This document shows, piece after piece, positions 1 to 64,000 of a DNA stretch of 64,000 nucleotides. Source of the DNA: Nakamurella panacisegetis (lineage in GTDB: Bacteria > Actinomycetota > Actinomycetes > Mycobacteriales > Nakamurellaceae); assembly GCF_900104535.1 (NCBI RefSeq), contig NZ_LT629710.1:1178001-1242000 (forward strand). The letters run 5' to 3'. The notes under the pieces were generated by a model. That model did no database searches. It was not told where the DNA came from and saw only the letters and a program-made list of their open reading frames with translations. The translations under genes and the position numbers were made by a program. The first letter of the stretch is position 1, and the number at the start of each line of letters is the position of its first letter.

Positions 1-1345
1 TGATCGGGTCGGCCACGTTCGCCACGTCAAGGCCCTTGTTGGCCGAGATGCGGGACTTGGAGGCCTTCGACTGGGCGTTCGCCCAGTGCGCGGTGGTCAG
101 GAACCACTGGAACGCCTGGACCTCCGGGTTGGAGGAGAACGCGGCGACGAACTCGCCACCGACCTCGACCGGCTTGCCGAACGTGTCGCTCATGGTCGGC
201 TCGTAGAAGGCGTACAGATCGCCCGTCGGGGAGACGGTCGGGGTGCCCTTGAAGTTGGTCTCGTAGAACGACGCCTGCTGGTGCATGTAGCACTTGCCCT
301 GCTGGATCGGCAGACCGCCGTCGTTGAACGACGTGGTGGCGATGGAGGCGACGTCACCGATACCGGCGTTGACGTACTTGTCGTTCTTCCAGATCGACCC
401 GACCGTGGCGAGCGCCTTGGCGATGGCCGGGTCGGAGAACTTCACCTTGCCGGCGACCCACTGGTCGTAGACATCGGGGCCGGCCTGACGCAGGACGACC
501 TCTTCCAGCCAGTCGGTGGCGGTCCAGCCGGTGGCCGACCCGGACTCGACGCCGGCGCACCACGGCTTGACGCCGGACGGGTCAGCCGCGATCTTGTCCG
601 ACAGCGCGATCATCTGGTCCCAGGTGGTCGGGACGGTGTAGCCCTTGGCCGCGAACATCTTCGGCGAGTACCACACCAGCGACTTGACGTTGGCGCCGAG
701 CGGAGCCGCGTAGAACTTGCCGCCGATGGTGCCGTAGCTCTTCCAGCCCTTGTCCCAGTACTTGTCGACGTTGGCGGCGACCGAAGCCGGGGCCTCGACG
801 ACCTTGCCGGTGGCGACCAGGGTGGCCAGCAGGCCCGGCTGCGGGACGAACGCGATATTGGCCGCGTTGCCCGACTTGGCCTGGACGACGATCTGCTGCT
901 CGAAGTTCTTGTCCGAGGTGTACTTCACGGTGGCACCGGTGCACGTCGTGAAGTCCTTGAAGGACGACTCCACCTGCTTGCCCTCGTCACCAGCGATGCT
1001 GGTGTAGACGCTGACCTGCTTGCCGGAGATGTTCGGCCACGTCTTCTTCAGGTAGTCGCAGTACGTCGCGTCGTCGTTCAGGCCCGCGGCGGTGGCCGAG
1101 GACGAGGACGAGGGCCCGCCGGACGAAGCGGGGCTGGATGAGGCCGGCGCCGAAGCGGAAGGCGAGCCGGCGGCAGCGGAAGAGGAACCGACGGGGGCCG
1201 CAGCACTGGACGATCCGCCCGCGGCGCTGGCCGCCGAGCTGGTCGAGCTGCTGGAACTGGAACTGGAGCAAGCGGACATGATCAGCGCGAGGGCGCCGAT
1301 CCCTGCGATGGTGGCCATCGCCTTACTAGCCGACGTACGAGACAC
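1..1345 (-). CDS. Carbohydrate ABC transporter substrate-binding lipoprotein (5' complete, 3' end outside window)
   Basis: Extracellular solute-binding lipoprotein of a sugar importer, probably of the alpha-glucoside (AglE/maltose-like) class. The first 25 residues carry a basic start, a hydrophobic stretch and a lipobox (LIMSACSS), so the mature protein should be anchored at the outer face of the membrane by a lipidated Cys. A Ser/Ala-rich linker of about 60 residues follows, then the binding domain with ISGKQVSVYTSIAGDEGKQV, PLGANVKSLVWYSPKMF and TTWDQMIALSDKIAADP, typical of family 1 solute-binding proteins. I chose GTG at 1345 because GGAGG lies 7 bases upstream; an in-frame ATG at 1318 is the alternative. 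About 448 residues are visible and no stop is reached. The permease genes should lie to the left. A LacI-type operator sits 60 bases upstream. The sugar itself cannot be read from sequence. Confidence 0.85.
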   Translation of the reverse strand, partial: MSRTSASKAMATIAGIGALALIMSACSSSSSSSSTSSAASAAGGSSSAAAPVGSSSAAAGSPSASAPASSSPASSGGPSSSSSATAAGLNDDATYCDYLKKTWPNISGKQVSVYTSIAGDEGKQVESSFKDFTTCTGATVKYTSDKNFEQQIVVQAKSGNAANIAFVPQPGLLATLVATGKVVEAPASVAANVDKYWDKGWKSYGTIGGKFYAAPLGANVKSLVWYSPKMFAAKGYTVPTTWDQMIALSDKIAADPSGVKPWCAGVESGSATGWTATDWLEEVVLRQAGPDVYDQWVAGKVKFSDPAIAKALATVGSIWKNDKYVNAGIGDVASIATTSFNDGGLPIQQGKCYMHQQASFYETNFKGTPTVSPTGDLYAFYEPTMSDTFGKPVEVGGEFVAAFSSNPEVQAFQWFLTTAHWANAQSKASKSRISANKGLDVANVADPI

Positions 1346-1403
1346 TCGGCCGCCTCCGTTTCTTGGGGAAAAGTCGATGTGAGGGTGCTCACAACAGGCC
1401 CAA

Positions 1404-1417
1404 TGAAAGCGTTTTCA
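1404..1417. promoter_or_regulatory. LacI/GalR-family operator upstream of sugar ABC operon
   Basis: The sequence TGAAAGCGTTTTCA is a near-perfect palindrome around a central CG and matches the LacI/GalR (cre-like) operator pattern TGNAANCGNTTNCA. It lies 59 bases upstream of the start of the sugar-binding lipoprotein, where a repressor would control transcription in response to the sugar. No LacI-family gene is in the window. Confidence 0.7.
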
Positions 1418-1452
1418 ACGCGGCTTGGCAAGGCCGGGACGGTCATCCTCGC

Positions 1453-1468
1453 GTAACGATTCCGTAAC
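1453..1468. promoter_or_regulatory. Direct repeat GTAAC-N6-GTAAC, possible response-regulator site
   Basis: Two copies of GTAAC begin 11 bases apart, and a weaker AATAAC follows at 1483-1488 on the same helical face. Direct repeats of this kind are bound by OmpR-family regulators such as MtrA or GlnR in actinomycetes. The site lies between the divergent ABC and sigma-factor genes. Function is inferred only from the pattern. Confidence 0.3.
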
Positions 1469-1697
1469 CCGCATGGGTGACGAATAACGATGTGGTCGCG
1501 AACGACTCCTGAGACGGGCATGAATCTGCCATGAATCGGGCGCATTCGGCTGACCCTGACCTGCGATGACACATCGTTGGTGGCGCCCGGTCCGACCGGC
1601 TGGATCGGATACCCGTCCTGGGGCGCCGACTCGTGTCAGGATCGACGGACCAGCCCGCGATCACGTCGCGGGCCGAACTCCTCGAGGAGCAACGAGC

Positions 1698-2351
1698 ATG
1701 ACGGTCGACGACCAGTGGGCGGAGTCGGCGGTCGAACGCACCCTTGGAACGCTGGCCCGGCTCAACCCGGATTTCCCGCCCGCCGCCCAGCCCGAACCGC
1801 CTTCCTCGGCCACCCTGCCGGGCGCCACCGCGACCCCGGCCGGACCGGCCCCGGCCCGTACTCCGGTCGCTGACGTCACCATCGACGACATCTACCGGAC
1901 CCACCGGATGGGGATGGTCCGGCTCGCCATCCTGTTGGTGGACGATCAGGCCAGCGCCGAGGACGTGGTCCAGGAGGCGTTCGCCGGCCTGTTCCGCAAC
2001 TGGGCCGGACTGCGCGACAACGCCGCGGCCATCGGCTATCTGCGCACGGCCGTGGTCAACGGATCCCGTTCGATGCTGCGCCGCCGGCGGACCGCGCGGG
2101 CCTACGTCCCTCCGCACCCGGGCACCGAGCGATCGGCCGAGTCGCTGGCCCTGCTCACCGCCGAACACCAGGCCGTGGTCACCGCGCTGGCCGACCTGGC
2201 CCCCCGGCAACGGGAGGTCCTGGTCCTTCGCTACTACGGCGGACTGTCGGAGGCGGAGATCGCCGAGGCCACCGGTCTGTCCAAGGGCACCGTCAAGTCC
2301 ACCGCCAGCCGGGCCGTGGCCAAGCTCGGCGACATCATGAGGGCGCGATGA
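1698..2351 (+). CDS. SigE-family ECF RNA polymerase sigma factor
   Basis: A 217-residue extracytoplasmic-function sigma factor. An unusual Pro/Ala-rich N-terminal extension of about 50 residues precedes sigma region 2 (DDIYRTHRMGMVRLAILL, then DQASAEDVVQEAFAGLFRNW) and, after a basic linker, region 4 (LAPRQREVLVLRYYGGLSEA, then TGLSKGTVKSTASRAVAKLG), the -35-binding helix-turn-helix. The start at 1698 is preferred over upstream in-frame codons because GAGGAG lies 9 bases before it. The stop overlaps the next start in ATGA, so the downstream membrane peptide is translated with it. The target regulon is unknown, and no classical zinc anti-sigma factor is present. Confidence 0.88.
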   Translation: MTVDDQWAESAVERTLGTLARLNPDFPPAAQPEPPSSATLPGATATPAGPAPARTPVADVTIDDIYRTHRMGMVRLAILLVDDQASAEDVVQEAFAGLFRNWAGLRDNAAAIGYLRTAVVNGSRSMLRRRRTARAYVPPHPGTERSAESLALLTAEHQAVVTALADLAPRQREVLVLRYYGGLSEAEIAEATGLSKGTVKSTASRAVAKLGDIMRAR

Positions 2352-2581
2352 CCCTTCCCGGACGGCCGCCGTCGAGTGGGCCCGGCGGCGACCCGGACGC
2401 CGAACGGGTGCTGGCGCAAGCGCTGCGGGCGATGGCCGGCGGCGGGAAGCAGGTCCGTCCTGAGAACGGTCCTCCCGCCTCCGGACGCGAGCCGCTGACC
2501 CGGCTGCAGGTCCTGTTGATCGCGACGATCGTCGGGTTGCTCGTCGGCATCACGGCCGGGCTGATCAGCCTGCTGGTGTAG
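2348..2581 (+). CDS. Small single-pass membrane protein coupled to the sigma factor
   Basis: A 77-residue protein whose ATG overlaps the sigma factor stop (ATGA). About 45 polar, Pro/Gly-rich residues are followed by one C-terminal transmembrane helix (LLIATIVGLLVGITAGLISL) ending at the stop. It lacks the HxxxCxxC motif of ZAS anti-sigma factors. Translational coupling makes a role with the sigma factor plausible, for example as a membrane tether, but this is inference. Its last 17 bases overlap the convergent FAD-oxidase gene. Confidence 0.6.
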   Translation: MTLPGRPPSSGPGGDPDAERVLAQALRAMAGGGKQVRPENGPPASGREPLTRLQVLLIATIVGLLVGITAGLISLLV

Positions 2582-3974
2582 GCGCTTCGGTGAACATCGA
2601 TCCCGGATTGAACAGCCCGTCCGGGTCCAGCGCGTTCTTGATCCGCCGATGCAGATCCAGCCCGACCGGGCCGATCTCGCGGGCCAGGAAATCCTGCTTG
2701 ATCCGGCCGACCCCGTGCTCACCGGTCACCGTCCCGCCCAGTGCCCGGCCCGCGTCCAGCATCAGGCCGAAGGCCAGTTCGGCCGCCGCCGCCTGGGCCG
2801 GGTCGGCCGCGTCGTAGACGATCGTCGGGTGCATGTTGCCGTCGCCGGCGTGCCCGACCACCCCGATGGTCAGACCGACCTGGGCCGAGATCTTCTCGCA
2901 GGCGCTGATCAACTCGGCGATCCGGGTCCGGGGCACGCTGACGTCATCGGTCAGCCAGGTCCCGAACATCTCCAGGGACGACAGGACGTCCCGCCGGGCC
3001 TGCAGCAACATCCGACCCTCGGCCAGGTCGTCGGTGACGTAGGCGAAGGTGGCCCCGGCCCGGAGACAGACCACCTCGAGCTCGTCCATCTCCCGTCGCC
3101 CGACCCCCGCACCGGCGTCGGACTGCCCGATCAACAGCGCGGCCGGGGTCTCGCCGTCACCGAGGACCTTCGTGCCGTGCTTGGCCTCGACGGCCCGGAT
3201 GCAGGTGGCGTCCATGATCTCCAGCAGGGACGGCACCAGCCCGGCCCGGATCGCGCCCGACACCGCCTCGCCCGCCGCTTCCGTCGAGGCGAACGCAGCC
3301 ACCAGCGTGACCGGGGCGGCCGGCTTCGGCCGCAGCGCGAGCGTGGCCTCGGTGATGATGCACAGCGTGCCCTCGGACCCGACCAGCAGCTTCGTCAGGT
3401 CGTACCCGGCGACCCCCTTGACCGTGCGGCGGCCGGTGCGGAGCACCTCCCCCGATGCCAGCACGACCTCGAGACCGAGGACCGCGTCGGTGGTCACGCC
3501 GTACTTCACACAGCACAGTCCGCCGGCATTGGTCGACAGATTTCCGCCGATGGTGCACCAGTCGTAGGACGAAGGGTCGGGGGCGTAGAACAGACCGCAG
3601 GATTCGACGGCCGTGCGGAAGTCCAGGTTGACCACGCCCGGTTGCACCACGGCCAGTCGGTTGCCCTGGTCGATCTCCAGAATGGCGTTCATCCTGGTCA
3701 TCACCATCGTCACGGCGCCGTCCACCGCGTTCGCCGCTCCCGTTAGGCCGGAGCCGGCACCGCGCGGCACGATCGGGATCCGCGCCGCCGCACAGAGCTT
3801 CACGATCGCGGCGACCTCGGCCGTGTCGATCGGGAAGACCACCGCGAGCGGAGTACCGCTGGGGGCCAACGGCATCATGTCGCGACTGAAACCGGAGGTG
3901 ATGTCCGGATCCAGCACCACCCGGGATGGCTCCAGCGCATCGCCCAGAGCGGCCAGGAACTCCTTCGTCTCCAT
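2565..3974 (-). CDS. FAD-linked oxidase, glycolate oxidase GlcD / D-lactate dehydrogenase type
   Basis: A 469-residue cytoplasmic flavoprotein expected to oxidise a 2-hydroxy acid such as glycolate or D-lactate. The PCMH-type FAD domain has PRGAGSGLTGAANAVDG, CTIGGNLSTNAGGLCCVKYG and LVGSEGTLCIITEATLAL. The C-terminal FAD-oxidase domain has the metal-site GHAGDGNMHP and the family signature GEHGVGRIK, ending in NALDPDGLFNPG. Length fits GlcD. I took the ATG at 3974 (METKEF) rather than GTG 4019, which would add 15 non-conserved residues; neither has a strong ribosome site. No glcE/glcF partners lie nearby, so it may act alone. Substrate remains uncertain. Confidence 0.85.
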   Translation of the reverse strand: METKEFLAALGDALEPSRVVLDPDITSGFSRDMMPLAPSGTPLAVVFPIDTAEVAAIVKLCAAARIPIVPRGAGSGLTGAANAVDGAVTMVMTRMNAILEIDQGNRLAVVQPGVVNLDFRTAVESCGLFYAPDPSSYDWCTIGGNLSTNAGGLCCVKYGVTTDAVLGLEVVLASGEVLRTGRRTVKGVAGYDLTKLLVGSEGTLCIITEATLALRPKPAAPVTLVAAFASTEAAGEAVSGAIRAGLVPSLLEIMDATCIRAVEAKHGTKVLGDGETPAALLIGQSDAGAGVGRREMDELEVVCLRAGATFAYVTDDLAEGRMLLQARRDVLSSLEMFGTWLTDDVSVPRTRIAELISACEKISAQVGLTIGVVGHAGDGNMHPTIVYDAADPAQAAAAELAFGLMLDAGRALGGTVTGEHGVGRIKQDFLAREIGPVGLDLHRRIKNALDPDGLFNPGSMFTEAPTPAG

Positions 3975-4091
3975 CGGTCCACGGTAGTCCTGACCATCAC
4001 CACCTGCGATGACGGTCACACCCCGGGCACCTGGACGGTCACGGTCGGCCGAGCGAACTCACAGGTTTATCAGAGCCGGGCCGGTATCGTC

Positions 4092-4757
4092 GTGCTGGTG
4101 AACCCGACTCATGTTGCCGGCCTCCTCCCGTCCTGGCTCGACGGAGGGCACCTAGTGGAATCGATGGGTTCCTGGGCGCTGCTGGTCTTCGCCCTGATCA
4201 TCTTCGCCGAGTGCGGCCTGCTCATCGGATTCTTCCTGCCCGGCGACACCCTGCTGTTCATCGCCGGGCTCCTGGTGGCCACCCACAAGCTTCACGTCAA
4301 CCTGGTCGCGGTGATCCTGATCCTGGTGGTGGCGGCCTTCGTCGGCAATATCGTCGGATACGGGATCGGCCGGAAGGCCGGACCCCTGGTCTTCGATCGG
4401 CCGAACGCGAAATTCTTCAAACACGAGTACGTCGAGAAGTCCGAGGTGTTCTTCGCCAAGTACGGGAAGGTCGCCGTCATCCTGGCCCGTTTCGTCCCGG
4501 TCGTGCGCACGGTGGCCACTGTGATGGCCGGTGTCTCCCGGATGGACGCCAGGCTCTACACCCTGTATTCGGCCATCGGCGGCGTCGTCTGGGTCGCCGG
4601 AGTGACCGTCGCCGGATATTTCCTGGGCCAGATCCAGTTCATCGCCGACCATGTCGACGTGATCCTGGTCGGTGCCGTGGTCGTCGTCGTGCTGGTCTCC
4701 GCGGTCCCGGCCCTGCTGCACCTGCGTCAGCGCAGGCGCGCGGCCGAGGCCGGCTGA
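4092..4757 (+). CDS. DedA family membrane protein
   Basis: A 221-residue integral membrane protein of the DedA/SNARE-associated family, linked in other bacteria to lipid (undecaprenyl or C55 carrier) translocation and membrane homeostasis. Signatures include the E in FAECGLLIGFFLPGDTLLF, the GNIVGYGIGRKAG segment and the amphipathic FARFVPVVRTVATVMAGVS-like stretch (ILARFVPVVRTVATVMAGVS). Several hydrophobic helices follow, and a basic tail (LRQRRRAAEAG) ends the protein. Start codons at 4092 (GTG) and 4098 (GTG) are both possible; no clear Shine-Dalgarno is seen. The gene stands alone, convergent with two small membrane protein genes. Confidence 0.87.
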   Translation: MLVNPTHVAGLLPSWLDGGHLVESMGSWALLVFALIIFAECGLLIGFFLPGDTLLFIAGLLVATHKLHVNLVAVILILVVAAFVGNIVGYGIGRKAGPLVFDRPNAKFFKHEYVEKSEVFFAKYGKVAVILARFVPVVRTVATVMAGVSRMDARLYTLYSAIGGVVWVAGVTVAGYFLGQIQFIADHVDVILVGAVVVVVLVSAVPALLHLRQRRRAAEAG

Positions 4758-4804
4758 GACCAGCTACTGCACGCAACGTCCCCGCCCGGCGGTCGAGCCC
4801 ACCG

Positions 4805-5086
4805 TCAGGACGGGGGCGTTCGGTATTTCGCGCAGAACGCGTCCGGCCCGGTCAGGTGGACACCGAACCAGCTCACTCCCCCGTTGCACAGCGGCTCCGG
4901 GTTCTCGCTGGAGATCGCCCCGATCTGCTGACGGACGGCGAACACGACGATCAGCAACAGCGCCGCGACGCCGATCACGACCACTCGACCGGCCCACCGG
5001 CGGATCAGCACCAGCAGCACGACGGCGACGGCCGCGAGGGCGGCCAGCAACCAGGTCAGGTCGGTGACAGCGGTGTCGACATTCAC
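4805..5086 (-). CDS. Small two-helix membrane protein with C-terminal Cys pair (paralog B)
   Basis: A 93-residue protein of unknown function. Two hydrophobic helices (about residues 11-28 and 33-50) are followed by a short domain with two Cys around a WFGVHLTGPDAFC stretch. It lies 9 bases after paralog A (5096-5362), which has the same plan and the motif FG[IV]x[LV]TxPxx-Cys. The Cys pair could form a disulfide if the tail is outside the membrane. No family recognised. Confidence 0.65.
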   Translation of the reverse strand: MNVDTAVTDLTWLLAALAAVAVVLLVLIRRWAGRVVVIGVAALLLIVVFAVRQQIGAISSENPEPLCNGGVSWFGVHLTGPDAFCAKYRTPPS

Positions 5087-5095
5087 GCCGCTGGA

Positions 5096-5362
5096 CTAGT
5101 TGGTCGGGCAGCCGGGATACGTGACGTCGATCCCGAAGAATGTCGGGTGGGACTTGCAGGCCGAGGTCTGCAGGTGATTGCCGAAGTCGACCACCTTGGA
5201 CCGCTGCTGCCATCCGAAGAACACGATGAGCGCGGCCAGCACCAGGATGATGATCTTGCCGACGATCTTCTTGATGATGATGGCCAGCACGATGCCGATC
5301 ACGGCGATGCCGATCAACGCCCACATCGCGGTGTTCTTGATGGTCTGCAGGTCGAGGTTCAC
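5096..5362 (-). CDS. Small two-helix membrane protein with C-terminal Cys pair (paralog A)
   Basis: An 88-residue protein of unknown function, first gene of a two-gene unit with paralog B. Helices at roughly residues 13-30 and 34-49 (IIIKKIVGKIIILVLAALIV) precede a tail with Cys residues flanking HPTFFGIDVTYPG. The start MNLDLQTI parallels MNVDTAVT in paralog B, so the pair probably arose by tandem duplication. The shared tail motif suggests a conserved extracytoplasmic micro-domain. Confidence 0.65.
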   Translation of the reverse strand: MNLDLQTIKNTAMWALIGIAVIGIVLAIIIKKIVGKIIILVLAALIVFFGWQQRSKVVDFGNHLQTSACKSHPTFFGIDVTYPGCPTN

Positions 5363-5433
5363 CGGCAGAATCTACCCCTCCCACCTGTGGTGCCCGGGTG
5401 TGAACGGTCCGGCTTCCGCCCGGGTGGTCCTGG

Positions 5434-6084
5434 TCACCAGGCGCGGTTCAGGTCGGCGTGCTGTCGCACCCAGGCATGCATCGCGATGCCGGCCGCCACC
5501 CCGGCGTTGATCGACCGGGTAGAACCGAACTGGGCGATCGACACCGTCATCCCGGCCGCCGCCCTGGCCTCGGGAGTTAGGCCCTCGGATTCGGATCCGA
5601 ACAGCAGCAGAGCATTCCGGGGCAGGTCCACGGTTTCGATCGGCACCGATCCGGACACGTTGTCCACCGCCACCACCACCAGACCGGCGCCATGGGCGTA
5701 CTCGACGAGCGTGGCCACGTCGGCGTGATGGTGCAGGTGCTGGTAGCGGTCGGTGACCATGGCCCCGCGCCGGTTCCAGCGACGCCGCCCGACGATGTGC
5801 ACGCTGGCCGCGCCGAAGGCGTTCGCGGTGCGGACCACGGTGCCGATGTTGTGGTCGTGCCCGAAGTTCTCGATGGCCACCTGGAACGGGTGCCGCCGGG
5901 CGTCCAGATCGGCGACGATCGCCTCGCGCCGCCAGTACCGATAGTGGTCGACCACGTTCCGGCGGTCACCGCTGGCCAGCAACTCCGGGTCGAAGTGGGG
6001 ATCGGTCGGCCAGGGCAGCGGGTGGGGTCCGACGCCGACGGCCGGGGCAGCCGTCCACTCGGTGGGGCCCGGTTCGTCGACCAC
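5434..6084 (-). CDS. TrmH/SpoU-family RNA 2'-O-methyltransferase
   Basis: A 216-residue SPOUT-class methyltransferase that should add a methyl group to a ribose 2'-OH in tRNA or rRNA using S-adenosylmethionine. Family motifs are visible: IENFGHDHNIGTVVRTANAF (motif 1, with N-x-G-x-x-x-R), NALLLFGSESEGLTPEA (motif 2) and IAQFGSTRSINAGVAAGIAM (motif 3, with S-x-N). I placed the start at GTG 6084, 14 bases after the pyrE stop; a longer frame open to 6678 is only pyrE read out of frame. The gene follows pyrE and is probably co-transcribed. The exact RNA target cannot be read. Confidence 0.85.
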   Translation of the reverse strand: MVDEPGPTEWTAAPAVGVGPHPLPWPTDPHFDPELLASGDRRNVVDHYRYWRREAIVADLDARRHPFQVAIENFGHDHNIGTVVRTANAFGAASVHIVGRRRWNRRGAMVTDRYQHLHHHADVATLVEYAHGAGLVVVAVDNVSGSVPIETVDLPRNALLLFGSESEGLTPEARAAAGMTVSIAQFGSTRSINAGVAAGIAMHAWVRQHADLNRAW

Positions 6085-6098
6085 CGGCTCGGTGGGGT

Positions 6099-6662
6099 TC
6101 AGCCCAGGCCCAGATCGGACAGGCCGAGCAGGTACCGGTAGGTCAGGCCCTCGGCCCCCAGCACGGCGTCGGCACCGGTGTTGCGGTCGACGATGGTCGC
6201 CACCCCGACCACTTCGGCACCCGCCTGCCGGAGCGCCTCGACCGCCTGCAACGGAGACGCACCGGTGGTGGTGGTGTCCTCGACGACGAGGACCCGCTTG
6301 CCGGCCACGTCGGGTCCCTCGATCTGGCGCTGCATGCCGTGGGCCTTCGCCGCCTTGCGGACCACGAATGCGTCGATCGGCCGGCCGGGCGCGTGCATGA
6401 CGGCCGTCGCCACGGGATCCGCACCCAGGGTGAGACCGCCGACCGCGTCGAAGTCCCAGTCGGCGGTCAACTGACGCAGCAGCACCCCGATCAGCGGGCC
6501 GGCCTCGTGATGCAGGGTGGCCCGGCGCAGGTCGACGTAGTAGTCGGCCTCGCGACCGGAGGACAGCGTCACCCGGCCGTGAACCACAGCCAGATCGGCC
6601 ACGAGTTCGGCCAGTCTGGCCTTGGCCGCGGCGTCCGGAATGGGAGCGGATTCGATCGTCAC
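6099..6662 (-). CDS. pyrE: Orotate phosphoribosyltransferase
   Basis: A 187-residue enzyme of pyrimidine biosynthesis that joins orotate to PRPP, giving orotidine 5'-phosphate. The PRPP-binding signature VLVVEDTTTTGASPLQAVEA is canonical, and FVVRKAAKAHGMQRQIEG supplies the catalytic Lys/His loop. The N-terminal LVVHGRVTLSSGREADYYVD-like stretch (VTLSSGREADYYVDLRRATL) is typical of actinobacterial PyrE. GTG at 6662 is chosen because the family starts here (VTIESAP); longer frames are not conserved. It is divergent from a hydrolase gene 27 bases away and followed by a methyltransferase gene. Confidence 0.93.
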   Translation of the reverse strand: MTIESAPIPDAAAKARLAELVADLAVVHGRVTLSSGREADYYVDLRRATLHHEAGPLIGVLLRQLTADWDFDAVGGLTLGADPVATAVMHAPGRPIDAFVVRKAAKAHGMQRQIEGPDVAGKRVLVVEDTTTTGASPLQAVEALRQAGAEVVGVATIVDRNTGADAVLGAEGLTYRYLLGLSDLGLG

Positions 6663-6689
6663 GCAGCAAGGGTGACATATCCTGCCCGC

Positions 6690-7739
6690 ATGGCCGAGTT
6701 TCCGAACGTCGCCGTCAACATGATCACCACCCCGGACCTCGCGGTCTGTGTCCGTGAGGTGGTCAACCGGATGGACGGCCGGCCGGTGATCTTCGTGCAC
6801 GGCAACGTTTCCTCATCGGTCTTCTTCCTCCCGGTGATGGCCCAACTGCCGCCGCACGTCCGGCCGATCGCCATCGACCTGCGTGGATTCGGCGGGACCG
6901 ACGCCGCGCCGGTGGACGCCACCCGCGGGCTGGCGGTGTTCGCCGACGACGTCTGGGCCACCGTCGACGCGCTCGGGCTGGGCGCGGTCGACCTGGTCGG
7001 CTGGTCCATGGGCGGCGGTGTGGTGCTGCAGATGCTGCTCGACCGGCCGGCCGCGGTCACCTCGGTGACGCTGGTGAACCCGGTGTCGCCCTTCGGGTTC
7101 GGCGGCACCACCGGCCTGGACGGCGCGCTGGTCGCCCCGGACGGGGCCGGCTCCGGGGGCGGCACGGCGAATGCCGATTTCGTGGCCGCCCTGCGCGACG
7201 ACGACGACAGCAGCGAGGGGCCGACGTCACCGCTCGGCACTCTCCGGTCCTTCTACGTGGCTCCGGGCTGGGACCGGGAGAACGAAGGCGTCTTCGTCCG
7301 GTCCATGCTCTCCACCAGCATCGGAGACGACAACTATCCGGGCGACTCGGTCGGGTCGGACAGCTGGCCGGGGGTCGCGCCGGGCACCCGCGGGGTGCTC
7401 AACACCATGGCCCCGATCTACCTGGACCTGTCGGGCATCGTCGATGTCACCCCGAAACCGCCGATCCTGTGGATCCGCGGCGAGCTCGACCAGATCGTCT
7501 CGGACGCTTCGCTCTTCGATCTCGCGCAACTCGGTCTACTCGGCGCGGTCCCGGGCTATCCCGGGGTGGACAAGGTGCCGCCGCAACCGATGGTGGGCCA
7601 GACCCGGTCGGTACTGGACGCCTACGCCAACTCCGGCGGTGAGTACACCGAGGTGGTCGTCCCGGGCGCCGGGCACACCCCGCACATCGAGAAGCCGGAC
7701 ATCTTCCTGGCCGCGTTGCGTATCCACCTGAAGGTCTGA
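6690..7739 (+). CDS. Alpha/beta hydrolase
   Basis: A 349-residue alpha/beta hydrolase. The oxyanion HGN (VIFVHGNVSSSVFF), the nucleophile elbow GWSMGG, an acid in ILWIRGELDQIVSD and the catalytic His in VPGAGHTPHIEKPD are in the expected order. A long Gly/Asp-rich lid (about residues 130-220) separates core strands and is larger than usual. No signal peptide. Substrate unknown; the divergent pyrE start is 27 bases away, so promoters must overlap. Start ATG 6690 gives MAEFPNVAV. Confidence 0.85.
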   Translation: MAEFPNVAVNMITTPDLAVCVREVVNRMDGRPVIFVHGNVSSSVFFLPVMAQLPPHVRPIAIDLRGFGGTDAAPVDATRGLAVFADDVWATVDALGLGAVDLVGWSMGGGVVLQMLLDRPAAVTSVTLVNPVSPFGFGGTTGLDGALVAPDGAGSGGGTANADFVAALRDDDDSSEGPTSPLGTLRSFYVAPGWDRENEGVFVRSMLSTSIGDDNYPGDSVGSDSWPGVAPGTRGVLNTMAPIYLDLSGIVDVTPKPPILWIRGELDQIVSDASLFDLAQLGLLGAVPGYPGVDKVPPQPMVGQTRSVLDAYANSGGEYTEVVVPGAGHTPHIEKPDIFLAALRIHLKV

Positions 7740-7762
7740 GCGAAGTTGATTACACTGCAAGC

Positions 7763-8233
7763 ATGAACGATCGTCCGGTGCCGTCGCTGTTCGAGTGGGC
7801 CGGTGGCGAACCGGCGTTCGCCCGGCTCATCAACGCGTTCTACGACCGGGTGGAGAAGGACGAACTGCTCGCCCCGCTGTTCCCGGGGGGCGTGAGCCGG
7901 GCCCACCGCGAGCACGTCACGGTGTGGTGGTGCGAGGTGTTCGGCGGCCCGGCCCGGTACACCGCCGAGCACGGCGGTTATGCAACCATGCTGGCCCACC
8001 ACCGCGGCCTGAACCTGCAGCCGGAACAGCGTTTTCGATTCGCCACCCTGATGAGTCGCGCCGCCGACGATGCCACGCTGCCGGACGATCCGGAGTTCCG
8101 GGCGGCGCTCGTGGGGTACGTGGAATGGGGTACCCGGCTGGCCCTGGCGAACTCGCAGGAGGACGCCGACCCGGTGCTGGAGGCTCCGGTTCCCCGGTGG
8201 GGCTGGGGCGTCGCGCCGCCGTACCTTCCGTGA
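7763..8233 (+). CDS. Group II truncated hemoglobin
   Basis: A 156-residue 2-on-2 globin of the GlbO class, a heme protein thought to handle O2, NO or peroxides. Seen are the B-helix Tyr (INAFYDRVEKDELL), the FPGGVSRAHREHVTVWW stretch, EVFGGPARYT, the proximal His region MLAHHRGLNL and the G8 Trp in YVEWGTRLAL. The C-terminal VPRWGWGVAPPY is a common actinobacterial tail. Start ATG 7763 lies 23 bases after the hydrolase stop, so both genes may share a transcript. Confidence 0.88.
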   Translation: MNDRPVPSLFEWAGGEPAFARLINAFYDRVEKDELLAPLFPGGVSRAHREHVTVWWCEVFGGPARYTAEHGGYATMLAHHRGLNLQPEQRFRFATLMSRAADDATLPDDPEFRAALVGYVEWGTRLALANSQEDADPVLEAPVPRWGWGVAPPYLP

Positions 8234-8238
8234 CTTCG

Positions 8239-8256
8239 GACCTCTGCTGAGAGGTC
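8239..8256. terminator. Short hairpin between convergent globin and SDR genes
   Basis: GACCTCT-GCTG-AGAGGTC forms a perfect 7-bp stem with a 4-base loop directly after the globin stop and over the SDR stop. It could end transcription in both directions; no T-run is present, as is common in high-GC actinomycetes. Confidence 0.5.
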
Positions 8257-9028
8257 AGGTCCGGCCGCGGTTGTTGACCCTGGCCGCGAGGTTCCGGACG
8301 GCGCCCCGGGGCAGCAGCCGGACCCCGACCGCGATGACCCGGTAGAGCGCTCCCGGCACCGAGATGATCCGGTTGTGGCGCAGGTCGGCCAACGACGTGG
8401 CCACCAGATCGTCGACGTCGACGTACAGGGCCCCCGGGGTCTTGGACATGTCAATGGAGGCTCGCTGGTGGAACTCGGTCCGGACGAACCCCGGACACAG
8501 CGCCTGCACGCGGACGCCGGTACCGGCCAGCGACATGGCCAAACCCTCACTGAGGCTGATGACGTAGGCCTTCGACCCGGCATAAGTGGTGCCGCGGCCC
8601 GGGATCAGACCGGCGATCGACGCCACGTTGATCACGCCGCCGTGCCCGCGGGCGACCATCCCGGGCAATGCCGCCCGAGCCAGCACGGTCGGGGCCACCA
8701 CGTTGATCTCGATCTGCTCCAGCAATCGCTCGGGCGCGGACGACAGGAAGTCACGTCCGAGCCCGATGCCGGCGTTGTTGATCAGCAGATCGACCCCCGG
8801 CGCGGCGGTGAGGCGATCGACCACCGCGGCCCGTTGCCCGGGGTCGGTCAGGTCGGCCGTGATCACCTCGACCTCCGGCGCACCGAAGGAGAGCAGGGAG
8901 TCCCGGGCCGCGACCAGTCGCTGCGTGTCCCGGGCGACGATCACCAGGCCGTAGCCGGCCGCGGCGAGGTGACGGGTGAACGCGGCTCCGATGCCGGCGG
9001 TGGCGCCGGTGACCATGGCGGTGGGCAT
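8255..9028 (-). CDS. Short-chain dehydrogenase/reductase
   Basis: A 257-residue NAD(P)-dependent oxidoreductase of the classical SDR family. The Rossmann motif TGATAGIG (TGxxxGIG) is near the start; NNAG follows in LLINNAGIGLG, with the catalytic Ser in NVASIAGL and YxxxK in TYAGSKAYV. PGFVRTEF is the usual post-catalytic segment. The basic Arg in VIVARDTQRL suggests NADP preference. I used ATG 9028 (MPTAMVTG), which gives the usual short N-terminus. Substrate unknown. It lies downstream of a P450 gene but is separated by a large hairpin. Confidence 0.9.
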   Translation of the reverse strand: MPTAMVTGATAGIGAAFTRHLAAAGYGLVIVARDTQRLVAARDSLLSFGAPEVEVITADLTDPGQRAAVVDRLTAAPGVDLLINNAGIGLGRDFLSSAPERLLEQIEINVVAPTVLARAALPGMVARGHGGVINVASIAGLIPGRGTTYAGSKAYVISLSEGLAMSLAGTGVRVQALCPGFVRTEFHQRASIDMSKTPGALYVDVDDLVATSLADLRHNRIISVPGALYRVIAVGVRLLPRGAVRNLAARVNNRGRT

Positions 9029-9123
9029 GGCTGGAACGGTATCCCGCATCACCGGCGGCCCGGCCGAGCGGCCGCCGCAGCCAGCCGGGCCCGTCGACTC
9101 CTCATCGTCACCGATGGGGCCGG

Positions 9124-9193
9124 CCCGGCACCACCTTCGACCGCAGACACGGCGGTCGGGGTCGCGGTCTGCGGTCGGCCCGGTGGTGCCGGG
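9124..9193. terminator. Large two-part hairpin after the P450 gene
   Basis: Two nested perfect arm pairs, 12 bp (CCCGGCACCACC / GGTGGTGCCGGG) and 10 bp (GACCGCAGAC / GTCTGCGGTC), are separated by bulges of 3 and 5 bases and close an 18-base loop. It starts 71 bases after the P450 stop and before the SDR gene. The most likely role is termination of the P450 transcript; it is unusually elaborate for that. Confidence 0.6.
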
Positions 9194-9263
9194 TAGCGGT
9201 GGTTCGAACCTGCCGGCCGTGAGGATGGCTCCCGTCGGCGCGGCCGTCGACCGTGACGGGCCG

Positions 9264-10514
9264 TCAGCCGGTCGTCACCGGCAGGCGGATCGGCCCGCGG
9301 ATGATCGTGGCGTTGCGGCGTTCGACCCGGCCAGTGCGCCGCAGAGCCGGGGCCCGTTCGGCCAGGGCCTGGAACGCGACGGCCGCTTCCAGCCGGGCCA
9401 ACGGCTGCCCGACGCAGTAGTGGATCCCGCTGGAGAAGGCCAGGTGCTCTGGGCCGGGCTCACGCCCGATGTCGAATTCGTCCGGTCGGTCGTAGACGTC
9501 CGGATCGCGGTTGGCCGCCCCGATCAGGGTGACCACGATCTGGTCCTTGCGCACCGGCCGACCCTCGATCTCGGTGTCGCAGAACGACACCCGGGCCGTG
9601 CGCTGGACCGGAGGGTCGAAACGGAGCGCCTCCTCGACCGCGGGCGGAGCCAGGGCAGCCGGCCGGGCAGTCAGCGCCGCCCATTGCTCGGGATGGTCCA
9701 GCAGGGCCAGAACACCGTTGCCGATCAGGTTGACCGTGGTCTCGAACCCGGCGACCAGCAGCAGGACGCAGAACGGCAGCATCTCGCCGGGCTGGATGCG
9801 CTCGCCCTCCGCCTGGACAACCAGACTCACGATGTCGTCGGCCGGTTCGGCGCGTCGCAACCGGAACAGACGCAGGAAGAGCTGTTCGAGTTCGGCGTTC
9901 GCCTTCAGCAACCGCTTCGCATGTCCGAGCGAGCGGACTCCGTCCAGCGCACTGCCGATGACGGCGCCGATCCGGGCGAAGTCGGCGGCCTCCGCGTCCG
10001 GAATACCCATCAGCTGAGTGATCACTGCGATCGGGAGCGGAGCGGCGAACCCGCTGATCAGATCGAAGTCCTTCTGCCGCAACGCCTGGTCGAGCAGATC
10101 GTTCGCCACCGCCTCGATCCGGGGGCGATAGGCGTCCATCTGCCGGGGGCTGAAGGCCGGTTGCGCCAGGCGGCGCAGTCGCGTGTGGTCCGGCGGGTTC
10201 ATCGACAGGAACGACAGGTCGAATCCGTCGGTCCGCGGGTCCGGACCGGTGCCCTCGGGCCGCACGCCGAAATGCCGGTCGCGCAGCACCCGGTTCGCGA
10301 TGCGGTGGCTGGTAGTGGCCCAGTTGCCGAGGCGGGTCGGGACGATCGGGCCGGCTGCGCGCATCTGCCGGTAGATCGCGTACGGATCGCGCCGCCCGGG
10401 GGCGAGTTGCAGACGGGCCATCGGGTCCCGTCGCAGATAACCTGCCCCGATTGTCCGAGCCCGTTGGCCGTAGAGGCCACCGGCGAAGGAGATCGCCCGG
10501 CCCAGATCACTCAT
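9264..10514 (-). CDS. Cytochrome P450
   Basis: A 416-residue soluble bacterial P450 monooxygenase. The heme-binding loop FSSGIHYCVG (Cys thiolate, about residues 360-369) matches FxxGxHxCxG; the I-helix oxygen-activation motif is LVAGFETT, and the K-helix ExxR lies in EEALRFDPPV. SMNPPDHTRLRRLAQPAF is the C-helix region. The start at 10514 is fixed by GGAGG 5 bases upstream (GGAGGACGCGATG). It follows a flippase-like membrane protein gene by 61 bases. No dedicated ferredoxin is adjacent, although a three-Cys ferredoxin is encoded at 34.8 kb in another operon. Substrate unknown. Confidence 0.93.
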   Translation of the reverse strand: MSDLGRAISFAGGLYGQRARTIGAGYLRRDPMARLQLAPGRRDPYAIYRQMRAAGPIVPTRLGNWATTSHRIANRVLRDRHFGVRPEGTGPDPRTDGFDLSFLSMNPPDHTRLRRLAQPAFSPRQMDAYRPRIEAVANDLLDQALRQKDFDLISGFAAPLPIAVITQLMGIPDAEAADFARIGAVIGSALDGVRSLGHAKRLLKANAELEQLFLRLFRLRRAEPADDIVSLVVQAEGERIQPGEMLPFCVLLLVAGFETTVNLIGNGVLALLDHPEQWAALTARPAALAPPAVEEALRFDPPVQRTARVSFCDTEIEGRPVRKDQIVVTLIGAANRDPDVYDRPDEFDIGREPGPEHLAFSSGIHYCVGQPLARLEAAVAFQALAERAPALRRTGRVERRNATIIRGPIRLPVTTG

Positions 10515-10575
10515 CGCGTCCTCCGGTCCCGATCCTGTCCCTGCCTTGAGCACCATGGTGCTCCGGCGCGCTCGG

Positions 10576-11874
10576 TCAGGCGCAGGGCCGGACCAGACAC
10601 CGCCGCGACGCCTCCGGCGTGGTGACCACGACGGGGTCGAACCCGTCGATCCCGTAGGTGACTCCGGGGAAGGTGACACCCGACGAGGCGCCGAGGATGG
10701 CGCCGATCGGTAGCCGGTTGCTCCGCGGCGCCGAAGGAACCCGGACGCGGTCGAGGACGGTCACCGGCTCGAGCACGGACACCGGCTCCGACGCCGCTCC
10801 GGCCCGTTCCGGGTCGGCCGTGAGAACGGGCTCGGCGACCCGAGCGCGGATCACCAGCAGGGCGACCACGCCCGCCGCCACCACCAACCACAGCTTGATG
10901 AATCGATAGAGCAGCACCCCACTGACGGCCAAGCCCAACGGCAGACCGGCCGCCACCAGAGCCAGACTCAAAGCGGCCTCGACCACGCCGAGGCCGCCCG
11001 GGGTGAGCCCGAGAGAGGATGCACCGGCTCCGGCGGCCCAGGCGAGAACCAGTCCGTGCCATGGGATCGGGGCACCAACCGCAGCCAGGGCACCGACCAG
11101 ACAGGCAATGTCGGCCGTCCAGTTGAGCAGGGCGAACCGGCCCGCCATCAGCGCGTCCCGGCGGGTCAGGCGCAGTCCCGCGATCTGCTCGATGGTCGCG
11201 GTGGCGGCGGCCAGCGTGTCGCCGGACGGCCGTCCCAGAAGTCGCCGGGCCGGCGACAGCAGGAAGGCCAGCAGCCCGATCACCAGCGCCCTGACGCGCG
11301 GGCGATGCAGCCCAGACAGCAGCGCAACCACGGGGAACACCCCGATCAGGAGGGTGCTCAGGCCGGCTACAGCCACCGCGATCGACCCGGTGAGCAGGGC
11401 ACCGACCGCCGAGAGCGTGACGAACGTGATCGTCGAGTACAGACCGGCCACGGCCAGCGCCCACGCGGCCACGGCCTTCTCCGCACCGATGTGCAGGAAA
11501 CGGCGGTAGGCGAAGACCGCGGAAGCGGCCGAGCCGACGATCGGAAGCGATTGGGAGATGGCGTTTCCGGCATACGTGGTGGCCAGGATGGGACCCAGCG
11601 GATGATGCCGCCCATCGACGTTCAGCAGCCGGCGCTGCAATCGGGCCAGGCCCGCCACCGATATGGCCTGGAACGCGATCGCCGCGGCGATCCAGACCCA
11701 GTTGGCATCGCCCAGCACCCGCGGGAGATCGTCCAGCCGGTCGTGCTGCCAGACGACCAGGGCCACCAGGGCCGCTCCCAGGCCGATTCCGACCAGCACC
11801 GTGCGCCGCGCCGTCGCGCTTCCGGCACCGGATCGGCCGGGGGCCGCGCGGGGCTCGGTCACTGGGTTCGTCAT
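10576..11874 (-). CDS. Flippase-like membrane protein (UPF0104 / lysylphosphatidylglycerol synthase TM region)
   Basis: A 432-residue polytopic membrane protein of the family that includes YbhN and the transmembrane half of MprF. Typical landmarks are TTYAGNAISQSLPIVGSAAS near residue 105, the SLGLTPGGLGVVEAAL motif near residue 290 and a YRFIKLW segment. Roughly eight to ten helices can be counted. The C-terminal ~90 residues are polar and lack any recognised domain, so no aminoacyl-transferase part is present. It shares a short intergenic region with a divergent TetR gene, which may control it. The lipid handled is not known. Confidence 0.8.
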   Translation of the reverse strand: MTNPVTEPRAAPGRSGAGSATARRTVLVGIGLGAALVALVVWQHDRLDDLPRVLGDANWVWIAAAIAFQAISVAGLARLQRRLLNVDGRHHPLGPILATTYAGNAISQSLPIVGSAASAVFAYRRFLHIGAEKAVAAWALAVAGLYSTITFVTLSAVGALLTGSIAVAVAGLSTLLIGVFPVVALLSGLHRPRVRALVIGLLAFLLSPARRLLGRPSGDTLAAATATIEQIAGLRLTRRDALMAGRFALLNWTADIACLVGALAAVGAPIPWHGLVLAWAAGAGASSLGLTPGGLGVVEAALSLALVAAGLPLGLAVSGVLLYRFIKLWLVVAAGVVALLVIRARVAEPVLTADPERAGAASEPVSVLEPVTVLDRVRVPSAPRSNRLPIGAILGASSGVTFPGVTYGIDGFDPVVVTTPEASRRCLVRPCA

Positions 11875-11890
11875 CGCTGCTCCAAGAAGT

Positions 11891-11950
11891 GGAGATCCAT
11901 TCTCCGTTCGACGTCGACCCTAACACCAAGTTGAGGCTTCGTCTCCGCTT
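11891..11950. promoter_or_regulatory. Two inverted repeats between divergent membrane protein and tetR genes
   Basis: GGAGA-TCCAT-TCTCC (11891-11905) is perfect; AAGTTGAG-GCTTCGT-CTCCGCTT (11928-11950) is an 8-bp imperfect repeat with two mismatches. They fill the divergent promoter region between the UPF0104 gene and tetR, where a TetR dimer would bind. The assignment rests on position and symmetry only. Confidence 0.4.
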
Positions 11951-11970
11951 GCTCGGCTAGACTCCGATGC

Positions 11971-12675
11971 ATGACGCGTCACAGCTCGACCCCGGTCGAC
12001 ACGGTCGCCGACCCCCCCGTCGGCTCCACCTCGGCCCGGCCACTGCGCCGGGACGCCGAGTTGAACCGGCAGAAGATCCTGCGGGCTGCGGCCGAGGTGT
12101 TCGCCGCGCGCGGTCTGGACGTCACCCTCGATGACATCGCCGATCACGCCGGCGTCGGCGTCGGTACCGTGTACCGCCGGTTCCCGAACAAGGATGTGCT
12201 GATCGAGGCCCTGTTCGAGGACAAGATCGAGGACATCGTCCGTCGGGCCGAGGCGGCTGCCGCATCGCCCGACCCCTGGGAGGGCCTGGTCGGATTCCTC
12301 CGGAACGCCGTTCTGGCCCAGGCCCGGGATCAGGGACTGCGCCAGGTGATGCACAGCTACCAGCACGGCGCCGCCCGGGTCGCGCAGTCGCGGGCCCGGC
12401 TGACCGCCCCGATCGTGCGGTTGATCGACGCGGCGAAGACCCAGGGCAGGTTGCGGGCCGACTTCGAATTGACCGACTTCCCGGTCGTCATGGGGATGGT
12501 CGGCTTCGTGGCCCAGCACATCTGCACCGCGGCGCCGGAGATCTGGCAGCGCTACCTGGAAATACTCATCGACGGGCTGCGGGAGCGACCGGACCTGGAG
12601 CCACTCCCCCGACCCGCCCTCACCGAAGCTCAACTGGTGACCGTGATGAGGGAGAAGCACCCCACCGGTCGGTGA
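11971..12675 (+). CDS. TetR family transcriptional regulator
   Basis: A 234-residue repressor-type regulator. After about 28 variable residues the HTH is clear: NRQKILRAAAEVFAARG, LDDIADHAGVGVGTVYRRF and PNKDVLIEALFED. The remaining helical domain binds an unknown ligand. Divergent position next to the flippase-like gene suggests that this, and perhaps the P450 behind it, is its target. ATG 11971 is used; the N-terminal extension is Pro/Ser/Thr-rich. Confidence 0.88.
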   Translation: MTRHSSTPVDTVADPPVGSTSARPLRRDAELNRQKILRAAAEVFAARGLDVTLDDIADHAGVGVGTVYRRFPNKDVLIEALFEDKIEDIVRRAEAAAASPDPWEGLVGFLRNAVLAQARDQGLRQVMHSYQHGAARVAQSRARLTAPIVRLIDAAKTQGRLRADFELTDFPVVMGMVGFVAQHICTAAPEIWQRYLEILIDGLRERPDLEPLPRPALTEAQLVTVMREKHPTGR

Positions 12676-12693
12676 GCCGCCGCTGGGACAGGA

Positions 12694-12727
12694 AGGGCCC
12701 GGGTCCGATGATCCGGACCCGGGCCCT
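12694..12727. terminator. Bidirectional terminator hairpin between tetR and clpB
   Basis: AGGGCCCGGGTCCG and CGGACCCGGGCCCT form a perfect 14-bp stem around a 6-base loop in the 70-base gap between convergent genes. Very stable; it should stop transcription from both sides. Confidence 0.8.
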
Positions 12728-12745
12728 CCCGGCGGCGCCGCTCGA

Positions 12746-15352
<2,607 letters not shown>

Positions 15353-15448
15353 ATCGGTTGTTTCTACTGCCTTTCCGCGTCGAGCGGGCGGTCGGAACGA
15401 CGACTTCGTCCGCCCGGGTGATCGTTCTCCTGGGTTCAACGCACTAAA

Positions 15449-15469
15449 GTTGAGTGTATTCCGCTCAAC
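15449..15469. promoter_or_regulatory. HAIR operator (HspR binding site) of clpB
   Basis: GTTGAGT-GTATTCC-GCTCAAC matches the HspR-associated inverted repeat CTTGAGT-N7-ACTCAAG in arm length and spacing. It lies between divergent clpB and the CYTH-CHAD gene. Its presence agrees with hspR at 18.3 kb. Confidence 0.85.
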
Positions 15470-15585
15470 CTCGTTCGTCGCCAGCGGGATCCGCCCAAGG
15501 GCCGGACATCGGTCCCGGGCGGGAACACGCGGGCGAACCGGGGCCGATGTTTGGTCAACCGCCCGGCGTGGGGTACCACCGTCAT

Positions 15586-17286
15586 ATGGGATCCCGGCAG
15601 AACAAGTCCACGCCTTCGAGCACACCGGCGCCTCCCCGCCGACCGGAGGATTCGCCGCCGGCGTCGGTCCCTCTGTCCGCCGGGGGACGTTCCGGCTCCG
15701 GCGGGTCGGCGGCCGGGGATGCGGGGCGGAGCCGCGCCGCACCGACCCGTCACCTGGAGATCGAGACGAAACTCGAGATCGCGGCGGACGCGCCGCTGCC
15801 GTCCTTCGCCGGACGGCGCAGCCTCACCGGAACCGGGTTGGTCGGCACGGCCGACCCGGTGCTGCACGAACTCGATGCGGTCTATTTCGACACCGCCGAG
15901 TACGACCTGCTGCGCTCCAAGCTGACCCTGCGCCGTCGCAGCGGCGGGGAGGATGCGGGTTGGCACCTCAAGCTGCCCGCCGTGGCCGGGGCTCGCACCG
16001 AGATCGGCCTGCCGCTGGACGTCGCCGACGACGACCCCTTCGCCGCCACCGTCCCGGCGGCCCTGGCCGATCTGGTGCTCGGCGCGGCCAGGGGGCGGCC
16101 ACTGCAGCCGGTGGCTCGCATCCGGAACCGTCGCACCGTGCGGCGCCTGCTCGGCGTCGAGGGCACGCCGCTCATCGAGGTCGCCGACGACCAGGTCACG
16201 GCCAGCCGACTGGCACCGACCGACGGTGGGGTCTTCGCCGAGTCGGACCGGACGCAGTGGCGCGAGCTCGAGGTCGAGGTCCTGGCCGGTGACCGGACCC
16301 AGTTGGCCGCGGTGGTCACCGCCCTGCAGAACGCCGGCGCCACACCCGCGTCGAGCGCCTCCAAACTCGCTCGGGCGCTGGGAGACCAGACCCCGCCGGC
16401 GCGGAAGAGCAAGTCGGCCGGGACGGCCGTGGTCGCGGCCCTGTCCAAGCTCAGGGACGGCCTGATCGGTGCCGACCGCGCGTTGCGGGAGGGAACCGAC
16501 GTCGCCCTGCACGACGCCCGGGCCGCCGCCCGCCGCATCCGATCCGTGCTCAGCGTCTACTCGCCGCTGTTCGCGGCGGGCACCACGCGGCAGTTGCGTG
16601 GCGAACTGCAGCAGTTCGGGGCGGTCCTCGGGCACGCACGCGACCTGGAGGTGCTCCGGCGGCGCCTGAGGGCCCAGCTGGTCGAGGAGCCGGCCGAGTA
16701 CGCGGAGCCGGCGGCCCAGCGGATCGAGGCCGAGTTCGCGCGCGTGATGCCGGTCGCCCTGGCCGACGTGGCCGAAGAGATCCGTTCTGCGGGATACCTG
16801 GCGATGTTGCGCGAGCTGGACTCGTTCATCGCCGCACCGCCGTACTCCCGCCGCGGGGCCAAACCGGCCACATCGGAGTTGGCCACCCTGCTGGTCGCGT
16901 CGTGGCGGACCTTGGGCGGTCTGGCCGACCAGGCGCTGGCCGATCCGTTCGACAATCCCGTCATCCACGAGGTCCGCAAGGGCGCCAAGGCCTTGCGGTA
17001 CGCATCCGAGGCGGCGGCGGCGACGCTCGGTGAGAACACGGTGGTCTTCGCGGCGGCGATCGAGGAGATCCAGGAGGTCCTCGGCGAACACCAGGACGCC
17101 CTGACCACCGCGGCCTGGCTGGCGCAACTGGCCCTGCGGCCGGACACCGACGGCACCTCGGGATTCGTCTTCGGTCGGTTGCATGCCTTCGAGCAGGCCG
17201 TCGCGCACGGCACCCTGGACGACTTCTCCGACGCCTGGGACCGGGTCGAGGACGGAGAACTGCTGGCCGAGGCCTTCGGCCGCTGA
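15586..17286 (+). CDS. CYTH and CHAD domain-containing protein
   Basis: A 566-residue protein. After a Pro/Ser-rich leader of about 55 residues, the CYTH (triphosphate tunnel) domain begins with EIETKLE (residues 58-64) and contains [10 protein letters not shown] and [18 protein letters not shown]. The CHAD helical domain follows from about residue 290, with two basic His-rich motifs, [15 protein letters not shown] and [17 protein letters not shown], that bind inorganic polyphosphate in characterised CHAD proteins. The protein is probably cytosolic and acts on or binds triphosphate/polyphosphate. ATG 15586 is chosen because longer starts overlap the clpB operator; start confidence is moderate. 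It is divergent from clpB across a single HAIR. Confidence 0.85.
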
Positions 17287-17406
17287 ACCTCTGTGGCCGG
17301 GTTCCCCGAGCCCGGTCCCGGGTGGGTGTATTACCGGCCGGTGGCGGCCCTCCTAGCGTGCGGAGCCTCGCTGCTCGAGCGACGGCACAGACGTTGGGAG
17401 CCCTTC

Positions 17407-18261
17407 ATGAAACGTTGGATCCGAATCGGTACGGTCGCCGTGGCCGGCGCCATTGCGCTGGCCGTCGGTCTGTCGTCGGCATCGGCCGGCTCGCCGACAC
17501 CGCCCGCCGCCCCGCCGACCGCCTCCGGCGGCCACACACCGGCCTTCCAGGCCGATCCCCACACGGTGCGTCCGGCGAAGTCGGAAACCCTGTTCTACCC
17601 GGTGACCCCGTGCCGCATCATCGATACCCGCAGTGGTGGCGGATTCCTGAACGACAACGTGCCGCGCAGCTTCTACGTCACCGGAACACTGGGCTTCCTC
17701 CCCCAGGGCGGCACCGGCGGCGGTTGCGGCATCCCCGCCGGCGCGACCGGCATCACCACCAACGTCACCGCCACCAATGCAACTATGAACGGCTACCTCA
17801 CCGGTTACCCGACGGGAGCCACGCCGCCCCACACCAACTTCATCAGCACCCACCCCAACCTGACCCTGACCGCGAATCCCACCTTCGCCCTCGCGGCCGG
17901 GAACAACAAGCCACTCACCATCACCAACCACCTCGGCAAAACTCAGCTGATCGTGGATGTGACCGGCTACTACATCCCGCAGATCGAGGGTCTGGTCACC
18001 GAGACCAGCACGCCGTACAACAGCACCAGCCGGATCCTCTCGTCCGTGCGGAACTCCACCGGTTCGTTCACCGTCACCGTGGACAGCGACGTCACCTATT
18101 GCACCCCGATCGTGACGCCCTACTTCGGCACCGGCATCTACGGTTCGGCGTACGCCTTCAACACCAACAAGGTCCAGGTCTACCTCTGGACGCTGAGCAA
18201 CACCGGGCAACCGGTTCCCTCGGACGGCACCGGGTACTTCTACCTCACGGTGGTCTGCTGA
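17407..18261 (+). CDS. Secreted protein with one 'xxxDTRxG' surface module
   Basis: A 284-residue exported protein. Signal peptide: basic MKRWIR, hydrophobic core, cleavage after SASAGS. The module begins PVTPCRIIDTRSGGGF and ends near LIVDVTGYYIP, the same plan as three modules in the protein at 22871-24556 (RILDTRTG ... LLDVSGYY). The C-terminal ~90 residues are Ser/Thr/Tyr-rich and contain Cys residues (YCTPIVTPYF and terminal VVC). GGGAG 7 bases upstream supports ATG 17407. Such modules are common on actinobacterial surface proteins, but their ligand is unknown. Confidence 0.75.
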   Translation: MKRWIRIGTVAVAGAIALAVGLSSASAGSPTPPAAPPTASGGHTPAFQADPHTVRPAKSETLFYPVTPCRIIDTRSGGGFLNDNVPRSFYVTGTLGFLPQGGTGGGCGIPAGATGITTNVTATNATMNGYLTGYPTGATPPHTNFISTHPNLTLTANPTFALAAGNNKPLTITNHLGKTQLIVDVTGYYIPQIEGLVTETSTPYNSTSRILSSVRNSTGSFTVTVDSDVTYCTPIVTPYFGTGIYGSAYAFNTNKVQVYLWTLSNTGQPVPSDGTGYFYLTVVC

Positions 18262-18264
18262 CCC

Positions 18265-18771
18265 TCAGTACTGAGCGCGGCGCCGCTGCGGGCGCCAGGT
18301 GACCATCGCGGTGGTGGTGCTCTGCCACGGGACGACGTCCCGGCGGAGCCCCGCCACCGCGTTGGCCGCGGCGTTGGCGGCGTCACTGCGCGACTGACTC
18401 AGATCGGTGCGCAGGGACCGGATCTCGTCGGACAGTTCGGTCACCTTGGCCCGCAACGCATCCACCTGGGCCTCGAGTTCGATGATCCGCCGGATGCCGG
18501 CGCGGTTGACGCCGTCCTCCTGGCTGAGCCTTTGCACCTCACGGAGCAGTTCGATGTCCCGCCGGGAGTAGCGACGTCCGCCGCCGGTGGTGCGGCCGGG
18601 CGAGACCAGACCCTCCCGGTCATAGGACCGCAGGGTCTGGGCGTGCATGCCGGCCAGCTGCGCGGCGACCGAGATGACGAACAGCGGTGCGTCGACCTCG
18701 AACCCGACGGCTTCGAACGAAGGCCCACCGGCCGGGACGCGGGCCGACGGCTCGCCTGGGTGGCCCGTCAT
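18265..18771 (-). CDS. hspR: Heat shock repressor HspR (MerR family)
   Basis: A 168-residue MerR-type repressor of heat-shock genes that binds HAIR operators, usually with DnaK as co-repressor. The signature PLFVISVAAQLAGMHAQTLR and SYDREGLVSPGRTTGGGRRY is that of HspR, followed by the wing helix DIELLREVQRLSQEDGVNRA and a coiled coil. It is the last gene of dnaK-grpE-dnaJ-hspR, giving feedback control. The N-terminus has about 25 extra residues before the domain; ATG 18771 is the only convenient start. The basic C-terminal tail (WRPQRRRAQY) is longer than in Streptomyces. Confidence 0.93.
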   Translation of the reverse strand: MTGHPGEPSARVPAGGPSFEAVGFEVDAPLFVISVAAQLAGMHAQTLRSYDREGLVSPGRTTGGGRRYSRRDIELLREVQRLSQEDGVNRAGIRRIIELEAQVDALRAKVTELSDEIRSLRTDLSQSRSDAANAAANAVAGLRRDVVPWQSTTTAMVTWRPQRRRAQY

Positions 18772-18838
18772 GGCGCTACCGGGTGACGGCCGCGGCGCGG
18801 GCGACGGATGGCGGCCGCGTCAGGCCGGAGATCGCACA

Positions 18839-19996
18839 TCATGACCGGGCCGATGCCGCGATGGCCTTGGTGATGGCGGGACGAGGGTCGGTGGTGGCCG
18901 CTGCGGCGAAGGCCTCGAGAGCCTGCTTGGCCTCCTCCGAGAGCTTCTGCGGGACAGCGACTTCCACCGTGACGATGAGGTCGCCGATGGAGTCCCGCCG
19001 CTTCACGCCGGCCCCCTTGACGCGCAACTTCCGACCGGAAGCGGTGCCCGGAGCGACCCGCAACCGAACCGAACCGTTCAGCGTCGGCACCGTGAGATCG
19101 GTGCCCAGCACCAGTTCCGGGAAGGTGACCGGAACGGTCAGGGTCAGGTTGTCGCCGGTGCGGCCGAACAACTCGTGTCCACTGACGTGCACCACGACGA
19201 ACAGATCACCGTGGGGCCCGCCGCCCGAACCGGCCTCACCCTTGCCGGCCAAGCGGATCCGCTGGCCGTCGGCCACGCCGGCCGGGATACGGGTGGACAG
19301 CGTCCGCGACTGCAGGACAGTCCGCTCGCCATGGCAGGTCGGGCACGGGTCGTCGATGATCGAACCGGTGCCGCGGCAGTTGGTGCACGGCTCCGAGAAC
19401 GCGAACGAGCCCTGGTTACGGGTGGTCAGTCCGCTGCCGTTGCAGACCGGGCAGTCGTGGGCCGACGTGCCGGGACGGGCTCCGGTCCCCAGACAGGTCG
19501 GACAGGTGCTCCGCTCGGCCAGACGCAACGGGACGGTGACGCCGGTGACGGCCTCGGTGAAGGAGATCCGTACCTCGGTCTCGACATCATTGCCGCGCCG
19601 GGCCCGGGCCGCCCTGGTATTGGTCGCGCTGCGGTTGAACAGGCCGCCGAAGATATCGCCGAGGCCACCGGCGCCGCCCTGATTGCGCAACAGGTCGTTC
19701 AGATCGAAACCGCCTGCGCCGCCGGCACTCTGCCCACCGAAGCCTCTGAACGGTCCGGCCGCGGCCATCGACTGCGCCTCGTCGTACTCCTTGCGCTTGG
19801 CGTCGTCGGACAACACGTCATAGGCCTCGGACACCGTCTTGAACTTCTCCTCGGCCACTTTGTTGCCGGGGTTCTTGTCGGGATGAAGGTCCCTGGCGAG
19901 CTTCCGGTAGGCCTTCTTGATCTCGGCCGCGGTCGCCGTCTTGCTGACGCCCAGATCGGCGTAGAAGTCCTTCTCGTAGTAATCCTTGGCGCTCAC
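18839..19996 (-). CDS. dnaJ: Chaperone DnaJ
   Basis: A 385-residue Hsp40 co-chaperone that delivers substrates to DnaK and stimulates its ATPase. The J domain carries HPD in [12 protein letters not shown]; a Gly/Phe-rich linker ([16 protein letters not shown]) follows. Zinc-binding repeats are [24 protein letters not shown] and CPTCHGER; the last departs from CxxCxGxG. A C-terminal substrate domain ends the protein. GGAGG 6 bases before GTG 19996 fixes the start (TTG 19999 directly precedes it). A 110-base gap with a strong hairpin separates it from grpE. Confidence 0.96.
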
Positions 19997-20055
19997 CAAA
20001 AACCTCCTCTCAGGAGGGTCGTCGTACCAGTTTCCCCATGCGTTGGTTCAAGCGG

Positions 20056-20099
20056 ACGTCCTGCAGAGCGGTCGCGGTGACGACCACTCTGCAGGACGT
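20056..20099. promoter_or_regulatory. Strong intergenic hairpin between grpE and dnaJ
   Basis: ACGTCCTGCAGAG pairs perfectly with CTCTGCAGGACGT (13 bp); after one C-A mismatch a further 5 bp (GGTCG/CGACC) close a 6-base loop. No T-run follows on the minus strand, so read-through into dnaJ is likely partial. It could be an attenuator or an mRNA processing/stability element that sets the ratio of DnaK-GrpE to DnaJ-HspR. Confidence 0.65.
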
Positions 20100-20105
20100 T
20101 GTCGC

Positions 20106-20846
20106 CTACTTCTGTTCCTCGACCGGCTCGTCGACGATCTCGGCGTCGATCACATCATCGACCCCGCCCGCATCGGCCGGTTCGTCGGCCGACTGGTCGT
20201 CGCCCGCGCCGGCCGATTCGTCGTCACCCGGGCCGGTGACCCCGACCACCGCCGGGCGGACCAGTTTGTCGCCGAGCGAGTAGCCGTGGCGCATCACCGT
20301 GGTGACGGTCTGCACCGACACGTCCGAGGCCGTCGCGAACTGGACCGCCTCGTGGCGGGCCGGATCGAACTCGTCCCCGACCGCGCCGAACTGGGTGAGC
20401 CCGGCCTTGGTCAGGATGCCGATCAAACGATCGGCCACCGCCTTGAACGCGCCGGTCAGATCGCCGTGCCGGTCGGCCCGGTCGATGTCGTCCAGCACGG
20501 TCAACATCTCGGTGAGCACGCTCGCCTTGGCGTTCCTGACCACCAGCTCCCGGTCGCGGTCGACCCGCTTCCGGTAGTTGGCGTACTCGGCGGTGACGCG
20601 CTGCAGGTCGGCGGTCCGTTCGGCCGCCTCCTGCTTCGCGGCCTCCAGAGCCAGATCGGCGTCGGTCTGCACCGGGAGCGGCTGCGCTGCCTCCTCCGGA
20701 TCACCGGGATCGGACTTGCGACCGAACGGTGAGGAGAAGAATCCGCCGGAGCTGCGCAGCTCCCCCGTGTCGGGGTCGATCCGACGCTTGTCGTTGATCG
20801 TCACCGGTTCCTCACCTCCCCCCGTGGTCCCGTTCTGCTCGCTCAC
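20106..20846 (-). CDS. grpE: Nucleotide exchange factor GrpE
   Basis: A 246-residue DnaK cofactor that promotes ADP release. The long N-terminal coiled coil ([20 protein letters not shown]) leads into [15 protein letters not shown] and the C-terminal beta domain [16 protein letters not shown], with [20 protein letters not shown] typical of GrpE. Its GTG overlaps the dnaK stop (GTGA). An acidic tail after the domain ends in [17 protein letters not shown], closely like the DnaK C-terminus ([14 protein letters not shown]), which is not a standard GrpE feature. Confidence 0.95.
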
Positions 20847-22681
20847 TTCTGGTCGTCCACGATCTCGGCGTCGACGATCTCTTCCTCCTGGCCACCGGCC
20901 GGGCCGGTGCTGCCCGGCATGTCGGTCGCCGGCTCCGCGCCGGTCTGGGCGTACATCGCCGCGCCGAGCTGCTGGGACTCGTTGGCCAGGGTCTCGACGG
21001 CCGTCTTGATGGCGCCGATGTCAGAGCCCTTGAGCGCCTCGTTCACGGCGGTGACGGCCTCGCCGACCCGCTGCTTCGGCTCGTCCGGGAGCTTCTCGGC
21101 GTTGTCTTTGATGAACTTCTCGGTCTGGAACACCAGCGCCTCGGCCTGGTTGCGGACCTCGGCCTCCTCACGGCGGACCTTGTCCTCCTCGGCGTGGGCC
21201 TCGGCGTCCTTCATCATCCGGTCGATCTCGTCCTTCGACAGCGCGGAGCCGCCGGTCAGCTTGATCGACTGCTCCTTGCCGGTGCCGAGGTCCTTGGCCG
21301 TGACGTGCACGATGCCATTCGCGTCGATGTCGAAGGTGACCTCGATCTGCGGCACGTTGCGCGGTGCCGGCGGCAACCCGGTCAGCTCGAACATGGCCAG
21401 CTTCTTGTTGTAGGCGGCCACCTCGCGCTCACCCTGGAAGACCTGGATCTGGACCGACGGCTGGTTGTCCTCGGCCGTGGTGAAGATCTCCGAGCGCTTG
21501 GTCGGGATGGTGGTGTTGCGCTCGATCAGCTTGGTCATGATGCCGCCCTTGGTCTCGATACCGAGAGACAGCGGGGTGACGTCGAGCAGCAGGACGTCCT
21601 TGACCTCACCGCGGAGCACGCCGGCCTGCAGCGCGGCGCCGACCGCGACGACCTCGTCCGGGTTCACGCCCTTGTTGGGCTCCTTGCCGCCGGTCAGCTC
21701 CTTCACCAGCTCGGTGACGGCGGGCATCCGGGTGGAGCCGCCGACCAGCACGACGTGATCGATGTCGCCGACCTTGATGCCGGCGTCCTTGATCACCTGG
21801 TGGAACGGGGTGCGCGTGCGATCGAGCAGATCCGAGGTGAGCCGCTGGAACTCGGAGCGGGTCAGCGACTCGTCCATGAACAGCGGGTTCTTCTCCGCGT
21901 CGACGGTGATGTACGGCAGGTTGATCGACGTCGACTGGCTGGACGACAGCTCGATCTTCGCCTTCTCCGCGTTCTCGCGGATGCGCTGCATGGCCATCTT
22001 GTCCTTGGTCAGGTCGATGCCGTTGGCCGCCTTGAACTTATCGACCAGCCAGTTGACAACGCGCTCGTCCCAATCGTCGCCGCCGAGCTTGTTGTCGCCA
22101 GCGGTGGCCTTGACCTCGACCACGCCGTCGCCGATCTCCAGCAGGGACACGTCGAACGTGCCGCCACCCAGGTCGAAGACCAGGATGGTCTGCTCCTTGT
22201 CGCCCTTGTCCAGGCCATACGCGAGCGCCGCCGCAGTCGGCTCGTTGACGATGCGCAGGACGTTCAGACCGGCGATCTCACCGGCTTCCTTGGTCGCCTG
22301 CCGCTGCGCGTCGTTGAAGTAGGCCGGCACGGTGATGACCGCGTCGACGACCGGCTCGCCGAGGTAGGACTCGGCGTCCCGCTTGAGCTTCCCGAGCACA
22401 CGGGCGCTGATCTCCTGCGGGGTGTAGCTCTTGCCGTCGATGTCGACGGTCCAGTTGGTGCCGATGTGACGCTTGACCGACCGGATAGTGCGGTCGACGT
22501 TGGTGACCCCTTGACGCTTGGCGACCTCGCCGACCAGCACCTCGCCGTTCTTGGCGAAGGCCACGATCGACGGGGTGGTGCGGGCACCTTCGGCGTTGGC
22601 GATGACTGTGGGCTCGCCGCCCTCCAGTACAGAGACGACCGAGTTGGTGGTACCGAGATCGATACCGACGGCACGCGACAT
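20843..22681 (-). CDS. dnaK: Chaperone Hsp70 DnaK
   Basis: A 612-residue Hsp70. ATPase signatures are [37 protein letters not shown] and [20 protein letters not shown]; the linker [19 protein letters not shown] precedes the substrate domain, and a helical lid with a Gly/Pro-rich tail ends in [13 protein letters not shown]. It acts in the cytosol with DnaJ, GrpE and ClpB, all encoded nearby. AGGAGG lies 6 bases before ATG 22681. Two HspR-type operators lie upstream, so expression should rise on heat or unfolded-protein load when HspR lets go. Confidence 0.98.
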
Positions 22682-22724
22682 GCGTTCCTCCTGCTATGGG
22701 TTCCAGATGGGTGGTTCGGACCGA

Positions 22725-22745
22725 GTTGAGCGCCAGGCGCTCAAG
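22725..22745. promoter_or_regulatory. HAIR operator 1 of dnaK
   Basis: GTTGAGC-GCCAGGC-GCTCAAG has 7-base arms and a 7-base spacer, as in HspR operators. It lies 44 bases before the dnaK start. Confidence 0.88.
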
Positions 22746-22788
22746 GCTTCCTCCAGCATGCCCAGACCTCGAGCCGCTGTCAAACTGC

Positions 22789-22809
22789 CTTGAGCCTCCT
22801 CCGCTCAAC
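22789..22809. promoter_or_regulatory. HAIR operator 2 of dnaK
   Basis: CTTGAGC-CTCCTCC-GCTCAAC is a second HspR-type inverted repeat, whose start is 64 bases from that of the first. Paired sites would allow cooperative repression. Confidence 0.88.
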
Positions 22810-22870
22810 TTTGCTGATCCTTCCAACTGAAGCCCCCGCCGGATTGTTCCCGGGTGGGTTCTGGAACTTG

Positions 22871-24556
22871 TCAGGACTTGGCGATGTACCCCTTGTAGGG
22901 ACCGCCGCTGCGCAGCGACACCAGGCCCGGGATGTTGTGGATCGACCCGTAGGTGTGAATGGCGTAGTTGAGCCCGGCATAGAGGTTGGCCGCCGGGTTG
23001 AGCAGGTTGTTCGGCAGCAGCGGCGAGTGCCAGGTGTCGAACGTCGGCTGGATCACCTGAATCAGCCCCTCGGACGGATGCCCCGCCTGCCAGTTGAGGT
23101 CCCACCGGTTGATCGCGTTCGGATCACCGCTGGACTCGTACTGGATCACCGTGTCGACGTCGTTGACCGTGGTCGAACCCTGCGACTGGGCCAACACGGC
23201 CAGAATGCACTGCACCAGCGGGTTCCAGCGGGTCACGGCGGTCCCGTTGGGGTCGGTCGGCACCGCGTTGCACCGCGCTGCTCCCGATCCGTCCCAGAAC
23301 ACCCCGACGATCGAGACCTGCAGGTGAACCCCGGCGCCGACGTCGTTGAACAGGCGGACGGCGCCGTTGACGAGCGGCAGGACGATCAGGTTGGACGTGG
23401 TGACGTGCGCCCCGAAGTTGATGTTGGAGGTGCTCGGGACCGCCGAGCCGCTGATCGCGCGGATGTCACCGGAGTGGGCCGGGTCGACCACCGTGACATT
23501 CACCGCAACGGCCGACACCCCGGCGTTCGGGATGCCGTAGCGGCCGGCCAACGGCACCGTCAGCGTCCCCTGGGCGGCCAGAGTGGCGCCCGACGCAGGC
23601 ATGTCCACGACGCGCTGCTGGCCGATCGTCTGTAGCGTGCCGATCTGCCCGGAGTAGGTGTTGAGGTAGTAACCCACCAGGTCGACCACCATGTCCTGGG
23701 CTCCGGTACTGCCGTTGAACAGGGAGATCCGGCCGTCCGACCACAACGGGACGACAACCAGGCTGGTGGTGCTGCGACCGGCCCGGAAGTTGACCGCGGG
23801 CGTGTTCGGCCTCGCACTACCGGTCGGGAAGACGGTGATGAAGCCGGACACCGACGAGGGGATCGTGGTCACGTCGACCGCGACGGCGGCGACCGCCTGC
23901 GGCAGGCCGGCGGCCCCGCCGATCCGCACATTCAGGGATGATGACGAGGCAACCTTGGCCCGCGCCACACCAGTGCCCACCCGGGTGTCAGCGAGCCGGG
24001 TCGGCACCATCGCCTTGAAGGTGCCGGCGGCCGTCGGGGCACCTGCCGTGTAGTAGCCGGACACGTCCAGAAGGACCTGCACCGCCCCCGCACGTCCACT
24101 GATGTGGATCCGCACCTGGCCGTTCGTCCCGACCGGAACCATCGCCAGGTTGGCCACCGTCTGCCCGGCGGCGAAACTGACGTTGGTCGTGCCCGGCAGA
24201 GACGTGCCGTCGGCGTACGCCGTGAGCCCGGCACCGACCGTCGGGTTGGCGACCGTGATGTTCACCATCACGGCCGATACGCCGGAACTGGGTACGCCGC
24301 CGCGGCCGAGCACCAGCACGGCGAACGAGCCGCCGGCCGCGATCGGCCCACGCGCCCCGTTTCCGGTGCGGGTGTCCAGGATTCGCGTCGACGCCAGCGG
24401 GACGAAGGAACCGGCGGGCCGCGCAGTGGCCGCGGCCTGCGACGGGCCGGCCGGCGCGGCCGCCGAGGCGGTGCCCGGAACAACCGGCAGCGCAACCAAT
24501 AACGCCGCACCAGCCAGGACGGCGACCCATTTCGGCTTGCGGGAGAACATGATCAT
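22871..24556 (-). CDS. Secreted protein with three surface modules and a C-terminal lysozyme-like (transglycosylase) domain
   Basis: A 561-residue exported protein. A signal peptide (MIMFSRKPKW, hydrophobic core, TASAAAPA) is followed by three repeats, each opening RILDTRTG, RLADTRVG or RVVDMPAS and closing LLDVSGYY, VVDLVGYY or VSIVGVFW. The last ~120 residues form a soluble lytic transglycosylase-like domain: VIQYESSGDPNAINRWD has the catalytic-type Glu in YESSG, then GLIQVIQPTFDTW and NLYAGLNYAIHTYG. It probably cuts or binds peptidoglycan at the cell surface. AAAGG 8 bases before ATG 24556 supports the start (ATG 24550 is the alternative). Divergent from the SEC-C gene, next to the dnaK promoter. 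Confidence 0.82.
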   Translation of the reverse strand: MIMFSRKPKWVAVLAGAALLVALPVVPGTASAAAPAGPSQAAATARPAGSFVPLASTRILDTRTGNGARGPIAAGGSFAVLVLGRGGVPSSGVSAVMVNITVANPTVGAGLTAYADGTSLPGTTNVSFAAGQTVANLAMVPVGTNGQVRIHISGRAGAVQVLLDVSGYYTAGAPTAAGTFKAMVPTRLADTRVGTGVARAKVASSSSLNVRIGGAAGLPQAVAAVAVDVTTIPSSVSGFITVFPTGSARPNTPAVNFRAGRSTTSLVVVPLWSDGRISLFNGSTGAQDMVVDLVGYYLNTYSGQIGTLQTIGQQRVVDMPASGATLAAQGTLTVPLAGRYGIPNAGVSAVAVNVTVVDPAHSGDIRAISGSAVPSTSNINFGAHVTTSNLIVLPLVNGAVRLFNDVGAGVHLQVSIVGVFWDGSGAARCNAVPTDPNGTAVTRWNPLVQCILAVLAQSQGSTTVNDVDTVIQYESSGDPNAINRWDLNWQAGHPSEGLIQVIQPTFDTWHSPLLPNNLLNPAANLYAGLNYAIHTYGSIHNIPGLVSLRSGGPYKGYIAKS

Positions 24557-24708
24557 GTTGATGCCTTTCCAGATGCGTTCGCCCACAACAGCAGGCCCGC
24601 CCAACGGATGATCCTGATGACCCCGCACTCGGAGCCTAACCAGCCGCGGCAGTGAACATAAGCGCCATGAGGTCGGACGGATTCGCATCATGGAGCAGGA
24701 TGTGCGCT

Positions 24709-26715
24709 GTGACCGACAAAGCCGCACTGGCCATCGCCGCCGCCCTGCAGAACGAAATCTCGCTATCGCGACCCGAGCTCCTGGCCGAACTCCGCCGCCG
24801 CGGGATCACGCTCGGTGAGGAAGCTTTCGCGCAGATGTGGCAGGACGACCGACTGCGCCTGTTGGCCCGGGTGGAATTGGCAGATCCGGAACTGGTGGTC
24901 AACCTGCCACTGGCTCTGACGGAACGGGTCTTCACCCATCGGGTAAGCGCCACCGAGATAGCCGCCGACCAAGTCATCACTCTGCCCGACCTCGCGGCGC
25001 TCTGGCCGATCATTGATACGGCGCCGTACAACACCGTGAACAATCACCCGTTCGCCGAGGTGTTCGACGACGAAGAAGCCGATTCGGTCCTGCAACTGGC
25101 CGCCGGCACGTTGGCCGAGTACGCCGCCGGTTCGCTGATCGCCATCACCGTCACCGACGACGGGTTGACGCTGGCCGGTGCCCCGGAGCCCGAGCCGTCC
25201 GAGCTGGCTCGGCTGAGCTCGGTCGTCCTCGACGACTACCTGGAGGTCTTCGGGGTCGACCTGGTCAGCACGTCACCGGACCCGGTGTTCGCCGAGGACG
25301 AGCCGGAGGTGCTGGCCGACCTGCCCCGCTCGAGGGGGGCCGTGCCCTTGGAGGAGTTCCTGGCGCTGGTGCTGGCCCGTCATCCGCAGGTCTTCACCAC
25401 TGCCGGGTGGCCCGTCGCCGACCTGCTGGAGCAGCTCGACCTCGAGCACCAGGACGGCATGATCGCTGTCGCCGGCTTCGACTTCGAGGCCGACAGCCAG
25501 GCCCGGGCCGAAGCCGACGAGATCGAGATGCTCACCGAGACCTACGATCTCGATCCGACGCAGGCCGCTGCAGTCGTCGCGTTCTCGGACAAGATCGCCG
25601 AGGTGCACGACGCCGTGCACGAGTGGGCGGACGACGGGACGGACGAGGGAAACGCTCCTGAGGTCGAGGCGCTGGACCTGGTCCCGGAACTGCCGTTCCT
25701 GTCCGACCCGATGGTCGTGGTGGCCATCGCCGAGGAGAACCTGACCGGTGATCCGCACCTCGGTGACATGCTCTCGTCGATCCTGCACACCCTGACCCAG
25801 GTGACCCCGCGCCGCTCACAGGCCGGCGTCGCCTGGTTGCAGGGCCGCTGCGCCGACCTGCTCGGCCAGATCGACCAGGCGCAGACGCTCTACGAGAAAG
25901 CCCTCGAGCTGGACGCCGATCATTTCCCGGCCATGCGGGAGCTGGCCACCATCCACTCGTTGCGGGGCGACGCCAACAAGGCGGTCTCCCTGCTGCAGCG
26001 GGCCGGTGTGCCGGCCGACGACCCGGAACTGGCCGTCGTGTCGAAGTACACCGGGGAGGCCAGGGCCGACATCGGGCGGAACGACGACTGTTGGTGCGGG
26101 TCGGGTCGCAAGTACAAGAAATGCCACCTCGGACGGTCCGACCATGATCTGGAGTCTCGCCGCGAGTGGCTGTACGACAAGGTCGCTCACTGGATCCGCA
26201 ACGGATCCGGCCGAGAGCTGTTGGTGGAACTGGCGACGACCAGCGCCGACCCGGCCGCCGGACCGGAGGCCCTGTTCGAGGCCGTGCAGAACCCGGTGCT
26301 GACTGATATCGCCATGTTCGAGGGCTGCTATCTGGCCGACTTCCTGGATCTGCGCGGTCCGGCCCTTCCGGCCGACGAACGGGCTTTGTTGGAAGCCTGG
26401 CTCGACACCCGCCGCGGCCTGTACAAGATCGATGCCATGGACCGTTTCCGTGGGCTGACCCTGACCGACGTGGCGTCCGGCGACACGGCCGTGGTGCCGC
26501 TGACCGGCCTCAAGTCCAAGGTGCGGGTCGGGGACCGGGTGGTCCTTCGTCTCCTGCCGGCCGGCGAGTCAGTGGCGGTGCCGGGCGGTCTGGTCGTGGT
26601 GCCGGCCGGCCGACGGGAACTGGTCACCGGCCTGCTGGACCTCCAGGGCAGCGACGAGGTCGACCCGATCCGCACCGCGGCGGTGCTGTTCGGACGGCCG
26701 GCCCCGCTCGACTGA
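24709..26715 (+). CDS. SEC-C motif-containing protein with tetratricopeptide-like repeats
   Basis: A 668-residue, very acidic, probably cytosolic protein of unknown role. At about residue 460 it has a complete SEC-C zinc motif, RNDDCWCGSGRKYKKCHLG (C-x-C-x8-CH), like the SecA tail that binds SecB or ribosomes. Immediately before it are TPR-like helices (GVAWLQGRCADLLGQIDQAQ, TLYEKALELDADHFPAMREL). GTG 24709 (VTDKAAL) is preferred from spacing to AGCAGGA; ATG 24700 is possible. Genes of this type often annotate as 'SEC-C domain protein'. A hairpin follows the stop. Confidence 0.78.
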   Translation: MTDKAALAIAAALQNEISLSRPELLAELRRRGITLGEEAFAQMWQDDRLRLLARVELADPELVVNLPLALTERVFTHRVSATEIAADQVITLPDLAALWPIIDTAPYNTVNNHPFAEVFDDEEADSVLQLAAGTLAEYAAGSLIAITVTDDGLTLAGAPEPEPSELARLSSVVLDDYLEVFGVDLVSTSPDPVFAEDEPEVLADLPRSRGAVPLEEFLALVLARHPQVFTTAGWPVADLLEQLDLEHQDGMIAVAGFDFEADSQARAEADEIEMLTETYDLDPTQAAAVVAFSDKIAEVHDAVHEWADDGTDEGNAPEVEALDLVPELPFLSDPMVVVAIAEENLTGDPHLGDMLSSILHTLTQVTPRRSQAGVAWLQGRCADLLGQIDQAQTLYEKALELDADHFPAMRELATIHSLRGDANKAVSLLQRAGVPADDPELAVVSKYTGEARADIGRNDDCWCGSGRKYKKCHLGRSDHDLESRREWLYDKVAHWIRNGSGRELLVELATTSADPAAGPEALFEAVQNPVLTDIAMFEGCYLADFLDLRGPALPADERALLEAWLDTRRGLYKIDAMDRFRGLTLTDVASGDTAVVPLTGLKSKVRVGDRVVLRLLPAGESVAVPGGLVVVPAGRRELVTGLLDLQGSDEVDPIRTAAVLFGRPAPLD

Positions 26716-26741
26716 TCGGCGTGGTCCGGACGTCCGGATGT

Positions 26742-26768
26742 CCGTGCGGGCCCACGAGGTCCGCACGG
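26742..26768. terminator. Hairpin after the SEC-C gene
   Basis: CCGTGCGG and CCGCACGG form an 8-bp perfect stem around an 11-base loop, 27 bases after the stop. No T-run. Confidence 0.55.
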
Positions 26769-26821
26769 CCGTCACCGGTCCCGGCTTCGTTCCCCCGACA
26801 CCATGATGGATACTGCTCCCC

Positions 26822-28453
26822 GTGACGCTGACTCACCGTACGTCCATCGTCGGCGGACCTCGTTCCGCACACGGCTACTGGGAGCTGGCTTCCGCGCCGG
26901 GCGAGAAACATCTGTCGCGCAACGACTATCTCGTCGGTCGACGGCCGGTGGAGAGCCGGCCCCTGCTCACGGTCGCCCATTTGTCAGACCTGCATCTGTG
27001 CGATTCCCAGTCGCCGGCCCGCGGTGAGTTCCTGGACCGCTGGTCGGACCCGGACTCGCCGTTGCGCGAGGTGTTCGGCATCACCGGCGCGTACCGGGCC
27101 CAGGATTGTCTGACCGTCCAGGTCGGCGCGGCCATGGTCCGCGCCGTCAACAACGTCCGGGTGGGACCCGTCGGCGGTGCGCCGATCGACCTGGCCATCA
27201 CCACGGGCGACGTCATGGACAGCGCTCAGCAGAACGAACTCGGTTGGTACATCGACCTTCTCGAGGGCGGACGGATCACGCCCGACTCCGGTTCGACCGC
27301 GCGGTACGAGGGCGTCGCGGACCACGACCGGTGGGACGAGGCGTTCTGGCATCCGGACCCGGCACAGCTCCCGGACGACTCGCCCCGACCCGATCGCCCG
27401 CGCCGGTTGTTCGGTTTCCCCGACGCACCAGGGCTTCTCGACGCGCTTCGAGAACCGTTCGACTCACCGGGCCTGAACATGCCGTGGCTGGCCGTACACG
27501 GCAACCACGACCAGCTGGTGCAGGGGACCATCCCGGCCACCGGTGAGTTCGCCGTGGCGTCCGTCGCCGACCTCAAAGCGATCGGTGTACCGCCCCACTG
27601 GACGCTCGAGCAGGTGGCGCAGTTCTGCGCGTCCATCGATGCGGTCGATCAGGCCGGACTCGATCGGTGGAGCGAGATGATGACCAGGCCGGTGACTCCC
27701 GACCGCTCGCGGCGGACCATCGACCGGGCTGATTTCGTCGCCGCCCACTTCCGCCCGACCGCGCGCCCGGCCGGACACGGTCTACCGATCTCGGATTCGT
27801 CCCGGTGCTACTACCGGCACGATCACGCGTCCCGGAACGGCGGCGACCGGACGGTGACCGTGCTGGTCCTGGACACGGTCGACGAACACGGCGGTTGGCA
27901 GGGCAGCCTGGACGCTCCCCAACTGGACTGGCTGGAATCGGAACTGGCCAGCGCCGACACCGAGAAGCGTTATGTGGTACTGGCATCGCACCATCGGTTG
28001 GCCGATCTGGTCAACGACCGCAACGCAGAAGGAGCGCCCCGACGGATCCTCACGGCCGAGCTGGCCGAGCGTTTGGAGGCCCATCCCTGCTTGGTGCTCT
28101 GGCTCAACGGCCATACACACGTCACGGCGGTGACCGGACACGGCACGACCGGCAACCCGAACTCGTGGTGGGAGGTGACCGCCCCCTCCCTGATCGACTT
28201 CCCCCAGCAGGGCCGCATCGTCGAACTGCTGCGGTCGGCCAACGGCACCCTGACCGTTGCCGTCACCATGATCGATCACACCGGCGAGGTGCCCTGGTCG
28301 GGTGGGATCGACTCGGTCGCGGCGATGGCCGGCCTGTCGCGCCAGTTGGCGGCGAACGACTGGCAGTACCGGCCCGACGATTTCGCCGCCCATCCGTTGG
28401 CCGGAACCGCTGGGGACCGAAACGTGTTGCTGCACTTGCCCGACCCGTTCTGA
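26822..28453 (+). CDS. TIGR03767-type metallophosphoesterase
   Basis: A 543-residue calcineurin-like phosphoesterase of an actinobacterial family (TIGR03767). Metal-ligand motifs appear in order: HLSDLHLCD, ITTGDVMDS, VHGNHDQLV, ASHHRLADL and LNGHTHVTA. Large insertions between the second and third motifs are typical of this family. No signal peptide is seen, so it may act in the cytosol. Start GTG 26822 gives MTLTHRTS. It stands between terminators and the AIM24-like gene. Substrate unknown. Confidence 0.85.
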   Translation: MTLTHRTSIVGGPRSAHGYWELASAPGEKHLSRNDYLVGRRPVESRPLLTVAHLSDLHLCDSQSPARGEFLDRWSDPDSPLREVFGITGAYRAQDCLTVQVGAAMVRAVNNVRVGPVGGAPIDLAITTGDVMDSAQQNELGWYIDLLEGGRITPDSGSTARYEGVADHDRWDEAFWHPDPAQLPDDSPRPDRPRRLFGFPDAPGLLDALREPFDSPGLNMPWLAVHGNHDQLVQGTIPATGEFAVASVADLKAIGVPPHWTLEQVAQFCASIDAVDQAGLDRWSEMMTRPVTPDRSRRTIDRADFVAAHFRPTARPAGHGLPISDSSRCYYRHDHASRNGGDRTVTVLVLDTVDEHGGWQGSLDAPQLDWLESELASADTEKRYVVLASHHRLADLVNDRNAEGAPRRILTAELAERLEAHPCLVLWLNGHTHVTAVTGHGTTGNPNSWWEVTAPSLIDFPQQGRIVELLRSANGTLTVAVTMIDHTGEVPWSGGIDSVAAMAGLSRQLAANDWQYRPDDFAAHPLAGTAGDRNVLLHLPDPF

Positions 28454-28511
28454 TCGGCGCCCGCACGCTTGATCGGAACCCGGACTCTTCTCGGGCTGCG
28501 CCCGCGCGCGC

Positions 28512-28558
28512 TCCCGGCGGCAACGCGAGCCGAGACGTTTCCCGGCGGAAACGCGAGC
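28512..28558. repeat. 19-bp direct repeat upstream of the AIM24-like gene
   Basis: TCCCGGCGG[C/A]AACGCGAGC occurs twice (28512-28530 and 28540-28558), differing at one base, with a 28-base period. It lies 30 bases before the next start and might be a regulator site or slippage product. Confidence 0.45.
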
Positions 28559-28589
28559 AGAACCACGATCGGATGGTTACGGTCTGAGA

Positions 28590-29294
28590 ATGCAGATCCA
28601 ACTCAGGCACAACCCGTCCTTCACCGTCGGCCGGATGTTTCTCACGCCGGGCGAGAGTGTCCGCGTCGAATCGGGCGCGATGATCGCACACTCGGGCGGG
28701 GTCACGTTGGCCGCTCGGGCCGAGGGCGGCATCATGCAGGGTCTGCGACGGTCGGTGCTGGGCGGCGAGTCGTTCTTCGTCACCACCTACACGGCGCCGG
28801 CCGAAGGCGGCTGGGTGGACGTGGCGGGAGTGCTGCCGGGTGACGTCGCCGCCATCGACATCACCCCCGACCGGCCGTACTACCTGGCCAAGGGCAACTG
28901 GATCGCCAATTCCTCGGGTGTCACCATCGACACGCAGTGGGGCGGCCGGGCGAGCCTGTTCGGCGGCGAGGGCGGGTTCGGGATCAGGGCGTCGGGCAGC
29001 GGGCAGGCACTGGTCAGCTGCTACGGGGCCATCGACGTGTTCGATCTGCAGCCTGGGCAGCCGGTCGTCATCGACACCGGGCACGTCGTGGCCTACGACC
29101 TCAACATCGCGTTCCGGATGCGCCGGGCCGTCGAGGGCCGATCGATCCAGTCGATGAAGTCCGGTGAGGGTTTCGTCTTCGACTTCACCGGCCCGGGCCG
29201 CGTGCTGTTGCAGACGCGCAACCCCGAGTCGTTCGCCGAGTGGGCACGTTCGGCCGCACCGGGGCGCAACCCGAAGAGCGGCCTGTTCGGCTGA
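28590..29294 (+). CDS. AIM24/TIGR00266 family protein
   Basis: A 234-residue all-beta protein of the family that includes yeast mitochondrial Aim24; bacterial members lack a defined biochemical role. Recognisable parts are GESVRVESGAMIAHSGGV, LRRSVLGGESFFVTTYTA, ANSSGVTIDTQWGG and GHVVAYDLNIAFRM. No signal peptide or membrane helix. ATG 28590 gives MQIQLRHNPSF, the usual family start. Followed after 106 bases by the TPM protein gene. Confidence 0.85.
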   Translation: MQIQLRHNPSFTVGRMFLTPGESVRVESGAMIAHSGGVTLAARAEGGIMQGLRRSVLGGESFFVTTYTAPAEGGWVDVAGVLPGDVAAIDITPDRPYYLAKGNWIANSSGVTIDTQWGGRASLFGGEGGFGIRASGSGQALVSCYGAIDVFDLQPGQPVVIDTGHVVAYDLNIAFRMRRAVEGRSIQSMKSGEGFVFDFTGPGRVLLQTRNPESFAEWARSAAPGRNPKSGLFG

Positions 29295-29400
29295 GTCGTC
29301 GGCCGGCCCGGAGGGCAGCTCCGGTCTCCGGCCCGAGGCCGGACCCGAGCGCATGATCGTGGCCGTCCGGTGCCCGGACCACGCCGATAAGCTGCGTCAC

Positions 29401-31497
29401 ATGTCGTTGTCACGAGTGACGTCCCGTTCCCCGCTGCGCGCTGTGCTGGTGGCGTTGCTGATGCTGTGCGGCATCCTGGCCGGGGCCGGCACGGCATCGG
29501 CCGAGGGCCCGTTCAGCCTGCCCAGCCAAATCACCGACCACAACAAGTCGGTCGGATGCAGCAACAGTTCGGTGAACACCGCCCTGGCCGATCTGCGCTC
29601 GGCCGACTCCGTGCAGCTGTGGGTGGTGTTCACCGACAGCTTCTCGGGCACCTCCGGTGAGTCGTGGGCGGCTCAGACGTTCACCAAGTCCGGCCTCGGG
29701 GCCAACACCATCCTGCTGGCCGTGGCCACGAAAGACCGGTCGTTCGGGATCAAGGCGTCCTCCACGTTCCCGCTCGACTCGACCAGGCTGTCCGCCGTCA
29801 CCCAGCAGGACATCACCCCCAAGCTGAGCAGCGGCGACTGGGCCGGGGCGGTTGTCGCCGCAGCCGATGGCTATCGGTCAGCGATCGGCAGCGCGGGTAC
29901 CCCGACGGCGAGCTCGGCCGGCGCCCCGTCCTGCACCGCGTCCAGTGCCGCCGGGTCCTCCGGCAGCAAGTCCTGGATCCTCTGGGTGGTCCTGCTGGTC
30001 CTGCTCGGTGGAGGGTTGGTCTGGTACCTGCGAGCCCGTAAGACCAAGGCGGCCAACCCCAACCAACCGGGTGGAGCCACCGGCGGCGGCCGCGGGGACG
30101 GGCAGCCCGGCAGGCCGACCGAACCGCTGGAGCCGCTGCAGTCGGTGTCCGACCGGAGTGTCCAGGTCCTGATCGCCACCGACAACGCCGTCCGCACCAG
30201 CGAACAGCAGCTGACCCTGGCCGAGTCCACCTTCGGTGCGCCGGCCATGGCCGATTTCCGGGCCGCCTTCGAACGGGCACGCACCTCCCTGGCCGCCGCC
30301 TTCCAGCTGCGACAGCAGATCGACGACGACATCCCCGAGGACGACGACACCCGCCGGGCCTGGATGAACGAGATCATCCAGCGGTGCACCGAGGCCGACG
30401 CCGAACTGGACGCGCAGAGCGACCGGTTCGATGCCATGTTGGATCTGAAGAACCAGCTTCCGACCGCGCTCACCGCCCTCAACAGCGACGTCGCCACCCA
30501 GGAGAACCGGGTGCCGGACGCCATGGCCACGCTGGCCCGGCTGAGCAGCACCTACGCGCCGAGCGCCCTGTCCACGATCATCAACAACGCCGCCGAGGCC
30601 GGCCACCGGATCTCCTTCGCCAGGGAGGCGATGGCCACCGCTGTATCCGAGAGCACGGCGGCCGACAACACTCCGGCCGTGGTCGCCGCCCGCAGCGCCC
30701 AGGAGGCGGTCGCCCAGGCCAAGACGCTGCTCGACGCGATCGACAAGCTCAGCTCCGACCTGGCCGACGCGTCGGCCCAGCTGCCGGCGCGCCTGGCCCC
30801 GGTGCAGGCCGAGCTGGATGCGGCCAGGACGGCGTTCGGGCAGGGCAGCACCGGCTCGGCCGGTGCGTCGATCGCGCAACGCCTGCAGCAGGTCGAGACG
30901 GCATTGAAGACGGTGGCCGGCCCGGCCGGACCGAAGGATCCGATCCTGGCCACACAACGGGTCCGGGAGGCCGACGCGACGCTCGACGACATCCTGGCCG
31001 CCACCCGATCCGCTCAGGAAACCCAACAGCGCGCCCTGGCCGCCCTGCAGCAGTCGCTGGACGCGGCCCAGTCCAAGATCACCGGCGCGGGTGACTTCAT
31101 CAACACCCGGCGGGGCGCCGTCGGCAGCGAGGCCCGTACCCGCCTGGCCGAGGCCCAGCGGCACCTGTCGAACGCGCTGGCCCAGGCCGGCTCCGACCCG
31201 GCCGCCGCGCTGTCCGAATCACGCCAGGCCGAGTCGCTGGCCGATGAGGCGGCCCGGCTGGCCCAGAACGACATGGGTCGCTGGCAGGGACCGGGCGGTG
31301 GCGGTTTCGCCGGAGGCGGGGGCGGCAGCTTCACCGGCGCCGTGCTGGGCGGCATCCTCGGCGGCATGCTCAGCGGCGGAGGCCGGGGCGGCGGATTCGG
31401 CGGTTTCGGCGGCGGCGGTTTCGGCGGTGGCGGTTTCGGCGGCGGCGGCTTCGGGGGCGGCGATTCGGGCGGGTTCGGCGAGGGCGGCCGGTTCTGA
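29401..31497 (+). CDS. TPM-domain secreted membrane protein with coiled-coil and glycine-rich tail
   Basis: A 698-residue protein. A signal peptide (ending TASAEG) leads to a TPM domain of about 140 residues (LRSADSVQLWVVFTDSF, KSGLGANTILLAVATKDRSF); TPM domains occur in surface and chloroplast repair proteins. One transmembrane helix (SWILWVVLLVLLGGGLVWYL) divides it from a long, Ala/Gln-rich predicted coiled coil of ~400 residues, probably cytosolic. The last ~65 residues are almost only Gly and Phe (repeats of GGGFGG). Start ATG 29401 follows the annotation of the signal peptide. Function not established; a role in envelope maintenance is inferred. Confidence 0.83.
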   Translation: MSLSRVTSRSPLRAVLVALLMLCGILAGAGTASAEGPFSLPSQITDHNKSVGCSNSSVNTALADLRSADSVQLWVVFTDSFSGTSGESWAAQTFTKSGLGANTILLAVATKDRSFGIKASSTFPLDSTRLSAVTQQDITPKLSSGDWAGAVVAAADGYRSAIGSAGTPTASSAGAPSCTASSAAGSSGSKSWILWVVLLVLLGGGLVWYLRARKTKAANPNQPGGATGGGRGDGQPGRPTEPLEPLQSVSDRSVQVLIATDNAVRTSEQQLTLAESTFGAPAMADFRAAFERARTSLAAAFQLRQQIDDDIPEDDDTRRAWMNEIIQRCTEADAELDAQSDRFDAMLDLKNQLPTALTALNSDVATQENRVPDAMATLARLSSTYAPSALSTIINNAAEAGHRISFAREAMATAVSESTAADNTPAVVAARSAQEAVAQAKTLLDAIDKLSSDLADASAQLPARLAPVQAELDAARTAFGQGSTGSAGASIAQRLQQVETALKTVAGPAGPKDPILATQRVREADATLDDILAATRSAQETQQRALAALQQSLDAAQSKITGAGDFINTRRGAVGSEARTRLAEAQRHLSNALAQAGSDPAAALSESRQAESLADEAARLAQNDMGRWQGPGGGGFAGGGGGSFTGAVLGGILGGMLSGGGRGGGFGGFGGGGFGGGGFGGGGFGGGDSGGFGEGGRF

Positions 31498-31642
31498 CGC
31501 AGTAGCGGGCCGGTCCCCGCCGAGCTCCGATCGACGGGACGTTCGCGGGCGGCAGTTCCCATGCATTGCCTCAGACGACGCACAGGAGCCGCATAGCCCG
31601 GGCCATCAAGGTGAAGGCATCCACTCCAAGGAGGCCTTCGTC

Positions 31643-31957
31643 ATGGAACTATCCGACCGGATCCGAACCGGCCAGCGGCTGCGTCGCCGGGTCAGGCTGC
31701 TGACGGCCGGGGTGGCCGGCGTGGCCGGCGCGGCGACCGTGGCGACCACGATCGCCCTGGCCTCACCAGCCGCGGCCGCGACGCCGGCGGCGACGACCGG
31801 CGTCACCACGAACTCCACCGTTGCCACCACCGCAGCCGCCGCCAGCACGTCGTCCGGCACGACGACATCCAGCAGCACGACGAGCACGACTCTGAGCAGC
31901 ACCGCCGCTCCGACCACCACCTCCGCCGCGGCCAGCGCCTCGTCGGGAGGTTCCTGA
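31643..31957 (+). CDS. Secreted Ser/Thr/Ala-rich small protein, first gene of a redox operon
   Basis: A 104-residue protein. A basic N-terminus (LRRRVRLL) and a hydrophobic helix ending ASPAAAA form a signal peptide or anchor; the remaining ~60 residues are nearly all Ser, Thr, Ala and Gly. AAGGAGG lies 8 bases before ATG 31643. Its TGA overlaps the apbE start, so the two are made together. In other genomes ApbE partners carry an FMN-binding domain with a target Thr/Ser; none is visible here. It could be a spacer protein, an O-glycosylated or flavinylated peptide; unproven. Confidence 0.6.
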   Translation: MELSDRIRTGQRLRRRVRLLTAGVAGVAGAATVATTIALASPAAAATPAATTGVTTNSTVATTAAAASTSSGTTTSSSTTSTTLSSTAAPTTTSAAASASSGGS

Positions 31958-32922
31958 TGAACCCCACCAGCGGTCGCGTGGATTTCGAGATCTGGTCCAC
32001 GACAGCCACTCTCGTCGTCACCGATCCGGCCGCACTGGGCGCCGCACGAGCCGAACTCGACGACGAGCTGGGCCACACCGAAGTGGCCTGCAGCCGGTTC
32101 CGGGCCGACTCCGAGATCAACGCCCTGCTCCGCTCCCCCGGCCGTCGGGTGTCCCTGTCACCGACCCTGAACGACGCGATGGCGGCCGCACTCCGGATCG
32201 CCTCCGCGACCTCGTACCTCGTCGACCCGACCGTCGCGGCCGCCGTCATCGCCCTGGGCTACGACCGGGACATCGCCCTGCTCGGCGACATCGCCGGGCT
32301 CTCCGATCTGGTCGACCGGGGCATCGGCGAGGCCACGGCAACCGCCCGGCCGGCCCCGGGGGCCTGGCGGGTCGAACACGATCACGAAGCCGCCACGGTC
32401 ACCGTCCCGGCCGGGGTGGGACTCGATCTGGGTGCCACCGCGAAGGCATTCGCCGCCGATCGGGCGGCGGTTCGGATCCACTCCCGCCTCGGATGCGGGG
32501 TGCTGGTGAGTCTGGGCGGCGACATCTCCGTCGCCGGGCCGGCTCCGGACGGCGGCTGGAGCATCGCCATCGCCGACGACCACCGCACGGCCGAGGCCGA
32601 TCCGCAGACGACCGTCGCGATCAGCAGCGGCGGCCTGGCCACGTCGTCGATCACCGCCCGCCGGTGGCGCACGCCGGTCGGTGTGCGGCACCACCTGGTC
32701 GATCCACGCACCGGAGAGAATCCGGCTCCGCTGTGGCGCAGTGCGTCGGTCGCGGCCGGCAGCGCGGTGGACGCCAACGCCGGCGCCACCGCGGCGATCA
32801 TCCTCGGCGACCAGGCGCCCGTCTGGCTGGCCGAGCGTCGCCTCCCGTCCCGGCTGGTCCGCATCGACGGCTCGGTCGTGGCCGTGGCCGGATGGCCGGC
32901 CGATCAGCAGCGAGCGGCGTGA
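31957..32922 (+). CDS. FAD:protein FMN transferase (ApbE family)
   Basis: A 321-residue enzyme that moves FMN from FAD onto a Thr or Ser of a target protein. Key motifs are YLVDPTVAAAVIALGYDRD, the LDLGATAKAFAADRA metal/FAD segment, LVSLGGDISVAGPAPDGGW and the HHLVDPRTGENPAP loop. No lipobox is seen, so unlike Gram-negative ApbE it may act inside the cell or be poorly anchored. Its ATG overlaps the stop of the Ser/Thr-rich gene (TGATG), and its stop overlaps the next ATG. No FMN-binding-domain substrate is encoded in the operon. Confidence 0.88.
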   Translation: MNPTSGRVDFEIWSTTATLVVTDPAALGAARAELDDELGHTEVACSRFRADSEINALLRSPGRRVSLSPTLNDAMAAALRIASATSYLVDPTVAAAVIALGYDRDIALLGDIAGLSDLVDRGIGEATATARPAPGAWRVEHDHEAATVTVPAGVGLDLGATAKAFAADRAAVRIHSRLGCGVLVSLGGDISVAGPAPDGGWSIAIADDHRTAEADPQTTVAISSGGLATSSITARRWRTPVGVRHHLVDPRTGENPAPLWRSASVAAGSAVDANAGATAAIILGDQAPVWLAERRLPSRLVRIDGSVVAVAGWPADQQRAA

Positions 32923-33518
32923 TGAGCACCCAGATCCTCTGGTACGCCAGCCGGGCCACCGGCGCCGTCTCCCTGGTGCTGTTCAGTGCCGTCATGGTGC
33001 TCGGCATACTCACCGCCGGACGAAAGGGCTCGTCGTTTCTGCCCCGCGCCGCCGTGCTGCGCCTGCACCGGTCCCTGACCATCACGTCAATGGCCTTCCT
33101 CGCGATCCACATCGTCACGGCGATCAGCGACGGCTACGTCAGCCTTTCCTTCCTGGACGCGATCCTGCCGTTCCGCTCGGCGTGGGAACCGATGTGGATC
33201 GGGCTCGGCACAGTGGCCGTCGATCTGATGCTGGCCGTCGGGATCACCAGCGCTCTCCGACGCCGTCTCTCCCCGTCGGCGTGGAAGGCCGTGCATCTGA
33301 GCTCGTACGCCATGTGGCCGATTGCCGTCCTGCACGGCTTCGGCACGTCCGGCGGCGACGGTACGTCGCCCTGGATGATCATCCTCGACATTGTCTGCAT
33401 CGCCGGCGTTCTCGGCGCCCTCGCAGTGAGGCTGCGGCCCGACCGGCACCCGGACAGCGTGGCCCGCCAGGCCGCGACGACCGCCCATCCCCGCGAATCG
33501 ATCGGAGCCGGCCGTTGA
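32922..33518 (+). CDS. Ferric-reductase-like transmembrane protein (b-type heme)
   Basis: A 198-residue membrane protein with five or six helices and His pairs spaced to hold heme b: LRLHRSLTITSMAFLAIHIV and WKAVHLSSYAMWPIAVLHGF. It has no flavodoxin-reductase C-terminal domain, so electrons must come from another subunit, probably the NuoF-like product of the next gene. TGATG overlap with apbE upstream and a TTGA overlap with the next gene make it part of a tight operon. Confidence 0.85.
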   Translation: MSTQILWYASRATGAVSLVLFSAVMVLGILTAGRKGSSFLPRAAVLRLHRSLTITSMAFLAIHIVTAISDGYVSLSFLDAILPFRSAWEPMWIGLGTVAVDLMLAVGITSALRRRLSPSAWKAVHLSSYAMWPIAVLHGFGTSGGDGTSPWMIILDIVCIAGVLGALAVRLRPDRHPDSVARQAATTAHPRESIGAGR

Positions 33519-34798
33519 GCACCGCCCTGCATCCTCCGACCACCGTCAGCACGGCTCGTCTGCTGCCGACCCGGCCGGCCGTGCATCTGGCCGACCACGA
33601 AGCTCGGCTCGGGCCCCTTCCGCTGGCCGTCGCGCCCCGGTTGGCCGACCTGATCACCGCGGCCGGCCTGCTCGGCCGCGGCGGCGGTGGTTTCCCGACC
33701 GGGCGCAAGTTCCGCGCGGTGGCGCAGGCCTCGTCGGCGCGGCGACCGGCGGTGGTCATCGCCAACTGCTGTGAAGGTGATCCGACGTCGTCGAAAGACG
33801 CTGTGCTGCTGACGACTTCACCCCATCTGGTGATCGACGGAGCCGTGTTGGCCGCGGCCGCGGTCGGCGCCGACCGGGTGATCCTGGCCGTTCATGAGGG
33901 GGCCGGAACCACCACCGGGCTGCGGCGGGCCCTGTCCGAACGCGGGCCGGGGGCCGCCGGCATCGCCATCGCGGGCGTCCCGGCGCGGTTCGTCGCATCC
34001 GAGTCCACCGCGCTGGTCCGGTATCTCAATTCCGGTGACGCCCGCCCGGGCGGGCGTCTGACCGCGATCTGGGAGTCGGGGGTGGACGGCCGACCGACCC
34101 TGGTCGACAACGCGGAGACGCTCGCGCAGGTCGCCCTGATCGCCCGGTTCGGCCCGGACTGGTTCACCTCGGTCGGCACCCCCGACGAGCCCGGCACCAC
34201 GCTGGTGACGGTGGCCGGGGCGGTATCTCGGCCCGGCGTGGTCGAGATCGCCGGTGGCACCGCACTTCGGACGATCCTGGCCGCTGTCGGCTACCACCCG
34301 GCCACCGACCCGTCCTGGGCGTTGGTCGGCGGCCTGGCCGGTCGTTGGATCGACCTCACCCGTGGCGCCGACATCGGTTTCAGCGCCGCGGAACTCGCGG
34401 CGGCCGGAGGGGTGAAGGGGGTGGCCTCGATCGTCGTCCTGCCGCCCCACGGGTGCGTGCTCCGCGAGACGGCGCGGATCCTGGACCACCTGGCCGCGGC
34501 CGGTGCCCGGCAGTGCGGCCCGTGCATGTTCGGTCTGCCGGCCATTGCCGCTGACATGGCCGGGCTGGTGGCCGGCGACCGGACCGCTCTGGGACGCCTC
34601 CGCCACCGCCTGCCGGTGATCAACGGGCGCGGTGCGTGCGGGCACCCGGACGGCGCGGTGGCCCTGGCGGCCAGCGCGCTACAGGTGATGACCGGCCCCG
34701 AAGCGGTCCATCTCGACGGTCATCTGCGGCTGGCCCGCTGCCTCGCCGGGCCCCCGATGGTCCCGCTCGGCGGATCGATCGACGGAGGACGAGCGTGA
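33515..34798 (+). CDS. NuoF/RnfC-like SLBB protein with altered Fe-S ligands
   Basis: A 427-residue protein of the complex I 51-kDa (NuoF) family. The FMN/NAD(P)H motif GLLGRGGGGFPTGRKF and the ANCCEGDPTSSKDAVLL stretch correspond to the NuoF/RnfC nucleotide site; an SLBB domain (TLVTVAGAVSRPGVVEIAGG) follows. The cluster region has Cys at about residues 334, 337 and 375 (QCGPC and ACGHP) where NuoF has four Cys (CxxCxxC...C); the first is missing. A TTG start at 33515 has GGAG 7 bases upstream. Probably a soluble electron-entry subunit for the membrane protein upstream, with the ferredoxin encoded next. Confidence 0.8.
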   Translation: MSTALHPPTTVSTARLLPTRPAVHLADHEARLGPLPLAVAPRLADLITAAGLLGRGGGGFPTGRKFRAVAQASSARRPAVVIANCCEGDPTSSKDAVLLTTSPHLVIDGAVLAAAAVGADRVILAVHEGAGTTTGLRRALSERGPGAAGIAIAGVPARFVASESTALVRYLNSGDARPGGRLTAIWESGVDGRPTLVDNAETLAQVALIARFGPDWFTSVGTPDEPGTTLVTVAGAVSRPGVVEIAGGTALRTILAAVGYHPATDPSWALVGGLAGRWIDLTRGADIGFSAAELAAAGGVKGVASIVVLPPHGCVLRETARILDHLAAAGARQCGPCMFGLPAIAADMAGLVAGDRTALGRLRHRLPVINGRGACGHPDGAVALAASALQVMTGPEAVHLDGHLRLARCLAGPPMVPLGGSIDGGRA

Positions 34799-35013
34799 GC
34801 ACCAAGGATCTCCGGCTGTTGGTCGACCCGATCGGCTGCCGCGCCCACGGACTCTGCGCCGACGAGTTGCCCGAGGCCATCGAACTGGACGAATGGGGCT
34901 ACCCGATTCTGCCCAGTGGGCCGATTCCGCCGGATCTGCTGCGTCGCGCCCGAGCCGCGGCGAACGCCTGCCCGGTTCTGGCTCTGCGGCTGATGACGCC
35001 GGTACGGCGCTAG
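34795..35013 (+). CDS. Three-cysteine ferredoxin
   Basis: A 72-residue ferredoxin. C15-x2-H18-x2-C21 and C59-P form a single cluster site in which His18 sits where [4Fe-4S] proteins have Cys; such proteins usually carry [3Fe-4S] and pair with P450s or redox enzymes in actinomycetes. GGAGG 6 bases before GTG 34795; overlaps the NuoF-like stop (GTGA). It probably carries electrons to or from the NuoF-like protein, and could also serve the P450 at 9.3 kb. Confidence 0.88.
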   Translation: MSTKDLRLLVDPIGCRAHGLCADELPEAIELDEWGYPILPSGPIPPDLLRRARAAANACPVLALRLMTPVRR

Positions 35014-35033
35014 CCGGTCCCGTCTCCCAACGG

Positions 35034-35052
35034 TCAGGCAAGGCTTGCATTG
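35034..35052. promoter_or_regulatory. Possible metal-regulator site before the VIT-type transporter
   Basis: TCAGGCAAGGCTTGCATTG matches 11 of 19 positions of the DtxR/IdeR box TTAGGTTAGGCTAACCTAA and contains the perfect palindrome GCAAGGCTTGC (35038-35048). It lies 37 bases before the iron/manganese transporter start. Weak but well placed. Confidence 0.35.
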
Positions 35053-35089
35053 CTGGCGCGACCTGCCCGGACTCACCTACGGTTGAAGC

Positions 35090-35842
35090 GTGAGCAAGAC
35101 CGGAAACACCACGCCCACCACCGCCGAGGTGGACCACGGGCACGCTGACGAACCGCATGCGGGCGGGCTGTCGTCGCGGCTCAACTGGCTCCGGGCCGGC
35201 GTGCTCGGCGCGAACGACGGGATCGTCTCCACCGCGGGCCTGGTGATCGGCGTGGCCGCCGCGACCACGGCGAAAGGCCCGATCCTGACCGCCGGGGTGG
35301 CCGGCCTCATCGCCGGCGCGGTGTCGATGGCCCTCGGCGAGTACGTGTCGGTGAGCACCCAGCGGGACACCGAGCGGGCGCTGCTGGAAAAGGAACGCCG
35401 GGAGCTGGCCGAGAGCCCGGAGGCGGAGCTGGCCGAGCTGACCGCCATGTACGAGGCGAAGGGCCTGAGCCCGTCGACCGCCCAGCTGGTGGCCCGCGAG
35501 CTCACCGCCCATGACGCCTTCGCCGCCCACGTCGACGTCGAACTGAACATCGACCCCGACGAGCTGACCAACCCCTGGCAGGCGGCGTTCGCTTCGGCGG
35601 TGTCGTTCAGCATCGGGGCTCTGCTCCCGCTGCTGGCCATCCTGTTACCCCCGCCCGGCGCCCGGATCCCGGTGACGTTCGCCGCGGTACTGGTCGCGCT
35701 CGCCCTGACCGGGACCATCAGTGCCCGGCTGGGCGGCTCAGCTCGATTCCGGGCGGTGATGCGCATCCTGGTCGGCGGAGCGCTGGCCATGATCGTGACC
35801 TTCGGGATCGGGCAACTGGTGGGTCACGTCGGCGGAATCTGA
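35090..35842 (+). CDS. VIT1/CCC1 family iron/manganese transporter
   Basis: A 250-residue membrane protein likely to move Fe2+ or Mn2+ out of the cytosol. The first helix holds LGANDGIVSTAGLVIGVAAA, and the second SMALGEYVSVSTQRDTERAL; the soluble helical hairpin with Glu clusters (KERRELAESPEAELAELTAM) is the metal-collecting loop of the family. A His-rich N-terminus (DHGHADEPH) may also bind metal. GTG 35090. The last 105 bases overlap a gene on the other strand. Confidence 0.88.
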   Translation: MSKTGNTTPTTAEVDHGHADEPHAGGLSSRLNWLRAGVLGANDGIVSTAGLVIGVAAATTAKGPILTAGVAGLIAGAVSMALGEYVSVSTQRDTERALLEKERRELAESPEAELAELTAMYEAKGLSPSTAQLVARELTAHDAFAAHVDVELNIDPDELTNPWQAAFASAVSFSIGALLPLLAILLPPPGARIPVTFAAVLVALALTGTISARLGGSARFRAVMRILVGGALAMIVTFGIGQLVGHVGGI

Positions 35843-36037
35843 TCGGCTTCGCGAGGCGGCCGACACCCTTCGTTGTTCGACCCGGCGGTCCCTGATGCGG
35901 GCGATCAACCCGAGACTGCAGAAGAATGCCAGCAGAATCGCCCCACCGATGTACATCAGCAGGGTGCCGATGCTGAAACCGCCTCCGTCGTCGGCGGCGG
36001 CGAGCGCGACACGCGCGAGATCATTCACTTCATTCAT
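35738..36037 (-). CDS. Small single-pass membrane protein coupled to an OhrR-like regulator
   Basis: A 99-residue protein with one transmembrane helix (FSIGTLLMYIGGAILLAFFC) and a polar, His/Asp-rich C-terminal tail. Its ATG overlaps the regulator stop in ATGA, and AGGA precedes it. The final 105 bases lie inside the VIT transporter gene on the opposite strand, an unusual coding overlap; the tail may therefore be constrained more by the other gene. No family recognised. Confidence 0.6.
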   Translation of the reverse strand: MNEVNDLARVALAAADDGGGFSIGTLLMYIGGAILLAFFCSLGLIARIRDRRVEQRRVSAASRSRSDSADVTHQLPDPEGHDHGQRSADQDAHHRPESS

Positions 36038-36495
36038 CGGTCCTGCTCCGAATCGATAGCGTGGGTACGGGAAATGAACCCGGTCAATGTGGTGTGCAGT
36101 TCTCGGAGATCGGCCACCTTCATCCCCAACCGTTGCACCACGGCTTCGGGAATCCGCTCGGCGTCGGACCGCAGGGCGACGCCGGCGGGCGTGAGCGACA
36201 CCGACAGCAGCCGCTCGTCGGCCGTGTCGCGTGCCCGCACCAACAGCCCCTGGGCCTCGAGGCGCTTCAGCAGCGGGGAGAGCGTCCCCGGATCGAGCTG
36301 CAACCGGCCGCTCAGATCCTTGACCGAGAGCGGCGCACGCTGCCACAGGGCCAGCATCACGAGGTACTGCGGGTGGGTCAGGCCCATCGGTTCCAGCAGC
36401 GGTTTGTAGAGCGCCACCACGCTTCGGGCCGCGACCACCAAGGCGAAGCACACCTGCTGCTCCAGGGCCAGGGGGTCGGTCTCAGGCGAACTCAT
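36034..36495 (-). CDS. OhrR-like MarR family redox regulator
   Basis: A 153-residue winged-helix repressor. The segment EQQVCFALVVAARSVVALYK contains Cys16 at the place of the peroxide-sensing Cys of OhrR, and MGLTHPQYLVMLALW, LQLDPGTLSPLLKRLEAQGL and DERLLSVSLTPAG follow as in that family. Oxidation of the Cys by organic peroxide would release DNA. ATG 36495 is used; an upstream ATG at 36546 lies inside the palindromic operator region. No ohr peroxidase gene is beside it; instead a small membrane protein is translationally coupled downstream. Confidence 0.85.
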   Translation of the reverse strand: MSSPETDPLALEQQVCFALVVAARSVVALYKPLLEPMGLTHPQYLVMLALWQRAPLSVKDLSGRLQLDPGTLSPLLKRLEAQGLLVRARDTADERLLSVSLTPAGVALRSDAERIPEAVVQRLGMKVADLRELHTTLTGFISRTHAIDSEQDR

Positions 36496-36508
36496 ACCGC
36501 AGAGCCTA

Positions 36509-36534
36509 CCAATGATTGGTGCACCATGCATTGG
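36509..36534. promoter_or_regulatory. Palindromic operator before the OhrR-like gene
   Basis: A 26-bp near-palindrome centred on GGTGCACC (CCAATGATTGGTGCACCATGCATTGG has matching outer CCAATG/CATTGG arms). It lies 14 bases before the regulator start, a typical place for autoregulation by a MarR dimer. Confidence 0.55.
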
Positions 36535-36558
36535 GGCGTGCATCACTGGGACGGCGGA

Positions 36559-37008
36559 TCAGGCCGCCCGGTAGTGATGCTCCAACAGCTGGATCCATCC
36601 GGTGCGTGACCTCGACTCGACGACGAAGACGATCACGCCGGACGCACCGATCGGGGTGTAGGAATACCGGAATCGGCTGATCGGGGCGAGCGACTCGAAC
36701 ACCACGGCCTGGTCCGACCGCCCCCCGGCCGAGGTGAGATGCCCGACCGACCGATCACCATCGGAACTGAACGACCAGTACTGCAGGCCGTGGGTCTCAT
36801 CCGGTCCGAACACCGTCAATTCGTCGAACTCGCTCGAGACGTATTCCCAATGGGTGTCCATCTGAACGTATCGGCCATCCAGAATGCGCCTGAATCGGCG
36901 GCGGCACAGATAGGGCCCGACCGGACTCTCGCCCTCAGCGACCCACGGCCCGAGCAAAGGATCGAGCAGACGCAGCGGATCCGATCCGGTCGCGTCGTTG
37001 CTCGCCAT
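36559..37008 (-). CDS. Conserved hypothetical protein, lipocalin/DUF1579-like
   Basis: A 149-residue protein without signal peptide or membrane helix. Sequence pattern (LLDPLLGPWVAEGES, RRFRRILDGRYVQMDTHWEY, FESLAPISRFRYSYTP) suggests an antiparallel beta-barrel like DUF1579/FABP-type proteins in actinomycetes. Function unknown. It precedes the OhrR-like gene by 63 bases on the same strand. Confidence 0.6.
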   Translation of the reverse strand: MASNDATGSDPLRLLDPLLGPWVAEGESPVGPYLCRRRFRRILDGRYVQMDTHWEYVSSEFDELTVFGPDETHGLQYWSFSSDGDRSVGHLTSAGGRSDQAVVFESLAPISRFRYSYTPIGASGVIVFVVESRSRTGWIQLLEHHYRAA

Positions 37009-37120
37009 CGGCCGATCATCGCCCCCTGGTCGGAACGTTTCAAGATCGTGCGGCCATCCGTGGGCGACTTCCGCCCCAGTGGGCGTACGCGGGTGATGAA
37101 CCGGGTCCTACCCTGTCCGG

Positions 37121-38029
37121 ATGAGCGTCGACATTGTTTCCGCCAACGGCATCGACCTGGCCTACGAGACGTTCGGCGACCCAGCGGATGTCCCGGTGTT
37201 GCTGATCATGGGCCTTTCCACGCAGATGCTCGCCTGGCGCACCGGGTTCTGTCAGGCCCTGGCCGAGCGCGGGCACTTCGTCATCCGGTTCGACAATCGC
37301 GACGTCGGGTTCTCCACCCACTTCGGCGCGGCCGGCCCGGGCAAGCCGATCGGTTCCTTCCTGGGGCTGTCCCGGCCGGCCTACCGACTGACCGACATGG
37401 GCCGGGATGCCGCCGGACTGATCGAGGCGCTCGGGCTGCCCGGCGCCCACGTGGTCGGGGTGTCGATGGGCGGCATGATCGCGCAGAACCTCGTCCTGCT
37501 CCGTCCCGACCTGGTACGCAGCCTGACCTCGCTGTCCTCGACCACCGGGGCCCTGCCCGTCGGCAAACCTCACCCCGAGGTGCTCTGGCTGATGATGCGG
37601 GCCAAACCGGCGGCCGACCGCGAGGGTGCCATCGCCGCCAGCACCGCCATGTATTCCAAGATCCGTTCGCCCGGGTTCCCGTCCGAGATCGAGGCCGTCC
37701 GCGACCTGTCCGGCCAGTCCTACGACCGATGCTACGACCCCGCCGGCGGCACCCGTCAGTTCGCCGCCATCCTGGCCGCCCCGGACAGAACCGCGGCGCT
37801 GCAACGGGTCGCCGTACCGACCACGGTGATCCACGGCAACGCAGATCCCCTGATCAACCTCAGTGGCGGCCGCGCGACGGCCGCCGCCATCAAGGGTTCT
37901 CGGTTCGTGGTGATCGACGGCATGGGCCACGACATCCCCACCCCCGCCTGGTCGCGGCTGATCGACGAGATCTCGGCCACCGTCGTCCTGGGCGAGCGAG
38001 CGGCCGCCCGGCCGGTGCGCCCGGTTTGA
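37121..38029 (+). CDS. Alpha/beta hydrolase
   Basis: A 302-residue esterase/lipase-like hydrolase. The oxyanion area is LLIMGLSTQMLAW, the nucleophile GVSMGGMIAQNL, the acid in VIHGNADPLINLSGG and the catalytic His in VIDGMGHDIPTPAW. The MGLSTQ and FDNRDVGFST motifs mark the LipG-like group. No signal peptide. Start ATG 37121. Substrate unknown. Confidence 0.88.
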   Translation: MSVDIVSANGIDLAYETFGDPADVPVLLIMGLSTQMLAWRTGFCQALAERGHFVIRFDNRDVGFSTHFGAAGPGKPIGSFLGLSRPAYRLTDMGRDAAGLIEALGLPGAHVVGVSMGGMIAQNLVLLRPDLVRSLTSLSSTTGALPVGKPHPEVLWLMMRAKPAADREGAIAASTAMYSKIRSPGFPSEIEAVRDLSGQSYDRCYDPAGGTRQFAAILAAPDRTAALQRVAVPTTVIHGNADPLINLSGGRATAAAIKGSRFVVIDGMGHDIPTPAWSRLIDEISATVVLGERAAARPVRPV

Positions 38030-38058
38030 CCGATGGGGGGTCCGGGTAGTGTCGGGAC

Positions 38059-38499
38059 ATGTCTCTTGCCGCGAAACTCCGCCGCGCCCCGCTCCGGCTC
38101 GCCGCGGGCGCCTACATCCTCAACTCCGGTCTGGGCAAGCTCAAGGGCGACAAGGAGACCGCGGCCGGCGCCCACGGGATGGCGGTCGGTGCGTATCCGG
38201 TCCTGGCCAAGGTCCCCGACACCGTGTTCCTCAAGGGCCTCGCCGTCAGCGAGATCGCGCTCGGCGCAGCGTTGCTGTTCCCGCTGGTCCCGGCCGGCCT
38301 GGCCGGGCTGGCGCTCACCGGTTTCGCCGGCAGCCTGCTCGGTATGTACGCCCGCACCCCGGCGTTGCACGACAGCAAGTTCCGCCCCAGCCAGGGCGGC
38401 GTCCCGTTCGCCAAGGACATCTGGATGGCCGGCATCGGCGTCGGACTCGTCATCGACGCCGCGCTGTCCGAGTCGCCGGTGACCAAGACCGAGGACTGA
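38059..38499 (+). CDS. DoxX-like membrane protein
   Basis: A 146-residue protein with about four helices. LRLAAGAYILNSGLGKL resembles the first helix of DoxX-family proteins, and the protein keeps that length. No conserved catalytic residues. It follows the hydrolase gene by 29 bases and may be co-transcribed. Confidence 0.6.
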   Translation: MSLAAKLRRAPLRLAAGAYILNSGLGKLKGDKETAAGAHGMAVGAYPVLAKVPDTVFLKGLAVSEIALGAALLFPLVPAGLAGLALTGFAGSLLGMYARTPALHDSKFRPSQGGVPFAKDIWMAGIGVGLVIDAALSESPVTKTED

Positions 38500-38594
38500 C
38501 CCCCCGCTCCCGGTGAGCCGCCGGTGAACCCGACCGGGCCACAGCCTTAGACTGCTGGCCCGTCCTTTCACCGGTCACCGTTCGGAGCATGACA

Positions 38595-39992
38595 ATGGCG
38601 TCAACCAGTCCCGGATATTCCGTCACCCTGCGCGTCGAGATGCCGCCGTCGGTCGGCGCCACCTCCCAGCTCACCGCGGCCGTCGCTTCGGCCGGCGGCT
38701 CGCTCACCGCGTTGGACGTGGTCGAATCGCATCCCGGCCGCATCGTCGTCGACGTCACCTGTGACGCCACCGACGTCGAGCATTCCGAGCGCATCACCCA
38801 GGCCGTTGGCGGCCTGCCCGGGGTCGAGGTGCGGAAGGTCAGCGACCGGACCTTCCTGATCCATCTCGGCGGCAAGCTCGAGGTCAACCCGACCGTCTCG
38901 CTGAAGAACCGCGACGACCTCTCCCGCGCCTACACCCCCGGTGTGGCCCGCGTCTGCATGGCGATCGCGGAGAACAAGGCGGACGCGCGCCGCCTGACCA
39001 TCAAACGCAACACGGTCGCCATCGTCACCGACGGCTCCGCCGTCCTCGGCCTGGGCAACATCGGCCCGGAGGCGGCGATGCCCGTCATGGAGGGAAAGGC
39101 GGCCCTGTTCAAGCGGTTCGCCGGCGTCGACGCGTGGCCGGTGTGCCTGGACACCCAGGACGTGGACGAGATCGTCCGCACGGTGCAGATCATCGCCCCG
39201 ACCTACGGCGGGATCAACCTGGAGGACATCTCGGCGCCCCGTTGCTTCGAGGTGGAGGCCCGGTTGCGCGAACTGCTGGACATCCCGGTCTTCCACGACG
39301 ACCAGCACGGCACCGCCGTGGTGGTCCTGGCCGCACTGACCAACGCGCTGCGGGTGGTCGACAAGAATCTGGCCGACCTGCGGATCGTGGTGGCCGGGGT
39401 CGGTGCCGCCGGGCACGCCATCATCCGGCTGCTGATGGCCCAGGGCGCCACCGACATCGTCGGCTGCGACCGCAAGGGTGCGGTCTACGCCGGCCGGGCC
39501 ACCGGCGACGAGTTCCGGAAGTGGATCGCCGACAACACGAACCCGCGCGGCCTTACCGGCACCCTGCAGGAGGTCCTGGTCGGGGCCGACGTGTTCATCG
39601 GGGTGTCCGCCCCGAACCTGCTCACGGGTGACGACATCGCCACGATGGCCCCTCGCGCCTGTGTGTTCGCGTTGGCCAACCCTGATCCGGAGGTGGACCC
39701 GGTACAGGCCGGGCTGCACGCCGCGATCGTGGCCACCGGCCGGTCGGACTTCCCGAACCAGATCAACAACGTGCTCGCCTTCCCGGGCTACTTCCGCGGC
39801 ATGCTCGACGCCGGCGCCCACGAGATCACCCAGGCGACCCTGCTGGCCGCGGCCAACGCCATCGCGAACGCCGTGGCACCGGAGGAACTCAACGAGAGTT
39901 ACATCGTGCCCAGTGTTTTCGACCCGAAGGTGGCACCGGCGGTCGCGGCTGCGGTGCGTGAGGCGGCCACGTCGAGCTCGTCCCGGAGGTAG
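38595..39992 (+). CDS. NAD-dependent malic enzyme with N-terminal ACT domain
   Basis: A 465-residue enzyme that decarboxylates malate to pyruvate, forming NADH. An N-terminal ACT domain of ~80 residues (VTLRVEMPPSVGATSQLTAA) probably senses an amino acid. The catalytic part has RAYTPGVARVCMAI, AIVTDGSAVLGLGNIGPEAA, the metal-site VFHDDQHGTAVVVLAAL and IVVAGVGAAGHAIIRLL (nucleotide binding). GGAG 7 bases before ATG 38595 favours it over ATG 38589. It links the TCA cycle to pyruvate. Confidence 0.93.
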   Translation: MASTSPGYSVTLRVEMPPSVGATSQLTAAVASAGGSLTALDVVESHPGRIVVDVTCDATDVEHSERITQAVGGLPGVEVRKVSDRTFLIHLGGKLEVNPTVSLKNRDDLSRAYTPGVARVCMAIAENKADARRLTIKRNTVAIVTDGSAVLGLGNIGPEAAMPVMEGKAALFKRFAGVDAWPVCLDTQDVDEIVRTVQIIAPTYGGINLEDISAPRCFEVEARLRELLDIPVFHDDQHGTAVVVLAALTNALRVVDKNLADLRIVVAGVGAAGHAIIRLLMAQGATDIVGCDRKGAVYAGRATGDEFRKWIADNTNPRGLTGTLQEVLVGADVFIGVSAPNLLTGDDIATMAPRACVFALANPDPEVDPVQAGLHAAIVATGRSDFPNQINNVLAFPGYFRGMLDAGAHEITQATLLAAANAIANAVAPEELNESYIVPSVFDPKVAPAVAAAVREAATSSSSRR

Positions 39993-40086
39993 CGACCCCG
40001 CCTTGCCCCAAGGGGAAACCCGCGTGTCCCGTTCGGGCGCCCGGCGAACCCTCGGAGCCGGGCGGCGCATCGGGCAGGCTGGATGC

Positions 40087-43000
40087 ATGCCGTACGCGCC
40101 GCAGGAGCGGGCCGATCGGCCGCCGGCGCCGTCCGGCCGGCCGGCACCGGCGCGCGCCCGGCCGGATCCGCACCAGTTGATCCAACTGCAACGGCAGGCC
40201 GGCAACCGGGCCACCGTCGCGCGGGTCCAGCAGGCCCAGGCGACAGTGCAGCGGGACGGGCCCGGCGGCCCACCCGGCCCGACCCCGCCTGGCCCGACCA
40301 CTCCGGGCACGGCGGCGGCCGGGCTGGACCAGACATCGGCGGCGGCCCTGATCACCGCCGGGCTGGTGTTGGACGACGGCGACCGCGGCCTGCTGGTCCA
40401 GGGGTTCCCGCAAGGGTTCACCGTCGGCCCGCCTCAGCCGGTGATCCTCGGGATGCAGTTCGGGACCCGATTGGACGGCTTCCGCACCAACGCTTTTCGT
40501 CTCACCACGGTCGCACCGGCGGTGGGACAGGGGGTGGAGGCATGGATCTTCCAGCCCGGCAAGGGCCGCGCCATCCTGGTGTCGTCGATCGGCGGGGGGA
40601 GCGTCCTGATGGACGCCGGGGCCGGCCAGACGAGCAGCATCACCGCACCGTCGGTTCTCAAGCTGGCCAACGCGATCGGCGCCGTGGCGACCGGGGTGAC
40701 CGGCGTCCCCGAGCGGATCATCCTGTCCCACGCCGACACGGACCACTACAACGCGGCCCGGGCCCTGATGACGAACGCCGGATTCGCCGCGACCACGATC
40801 CAGGTCGCGATGGAACAGGTGCGAGGCGCAGGGGCCGGGGCATGGAGCACGATGTCCTTGACCGCCCAGCCGACCCAACGCGTGCTGGAGATCAACGTCA
40901 CCGGCGGCGGTGGATCGGTACACGTGAACCGGATCGTCATCGGCAACATGGAGCTGACCGAGTATCGGTCGGTGGCGGCCCACCAGAACCTGATGGACGC
41001 GAGCCGGACCACCTACAACCGCAACCACACGAGCCCGGTGACCGTCGTCCGGGACCTGGTCAACGGGCAGCGGATGCTCTTCACCGCGGACGCCAACGGC
41101 CGGCAGTTCGACGAGATCGTCAATGCCGTCGGTGATTCCGGGCTGCGGCTCATCCTCGGGTCGGAGGGCCACAACCTGAAGTTGATGGAGGCGCCGCATC
41201 ACTTCGGCGAACAGAGCGGACCCGATGCCCGCGGCATGATCAACATGCTGCAGCTGGCCTACGAGTCGGGCAACGGGGACCTCCGGCTGGTCGGGCAGAC
41301 CACCACCAACTTCGCCGCCAAGCCGTCGTCGACGTACAACTTCCTGGACACGGCCGGGGTGTCCCCGGAGAAGATCGAAGGTGACCCGTCCCCGGCCGGT
41401 CAGGCCCAGGCCGTGCGGGCCCGCGGGTCCGCGCTGGCCCGCGTCACCGTCGATATGCAAGGGGCGCAGACGGCCATCAGTGCGTTGCAGGCCAACGACA
41501 CCCCGCTCCGGGACGCCTACCGCAAACTGGCCGCCATCTCCAACATGCTCAGCGAGACGGCCGCCCTCCGGGCCTCCCTGAGCGGCGGCGACGCACCGGC
41601 CGCCATGCTGAGTTCACTCACCGCCACCGAGACCGACCTGCAGAACCGGCAGACGCAGCTGCGCACCGCCACCGACACCATTTGGAACGAGATGCGCACC
41701 GCCGAGGCGGGCGTCGGCGGCGTCCGCACCAGCGCCGACATGACCCAGGTGACGGCGGCCCTCCAACAATTGGCGGCGACCCTGCCCGAACACGACACGC
41801 AGCTCACCCAGGCCGCGAACGACCTGGTGGCTCACGGTCAGGGCCTGAGCCTGTACTCCCGGCTGTCGTACAACTCGGTCCGCATCATCCAGGCGATGCA
41901 GGCCGACAACGTGGAAGAACTGTTCAAGGCCCGCGCCGAGACGAACGACCTATGGCGCGCCGCCAAAGGCGTGCTCGGTACCGCGGTGGTTCACGAGCAC
42001 GTCAAGTCGGCCTGGGCGGCGACCCAGGCCGAGTGGACGCCGGAGAAGTTCGAGGCTCGCACCGCCGAGATGTCGGCCATGGTCGCCCAACGTGAGATGA
42101 GCGCCGAGTTCCGCACCGTGCTGTCGGAGACGCTGGCCCGTCAGATCGAGCTGAACGAGGTGGTGGCCCGGGCCGAGACCAGCGGCCGGGCCATCTACGC
42201 ACCCGGTGGGCAGATCGTCACGCCGACCTCGACCCGGGTGGGGGCGGCCGGGCTGGCGGCGATCGAGGTGGTCCGGATCGGGTTGGACTGCATCTCCCAG
42301 TACCGCGCCGGCGCCGCGGCCGCCGAGGCCAGGCGGGCCCGAAGCGCCCGGACCGGAATGGCGGCCATGAACTGGTGGCTGCGACTGGGTATCACGCCGC
42401 AGATCGCGCTGGCCAAGATGAGCAGCTGGGACAACACCGAGGCGAACATCGTCTTCGACGGCGACCAGGCCACCGCGATGAAGGCCGCCCTGAGCGAGCA
42501 GGAGATACCGGGCGTCCCGGATTTCACCGCGGCCGTGGTCACCGGTGTCCCGGGCGACGACCTTCGTCATCTGGTGCACCGGGCGGTGGCCGAACTGTCC
42601 AACCTGCAGGACTGGACCCGATTCGTCACCGGGTACCCGGCCGGTCCGCTGCTGGAGAACTTCGGCATCAACTGGGGCGTCCGGCTCTGGTCGCGCGAGG
42701 ACAAGAAGTACGGATACATCGACGTCGACGGCCTGTCCCCCGGCCTCGGCCTGGAACTGACCCGACTGTACGAGCAACTGAAGAAGGGTCAGCAGGTGAC
42801 GTTCGACGATCAGGCCGCGGCAGCCGGGGCGAACGGGGTGAAGAGTGTGAAGGACACCGCCTGGTTCTTCGGGGCGGACCGGCGGGTGGACGTGTACACG
42901 GCCGGCGGATCGCCGCGAAGGATCGATTTCGACGACGACAAACCGCGATTCCTCAAGGAGGAGGAGACGTCGTACCCGGTCCGCCTCGACGGCCCGCTGA

Positions 43001-43173
43001 TCAAGGTCAAGGCGGTCGACGTGCCGACCTACGAACGGCTCTCGTCGTACTACTGGGTGCACCAGGAGGGCGAAGTGGCCGACGAGGGCGGCAATCACCC
43101 GAACCTCGTCGTCACTCCGAACGTCGAGGGCTACGCCTACGTCCGGCCCGGTCAGCTGATCGACGCGGACTGA
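40087..43173 (+). CDS. Large protein with 'LQRQAGNRA' leader and ComEC-like metallo-beta-lactamase fold
   Basis: A 1028-residue protein of unknown role. Residues 31-48 carry LIQLQRQAGNRATVARVQ, a leader seen on many large actinobacterial proteins, some near contractile injection systems, but no such genes are in the window. A ComEC-type MBL domain occupies about residues 130-380: IILSHADTDHYNAARALM replaces HxHxDH with HxDxDH, MLFTADANGRQFDEIV gives the Asp motif, and APHHFGEQ replaces PHHGS. A long helical region (about 430-700) and a C-terminal beta-rich region (DTAWFFGADRRVDVYTAGGS) follow. No signal peptide; ATG 40087. It could be a nuclease-like effector, a housekeeping hydrolase or an inactive fold; I cannot decide. 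Confidence 0.7.
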   Translation: MPYAPQERADRPPAPSGRPAPARARPDPHQLIQLQRQAGNRATVARVQQAQATVQRDGPGGPPGPTPPGPTTPGTAAAGLDQTSAAALITAGLVLDDGDRGLLVQGFPQGFTVGPPQPVILGMQFGTRLDGFRTNAFRLTTVAPAVGQGVEAWIFQPGKGRAILVSSIGGGSVLMDAGAGQTSSITAPSVLKLANAIGAVATGVTGVPERIILSHADTDHYNAARALMTNAGFAATTIQVAMEQVRGAGAGAWSTMSLTAQPTQRVLEINVTGGGGSVHVNRIVIGNMELTEYRSVAAHQNLMDASRTTYNRNHTSPVTVVRDLVNGQRMLFTADANGRQFDEIVNAVGDSGLRLILGSEGHNLKLMEAPHHFGEQSGPDARGMINMLQLAYESGNGDLRLVGQTTTNFAAKPSSTYNFLDTAGVSPEKIEGDPSPAGQAQAVRARGSALARVTVDMQGAQTAISALQANDTPLRDAYRKLAAISNMLSETAALRASLSGGDAPAAMLSSLTATETDLQNRQTQLRTATDTIWNEMRTAEAGVGGVRTSADMTQVTAALQQLAATLPEHDTQLTQAANDLVAHGQGLSLYSRLSYNSVRIIQAMQADNVEELFKARAETNDLWRAAKGVLGTAVVHEHVKSAWAATQAEWTPEKFEARTAEMSAMVAQREMSAEFRTVLSETLARQIELNEVVARAETSGRAIYAPGGQIVTPTSTRVGAAGLAAIEVVRIGLDCISQYRAGAAAAEARRARSARTGMAAMNWWLRLGITPQIALAKMSSWDNTEANIVFDGDQATAMKAALSEQEIPGVPDFTAAVVTGVPGDDLRHLVHRAVAELSNLQDWTRFVTGYPAGPLLENFGINWGVRLWSREDKKYGYIDVDGLSPGLGLELTRLYEQLKKGQQVTFDDQAAAAGANGVKSVKDTAWFFGADRRVDVYTAGGSPRRIDFDDDKPRFLKEEETSYPVRLDGPLIKVKAVDVPTYERLSSYYWVHQEGEVADEGGNHPNLVVTPNVEGYAYVRPGQLIDAD

Positions 43174-43185
43174 TCCCGCACCGGG

Positions 43186-45438
43186 TCACCTGCTGATGAC
43201 CGACCGGAACGACCGCAGCCGCAGGCTGTTTCCGACGACGAACACGCTGGACAGGGCCATGGCCGCACCGGCCAGCATGGGGTTGAGCAGGCCGAAGGCA
43301 GCCAGCGGGATGGCGGCCACGTTGTAGGCGAAGGCCCAGAACAGGTTGATCTTGATGGTTCGGAGGGTGCGGCGGGAGAGCCGGATGGCGTCGACCGCGG
43401 CCCGCAGGTCGCCGCGGACCAGCGTGATGTCGGCCGCCTCGATGGCCACGTCGCTGCCGGTACCCATGGCCAGCCCGAGATCGGCCTGGGCCAGGGCCGC
43501 CGCGTCGTTGACTCCGTCTCCGATCATCGCGACCACCCGGCCCTGCTCCTGCAGGCGACGTACCGCGTCAACCTTGCCACCGGGAAGGACGCCGGAGACA
43601 ACGGAGTTGATGCCGACCTCGGCGCCCACCTGTTCGGCCACCGCCTGGTGGTCGCCGGTCAGCAGGATAGGTTCCAGTCCAAGGGCTTTCAGTTCGGAGA
43701 TGGCTCGGACGCTGGTGGGTTTGACGGCGTCGGCGACCACGAGCACGCCGTGGGCGCGACCGTCCCATCCCACCGCGATGGCGGTGAGCCCCTGCTGGCG
43801 TGCGCTCGCCAGGGCGGCCACCAGCGGCTCGGTCAGCGGCTGCGCCCGGTCGGCCAGCAGACTCTCCCGGCCGACCAGCACGGCGTGCCCGTCGACAATG
43901 CCCCGCGCGCCCCGGCCCTCGACGTTCTGGAACGACTCGACGGTCGGGAGGGAGCCCAGCTCCTGTCGGGCGGCGCGGGCCACGGCCTGGGCGATCGGGT
44001 GTTCCGAGGCGTCCTCGAGAGCGCCGGCCAGGCGAAGGACGTCGGCCCGCTCGGCCCCGTCGACGAGGACGTCGAGCAGGGTCATCCGGCCGGTCGTGAC
44101 GGTGCCCGTCTTGTCCAGCACCACGGTGTCGACCCGGCGGGTGGATTCCAGCACCTCCGGGCCTTTGATCAGCACGCCGAGCTGCGCGCCCCGGCCGGTG
44201 CCGACCAACAGCGCCGTCGGGGTGGCCAGTCCGAGCGCGCAGGGGCAGGCGATGATCAGCACGGCGACGGCCGCGGTGAACGCAGCCGCGACGGTGGCGC
44301 CGGCGGCGATCCAGGCGATGAGGACAACCACCGCGATGCCGATGACGATCGGGACGAAGACCCCGGCGATCCGGTCGGCCAGCCGCTGCACCTGGGCCTT
44401 GCCCGACTGTGCGTCCTGTACCAGTTGGGCCATCCGGGCCAACTGGGTCTGGGCGCCGACCCGGGCGGCCCGCACCACGAGACGACCGCCGACGTTGACC
44501 GTTGCCCCGACCACCGGGTCGCCCTCGACCACCTCGACCGGAACCGACTCACCGGTCAGCAGGCTGGCGTCCACCGCGGACCGACCGGACGTGACAATGC
44601 CGTCGGTGGCGATCTTCTCGCCCGGCCGGACGACGAATTCGTCGCCGACGACCAGCCACGAGCTGGGGACCCGAACCTCGGCGCCGTCCCGCAGCAAGGC
44701 GACGTCCTTGGCGCCGAGCTGGAGCAGCGCCCGCAGTGCGGCCCCGGCCCGCCGCTTGGAGCGCTGCTCGAAGTACCGGCCCAACAGCACGAACAGGGTG
44801 ACCCCGGCCGCGACCTCCAGATACAGGTTGCCGGTGCCGTCCGACCGCATGACGGTCAGCTCGAAGTGCTCCTTCATACCGGGCTCGCCGGCGGTACCGA
44901 AGACCAGCGCGTACAGCGACCACAGGAAGGCGGCGCCGGTGCCGACCGAGATCAGGGTGTCCATGGTCGCCGCACCGTGGCGCAGGTTGACCCATGTGGC
45001 GTGGTGGAACGGCCAGGCCGAGAAGACGATGACGGGGGTGGCCAGGGCCAGGGTGACCCACTGCCAGTAGGTGAACTGCAGGGCCGGGATCATCGACAGG
45101 GCGATCACCGGCAACGAAAGAGCGAAGGCCACCAGCAGGCGCCACCGCAGCACCCGGAGAGCCGGATCGGCCTCGTCGGATTCTGCCTCCGGGGCAGGAA
45201 CGGTGGCCGAGTAGCCGGTCTTCTCGACCACAGCGATCAGGTCGCCGACCTCGACGCCGGCCGCGGCCAGGACCGAAGCCTTCTCGGTCGCGTAGTTGAC
45301 CGAGGCGAGTACCCCGTCGAGCTTGTTGAGCTTCTTCTCGATTCGCATCGCGCAGGACGCGCAGGTCATCCCGCTGATGTCCAGATCGATGTGTTGCCGG
45401 ACGGTCTCCGCGTCGGCGGCGTCGGTGCTGGTGCTCAC
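43186..45438 (-). CDS. copA: Copper-exporting P1B-type ATPase
   Basis: A 750-residue ATP-driven Cu+ exporter. An N-terminal metal-binding domain has [15 protein letters not shown]; the transmembrane metal site is [15 protein letters not shown]; the phosphorylated Asp lies in [13 protein letters not shown]; the HP motif is [12 protein letters not shown] and the hinge [23 protein letters not shown] 45438 overlaps the copZ stop (GTGA). CsoR-type operators before copZ suggest copper induction. No sensor csoR gene is in the window. Confidence 0.94.
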
Positions 45439-45659
45439 GGCAGTCGTACCGCCTGGTAACCGGCCTCGTCGACGGCGGCCAGTACGGCGCGCTCATCCAG
45501 GTCGTCCCGTCCGGTCACGACCAGGATCCCGTCGGTGAACGCCACCTCGGCCGATTCCACCCCGTCGACCTGGGCCAGCTCACCCTTGACGGCTGCCTCG
45601 CAGTGACCGCAGGTCATCCCGGTCACCTGGTACCTGGTCGTCTGGTTGCTGCTCGACAT
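45435..45659 (-). CDS. copZ: Copper chaperone CopZ (heavy-metal-associated domain)
   Basis: A 74-residue HMA protein with the metal motif [11 protein letters not shown]. It carries Cu+ to CopA, encoded directly downstream with overlapping stop and start. ATG 45659 has AGGAGG 7 bases upstream; ATG 45710 would add a His-rich leader but lacks such a site and lies over the operator. Confidence 0.9.
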
Positions 45660-45683
45660 CGCGTGGCCTCCTGTTCCGTGCGG

Positions 45684-45700
45684 ATACCCGTGGGGGGTAC
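45684..45700. promoter_or_regulatory. Second CsoR-like inverted repeat
   Basis: ATACCC-GTGGG-GGGTAC is a weaker (one mismatch) version of the site at 45714-45730, between it and the copZ start, and may bind a second tetramer. Confidence 0.45.
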
Positions 45701-45713
45701 TCGAACTCACGGT

Positions 45714-45730
45714 ATACCCCTAAGGGGTAT
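45714..45730. promoter_or_regulatory. CsoR-type copper operator of copZ-copA
   Basis: ATACCCC-TAA-GGGGTAT is a perfect 7-bp inverted repeat matching the GTATACCCnnnnGGGTATAC pattern of CsoR operators, 55 bases before the copZ start. Cu+ would release the repressor. Confidence 0.8.
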
Positions 45731-45769
45731 GGGGCAACGCCGGGATGCGACCACACCCCGTCGACGCTC

Positions 45770-45811
45770 AGCGGTGAGGCGAGCCCGTGGTCACGGACTC
45801 GCCTCACCGCT
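45770..45811. terminator. Very stable terminator hairpin after the giant surface protein gene
   Basis: A 14-bp perfect outer stem (AGCGGTGAGGCGAG / CTCGCCTCACCGCT) and, after one mismatch, 5 more pairs (CCGTG/CACGG) close a 2-base loop. It sits 25 bases after the gene stop and insulates the copper operon. No T-run. Confidence 0.8.
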
Positions 45812-45835
45812 CGTTCTGACTGTGCTTCCGGCGGA

Positions 45836-48800
45836 CTAACTGACCTTGCGCCGTCGACCGATGATCAATGCCATCGCTCCGAGCAGGAGGAATGCAGCAG
45901 CCCAGAGGATCTCGGTCAGCAACGGAACGCCCGTGTAGGCCAGGGGCGGGTTCGCCGGCTGCGCGAGAACCCGGGCCTCGGACCGGACGGACACGATCGG
46001 AGTGCTCCCCGGCGGGGTGCCGCCTGCGGTTGCCGTGTTGGTCAGGGTTCCGGCGGCCAGATCAGCGGCAGTGGTCAGATAGGTTGCGGTGCAGGTGATC
46101 TTGGCCGCCGGCGCCAGGGACGCCGTTCCGCTCGGACAGCTGATCGCCGACAGTGTGCCGGTTCCCGAGAACGCTCCCTCGTCCACGGTGACGTGGGTGA
46201 GGGTGACGTTCCCGGTGTTGGTGACCAGGAAGCTGTAGGTGATCTGTTGGCCGACCCGACTCACCGTGGTGGTGTCGGCGGTCTTGACCACCGTGATCGA
46301 TGGGGCAGCACCGGCGGTGACCTTCGCCGAAGACGGCTCGGACGTTGTCGGCTTCGGATGCGGGTCGCCGGGCGTCACCGGCGGCGTGCCGTGTGACGTC
46401 GCAGTGTTGGTGAGCTTCCCGGCGTCGATGTCGGCCTGTGTCGCCGTGTACGTCGCGGTGCAGACCTCCGAAGCGCCCGGCGCCAATGTTGAGCTCGGGC
46501 AGCTCGGCACGGGCGCAGTGCCCGTGCCCGAGAACGCGGTCTCGGTGACGCCGACCTGGTGCAGGGTCACATTTCCGGTGTTCGTCACCTTGAATGAGTA
46601 GGTGACCTTGTCGCCGGCCACGGTGACGGTCGTCGGGGTCGCCGACTTGACCACTGTGATCGCCGGTACGGGTTCGGCGGTCACCACGGCCTTGGACGGG
46701 TTGGAATCTGTCGGTGTCGGGCTCGGGTCATCGGACGTTGGCGGCTGGGTGCCGTGTGCGGTCGCCGTGTTGGTGATCACCCCGGCGTCCACATCGGCCT
46801 GCGTGACGGTGTACGGAGCCGTGCAGATCTCGGTGGCGGCCGGGGCCAAGGTCGCGGCCGGGCAGGTGATCACCGGGGGGTTCCCGGTCCCGGAGAACGC
46901 GGTCTCGGTAATCCCGACCGTGCGCAGAGTGACGTTGCCGGTATTGGTCACCCTGAAGCGGTAAGTGACCTTCTCACCGGCTGCAGCCACCACCGTCGGC
47001 GTGACCGACTTGACCAGGGTGATGGCCGGCGCCGGGGGCTGGGGCACGGTGACGGTCGACGGCGGCGAGATCGGCGCCGAGCACGACTGGTCGGCGGCCT
47101 CCGCCGCGCGGGCCGCGGCGGTCCGCTTCCCCGCCGGTACCTGCACCAGGCAGGGCGGCGTCCCGGTGGAAGTGGCAGTGTTGGTGATCTTTCCGGCATC
47201 AACATCCGCTTGGGTCACGACATACGTTGCGGTGCAGGTGATCGCATGTCCGGGCGCCAACGACGCCGCGCCGGCCGGGCAGTTCGGCGCTGACATGGAG
47301 CCGGTCCCGCTGAAGGCGCCCTCGTTCACCGTCACATCCGTCAAGGTGACATTGCCGGTGTTGGTGACCAAGAAGCTGTAGGTCACCGTCTGGCCGACGG
47401 TGATGGCTTTCTGCGCCGCTGGGTCAGCCGACTTCACGACGGCGATGCCTGGTGTCGACGGAGCCGTCACCAGCGCGGACGAGCTGTTCGAGTCGGTTGG
47501 AGTGTCCGATCCGGGCGAAGACGCGTGGGCGGTCGCGAGGTTCTCGATGAACCCGGCGTCGACGTCGGCTTGGGTGGCGACGTATCCCGCCGTGCACGTC
47601 AGAGATTCTCCGGGCGCGAGGGCACCCTGCGGGCACACCACCACCAGGGGTGTTCCGGTGCCCGAGAACGAGTCCTCGGAGACCGCCACCTTGTCCATGG
47701 TCACGTTGCCGGTGTTGGTGACCAGGAATGAATAGGTGACCTTCTGGCCGGCCTTGGCAATGGTGACCGGATCGGCCGACTTCTTCAAGGTGATGGCCGG
47801 GGTGGGCGGTGCGGTCACCACGGCGGTGGAGGGTCCGGAATCAGTCGGTTGAGGGTTCGGGTCGGTCGGTGTGACCGGCCCCGTGCCGTGGGCGACGGCG
47901 GTGTTGGTGATGACACCGGCGTCCACGTCGGCCTGCGTCGTCGTGTAGACGGCGGTGCAGGTCACCGAGTCACCCGGCGCCAAAACCGAGGGGTTGCACG
48001 TCGGAGCGGGGAGTGTGCCGGTACCGGAGAACAGTGCCTTTGTTTCGGAGACGCCCACGGCGTGCAACGTGACGTTGCCGGTGTTGGTGACCAGATACGA
48101 GTAGGTAACCGTATCGCCGGCGTGCGCCACCACTACCGGGTCGGCCGACTTGACGATGGTGAGCGCGGGGGCCGGCGGAACCGCCAGGATCGCATCCGCG
48201 GGTGGGGACACCGGCGGCTCGGTGGTGCCGGGCGGAGTGCCGGTGGCGGTCGCGGTATTGGTCACCGATCCGGCGTCGGCGTCCGCCTGGGTCAGCGTGT
48301 ACGGAGCGGTGCAGGTCACCGACGCGCCGGGTAGCAGGGAGTCCGCCGCGGGCGGGCAGGTGATCACCAAAGGCGTGCCCGTTCCGGAGAACTTCTGTTC
48401 CGTGACGGTGGCGTTCGCCAGCGTCACATTGCCGGTGTTGGTGATCAGGAACGAGTACAGAACCGTGTCACCGGCTTTGCCGACCGTGGTCGGGTTGACC
48501 GTCTTGTCAAGGGTGATCGCCGGCGCCGGCGGTGCCGGCACGACCACGGTCGACGGCGGTGACACCGGGGGCGGCCCACTCGGCGGCGTGCCGGTTGACG
48601 TGGCCGTGTTGCTGATCGTGCCGGTGTCGACATCCGCCTGGGTCACCACGTAGCTTGCGGTGCAGGTCATCTGAGCGCCCGGGGCCAGGGTCACGCCGGT
48701 CGGGCACACTGGCACGGGAACGACACCGGTGCCGCTGAATGCCGTTTCGGTCACCGACGGGTCGGTCAGCGTGACGTTGCCGGTGTTGGTCACGACGTAC

Positions 48801-51800
48801 GAGTAGGTGACCGTCTGGCCCAACACGATGGCGTTCATCGCAGCGGTGTCAGCAGATTTCACGACGCTGATCGCCGCCTTCAACGGAATGTTGACAATCG
48901 CGCTGGACGGCGGCGACACCGGGGCCGGCCCGGCCGGGGGTGTCCCGGTGGCGGTCGCGGTATTGGTCACCATTCCGGCATCGACATCCGCCTGGGTCAC
49001 CACGTACGGGGCGGTGCAGGTCACCGAGGCTCCGGGGGCCAACGAGCTCGCCGCCGGTGGGCACGTGATCACCGGCGGGGTGCCCGTCCCGGAGAATGCG
49101 GTGTCGACCACGGCCGCGTCGGTCAGCGTGACGTTGCCGGTATTGGTCACCAGGAAGGAGTAGGTGACCGTTTGACCGGCCTTGTCGACCGTCGTCGGGT
49201 TGGCCGTCTTTACGAGGTCGATCTTCGGGACCTGCACGATCGTGCTGGTGGCGCATCCGCCGGTGGTGGCGCAGACGCCGCCGGGACCGTCGGGCACAAC
49301 CTTGTTGGTCAGCAACTTGTCGCCGGTATCGGCGGCATCGACCTTCACCTGGTAGGTGACGGTGACGCTCGATCCGGCGGCGGGCGACACGGCCAACGGA
49401 CCGGTCCAGGACACCACGCCACCGGTCACGCTCACGGTACCGGCCGAGGCGGTCGCCGATCCGGCGACGTAGGCGCCGTCGTCACTCACGCCCGTCAGAG
49501 TGTCGGTGAACGACGCGGCCCCGGCCCCGCTGGCCGGATACTCGACCGCGCCGGTGTTGACGACCTTCACCGTGTAGGTGACGACGCCGCCCTGCAGCAC
49601 CGTGGCTGCCGAAGCCGCCTTCGCCACCGTGTAGGACGCCACGCTGGTGGTCACCGAGCAGGCCGGATCCGTCGAATTCAACGGACAGTTCGAGGAATTC
49701 GGGGGCGTCTCCACCGTGTTGGTGAGCACCTTGTTACCGGTGTCTGGGTTGTTCACCTTCACCGAATACGTGATGGTCGCACTCTGCCCAGGCATGATCG
49801 ACGGGGCCGACCACTTCAACGTGTTGCCGGTGACCACGGCCGTACCGAAACTGGCCGAAACATCGCCCTGATACTGGGCGTCATCCAGGACGGCCGACAA
49901 GTCGTCGGTAAGGGACGGGGCCAGGAACGGCGCCGCACTCGTGGTCGGCTCGGTGACCTTGATCGTGTAGGTGATGATCTGGCCCACCGACACCGCGGTA
50001 CCGACGTTGGCCGTCTTCACCACATGGAACGGATCCGGAACGACAATTCCGGCCACGTCGGTCGCGGTCAGTGTGGGCCCGGTCGGCGGAGTGATCGTCG
50101 ACGTCGCCGTGTTCACCGTCGTGCCCACCGCGGCCGTGCCGGAACAACTGATCGTCGTGGAGGCGCCGGCCGCCAAGGAGGCAATCGTCGTGTCACACCC
50201 CGGAACCAGCGGATCCGACACCGGAATGTTGGTCAGGGTGCCGGTGCCCTTGTTCGTGACCACGATCTTGTAGGGGACCGAATCACCGACCGCGTGCTGC
50301 TGGAAGTCGGCGACCGAGTTCGCGTCGTGGTAGTCCGACCCGGCAGCCGTCGGATCGCTCGCCGGGTTGCCTCCCTTGGCCAGCACGTACTTCTTGAGGT
50401 CCAACGCGTAGCAGTCACCGATTGTGGTGGTGGCCGACGAGAGCATGGGCAAGGCGGTGTGCCCGGCGAGTGAACTGGCCGAGTTCACCAACACCTGTCC
50501 CGGCTTGTTGTCGGAGGCCGTCGGAGCGGTGCAGCTGGAGCCGGCCGGAGTGGAGAATGCGATCCGAATCGTCTGCGTGGCACCAGGTGCCAGGTCACCA
50601 CCGATCACCCGGATCGCGGTCGGATGGGCAACCGGGGTCGTCGACCAGTGCACGGTGTTTCCGGAGATGCTCCCGGGCGTCCCGCCGTTGGAGGTGGCTC
50701 GCGGGTCGCTCGACAACGAGGAGATGGGATCACTCGTGTAGTAGACCGTTCCGCCGGTCGGCGGCGTCACACCCGTGATCGAATAGCCACCATCGGCATT
50801 CGTTCCACGGCCATCCAACTTGCTCGGCAGAATGTCGATCGTGTCGGTGAACGGATTGTCGACCGGGTCCTGTGAATTGATCACCAGATCCCAGGCGGAA
50901 CTGTCTCCGTAGAACGACAACACGTTGGCCTCGACGGACTTGCCAAGGACCGTGGCTCCGCCGCTGGGGACCGTCACGCTGGCGGTCGCCTGCCTGACCG
51001 CGGCCGGCCGGCTGTCCCCCGGGACGTCGATCTGTGCGGTGTTGGTGAGCACGGTGCCCGGGGCGATTGCGCTGTTCGCGGCGGTCTGCGCCTGATAGGT
51101 GATGGGCTGCGGGGTGTTTGCCGCGACGTTGGTGAAAGTCCAGGTCAGCGTCTGCTGACCGCCCGATGTCGTCACGGTCGGCGTGGGTGCGCCCGAGCCG
51201 GCAACGTACGTCATGCCGGCCGGCAGGGTGTCGGTGACGGTGAAGGTCTGGTTCGGCGGGCTCTGAACGGCGAGATCAGCTTCGGCGGTGAGGTTGTAAC
51301 TGACCGGCACGCCGGGCGTGGCCGTCGTGCTCGGGGTCGTCTTGGTGATGACGCCCGTCGGCCCCTGGATCCGCATGGCGTCGCGCTGGCCGTTGGTGTT
51401 CGGGCCGTAGGTGCTCCCGGGAATGACGGCCAGGACTGCCGGTGACGTGCTGATGTTGATGTAGTTGTTGAGGGTCGGGTAGCCCGGGAACACGGTGGCG
51501 GTGTTGAAAGGCGCGTTGAAGGCGCCCACGGTCCACGATTCCGCCCCGATCGGCGCGGTGGGCGGAACGTAGCCCCACACTCTCAGCATGTGGTGGGTCT
51601 GCTGGTCCACTGCGGGGTTCCAGGTCATCTTCACCGCGGTGACTCCGGCCGGAAGATTCACCAGGCACTGATCGTCGGAGTACACCACGTTGATCAGCGG
51701 CTGGGTCGCGCAGCCAGCGGGAAAGGGGGCCGCGATCCAGGGGCTGCCGGCCACACCGACCGGCTCACCGCAGGTCTCGGTCTTCGTGTTGATCGCATCG

Positions 51801-53326
51801 GTGCGATACCAGATGTGTGCCGTCGTGATTCTCGAATAGGAGGCGCCGTCTGCGGCGAGAGTGTCCACGTAACGCGGGGTGAAGGCAGCCGGGTTCTGCA
51901 CCATGCTGCACGAACCGGCCATGTCGGCACCGCCCGCCCCGGTGTAGGTGGACCACGTCACGCTGTCGGCCGAACTGACCAGCGGGAGTTGCAGAGGGCT
52001 CACGGGGGTGCCCGGGTTGGTCGAGGTCCCTGCCCCCGGCACGGGCAGGGTCAGGTTCTGGGCCGTTCCCGGAGCGGCCCAGAGGTTCGCATCCCAGGGC
52101 GAGCGACCGGTGGTCGGCCCGCCTTGCCAGCTGATGGCAAAGGCACCCGGCAGGACAACTGTTGTGCCTGTGACGTCGTTGCCGGTGTTCGTCTCGGCCT
52201 GGGTGACACCGTCGGCAAAGGTGAACGGGCTGGGTGTCGCACTGAAGGTGACGCCGGTACTGGCCGTGATCGGGGTGCTGTAGCTGAAGGTGAGCTTGCC
52301 CGCGGCCACGAAGTTCGTCGTGGACGGGATCGCGTTGCCCAGGCTGTCGACGGTCGGCACGTGCTGGAGGGAGTAGTCCAGACCGCTCAGAGTGACCGTG
52401 TAGTGCGTGCCGCTGCCGCTGATGGAGCAGGTCGGCACATTCGTTCGGTTGGCGAAAGTCGATGCGGAGTAGGGAATTCCAGTGGCCTGCGCCGTGTTGT
52501 CGACCGGTGCGCAACCCTCCCATTGGAGGCCGGTGAGTTGGCCCGACACCGAAACGGCGATGTCGACGGTGAATGTGTAGGTCGCCGGGCCCGCCACGCT
52601 GCCCGCCGTCATCGCGACGCCGTAATCAACGATGACCGTCGACCGGTTTCCGCCACTGCGGCTCGGAGCGTTGGCGCCTTGGTAGTTCTGGTTCGGTGCG
52701 CTGAGCACCAGGTCCATGCCGTGCGTACCGGTGATCGGGAGCGCCGGAGTACTCGCGGGCGCGGTCGGCGCCACAGCGGAGTCCGATGTCGCGGTGCCCG
52801 AGACGGAGAGTTTGGACCCCGCCGCTCCCGTCGCCTTGACCGGCGCCTGAATGACGGACGCCGTCCCTTCCGTGATCGTGCCGACGTTGCACAGCAGCTG
52901 AGTGCCGTTGGCGCTGATCGCCGACAGCGGCACCACTCCCTTGGTCTTGCACACGGCCGGGATGCTCACGAAGACCCCATTGGTGGCCGTCAAGGTGGCG
53001 CGGACATTGGAGACCGGGTCATTCGCGAAGGGGTCGCTGACATCGTTGGTGCTCAGGTGGAATTCGGCCGTTCGGGTGACGCCGTACGGAGCGTCGGTCG
53101 GGGCCGGAGCGTCAGCCCAGTTCGCGGTCAACTCGTGCTTGGCCACCGTGGCCGCTGAGGCGACCGTCGTGCCGGCGAACACCGCCACCAATGCGATCAC
53201 GATGACCAGAACCGCCGAATTTCGCCACCGCCGGGAGCCCCGGACCAGCGGGTTCGGCTTCCTGACGGTCCGAAGACCTCTCGACCTGGTCGAGGCGGGC
53301 ACGGGTGACACCGGGCGACGAAACAT
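45836..53326 (-). CDS. Giant DUF11-repeat surface protein with LAXTG sorting signal
   Basis: A 2496-residue cell-wall protein. An atypically long basic N-terminus and a hydrophobic helix (NSAVLVIVIALVAVFAGTTV, then ASAA) form the signal peptide. About 1000 residues of beta-rich, Thr/Pro-rich sequence and three divergent DUF11-like units precede nine near-identical repeats of about 118 residues, each with VTYSFLVTNTGNVTL, SGTGTxP, CxP and NTATxxGTPP. The C-terminus has LAYTG, an LAXTG site for class E sortases, then a hydrophobic helix (ILWAAAFLLLGAMALIIG) and basic RRRKVS. ATG 53326 has GGAG 9 bases upstream; the longer frame adds 22 non-conserved residues. Probably a fibrillar surface adhesin; no sortase lies in the window. 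Confidence 0.85.
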   Translation of the reverse strand: MFRRPVSPVPASTRSRGLRTVRKPNPLVRGSRRWRNSAVLVIVIALVAVFAGTTVASAATVAKHELTANWADAPAPTDAPYGVTRTAEFHLSTNDVSDPFANDPVSNVRATLTATNGVFVSIPAVCKTKGVVPLSAISANGTQLLCNVGTITEGTASVIQAPVKATGAAGSKLSVSGTATSDSAVAPTAPASTPALPITGTHGMDLVLSAPNQNYQGANAPSRSGGNRSTVIVDYGVAMTAGSVAGPATYTFTVDIAVSVSGQLTGLQWEGCAPVDNTAQATGIPYSASTFANRTNVPTCSISGSGTHYTVTLSGLDYSLQHVPTVDSLGNAIPSTTNFVAAGKLTFSYSTPITASTGVTFSATPSPFTFADGVTQAETNTGNDVTGTTVVLPGAFAISWQGGPTTGRSPWDANLWAAPGTAQNLTLPVPGAGTSTNPGTPVSPLQLPLVSSADSVTWSTYTGAGGADMAGSCSMVQNPAAFTPRYVDTLAADGASYSRITTAHIWYRTDAINTKTETCGEPVGVAGSPWIAAPFPAGCATQPLINVVYSDDQCLVNLPAGVTAVKMTWNPAVDQQTHHMLRVWGYVPPTAPIGAESWTVGAFNAPFNTATVFPGYPTLNNYINISTSPAVLAVIPGSTYGPNTNGQRDAMRIQGPTGVITKTTPSTTATPGVPVSYNLTAEADLAVQSPPNQTFTVTDTLPAGMTYVAGSGAPTPTVTTSGGQQTLTWTFTNVAANTPQPITYQAQTAANSAIAPGTVLTNTAQIDVPGDSRPAAVRQATASVTVPSGGATVLGKSVEANVLSFYGDSSAWDLVINSQDPVDNPFTDTIDILPSKLDGRGTNADGGYSITGVTPPTGGTVYYTSDPISSLSSDPRATSNGGTPGSISGNTVHWSTTPVAHPTAIRVIGGDLAPGATQTIRIAFSTPAGSSCTAPTASDNKPGQVLVNSASSLAGHTALPMLSSATTTIGDCYALDLKKYVLAKGGNPASDPTAAGSDYHDANSVADFQQHAVGDSVPYKIVVTNKGTGTLTNIPVSDPLVPGCDTTIASLAAGASTTISCSGTAAVGTTVNTATSTITPPTGPTLTATDVAGIVVPDPFHVVKTANVGTAVSVGQIITYTIKVTEPTTSAAPFLAPSLTDDLSAVLDDAQYQGDVSASFGTAVVTGNTLKWSAPSIMPGQSATITYSVKVNNPDTGNKVLTNTVETPPNSSNCPLNSTDPACSVTTSVASYTVAKAASAATVLQGGVVTYTVKVVNTGAVEYPASGAGAASFTDTLTGVSDDGAYVAGSATASAGTVSVTGGVVSWTGPLAVSPAAGSSVTVTYQVKVDAADTGDKLLTNKVVPDGPGGVCATTGGCATSTIVQVPKIDLVKTANPTTVDKAGQTVTYSFLVTNTGNVTLTDAAVVDTAFSGTGTPPVITCPPAASSLAPGASVTCTAPYVVTQADVDAGMVTNTATATGTPPAGPAPVSPPSSAIVNIPLKAAISVVKSADTAAMNAIVLGQTVTYSYVVTNTGNVTLTDPSVTETAFSGTGVVPVPVCPTGVTLAPGAQMTCTASYVVTQADVDTGTISNTATSTGTPPSGPPPVSPPSTVVVPAPPAPAITLDKTVNPTTVGKAGDTVLYSFLITNTGNVTLANATVTEQKFSGTGTPLVITCPPAADSLLPGASVTCTAPYTLTQADADAGSVTNTATATGTPPGTTEPPVSPPADAILAVPPAPALTIVKSADPVVVAHAGDTVTYSYLVTNTGNVTLHAVGVSETKALFSGTGTLPAPTCNPSVLAPGDSVTCTAVYTTTQADVDAGVITNTAVAHGTGPVTPTDPNPQPTDSGPSTAVVTAPPTPAITLKKSADPVTIAKAGQKVTYSFLVTNTGNVTMDKVAVSEDSFSGTGTPLVVVCPQGALAPGESLTCTAGYVATQADVDAGFIENLATAHASSPGSDTPTDSNSSSALVTAPSTPGIAVVKSADPAAQKAITVGQTVTYSFLVTNTGNVTLTDVTVNEGAFSGTGSMSAPNCPAGAASLAPGHAITCTATYVVTQADVDAGKITNTATSTGTPPCLVQVPAGKRTAAARAAEAADQSCSAPISPPSTVTVPQPPAPAITLVKSVTPTVVAAAGEKVTYRFRVTNTGNVTLRTVGITETAFSGTGNPPVITCPAATLAPAATEICTAPYTVTQADVDAGVITNTATAHGTQPPTSDDPSPTPTDSNPSKAVVTAEPVPAITVVKSATPTTVTVAGDKVTYSFKVTNTGNVTLHQVGVTETAFSGTGTAPVPSCPSSTLAPGASEVCTATYTATQADIDAGKLTNTATSHGTPPVTPGDPHPKPTTSEPSSAKVTAGAAPSITVVKTADTTTVSRVGQQITYSFLVTNTGNVTLTHVTVDEGAFSGTGTLSAISCPSGTASLAPAAKITCTATYLTTAADLAAGTLTNTATAGGTPPGSTPIVSVRSEARVLAQPANPPLAYTGVPLLTEILWAAAFLLLGAMALIIGRRRKVS
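46000..49260 (-). repeat. Nine tandem ~350-bp coding repeats
   Basis: The segment encoding TNTGNVT recurs nine times at about 46203, 46570, 46933, 47351, 47703, 48070, 48427, 48774 and 49132. Spacing is 347-367 bases except between 46933 and 47351 (418), where one unit holds a ~20-residue insert with two Cys (PPCLVQVPAGKRTAAARAAE). Good conservation at the DNA level suggests recent expansion or recombination. Confidence 0.85.
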
Positions 53327-53383
53327 GCTGCTGCTCCAAGACTCTAGGTTCGACGACGCACAACGGCCTCGGAGGAGCCGAGG

Positions 53384-54106
53384 GATGACCACACACAGTG
53401 TTTACGCGATAAGGCACGACAAAGATAGATAGCTTCCCATCTGTTCACATGCCAGATCTCGCGAAGGAGCGGCTACCTCGCGTGAGGAGCAGTGCATCAA
53501 TCACGGACTCCCGAAGCCGCAGCACGTTCTGGTCGGGCACGCAAGCGCTCCTCGGCTTGAATTTCTGAGCCGCAGCGCTATCCGAAAGTAGCCAACACCG
53601 CGACCCGAGCACGTCAGGTTCATCCGTTTGGGACGTGATTGGGTCGCGATCAGGGTGATGCACCGGCTCCGTCAGAGGTCCTTGCGGTCGGACGCGGAGA
53701 CCCACGGCCTCCTGGGAGGACCTAGCTCGTGGCTCACTGCCCCCGCCAAGCCGCAGGGATCTAGCGGCCGCACAGGGAAGACCTCGATCGCACTTTCGAA
53801 TGAAGGAGAACGAAGACAGAGCAAAGGCAGAAACGCGTGCTTCCGCCGCCTGATTTCATGGGTGGCGGGCATCTGCCTCGTATCGTGCAATGGAGCGGCC
53901 AACGGAATACTGGGACCGACCAACCCACGACGGCGCCCCAACCCATTCATGATGGAGACCGCGGGCATGGTTCCCGGGCCGGACAGCAGCGATGCTATGG
54001 CAACCGATGCGGTATGGCGAGTTGGGTGAGATGTTGAAATGCCGCAGTGCCTGAAGCGGACGCAGAGATTGGGCCTGGTGGCGTAGGCCCAAATCGGTGT
54101 GCCGTA
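53384..54106. other. Region without a convincing gene
   Basis: About 720 bases upstream of the giant surface protein. Base composition is less GC-rich and third-position bias is lost; short frames on either strand lack domains or ribosome sites. A hairpin (CCTCGG-AGGAG-CCGAGG, 53367-53383) lies just before it in the leader of the surface gene. It probably holds promoters and decayed sequence. Confidence 0.5.
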
Positions 54107-54979
54107 CTACTGCAGTCGGAAATGGTCCGCGTAGTCGCGGCAGAATTGCGCGATGTCCCGCGGCGGTCGGCCGGTGACCTCGTTGACCGCTGTGGACACG
54201 AAGGCCGCCTCACCGCGGCTGTAGTGGGCGTAGTCCTCCAGTGTTCCTTGGATCTGCCAGGCCGGCAGGATGCCGTCCAGTGCCGCACCGAACTGCTCCG
54301 GGGGTGCGTCGGCGAAGGTGACGGTGTGGCCCAGCGCCTCACTCATGGCCACGGCGATCTCCTCGTGGGTGATGGCCGCCGGTCCGGTCAGGGTGTACGT
54401 GGCGCCTTGGTGTCCGTCTTCGGTCAGGGCGGCGGCGGCGACGGCGGCGATGTCCCGGACGTCGATGGCGCTGATGGCGGAGCTGCCGATCGGTGCGAAG
54501 AACATCCCGTTCTGGGCGATGAGCCCGGCGAAGGCCAGGAATCCCTGGAAGAACAGGTTGGGCCGCAGGAACGTGTAACCGATGCCGAGGTTGCGGATGT
54601 GCTCCTCCACGGCCGCGTGGTAACGGAGGAATCGGACCGGTGAGGTCGATTCGGACCCCAGTTGGGACAGCACGACCAGCGTCTCGACGCCGGCCGCTGC
54701 GGCCCGGTCGGCGAACTGCACCTGCTGCTCCTGAGCCCGTTCCGACGACGGCGTGACCAGGTAGGCGCGCCGCACGCCGTGTAGTGCTGCGGACAGGGTT
54801 CTCGGGTCGTCGAAATCGGCGATGACGGCGTCCACCGCGGCGGGGAAGACCCCGGCCACCGGCGGCCGGCGGACCATGACCCGGACGGGATGACCGGCGG
54901 CAGTGAGGTTCTCGACAATGGCGGAACCGGTGCTTCCGGTGGCGCCGGTGATCAGGATGGGGCTGTTGGTGTGGTTCAT
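54107..54979 (-). CDS. NmrA-like NAD(P)-binding oxidoreductase
   Basis: A 290-residue atypical SDR. The Rossmann motif ITGATGSTGSAIVENL is at residues 9-24; VMVRRPP follows as NADP-binding Arg segment, with VVLSQLGSES in place of the Tyr-Lys site and YTFLRPNLFFQGFLAF typical of NmrA/QorB-like proteins. It may act as a redox sensor or quinone reductase. Start ATG 54979. It lies beside genes for a membrane protein and an exporter, on the same strand. Confidence 0.85.
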   Translation of the reverse strand: MNHTNSPILITGATGSTGSAIVENLTAAGHPVRVMVRRPPVAGVFPAAVDAVIADFDDPRTLSAALHGVRRAYLVTPSSERAQEQQVQFADRAAAAGVETLVVLSQLGSESTSPVRFLRYHAAVEEHIRNLGIGYTFLRPNLFFQGFLAFAGLIAQNGMFFAPIGSSAISAIDVRDIAAVAAAALTEDGHQGATYTLTGPAAITHEEIAVAMSEALGHTVTFADAPPEQFGAALDGILPAWQIQGTLEDYAHYSRGEAAFVSTAVNEVTGRPPRDIAQFCRDYADHFRLQ

Positions 54980-55074
54980 CAGAATTCTCCTCTGGAATCA
55001 GAAATACGGGATGGTGAGCTATTGATCAGTGCGACGGGGAAACCGATCCGGGGGGCCCGGTTCCGGTACCGAAG

Positions 55075-55428
55075 TCAGACCTTCTTGACGCGCATCCGGA
55101 TCAGCACGATGGCGGTCAGCGCAGCGATGAGGACGACGAAGACCGGGCTCATGTCCTTGGACAGGCTCTTCGCGCCGTCCGGCCGGACCAGCCAGATCAC
55201 CAGGGGTGTCGCGTAGGCGGCCCCCAGGGCGATGGTCCAGCTCCGCACCGCCCGGAGCCGGGCGTCCCGCAGCACCCCGAGCAGGACGATCACGACCGGA
55301 ATGACGGCCAGCATGGCGAACTGGCCGATCACCAGCACCGGGATGGACCACAGCGAGATGAGGAAGCGTCGCGGGCGAGCGGGGATGGAACCGCTGACGG
55401 CAGCGGTGGAGGTCGAGGTGGTGGTCAT
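55075..55428 (-). CDS. Membrane protein, unknown function
   Basis: A 117-residue protein with three or four helices (LISLWSIPVLVIGQFAMLAV, IALGAAYATPLVIWLV, FVVLIAALTAIVLI) after a Ser/Thr-rich N-terminus. No family recognised. It lies between the exporter and reductase genes and is probably co-transcribed. Confidence 0.6.
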   Translation of the reverse strand: MTTTSTSTAAVSGSIPARPRRFLISLWSIPVLVIGQFAMLAVIPVVIVLLGVLRDARLRAVRSWTIALGAAYATPLVIWLVRPDGAKSLSKDMSPVFVVLIAALTAIVLIRMRVKKV

Positions 55429-55533
55429 GGTGATTCTCCGTTCGGGAAGGGGTGGTGCGGACAGGAAGCACGAGCGATGGTGCGGGGGACGTGGTCGGCT
55501 GAGATCGGCGAGTACGGCGGATGTCGGCGGATG

Positions 55534-56971
55534 TCAGCGGCGACCCCCGACGGAGAGGAAGGCGACGAGGGCAGCGATACCGGCCACGGCTGCGGCGACG
55601 AGAAAAGCCGCCGAGTAGCCACTGTTCAGCGCCGACAGTGCACTCTGGGTCGAAGCGGTCGACTGGGTGCGGGAATTCGCCAGAGTGGCCAGCGCGGCCA
55701 GTCCGACTGCGCCACCGATCTCCTGGGTGGTGTTGATCAACCCACCGGCCACCCCGGCATCACGGGCCGGTACACCGGTGACGGCGACGCTGGTCACCGG
55801 TACGAAGGCTGCGCCGAGACCGATCCCGACCACCAGTGAGGGCCCGAGGATGTCGATCAGGTAGCTGCCGTTGGTCGGCGCCTGGGCGAACCACACCAGC
55901 CCTGCGGCGACGCCCAGCAGGCCGGCGGTCAGCACCGCCCGAGCCGAGAACCGGGCGATCAGTGGAGCGGCCGACCCGGCGGCGAGGATCAGCGCCGCGG
56001 CGAGGGGCAATTGCGACAGTCCGGCGGTGATCGGCCCATAGCCGAGGACGATCTGCTCGTAGAGGGAGAAGAAGTAGAACAGTCCGAGCATGGCGATCCC
56101 CATCAGGAACATCACCGCGTTGCCGCCGGCAACGGTGCGCAGCCTCAGCAGCCGCAGCGGGATCAGTGGGTGGGCGCCGGAGCGCTGCAGACGGACGAAG
56201 ACGGCCAGCAGGAGGAATCCCGCGAGCAGCGAGCCAACGGTGAGCGGCGAGCCCCATCCCCAGGTGGTGGCCTGGCTCAGACCGACCACCACCGCAACCA
56301 GACCTGCGGTGGCGGTGGCGGCTCCAGGGAGATCGAAGTGCGCAACCGTCAGCCGGCCGGAGCGCTCTGCGCGGCTCTCGGAGACGGTGCGACGGACCAG
56401 TGCGATGACGGCGACCCCGACCGGGACGTTGATCAGGAACACCGAACGCCAGCCCAGGCTGCCGGTCAGCAGGCCGCCGAGCAGGACACCGGCGGCGACC
56501 GCCCCCCAGATGCTCAGCGCCCTTCGTGCGTTCCCGGCCCGCCCTGAATGTGCTCGTCACCAGGGACAAGGCAGCCGGAGCCACTAGCGCAGCACCCATG
56601 CCCTGGAGTGCCCTGGCCCCGATCAACGCGGCGCCTCCCGGAGCGAACCCGGCGGCCAGCGACGCAGCGGAGAACAATCCGATGCCCGCGGTGAAGACCA
56701 GTCGCCGTCCCAGCAGGTCCGCCACCCGCCCACCGAGCGGCAGCCATGCGCCGAAGGCGACGACGTACGCGGTGATGACCCAGGCCAACCGGCCGCCGCC
56801 CAACTTCAGGCCGTTCCCGATGTCCGGGAGCGCGATGTTCACGATCGACGCGTCCAGCACCACCATGAACTCGGCCGTGGCCAGCACGGCGAGTGCCTTC
56901 CACCGGCGTGGGTCTGGTGGTGCGGCCCGGTCGACTTCCAGGAGCTGGGGGGCGGGTGCTGTCGTGGTCAT
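55534..56971 (-). pseudogene. DHA2-type MFS drug exporter, frameshifted
   Basis: The 14-helix EmrB/QacA-type exporter is split between two frames. The first frame (from ATG 56971) gives FMVVLDASIVNIALPDIGNG, WVITAYVVAFGAWLPLGGRV and ALQGMGAALVAPAALSLVTS, then leaves the family after RERTKGA. In the other frame the family resumes at once with LSIWGAVAAGVLLGGLLTGS and GWRSVFLINVPVGVAVIALV, and continues to the end (AALVAFLSVGGRR). One missing base near 56518-56522 explains this; a sequencing error cannot be excluded, although the site is not in a homopolymer. A TetR gene is divergent. Confidence 0.8.
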
Positions 56972-57033
56972 GTCGGGATCCGTTCTGCTGGAAGTGAAGG
57001 ATTTCGTGATGATGTCTCACTTGGTTATAGCTT

Positions 57034-57052
57034 CTAACTTAGCGCTAGGTAG
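57034..57052. promoter_or_regulatory. AT-rich imperfect palindrome between exporter and tetR
   Basis: CTAACTTAGCGCTAGGTAG is symmetric around AGCGCT with mismatches and stands out as AT-rich in this genome. It lies midway in the divergent promoter region and is the likely TetR operator. Confidence 0.45.
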
Positions 57053-57089
57053 TAGCATCGTGTCAAGAGCCAACGAGAGGTTGATCCAG

Positions 57090-57779
57090 ATGAGCGAGCA
57101 GACACCGAGCCGGCGCGAGCGGTACCGCGAGCAGACGCGGGAGGAGATCATGGCGATCGGCCTGGGCCAGATCGCGGCGGGTGGGGTAGCGGCATTGTCG
57201 ATGAACGCGATCGCCAAGCAGATGGCCGTGTCGGGCGCCGCGCTGTACCGGTATTTCGCCGGCCGGGACGACCTGCTCACCGCGCTGGTCGTGCAGGCCT
57301 ATGAGGATCTCGCGCAGACGATGGAAACCGCGGCCGCCGGTCGGCACCGGTCGGCCGGCGCGCGGGTGCAGGCGGTGGCGGACGCCTATCGCAACTGGGC
57401 ACTGGCCAAGCCGCACTGCTACCGGTTGGTCTTCTCCACCTGGCTGGGCGCCGACCACCTTTCGTCGAAGGAGGTCGTCAGCGCTTCGGCGCGCAGCATG
57501 AACGTCTTCCTCTCCGCGCTCGGCCAGCTCCCCGAGAGCGGGGAATCCTCCGGCCGGACGGTGAATCCGGCCCTCGCGGCGGAATTGACCGCCTGGCACA
57601 GCCGCTCCGCCGAGCCCGCGCTACCGGCCTCGACGTTGCGCCTCGGCATCGCGTCCTGGACCAGGCTGCACGGCCTGGTGAGCCTGGAACTCGACGGTCA
57701 CCTGCGGGCCACCACCATCGACCCCGCCTTGCTGTATTCCGCAGAGGTGGCCGACCTCATCGGCGCGGACGCGGCGTAG
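57090..57779 (+). CDS. TetR family regulator with WHG-type C-terminal domain
   Basis: A 229-residue repressor. HTH: EEIMAIGLGQIAAGGVAALS and AIAKQMAVSGAALYRYFAGR; the C-terminal part with FSTWLGADHLSS and SWTRLHGLVSLELDGHL matches the WHG domain family. GAGAGG 9 bases before ATG 57090. Divergent from the exporter, so it very likely controls it in response to a drug-like ligand. Confidence 0.88.
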   Translation: MSEQTPSRRERYREQTREEIMAIGLGQIAAGGVAALSMNAIAKQMAVSGAALYRYFAGRDDLLTALVVQAYEDLAQTMETAAAGRHRSAGARVQAVADAYRNWALAKPHCYRLVFSTWLGADHLSSKEVVSASARSMNVFLSALGQLPESGESSGRTVNPALAAELTAWHSRSAEPALPASTLRLGIASWTRLHGLVSLELDGHLRATTIDPALLYSAEVADLIGADAA

Positions 57780-58223
57780 AGCGCGACGACTTGGATGGCC
57801 GCATCGCCGCACTCATGGCCAGGACGAAGGACTCGAGCCGGAATCTCGGTCAAGAGCCCGCCGACGTGCGTCAGTGCGGTGTGCGGCGTGACCGCGAGAA
57901 TGCCCTTGGCGCTGGGAGAGTGGCGATCTCCGGGACCTGATTCGACCGGTACGAAGGACGCCTCCAGCGCGCCGACGCCGTCTTCGATGAACACGCGCAG
58001 GGTTGGGTCTCCCGCACTGAAGCCGCCGAGATCCCGTTGACTGCTTGCACTTCCCGCCGCATGGATCAGCGGATCACCGGCCGATTGGAGTCCGGCGGAT
58101 CCCGGACCTCAATGCAAATGGAGCGACCAGTAGCCGACCTGGTTCGACGTGTGGGGGTTCCACGCGTTCTTCACAACCCACCCCGGCCGAGGGTGGCGCA
58201 CGACAAGATTCACCGCGGCCGTG
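57780..58223. other. Intergenic region with a possible gene remnant
   Basis: About 440 bases. On the minus strand one frame (about 57780-58030) reads GGFSAGDPTLRVFIEDGVGA and further without a start or recognised domain; it may be a decayed gene. No RNA gene or clear promoter seen. Confidence 0.3.
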
Positions 58224-58496
58224 ATGGCCGCGGAGCTGCGTTCGGAACGGGCCCGAAACCGGATCAGCGCCTCGAAGGTCGCGTTCGCGGTTGGGAAGAC
58301 CAGCCGGGGCGGACGGGCCAGGGGCGTCGAACCGGATGATCTGGATGCCATCACCCAGGTGACGGGGATCAGTCCGAGCGAGTTGACGGCTGCTGCGCAC
58401 GAGACGGCGAAGAAGCCGCGGCGTCGGATTCCTGATCGGGAGGTGGATCTGGAGTGCGCCTGTAGGGATTCGAACCCCCAACCTTCTGTTGAGTGA
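58224..58496 (+). CDS. Short HTH (XRE/Cro-like) protein, 3' end reads through tRNA fragment
   Basis: About 90 residues. MAAELRSERARNRISASKVA and EPDDLDAITQVTGISPSELT match the first and last helices of Cro/C1-type regulators, but the middle recognition helix region is atypical (GKTSRGGRARG). The last 13 residues (CACRDSNPQPSVE) are an antisense translation of a tRNA 3' end, so the natural C-terminus was probably lost or changed by integration at this site. Likely a truncated repressor gene. Confidence 0.45.
   Translation: MAAELRSERARNRISASKVAFAVGKTSRGGRARGVEPDDLDAITQVTGISPSELTAAAHETAKKPRRRIPDREVDLECACRDSNPQPSVE
58455..58490 (-). other. Partial tRNA 3' end: putative prophage attachment site core
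   Basis: On the minus strand AGGTT, then GGGGGTTCGAATCCC and TACAGGCGCA match a tRNA variable loop, T arm (TTCGAAT loop) and acceptor 3' strand with discriminator A. The anticodon loop and 5' half do not follow, so no tRNA is encoded. Such displaced 3' ends mark the distal att site of elements integrated into tRNA genes; the intact tRNA should lie to the right of the window. Confidence 0.7.
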
Positions 58497-58502
58497 TCGC
58501 AA

Positions 58503-58614
58503 CATCCAGTGGTTTCCGCTGGATGGCACACATGCCCTCTGACCTGCTCTTACGTTGCCCGATTGCGCGTCTTCGCATCCGTTGCTTTCCGCTGGCATCC
58601 GTTGATTTCGCTGG
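58503..58614. repeat. Three copies of a 20-bp repeat near the att core (arm-type sites)
   Basis: CATCC[A/G][G/T]TG[G/C/A]TTTC[C]GCTGG occurs at 58503-58522, 58576-58595 and 58596-58614 (third copy lacks one base). Copies 2 and 3 abut. Position just inside the att core fits arm-type integrase or excisionase binding sites. Confidence 0.6.
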
Positions 58615-58635
58615 GTTAACGCTGGGTCCCGGCGG

Positions 58636-58824
58636 TCACGACGATGCCGATCGGCGCGACCAAAGGAAATCGGCAAGAGCTCCTTCCGAGATCCGGATCG
58701 CCGACCTGGGCCCACGGAGGCGGATAGCAGCGATCTCTCCCCGTAGGACCATGATGCGAACGGTCTTCTCGTTGACCTGGAGGAGCTCAGCGACCTGCCT
58801 GGGCGTCATGTACCGCTGGATCAT
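58636..58824 (-). CDS. Excisionase-like helix-turn-helix protein
   Basis: A 62-residue HTH_17/excisionase-family protein: YMTPRQVAELLQVNEKTVRI, VLRGEIAAIRLRGPRSAIRI and ALADFLW are the typical helix-turn-helix and wing. It probably bends DNA at the nearby repeats during excision. ATG 58824 gives the family length; GTG 58893 and ATG 58872 would extend it. The neighbouring position to arm sites supports the call. Confidence 0.7.
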   Translation of the reverse strand: MIQRYMTPRQVAELLQVNEKTVRIMVLRGEIAAIRLRGPRSAIRISEGALADFLWSRRSASS

Positions 58825-59081
58825 GGCAGGACCATTCAACTGCCGCGCGGAACTCTCGGACCTGTTCGGCATGGTCGGGAGTGTAGCCAGCACGAGCCTA
58901 GACCGTGGCTGGGGCGCGCATTGCTCCTGGAGGAAGTCGCCGGCCCGGCGCGTCCACTAAGGCGCACCTTGGCGCTGAGGCGCGAAGTGATCACCGGGAC
59001 CACCCCCTTGTTCGGTTTGCCCTGGCTCACGGCTACGGTGAGCCCGCTGTGTCGGGCCATGATCAGGGCTGAGGAGAATCG

Positions 59082-59561
59082 ATGGCATGGGGTGACGTTG
59101 CAGCTTGGGCTGCCGCTGTTGTGGCTGCTGGCGGCGCGGCAGTTGCTTGGAAACAGGCGGCTAACTCCAACCGGTCCGCCCGCGCGTCAGTCGTCGCGGC
59201 TGACCGGGCAGCGGCGGCAGCCGAACGTTCGGCTGCCGCCGACGAGCGGGCTGTCGCTTTGGCGGAGGAGCAAGCGTCCAACTACGTGCCGGTCTGGCGG
59301 TTCGAGCATGAGAGCGGCGAGATCTGGTCACTCGTAAATGGTTCGAATGAGACAGCGTTCGGTGCCGAACTCTTCGCCTCGTCAGATCTGGTGAACCGGA
59401 TAGACCGCACGCCACAGGACGTCCAACCCGGTAGCGCGCTGCAGTTCTTTGCCATGAGAACGAACGCGACCGTGGATGACAAGATCACGGTGACCTGGTA
59501 CCGCCGGGAGAGCCGTACCGATGTCCAACAGTCGTGGACGAGACCCCTACCCAGAAAGTGA
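59082..59561 (+). CDS. Small membrane-anchored protein, phage region
   Basis: A 159-residue protein with an N-terminal helix (AWGDVAAWAAAVVAAGGAAV), an Ala/Glu-rich coiled coil, and a C-terminal beta domain (YVPVWRFEHESGEIWSLVNG). GAGGAG 5 bases before ATG. Function unknown; similar plans occur in phage and host proteins of 'hypothetical' class. Confidence 0.6.
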   Translation: MAWGDVAAWAAAVVAAGGAAVAWKQAANSNRSARASVVAADRAAAAAERSAAADERAVALAEEQASNYVPVWRFEHESGEIWSLVNGSNETAFGAELFASSDLVNRIDRTPQDVQPGSALQFFAMRTNATVDDKITVTWYRRESRTDVQQSWTRPLPRK

Positions 59562-59783
59562 GTGCAGGACCTCCACGACCCTCGGCATCCGTGGGCTGGA
59601 CGAATGCCGACACTGTGGCCCTCCGGGGGTCCAACTTTGCCCCGAGGGGCTAGCCAACCGATGTTTGCCTCGATGTCGATCGCCAAGGGACGCCCACCGC
59701 TGCCTTGGTGTGGCGCGTCCGGGGCAGACAAGCGAGTCGGCCGCATACTGCTTTCCCCGGCAACGACGCAGGAAGGACCAACA

Positions 59784-59981
59784 GTGAAGAAGTACGAGGC
59801 ACACCAACTGCACCACCCGGAGGGTGACACCTACCACTGCCAGGACCATGGCTGCAATGCACAGGTCACTATCCCTGCTGGCGGAAACGATCACGAGGCA
59901 AGGATCGAGCTGGCAAAGCAATACCCGAGTTCATCCTGCCGCCACCTCCGGCTCATCATGACTCATGGAACGCCGCGGTAG
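59784..59981 (+). CDS. Small Cys/His-rich protein
   Basis: A 65-residue protein beginning with GTG 59784; GGAAGG lies 7 bases upstream. Cys and His residues (YHCQDHGCNAQV and SSSCRHLRL) could bind zinc. No family recognised. Confidence 0.5.
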   Translation: MKKYEAHQLHHPEGDTYHCQDHGCNAQVTIPAGGNDHEARIELAKQYPSSSCRHLRLIMTHGTPR

Positions 59982-60056
59982 CCACCCACCTTCCTCACCA
60001 GCTCGACACGGGCCGGAGCAGCTGATGGCCGATTTCGCATCTGCTTGCGTCGTGTA

Positions 60057-60647
60057 TCAGGCGTGGCCGCCATAGGTCGCCAGGCTGACGTCGTCGACGG
60101 TGAACCCGTGGACTTCGTCGAACGGGCCGATCGGTTGTCCGATCCATCCGACGCCCGGTTCTGCGTCTCGGTCGCGGTCGAGACGGACGGGAAAGCCGGC
60201 GGCTTTGAGACGACGCCCGATGTCGATGGCCTTGGAGACGTGGGCCTGTTCGGCCTGCAGCAGTGCCTCTTGCGCCGCGGTGATGTTGGCTCGGAGTTGG
60301 GACAGGTGCTTGTCCGGGCGGGTGCGCGCGTACTCCCTCGCCTCGGCCTCGAGGTTGGCCAGCTCGTCCGCCTGATCAGCGTCGGCGACGGCACCCTCGG
60401 CTTCGGCCAACGCAATTCTGGCGGCCGGCAGATCTCGGACGGAACGATTGCGCGCCGCTTCCGCGACGATGATCTCGTCCGCCTTGACGGTGTCGTCACC
60501 ATCGGCGATCCGCTGCAGCAGCGCCTGGTGAGCGTCGATGTAGGGCTGCGCCGCCGCGTTCAGTTGGTCGACAACGGTCGCCGCGGCGGCGACCGTCGCT
60601 CTGGCTTCGTCACCGAGGGTGGAGCGGGTCAGGGTCTTCGTGGCCAT
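60057..60647 (-). CDS. Phage coiled-coil protein, unknown function
   Basis: A 196-residue, Ala-rich helical protein (ADADQADELANLEAEAREYA) with a small C-terminal domain (GWIGQPIGPFDEVHGFTVDD). Third gene of the phage block on the minus strand. It could be a scaffold or minor tail protein; unclear. Confidence 0.55.
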   Translation of the reverse strand: MATKTLTRSTLGDEARATVAAAATVVDQLNAAAQPYIDAHQALLQRIADGDDTVKADEIIVAEAARNRSVRDLPAARIALAEAEGAVADADQADELANLEAEAREYARTRPDKHLSQLRANITAAQEALLQAEQAHVSKAIDIGRRLKAAGFPVRLDRDRDAEPGVGWIGQPIGPFDEVHGFTVDDVSLATYGGHA

Positions 60648-60787
60648 AGTGCCGCCTGTCTGTGGTCGAGGTGGGTCCGAAATGAGGGTTGGGTGCCGGC
60701 CGGGGCTTCCACCTCCCGGCCGGCAACCCGTTGCCTACGCCTGTGCGGTCACAGGAGGCCTTGATAGGCGCAGGCCAGCTTGCTGGG

Positions 60788-61522
60788 CTACCAGCGGTTG
60801 CGCTCGCTGGCGGGCGTGAGACCGAGACCGCGCATGCCGGCTTCGACGCGCACCCGGTCTGCGGCTGCCTGCTGAGCGGCGGCTTCGACGGCGGCGCGGT
60901 TGGCCGCCGCGAAGGCTGCGGCTTCGGGCGTCACTGGTCGGTCGGACCCGTAGACGGTGTACTGGGGTACGACGGTGTGGTTGACCGGTGCCGCTGCGAA
61001 AGAGGTGTGTGTGGGCTGGTTCATGGTTGCTCCGTTCGGTGCTTGTTCGATGAAGACGGCCGAGGCACTGGATGCGACACCGCCGGAGTAGAGGGCTGCT
61101 ACATCCGATAGGCGTGTGATCGGGGGCGCCGTTGTCCCCAGGAGCGTGACTCCCATCAAGACGGCCGGGTACACCTTCCCCGCGGGGGTGCGGGCGCCCC
61201 AGGACATCTGGATCGATCGGCGACGGAGCGCTGTCGGTATCGCGTCGCCGAGCTTCTGGGGTACTCCGACGAGGTCACCGAGCAACGTTTGCCCGTCGTT
61301 GGACACCCGGATGCGTTCGACCCATCCGAATGCGGGGCCGCCGTCGTGGCTGGGCGAGTCAGCGCCGAATCCGATGGTGATCGCCGGCCGGTCGACAAGG
61401 TGATCCTCGAAGGCTGCGGCCATCGAGGCGATGTCGTCGCGGGTGACGTTGCCGTCGCCTTTGGATGCGTTCCAGTTGCCGATGGAGACGAGCTCGACGT
61501 TCGGGATGGTGACCGTGCTCAT
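60788..61522 (-). CDS. Mu I-like prohead protease/scaffold homologue
   Basis: A 244-residue protein that resembles Mu protein I: LVSIGNWNASKGDGNVTRDD, AAAFEDHLVDRPAITIGFGA, PAFGWVERIRVSN, and LRRRSIQMSWGARTP near the expected catalytic Ser. The C-terminus is Ala-rich and may act as scaffold. Its ATG overlaps the tape measure stop (ATGA). Position after the tape measure gene is unusual. Confidence 0.6.
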   Translation of the reverse strand: MSTVTIPNVELVSIGNWNASKGDGNVTRDDIASMAAAFEDHLVDRPAITIGFGADSPSHDGGPAFGWVERIRVSNDGQTLLGDLVGVPQKLGDAIPTALRRRSIQMSWGARTPAGKVYPAVLMGVTLLGTTAPPITRLSDVAALYSGGVASSASAVFIEQAPNGATMNQPTHTSFAAAPVNHTVVPQYTVYGSDRPVTPEAAAFAAANRAAVEAAAQQAAADRVRVEAGMRGLGLTPASERNRW

Positions 61523-64000
61523 TTCGCCCTCTCGAACTCTTCCGTGGCGACCCGGCGCATCTGCTCGCGGAAGGCATCTTGTGTTGTGGCGTCGGGGACG
61601 CCATGGAACACGAATGCCCCGGCCTGGAAAACCACGGATTTCCCGCTGCCCTGACTGCTATTCACGGTGTGCTGGATCGACTGCTCCGCGATCTTCCACT
61701 GGGCGGTCGACAGGATCGGCTCGGGCGTCGACAACCTCGACACGGCGACGTCGTTCGGCATGAGCCAGCCGCCCTCGTCATATGGACCTGATCCGAAGAA
61801 ACCGTTGTTGATCAGTCCCGCTGGTCCGTAGTGGGCCCTGGACCAACTCAGGCCGGCGACGATGTTCGACACCGGGTCCCAGATGTTCTTGTTGTATGGC
61901 GCGACGGAATACGCGTCGAAGGTCGGCTGGATGACCTGCACCAGCCCTTCCGATGGGGTGCCTTTCTTCGCGTTGCTGTCCCACAGGTTGATGGCCTTGT
62001 CGTTGCCGGATGACTCGTAGTTGATCCGCCGCAGCACACCGTCAATGTCCGAGGCGGGCAGCCCCATGACAGATAGAGCCGTGAGACCTGCGCCGCGCCA
62101 CCGCTCGACGGACGGGGACCATTTCGAACCGGAGGCAGCAGACGGGATCTGTTCACCGGCGGTTGATCCCGACGTAGCGGTAGCCGCGCCGACACCAGCA
62201 GCGCCGGTGGGTACCTGCTCGCTGTAGGTCGACGAGGCCAGCGTGTCGACTCGACCACCGGCATTTGCGGTGATCGTCCCTGTGGGGGTGCTCCCAGACG
62301 TAGCGCCGGTCAGTGGGTTCTCGGTTCCGGTGACCGCTGCGACCTTCCCGCCGAGCGCAGTGAGGGCAGCGTCGGCCTGGTTCGTCATCATAATGATCGT
62401 GGTCACGACCGTCTCGGGCATGTGCCCGTATGTCTTCTGCAGGTCGTCGGCGGCTTTCTTCGACCCGAGGAGGGCGGTGAGGTTCTTCTCCTCCAACTGG
62501 TAGCCCTCGGCGACGACCTTGTTCGCTGCGGCCCGCACCTGAGTGAGATCGTGGGTCTTCGCATAGGTCTGGTCGTACGCGGCGGTGCCGGCAGCGACGA
62601 TCCCTTGCTGATCGTTGGTCAGCGTGGAGTACAGGTTCTGCCCAGCCGTGGAGCGCTGGTTGATCGTGCCGTCCGGGTTGTACAGCTTGCTCGGGTCCAG
62701 CTGCACAGCGCCCTGCTGACCCAATTTGAACTGGTCCGCCTGCGCCTTCAGCGCCTTGTACATGTTGCCGATGGCCTGCTCGAGCGGCGCGTCCCGGCCA
62801 GCCAGTCGATCAAGGGTCGCGATGACGGTGTTGACCTGGTCGTCCATGCTGGACCAGCCGAGCCGCAACGTGTTGACCTTCTCCGTGACCGCGGGGAGGG
62901 TCTGGTCAGCCATGTTCCCCAGGGTCCGGGTCAGGTCCAGCGCGGACAGTTTGTCGCGGTCCTGCATGTCGAGGCTGTCGCTCATCGCGTCGGTGTTCGT
63001 CTCGTGGGCCTGCGCCTCGTGCTTGAGGGTGGTGGCCAACGAGTCGGCGTCGGAGTTGAACGCCTGGTAGGCCTCGCGGGCCTTGTTCGTGGCGTCGTAG
63101 TTGTTCCGGATGCTGTTGGTGCCCTTGAGGTATGACTCGGCGACCTGGTCGACGGTGAGGCCGTTCTGCTTCGCCGTCGCCTCCATCGTCTTCATCGCAC
63201 CGTCGGAGGACATCGCCTCGAAGGTTTTGACGATCCGCTGCCGGAACTGCTCCTGCTTATCCGACCCGCCGGTCAGCGCGTCGGCGTAGTCCTTCGTCGA
63301 GATGCCCAGCTTCTCGATGATGTCGCCGGTACCGGCCTTCGCGATGCTGTCCTGGGACAGCGCGGACGCGTTGGCCAGCAGGAGTCCGGTGTTCTCGTCG
63401 ATTGCGTTGGAGAAGTCGGTGGTCTGCTTCGTGTTGTCCGACGTCGACGAGAAGAACGAGGTGAGCGCGATAATCCCGGCGCCGATGGCCAACCCCCACG
63501 GGCCGGCGAGAAAACCTGTGAACTTCGAGGCGCCCTCGAGTGCCCCGCTCATCCCGATCTTCGCCGCCGCGCCACTGGCCGCCATCAGGTAGAACCGGTC
63601 CGACAGACCGGTCAGCATCGCGATGAGCGGACCCTTGAGCGCCAGCATGGCCAGGCCGGCAGTCACAAAGATCTGCACCGGTTGCGGCAGCAGCGTGAAG
63701 ATCCCCAGGACCGGTTTGACGACGGAGAACATCGCCGTGAACATCGGCACGATCGAGTTGCCGATGATGTTCGCGGCGGCGCCGAGGATCGGGAGGAGCT
63801 TCTGCCCCATCTCGTCCTGCAAGTTGTGCACCGCGGCCTTCGCCTGCCCTTGGGACAGACTCAGCGACCCCTGCGCCTTGTCCATGGCGCCCATCTGCTT
63901 GGTCGTCTGATCGACCAGGGCGTAGTACTTCGCCATCGGGTCGCTGGCATCCTTCAGGTGGTGATCGAGGGCGGCCTGAGACAGGGCAGCCGAATCCAAG
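61519..64000 (-). CDS. Phage tape measure protein with lysozyme-like domain (5' end outside window)
   Basis: At least 826 residues are visible; the start lies to the right. Long helical segments, several hydrophobic helices (PVQIFVTAGLAMLALKGPLI, LAGPWGLAIGAGIIALTSFF) and a C-terminal transglycosylase-like domain (RRINYESSGNDKAINLWDSN, then GLVQVIQPTFDAY) are typical of siphophage tape measure proteins that cut peptidoglycan on DNA entry. The lysozyme-like part closely resembles the C-terminus of the host secreted protein at 22.9-24.6 kb. Confidence 0.85.
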   Translation of the reverse strand, partial: LDSAALSQAALDHHLKDASDPMAKYYALVDQTTKQMGAMDKAQGSLSLSQGQAKAAVHNLQDEMGQKLLPILGAAANIIGNSIVPMFTAMFSVVKPVLGIFTLLPQPVQIFVTAGLAMLALKGPLIAMLTGLSDRFYLMAASGAAAKIGMSGALEGASKFTGFLAGPWGLAIGAGIIALTSFFSSTSDNTKQTTDFSNAIDENTGLLLANASALSQDSIAKAGTGDIIEKLGISTKDYADALTGGSDKQEQFRQRIVKTFEAMSSDGAMKTMEATAKQNGLTVDQVAESYLKGTNSIRNNYDATNKAREAYQAFNSDADSLATTLKHEAQAHETNTDAMSDSLDMQDRDKLSALDLTRTLGNMADQTLPAVTEKVNTLRLGWSSMDDQVNTVIATLDRLAGRDAPLEQAIGNMYKALKAQADQFKLGQQGAVQLDPSKLYNPDGTINQRSTAGQNLYSTLTNDQQGIVAAGTAAYDQTYAKTHDLTQVRAAANKVVAEGYQLEEKNLTALLGSKKAADDLQKTYGHMPETVVTTIIMMTNQADAALTALGGKVAAVTGTENPLTGATSGSTPTGTITANAGGRVDTLASSTYSEQVPTGAAGVGAATATSGSTAGEQIPSAASGSKWSPSVERWRGAGLTALSVMGLPASDIDGVLRRINYESSGNDKAINLWDSNAKKGTPSEGLVQVIQPTFDAYSVAPYNKNIWDPVSNIVAGLSWSRAHYGPAGLINNGFFGSGPYDEGGWLMPNDVAVSRLSTPEPILSTAQWKIAEQSIQHTVNSSQGSGKSVVFQAGAFVFHGVPDATTQDAFREQMRRVATEEFERAK

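Follow-up and report, generated by a model that had tools for sequence, protein, structure and literature searches.

A co-conserved actinobacterial redox operon encoding a candidate flavin-carrying tail protein

The window analysed here, a stretch of 64,000 nucleotides from Nakamurella panacisegetis (NZ_LT629710.1, positions 1,178,001 to 1,242,000), contains a five-gene operon whose first product is a small anchored protein with a candidate flavinylation site at its C-terminus. The operon probably encodes an electron chain of the MsrQ-like type, in which the place of the last carrier would be taken not by a folded FMN-binding domain but by an anchored disordered tail whose C-terminal Ser carries covalent FMN. 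The outline of the operon is already known; the novel part is the tail, which the initial annotation mentioned only in passing.

The operon is real. Five forward-strand ORFs at positions 31643-35013 overlap successively by 1, 1, 4 and 4 bases (Table 1), in agreement with the initial annotation, and the sequence AAGGAGG at 31628-31634 lies 5' of the first ATG, that of the tail-protein gene. The other four products had been named as an ApbE, a heme-b ferric-reductase-like protein, a NuoF/SLBB-like protein and a ferredoxin, and all four have Pfam matches of these kinds; the SLBB match (26.2 bits) is just below its cut-off of 27.

Table 1. Features of the operon and its 3' neighbour (positions in the window)
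Feature	Position	Strand	Evidence or remark
Anchored tail protein, 104 aa	31643..31957	+	Arg-rich start, hydrophobic helix, Ser/Thr/Ala-rich linker, C-terminal SSGGS
Anchor hydrophobic stretch, approximately residues 20-42	31700..31768	+	RRRVR just before; read from translation
Candidate ApbE site SGGS (last four codons; last Ser putative FMN acceptor)	31943..31954	+	C-terminal conservation in relatives
ApbE, FAD:protein FMN transferase	31957..32922	+	Pfam 7e-41
Ferric-reductase-like (MsrQ-like) membrane protein	32922..33518	+	Ferric_reduct PF01794 4.6e-8, 33.6 bits (cut-off 28)
NuoF-like protein, TTG start	33515..34798	+	Complex1_51K 2.5e-26, NADH_4Fe-4S 2.2e-7, SLBB 7e-6
Single-cluster ferredoxin, three Cys, GTG start	34795..35013	+	Fer4_15 2.4e-11
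VIT1-family transporter	35090..35842	+	Pfam 4e-71; starts 77 bases 3' of ferredoxin end

Synteny was surveyed at 80 named loci retrieved with the NuoF-like protein; L038, which shares a contig with L047, and L190, which shares its place with L173, were excluded from the counts. The apbE, reductase, NuoF and ferredoxin genes keep the same order on one strand at 64 of these loci, and therefore the cassette arrangement is more than chance. At 10 of the other 16, the distance between the locus start and NuoF is no more than 2500 bases. The proposed chain, made up of an NAD(P)H-type entry module, a ferredoxin, a membrane protein of the heme-b type and a flavinylating enzyme, is co-conserved, so that the refuting condition named in the initial annotation (a lack of co-conservation) was not borne out. 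The operon appears suited to transmembrane electron transfer. The VIT1 gene perhaps shares the transcription unit of the cassette. It was rejected as a constant partner because it adjoins the cassette, directly 3', only in the window and at L037, and at none of the 80 named loci; at three of these it is found kilobases upstream. As VIT1 is rarely beside the cassette, an iron role is a guess. The initial annotation mentioned neither this gene nor the conservation at the peptide's C-terminus.

In the reductase, His 49, 63, 125 and 138 are invariant in 40 sequences, and the AF2 model (pLDDT 90.0) has a NOX/STEAP-like fold. The NuoF-like protein is below the NCBIfam equivalog cut-off for NuoF (152.3 vs 558.65 bits), and a separate NuoF-type protein in the same genome shares 30% identity with it. 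A literature search on NuoF specificity (NADH vs NADPH) found no paper. Among solved structures supported by sequence, those nearest to the ferredoxin are ferredoxins too, either free-standing or joined to P450s. The earlier comparison to a reduced Rnf/Nqr chain was rejected: the Pfam search assigned no protein of the operon to an Rnf/Nqr membrane family (RnfA/D/E or NqrB/D/E), and NuoF models (1e-44) fit the NuoF-like protein far better than RnfC models (7e-9). The ApbE aligns with solved ApbEs across the conserved TS, HHxxDPxTG and DAxAxATA stretches, all of which are present; in our reading these may correspond to the reviewed Asp-Ser-His triad.

Searched at E up to 1, the tail protein of the window matched nothing in Pfam and, in NCBIfam, a single model far under its cut-off. 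Its AF2 model (mean pLDDT 66.5) is a single helix at residues 6-39 followed by coil. An Arg-rich segment precedes the helix and none follows it; the N-terminus is predicted to be inside and the C-terminal part outside. Within all five operon proteins, SGGS is the sole occurrence of [ST]G[AG][ST]. Compared with the known ApbE motif DxxSGA[ST], it is a relaxed form, with Gly in place of Ala and Ser (not D, H or Q) at -7.

The same architecture recurs in many relatives: an Arg-rich anchor leads into a low-complexity linker, and the chain ends in [ST]-G-[AG]-[ST], which lines up with the ApbE motif. The upstream ORFs were picked by a rule based on position, hydropathy, charge and composition; the motif is not used in this rule, yet the rule was chosen after the motif had been seen, and it was applied unchanged to new loci. 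It replaced an earlier choice by GC bias (42 of 72 exact), which gave wrong frames at several loci. The exact end occurs in 55 of the 83 ORFs picked before apbE and, with four batches pooled, at 59 of the 102 loci that have both apbE and the reductase gene. The remaining 43 include 13 Cys-type ends, two with the motif near the end, seven without a pick and 21 others, some unlike the motif. An even draw of 13 apbE loci across the phylum gave four exact, four Cys-type and four other ends, and one cut contig; ten further full-length ApbE loci, selected on ApbE alone, gave seven exact ends, the others being SRGS, SGSS and SRAS. Tail ends from Acidimicrobiales and mycobacteria deviate from the exact motif. 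RR is present within the first 32 residues in 83 of 95 picks.

The sequence logo used 66 of 74 tails, with eight Cys-ended ones set apart; L052, L097 and L107 were omitted (the pick was not a tail), and L130 was entered by hand. The 66 tails have S/T at -4 in 63, G at -3 in 57, G/A at -2 in 61 and S at -1 in 61. At -7, where the known motif has its Asp, 42 of them carry H, Q or D, residues that account for 11% in linkers. A scan of 73 tails with Pfam and NCBIfam gave scattered weak matches only, and none to FMN_bind (PF04205) at E up to 0.1. For a paralogous cluster of the same genome (L036), the NuoF tree, which places it among tail-bearing relatives, had helped to suggest that FMN_bind replaces the tail. 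This idea was dropped because the cluster has both: a divergent tail ending in SSNAGSGGS lies about 2 kb away, and a ferric reductase with an NAD domain is encoded just 5' of the FMN_bind gene.

In the proposed mechanism, ApbE would take FMN from FAD and attach it to the Ser that ends the tail, as the motif, its register and the genome company suggest. Judging by the protein families, NADH or NADPH would reduce the NuoF-like protein (FMN, iron-sulfur), which would then reduce the ferredoxin. Electrons would cross the membrane, in the presumed direction, via two putative b hemes of the reductase, to which the four invariant His point. More speculatively, the tethered flavin might accept these electrons outside and pass them to envelope acceptors, perhaps ferric iron, which is considered because of the VIT1 neighbour.

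The C-terminal match could instead be a by-product of a low-complexity Ser/Thr/Gly/Ala composition; P, S, A, T and G abound in the linkers, and other ends occur at some loci. This explanation is already disfavoured by the counts and is judged very improbable: the exact end at 59 of 102 loci compares with 11 of 10,389 ORFs on the opposite strand, eight of the 11 being apparently further tails. Conservation is also concentrated at the last four positions and -7, and tail copies in tandem, divergent and stand-alone positions show these ends again. It is rather unlikely, too, that ApbE modifies another protein, for example an FMN_bind protein encoded elsewhere, while the tail itself stays unmodified and serves as an anchor or assembly factor, with a C-terminus kept to bind ApbE or the reductase. 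Possible targets are available: PF04205 has no match in the window (1.18-1.24 Mb), the nearest in the genome being two FMN_bind proteins at 1.66 and 4.38 Mb, and at least one is found in 26 of the 39 carrier genomes (those of the 80 loci judged isolates by titles). However, the other 13 have no FMN_bind, and six of these 13 have one ApbE match, within the cassette; the conserved end is moreover in register with the ApbE motif. Another arrangement, considered quite improbable, has the tail flavinylated with its tip in the cytosol, where it would shuttle electrons between the reductase and either the NuoF-like protein or the ferredoxin. No signal peptide was seen in the ApbE of the window, and 3 of 96 cassette ApbEs were marginal in this respect, so modification would occur inside. 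The early RR in most picks and the single Arg-rich segment ahead of the helix in the window tail argue instead for a tail outside.

Several points count against a flavinylated outward tail. The cassette ApbEs are without a signal peptide, although the Arg-rich N-terminus points to a tail that faces outward; the non-exact loci are many, with few exact ends in the phylum draw; the window tail has Ser at -7, and Ser/Gly stand against the canonical Thr/Ala preference. FMN_bind targets exist in most carriers and in the window genome, and one genome (G015, 88% complete) has the tail, reductase, NuoF and ferredoxin with no ApbE match found. Counting for the same reading are the motif-end counts, the register, the genomes with ApbE in the cassette only and the absence of FMN_bind from the scanned tails. 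Furthermore, two genomes have the tail, reductase and NuoF together, with apbE and ferredoxin missing there and an ApbE-ferredoxin pair elsewhere; and nine reductase-NuoF-ferredoxin cassettes without apbE had no motif-ended ORF on the same strand in the stretch fetched.

If this reading is true, covalent flavin carriers need no folded flavin domain, and an anchored disordered arm with an FMN tip, in register with the seven-residue tag of engineers, suffices. A co-conserved actinobacterial redox chain would become experimentally testable, and a substrate would be supplied for ApbEs without a known one (670 genomes in the 2021 survey, PMC8238504). Domain searches miss such tails. The chances are about even that they form a family of natural 'flavin tags'. 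Its members would be small, anchored and disordered, with covalent FMN on a C-terminal Ser as their sole redox feature; as domainless electron shuttles of the actinobacterial envelope, they would account for some of the genomes in which ApbE has no known substrate. A flavin-tailed electron carrier would be new if borne out by experiment.

Comparison with known systems showed both similarities and differences. The reductase model shares its fold with NOX, DUOX and STEAP proteins (Foldseek E 0.012 for DUOX1, 0.021 for STEAP2 and 0.11 for SpNOX), and also the four invariant His; whereas it has no fused FAD/NAD domain, the NuoF-like protein and ferredoxin being encoded alongside. The NuoF-like protein has the FMN/NADH, SLBB and iron-sulfur domains of complex I NuoF, but differs in its iron-sulfur stretch, QCGPC. 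Flavinylation clusters of an 'MsrQ-like' type were predicted in Actinobacteria by Meheust et al. (eLife 2021; PMC8238504); 31 of them include NuoF-like proteins and 153 VIT1, and NAD(P)H was the proposed donor. The suggestion of a candidate undescribed system in the initial annotation is thus not supported, although a literature search found no characterised complex of this composition. The window and these clusters have in common a PF01794 membrane protein, apbE, the actinobacterial host and a NuoF-like protein or VIT1. The clusters typically hold an FMN-binding-domain gene, whereas the anchored tail takes that place here; the small ferredoxin is unmentioned for the MsrQ-like system in the available part of PMC8238504.

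Huang et al. (2024) showed flavinylation of FMN_red and Flavodoxin_4 ApbE substrates, which likewise carry ApbE-type motifs outside an FMN_bind domain (PMC11334425, available sections). In a Lactococcus FMN_red model these motifs are on an unstructured C-terminal extension that adjoins a folded flavin-binding domain; whereas no such domain was detected in the tails. The closest parallel at the motif itself is the engineered flavin-tag. According to the accessible text of PMC12052999, the seven residues D-x-x-[ST]-G-A-[ST] are enough for ApbE, terminal tags are best, and changing Asp to Ala has little effect. Where canonical ApbE favours Thr and Ala, Ser and Gly are found in most tails. The flavin-tag is man-made; whereas the tails are natural candidates, in which H or Q is commoner than D at the first position.

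The five-gene operon described in the initial annotation was confirmed, with ORF overlaps of 1, 1, 4 and 4 bases. By Pfam analysis its products are ApbE, a Ferric_reduct protein, a NuoF-like protein and a single-cluster ferredoxin, preceded by a 104-aa peptide (the tail) without a match in the Pfam search; a VIT1 gene lies downstream. The source genome is complete (5.01 Mb), and the nearest rows to the NuoF-like protein were congeneric or came from a Nakamurella MAG. A TPM-domain protein with a Gly-rich end is also encoded immediately upstream of the operon.

Coordinates of the operon, its neighbours and related loci (L, fetched locus; G000, the window's own genome; C1, contig)
Feature	Position	Strand
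Five-gene operon	window 31643-35013	
Tail	window 31643-31957	
TPM-domain protein	window 29164-31497	same as operon
VIT1	window 35090-35842	
Second cluster (L036)	G000:C1:4378000-4390000	
Third cluster (L046)	G000:C1:1652000-1663000	
Stand-alone tail	~834.5-834.9 kb of G000 (L199:5010-5360)	minus
Tail beside molybdopterin enzyme gene	L102:743-2453	minus
Tail before second reductase-like gene	L067:3307-4742	minus
Interrupted cassette apbE (G013)	L037:3441-5439	

Genome contigs were scanned with eight NuoF-like proteins, and the best 80 of 422 related stretches were taken as loci. The apbE, reductase, NuoF and ferredoxin genes occurred in this order on one strand in 64 of these 80, which bears out the co-conservation of the operon genes; in 10 of the other 16, NuoF lay within 2500 bases of the locus start. 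In an even phylum draw of 396 genomes, the NuoF-like protein was found at E <= 1e-45 in 36. Among the 37 loci of this draw outside the window's genome, apbE was in place in 13, nine held the reductase, NuoF and ferredoxin without apbE, and further loci lacked both apbE and the reductase; the NuoF-ferredoxin pair is therefore also used without ApbE.

In the reductase-like protein four His are invariant across 40 sequences, and its confident model (pLDDT 90.0) is NOX/STEAP-like in fold, with Foldseek E-values between 0.01 and 0.1. The glycine-rich segment of the FMN/NADH site is retained in the NuoF-like protein, whose iron-sulfur domain contains QCGPC and RGAC; additional Cys are invariant among eight relatives. 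Compared with Thermus Nqo1, the NuoF-like protein has Ser at one of two adjacent Glu (GEETAL), residues that bind NADH.

Short anchored peptides ending in SGGS, TGGS or similar are encoded before apbE in the genus relatives, and like peptides in Amycolatopsis, Pseudonocardia, Streptomyces, Micromonosporaceae, a Frankia MAG and others. ORFs were picked by position, hydropathy, charge and composition, with the motif left out of the rule; the exact end [ST]G[AG][ST] was found in 55 of 83 and, pooled, in 59 of 102 loci. The pooled set also includes 13 loci with Cys-type ends (e.g. CYSTPSGNTVCY), two in which the motif lies at most four residues from the end, and 21 whose ends differ, some being near the motif (SRGS, SGSS, SSGS, SGVS) and some unlike it. 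Seven loci yielded no pick: three contigs were cut or nearly cut (L072, L095, L152), L036 has FMN_bind in that place, L043 ends in TGASGA, and L070 and L092 do have an exact-motif ORF. When these last two and two other-ended loci with an exact tail on the opposite strand (L052, L097) were added by eye, the exact ends became 63 of 102. The opposite-strand control gave 11 motif-ended ORFs in 10,389, of which eight have the Arg-rich anchor and resemble genuine tails.

Ten further full-length ApbE matches in carrier genomes were chosen by ApbE alone, and seven stretches with other ApbE kinds were fetched beside them. Nine of the ten were reductase-NuoF cassettes and one was without NuoF; seven tails were exact, and the others ended in SRGS, SGSS and SRAS. 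The unchanged rule on the 13 phylum-draw apbE loci gave four exact, four Cys-type and four other ends and one cut contig; the exact end therefore characterises part of the tail family and is strongest near the window's clade. Two-Cys ends were seen in Acidimicrobiales-type tails (L089, L103, L114, L118, L121, L123, L124, L146 and others), where SGxT may be a candidate flavin site, or the Cys pair a candidate redox group.

Positional counts were made on 66 tails, with 8 Cys-type tails set apart. Position -4 is S/T in 63, -3 is G in 57, -2 is G/A in 61 and -1 is S in 61; -7 is H in 22, Q in 13 and D in 7, together 42 of 66 versus 11% in linkers. In the window tail, -7 is Ser and -2 is Gly. According to the review PMC12052999, the ApbE motif is D-x-x-[ST]-G-A-[ST], and seven residues are enough; an Asp-to-Ala change has little effect, Ser is tolerated less well than Thr, and flavin tags perform best at protein termini. 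The AF2 model of the window tail (mean pLDDT 66.5) shows a helix at residues 6-39 and coil beyond. No FMN_bind domain was detected in 73 tails at E <= 0.1, and [ST]G[AG][ST] is absent from the other four operon proteins.

Additional tail copies point to a gene family of their own. The window's genome has two more: a divergent one near the paralogous cluster L036, and a stand-alone one ending in SSHAGSGGS, around which 10.5 kb contained no ApbE, reductase or FMN_bind genes; another genome (G010) has two in tandem. L036 runs in the order divergent tail, ferric reductase with NAD domain, FMN_bind protein, ApbE, reductase, NuoF-like protein (61% identical to the window's) and ferredoxin. A third flavinylation cluster (L046), of the classical kind, comprises a ferric reductase with a weak NAD-domain match, an FMN_bind protein with the motif SGAT, and ApbE. 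In L102 a tail ending in PPQTTSGAS adjoins the gene of a sulfite-oxidase-like molybdopterin enzyme, possibly another client of such tails. In L067 a PPVSVSGGS-ended tail is directly 5' of a second ferric-reductase-like gene, whose product has a long extension at its C-terminus.

ApbE and FMN_bind were surveyed in 39 carrier genomes, taken as isolates. All 39 have ApbE and 13 lack FMN_bind; in six of these 13 the sole ApbE match sits at the cassette, where four tails are exact and two, mycobacterial, end in SRGS. Two genomes (G093, G416) hold tail, reductase and NuoF but lack both apbE and ferredoxin at that locus, and have one ApbE elsewhere adjoining a ferredoxin: the same cassette parts split in two pieces. 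Eight genomes of the same family with NuoF and ferredoxin only gave no ApbE match. Nine apbE-free cassettes, eight from one genus, had no motif-ended ORF on the cassette strand, and their genomes have no ApbE matches or split-type ones only. The reductase of the apbE-free locus L082 is preceded by an anchored peptide with the end HSAYRAS. Two cases count against a link between tail and ApbE: in G015 (88% complete; L038/L047) the tail, reductase, NuoF and ferredoxin are present and the genome gave no ApbE match, and in L144 a motif-ended ORF lies immediately 5' of NuoF with no apbE there, its genome carrying one ApbE elsewhere. In the close relative G013 the cassette apbE is interrupted by an inserted opposite-strand gene, and the genome has other ApbE matches. 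The reductase-like proteins of the apbE-free loci L156, L158, L160, L162, L164 and L167 have long low-complexity C-terminal extensions.

The best-supported reading is that the last Ser of the tail is flavinylated, which is predicted as probable. None of 96 cassette ApbEs showed a signal peptide (three were marginal), and ApbEs of a cytosolic kind are known (PMC12052999); the tail would, by assumption, be modified by ApbE before export. In the open PubMed Central literature no short disordered anchored protein was found as an ApbE substrate, and within the reach of these searches the tail is novel. The operon as a whole, which the initial annotation took for a candidate undescribed system, is of a kind already predicted, because its outline matches the 'MsrQ-like' flavinylation clusters of Meheust et al. 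2021 (PMC8238504). In that study these number 1797 and are broad in Actinobacteria, with a NuoF-like protein in 31, VIT1 in 153, and NAD(P)H as the likely donor.
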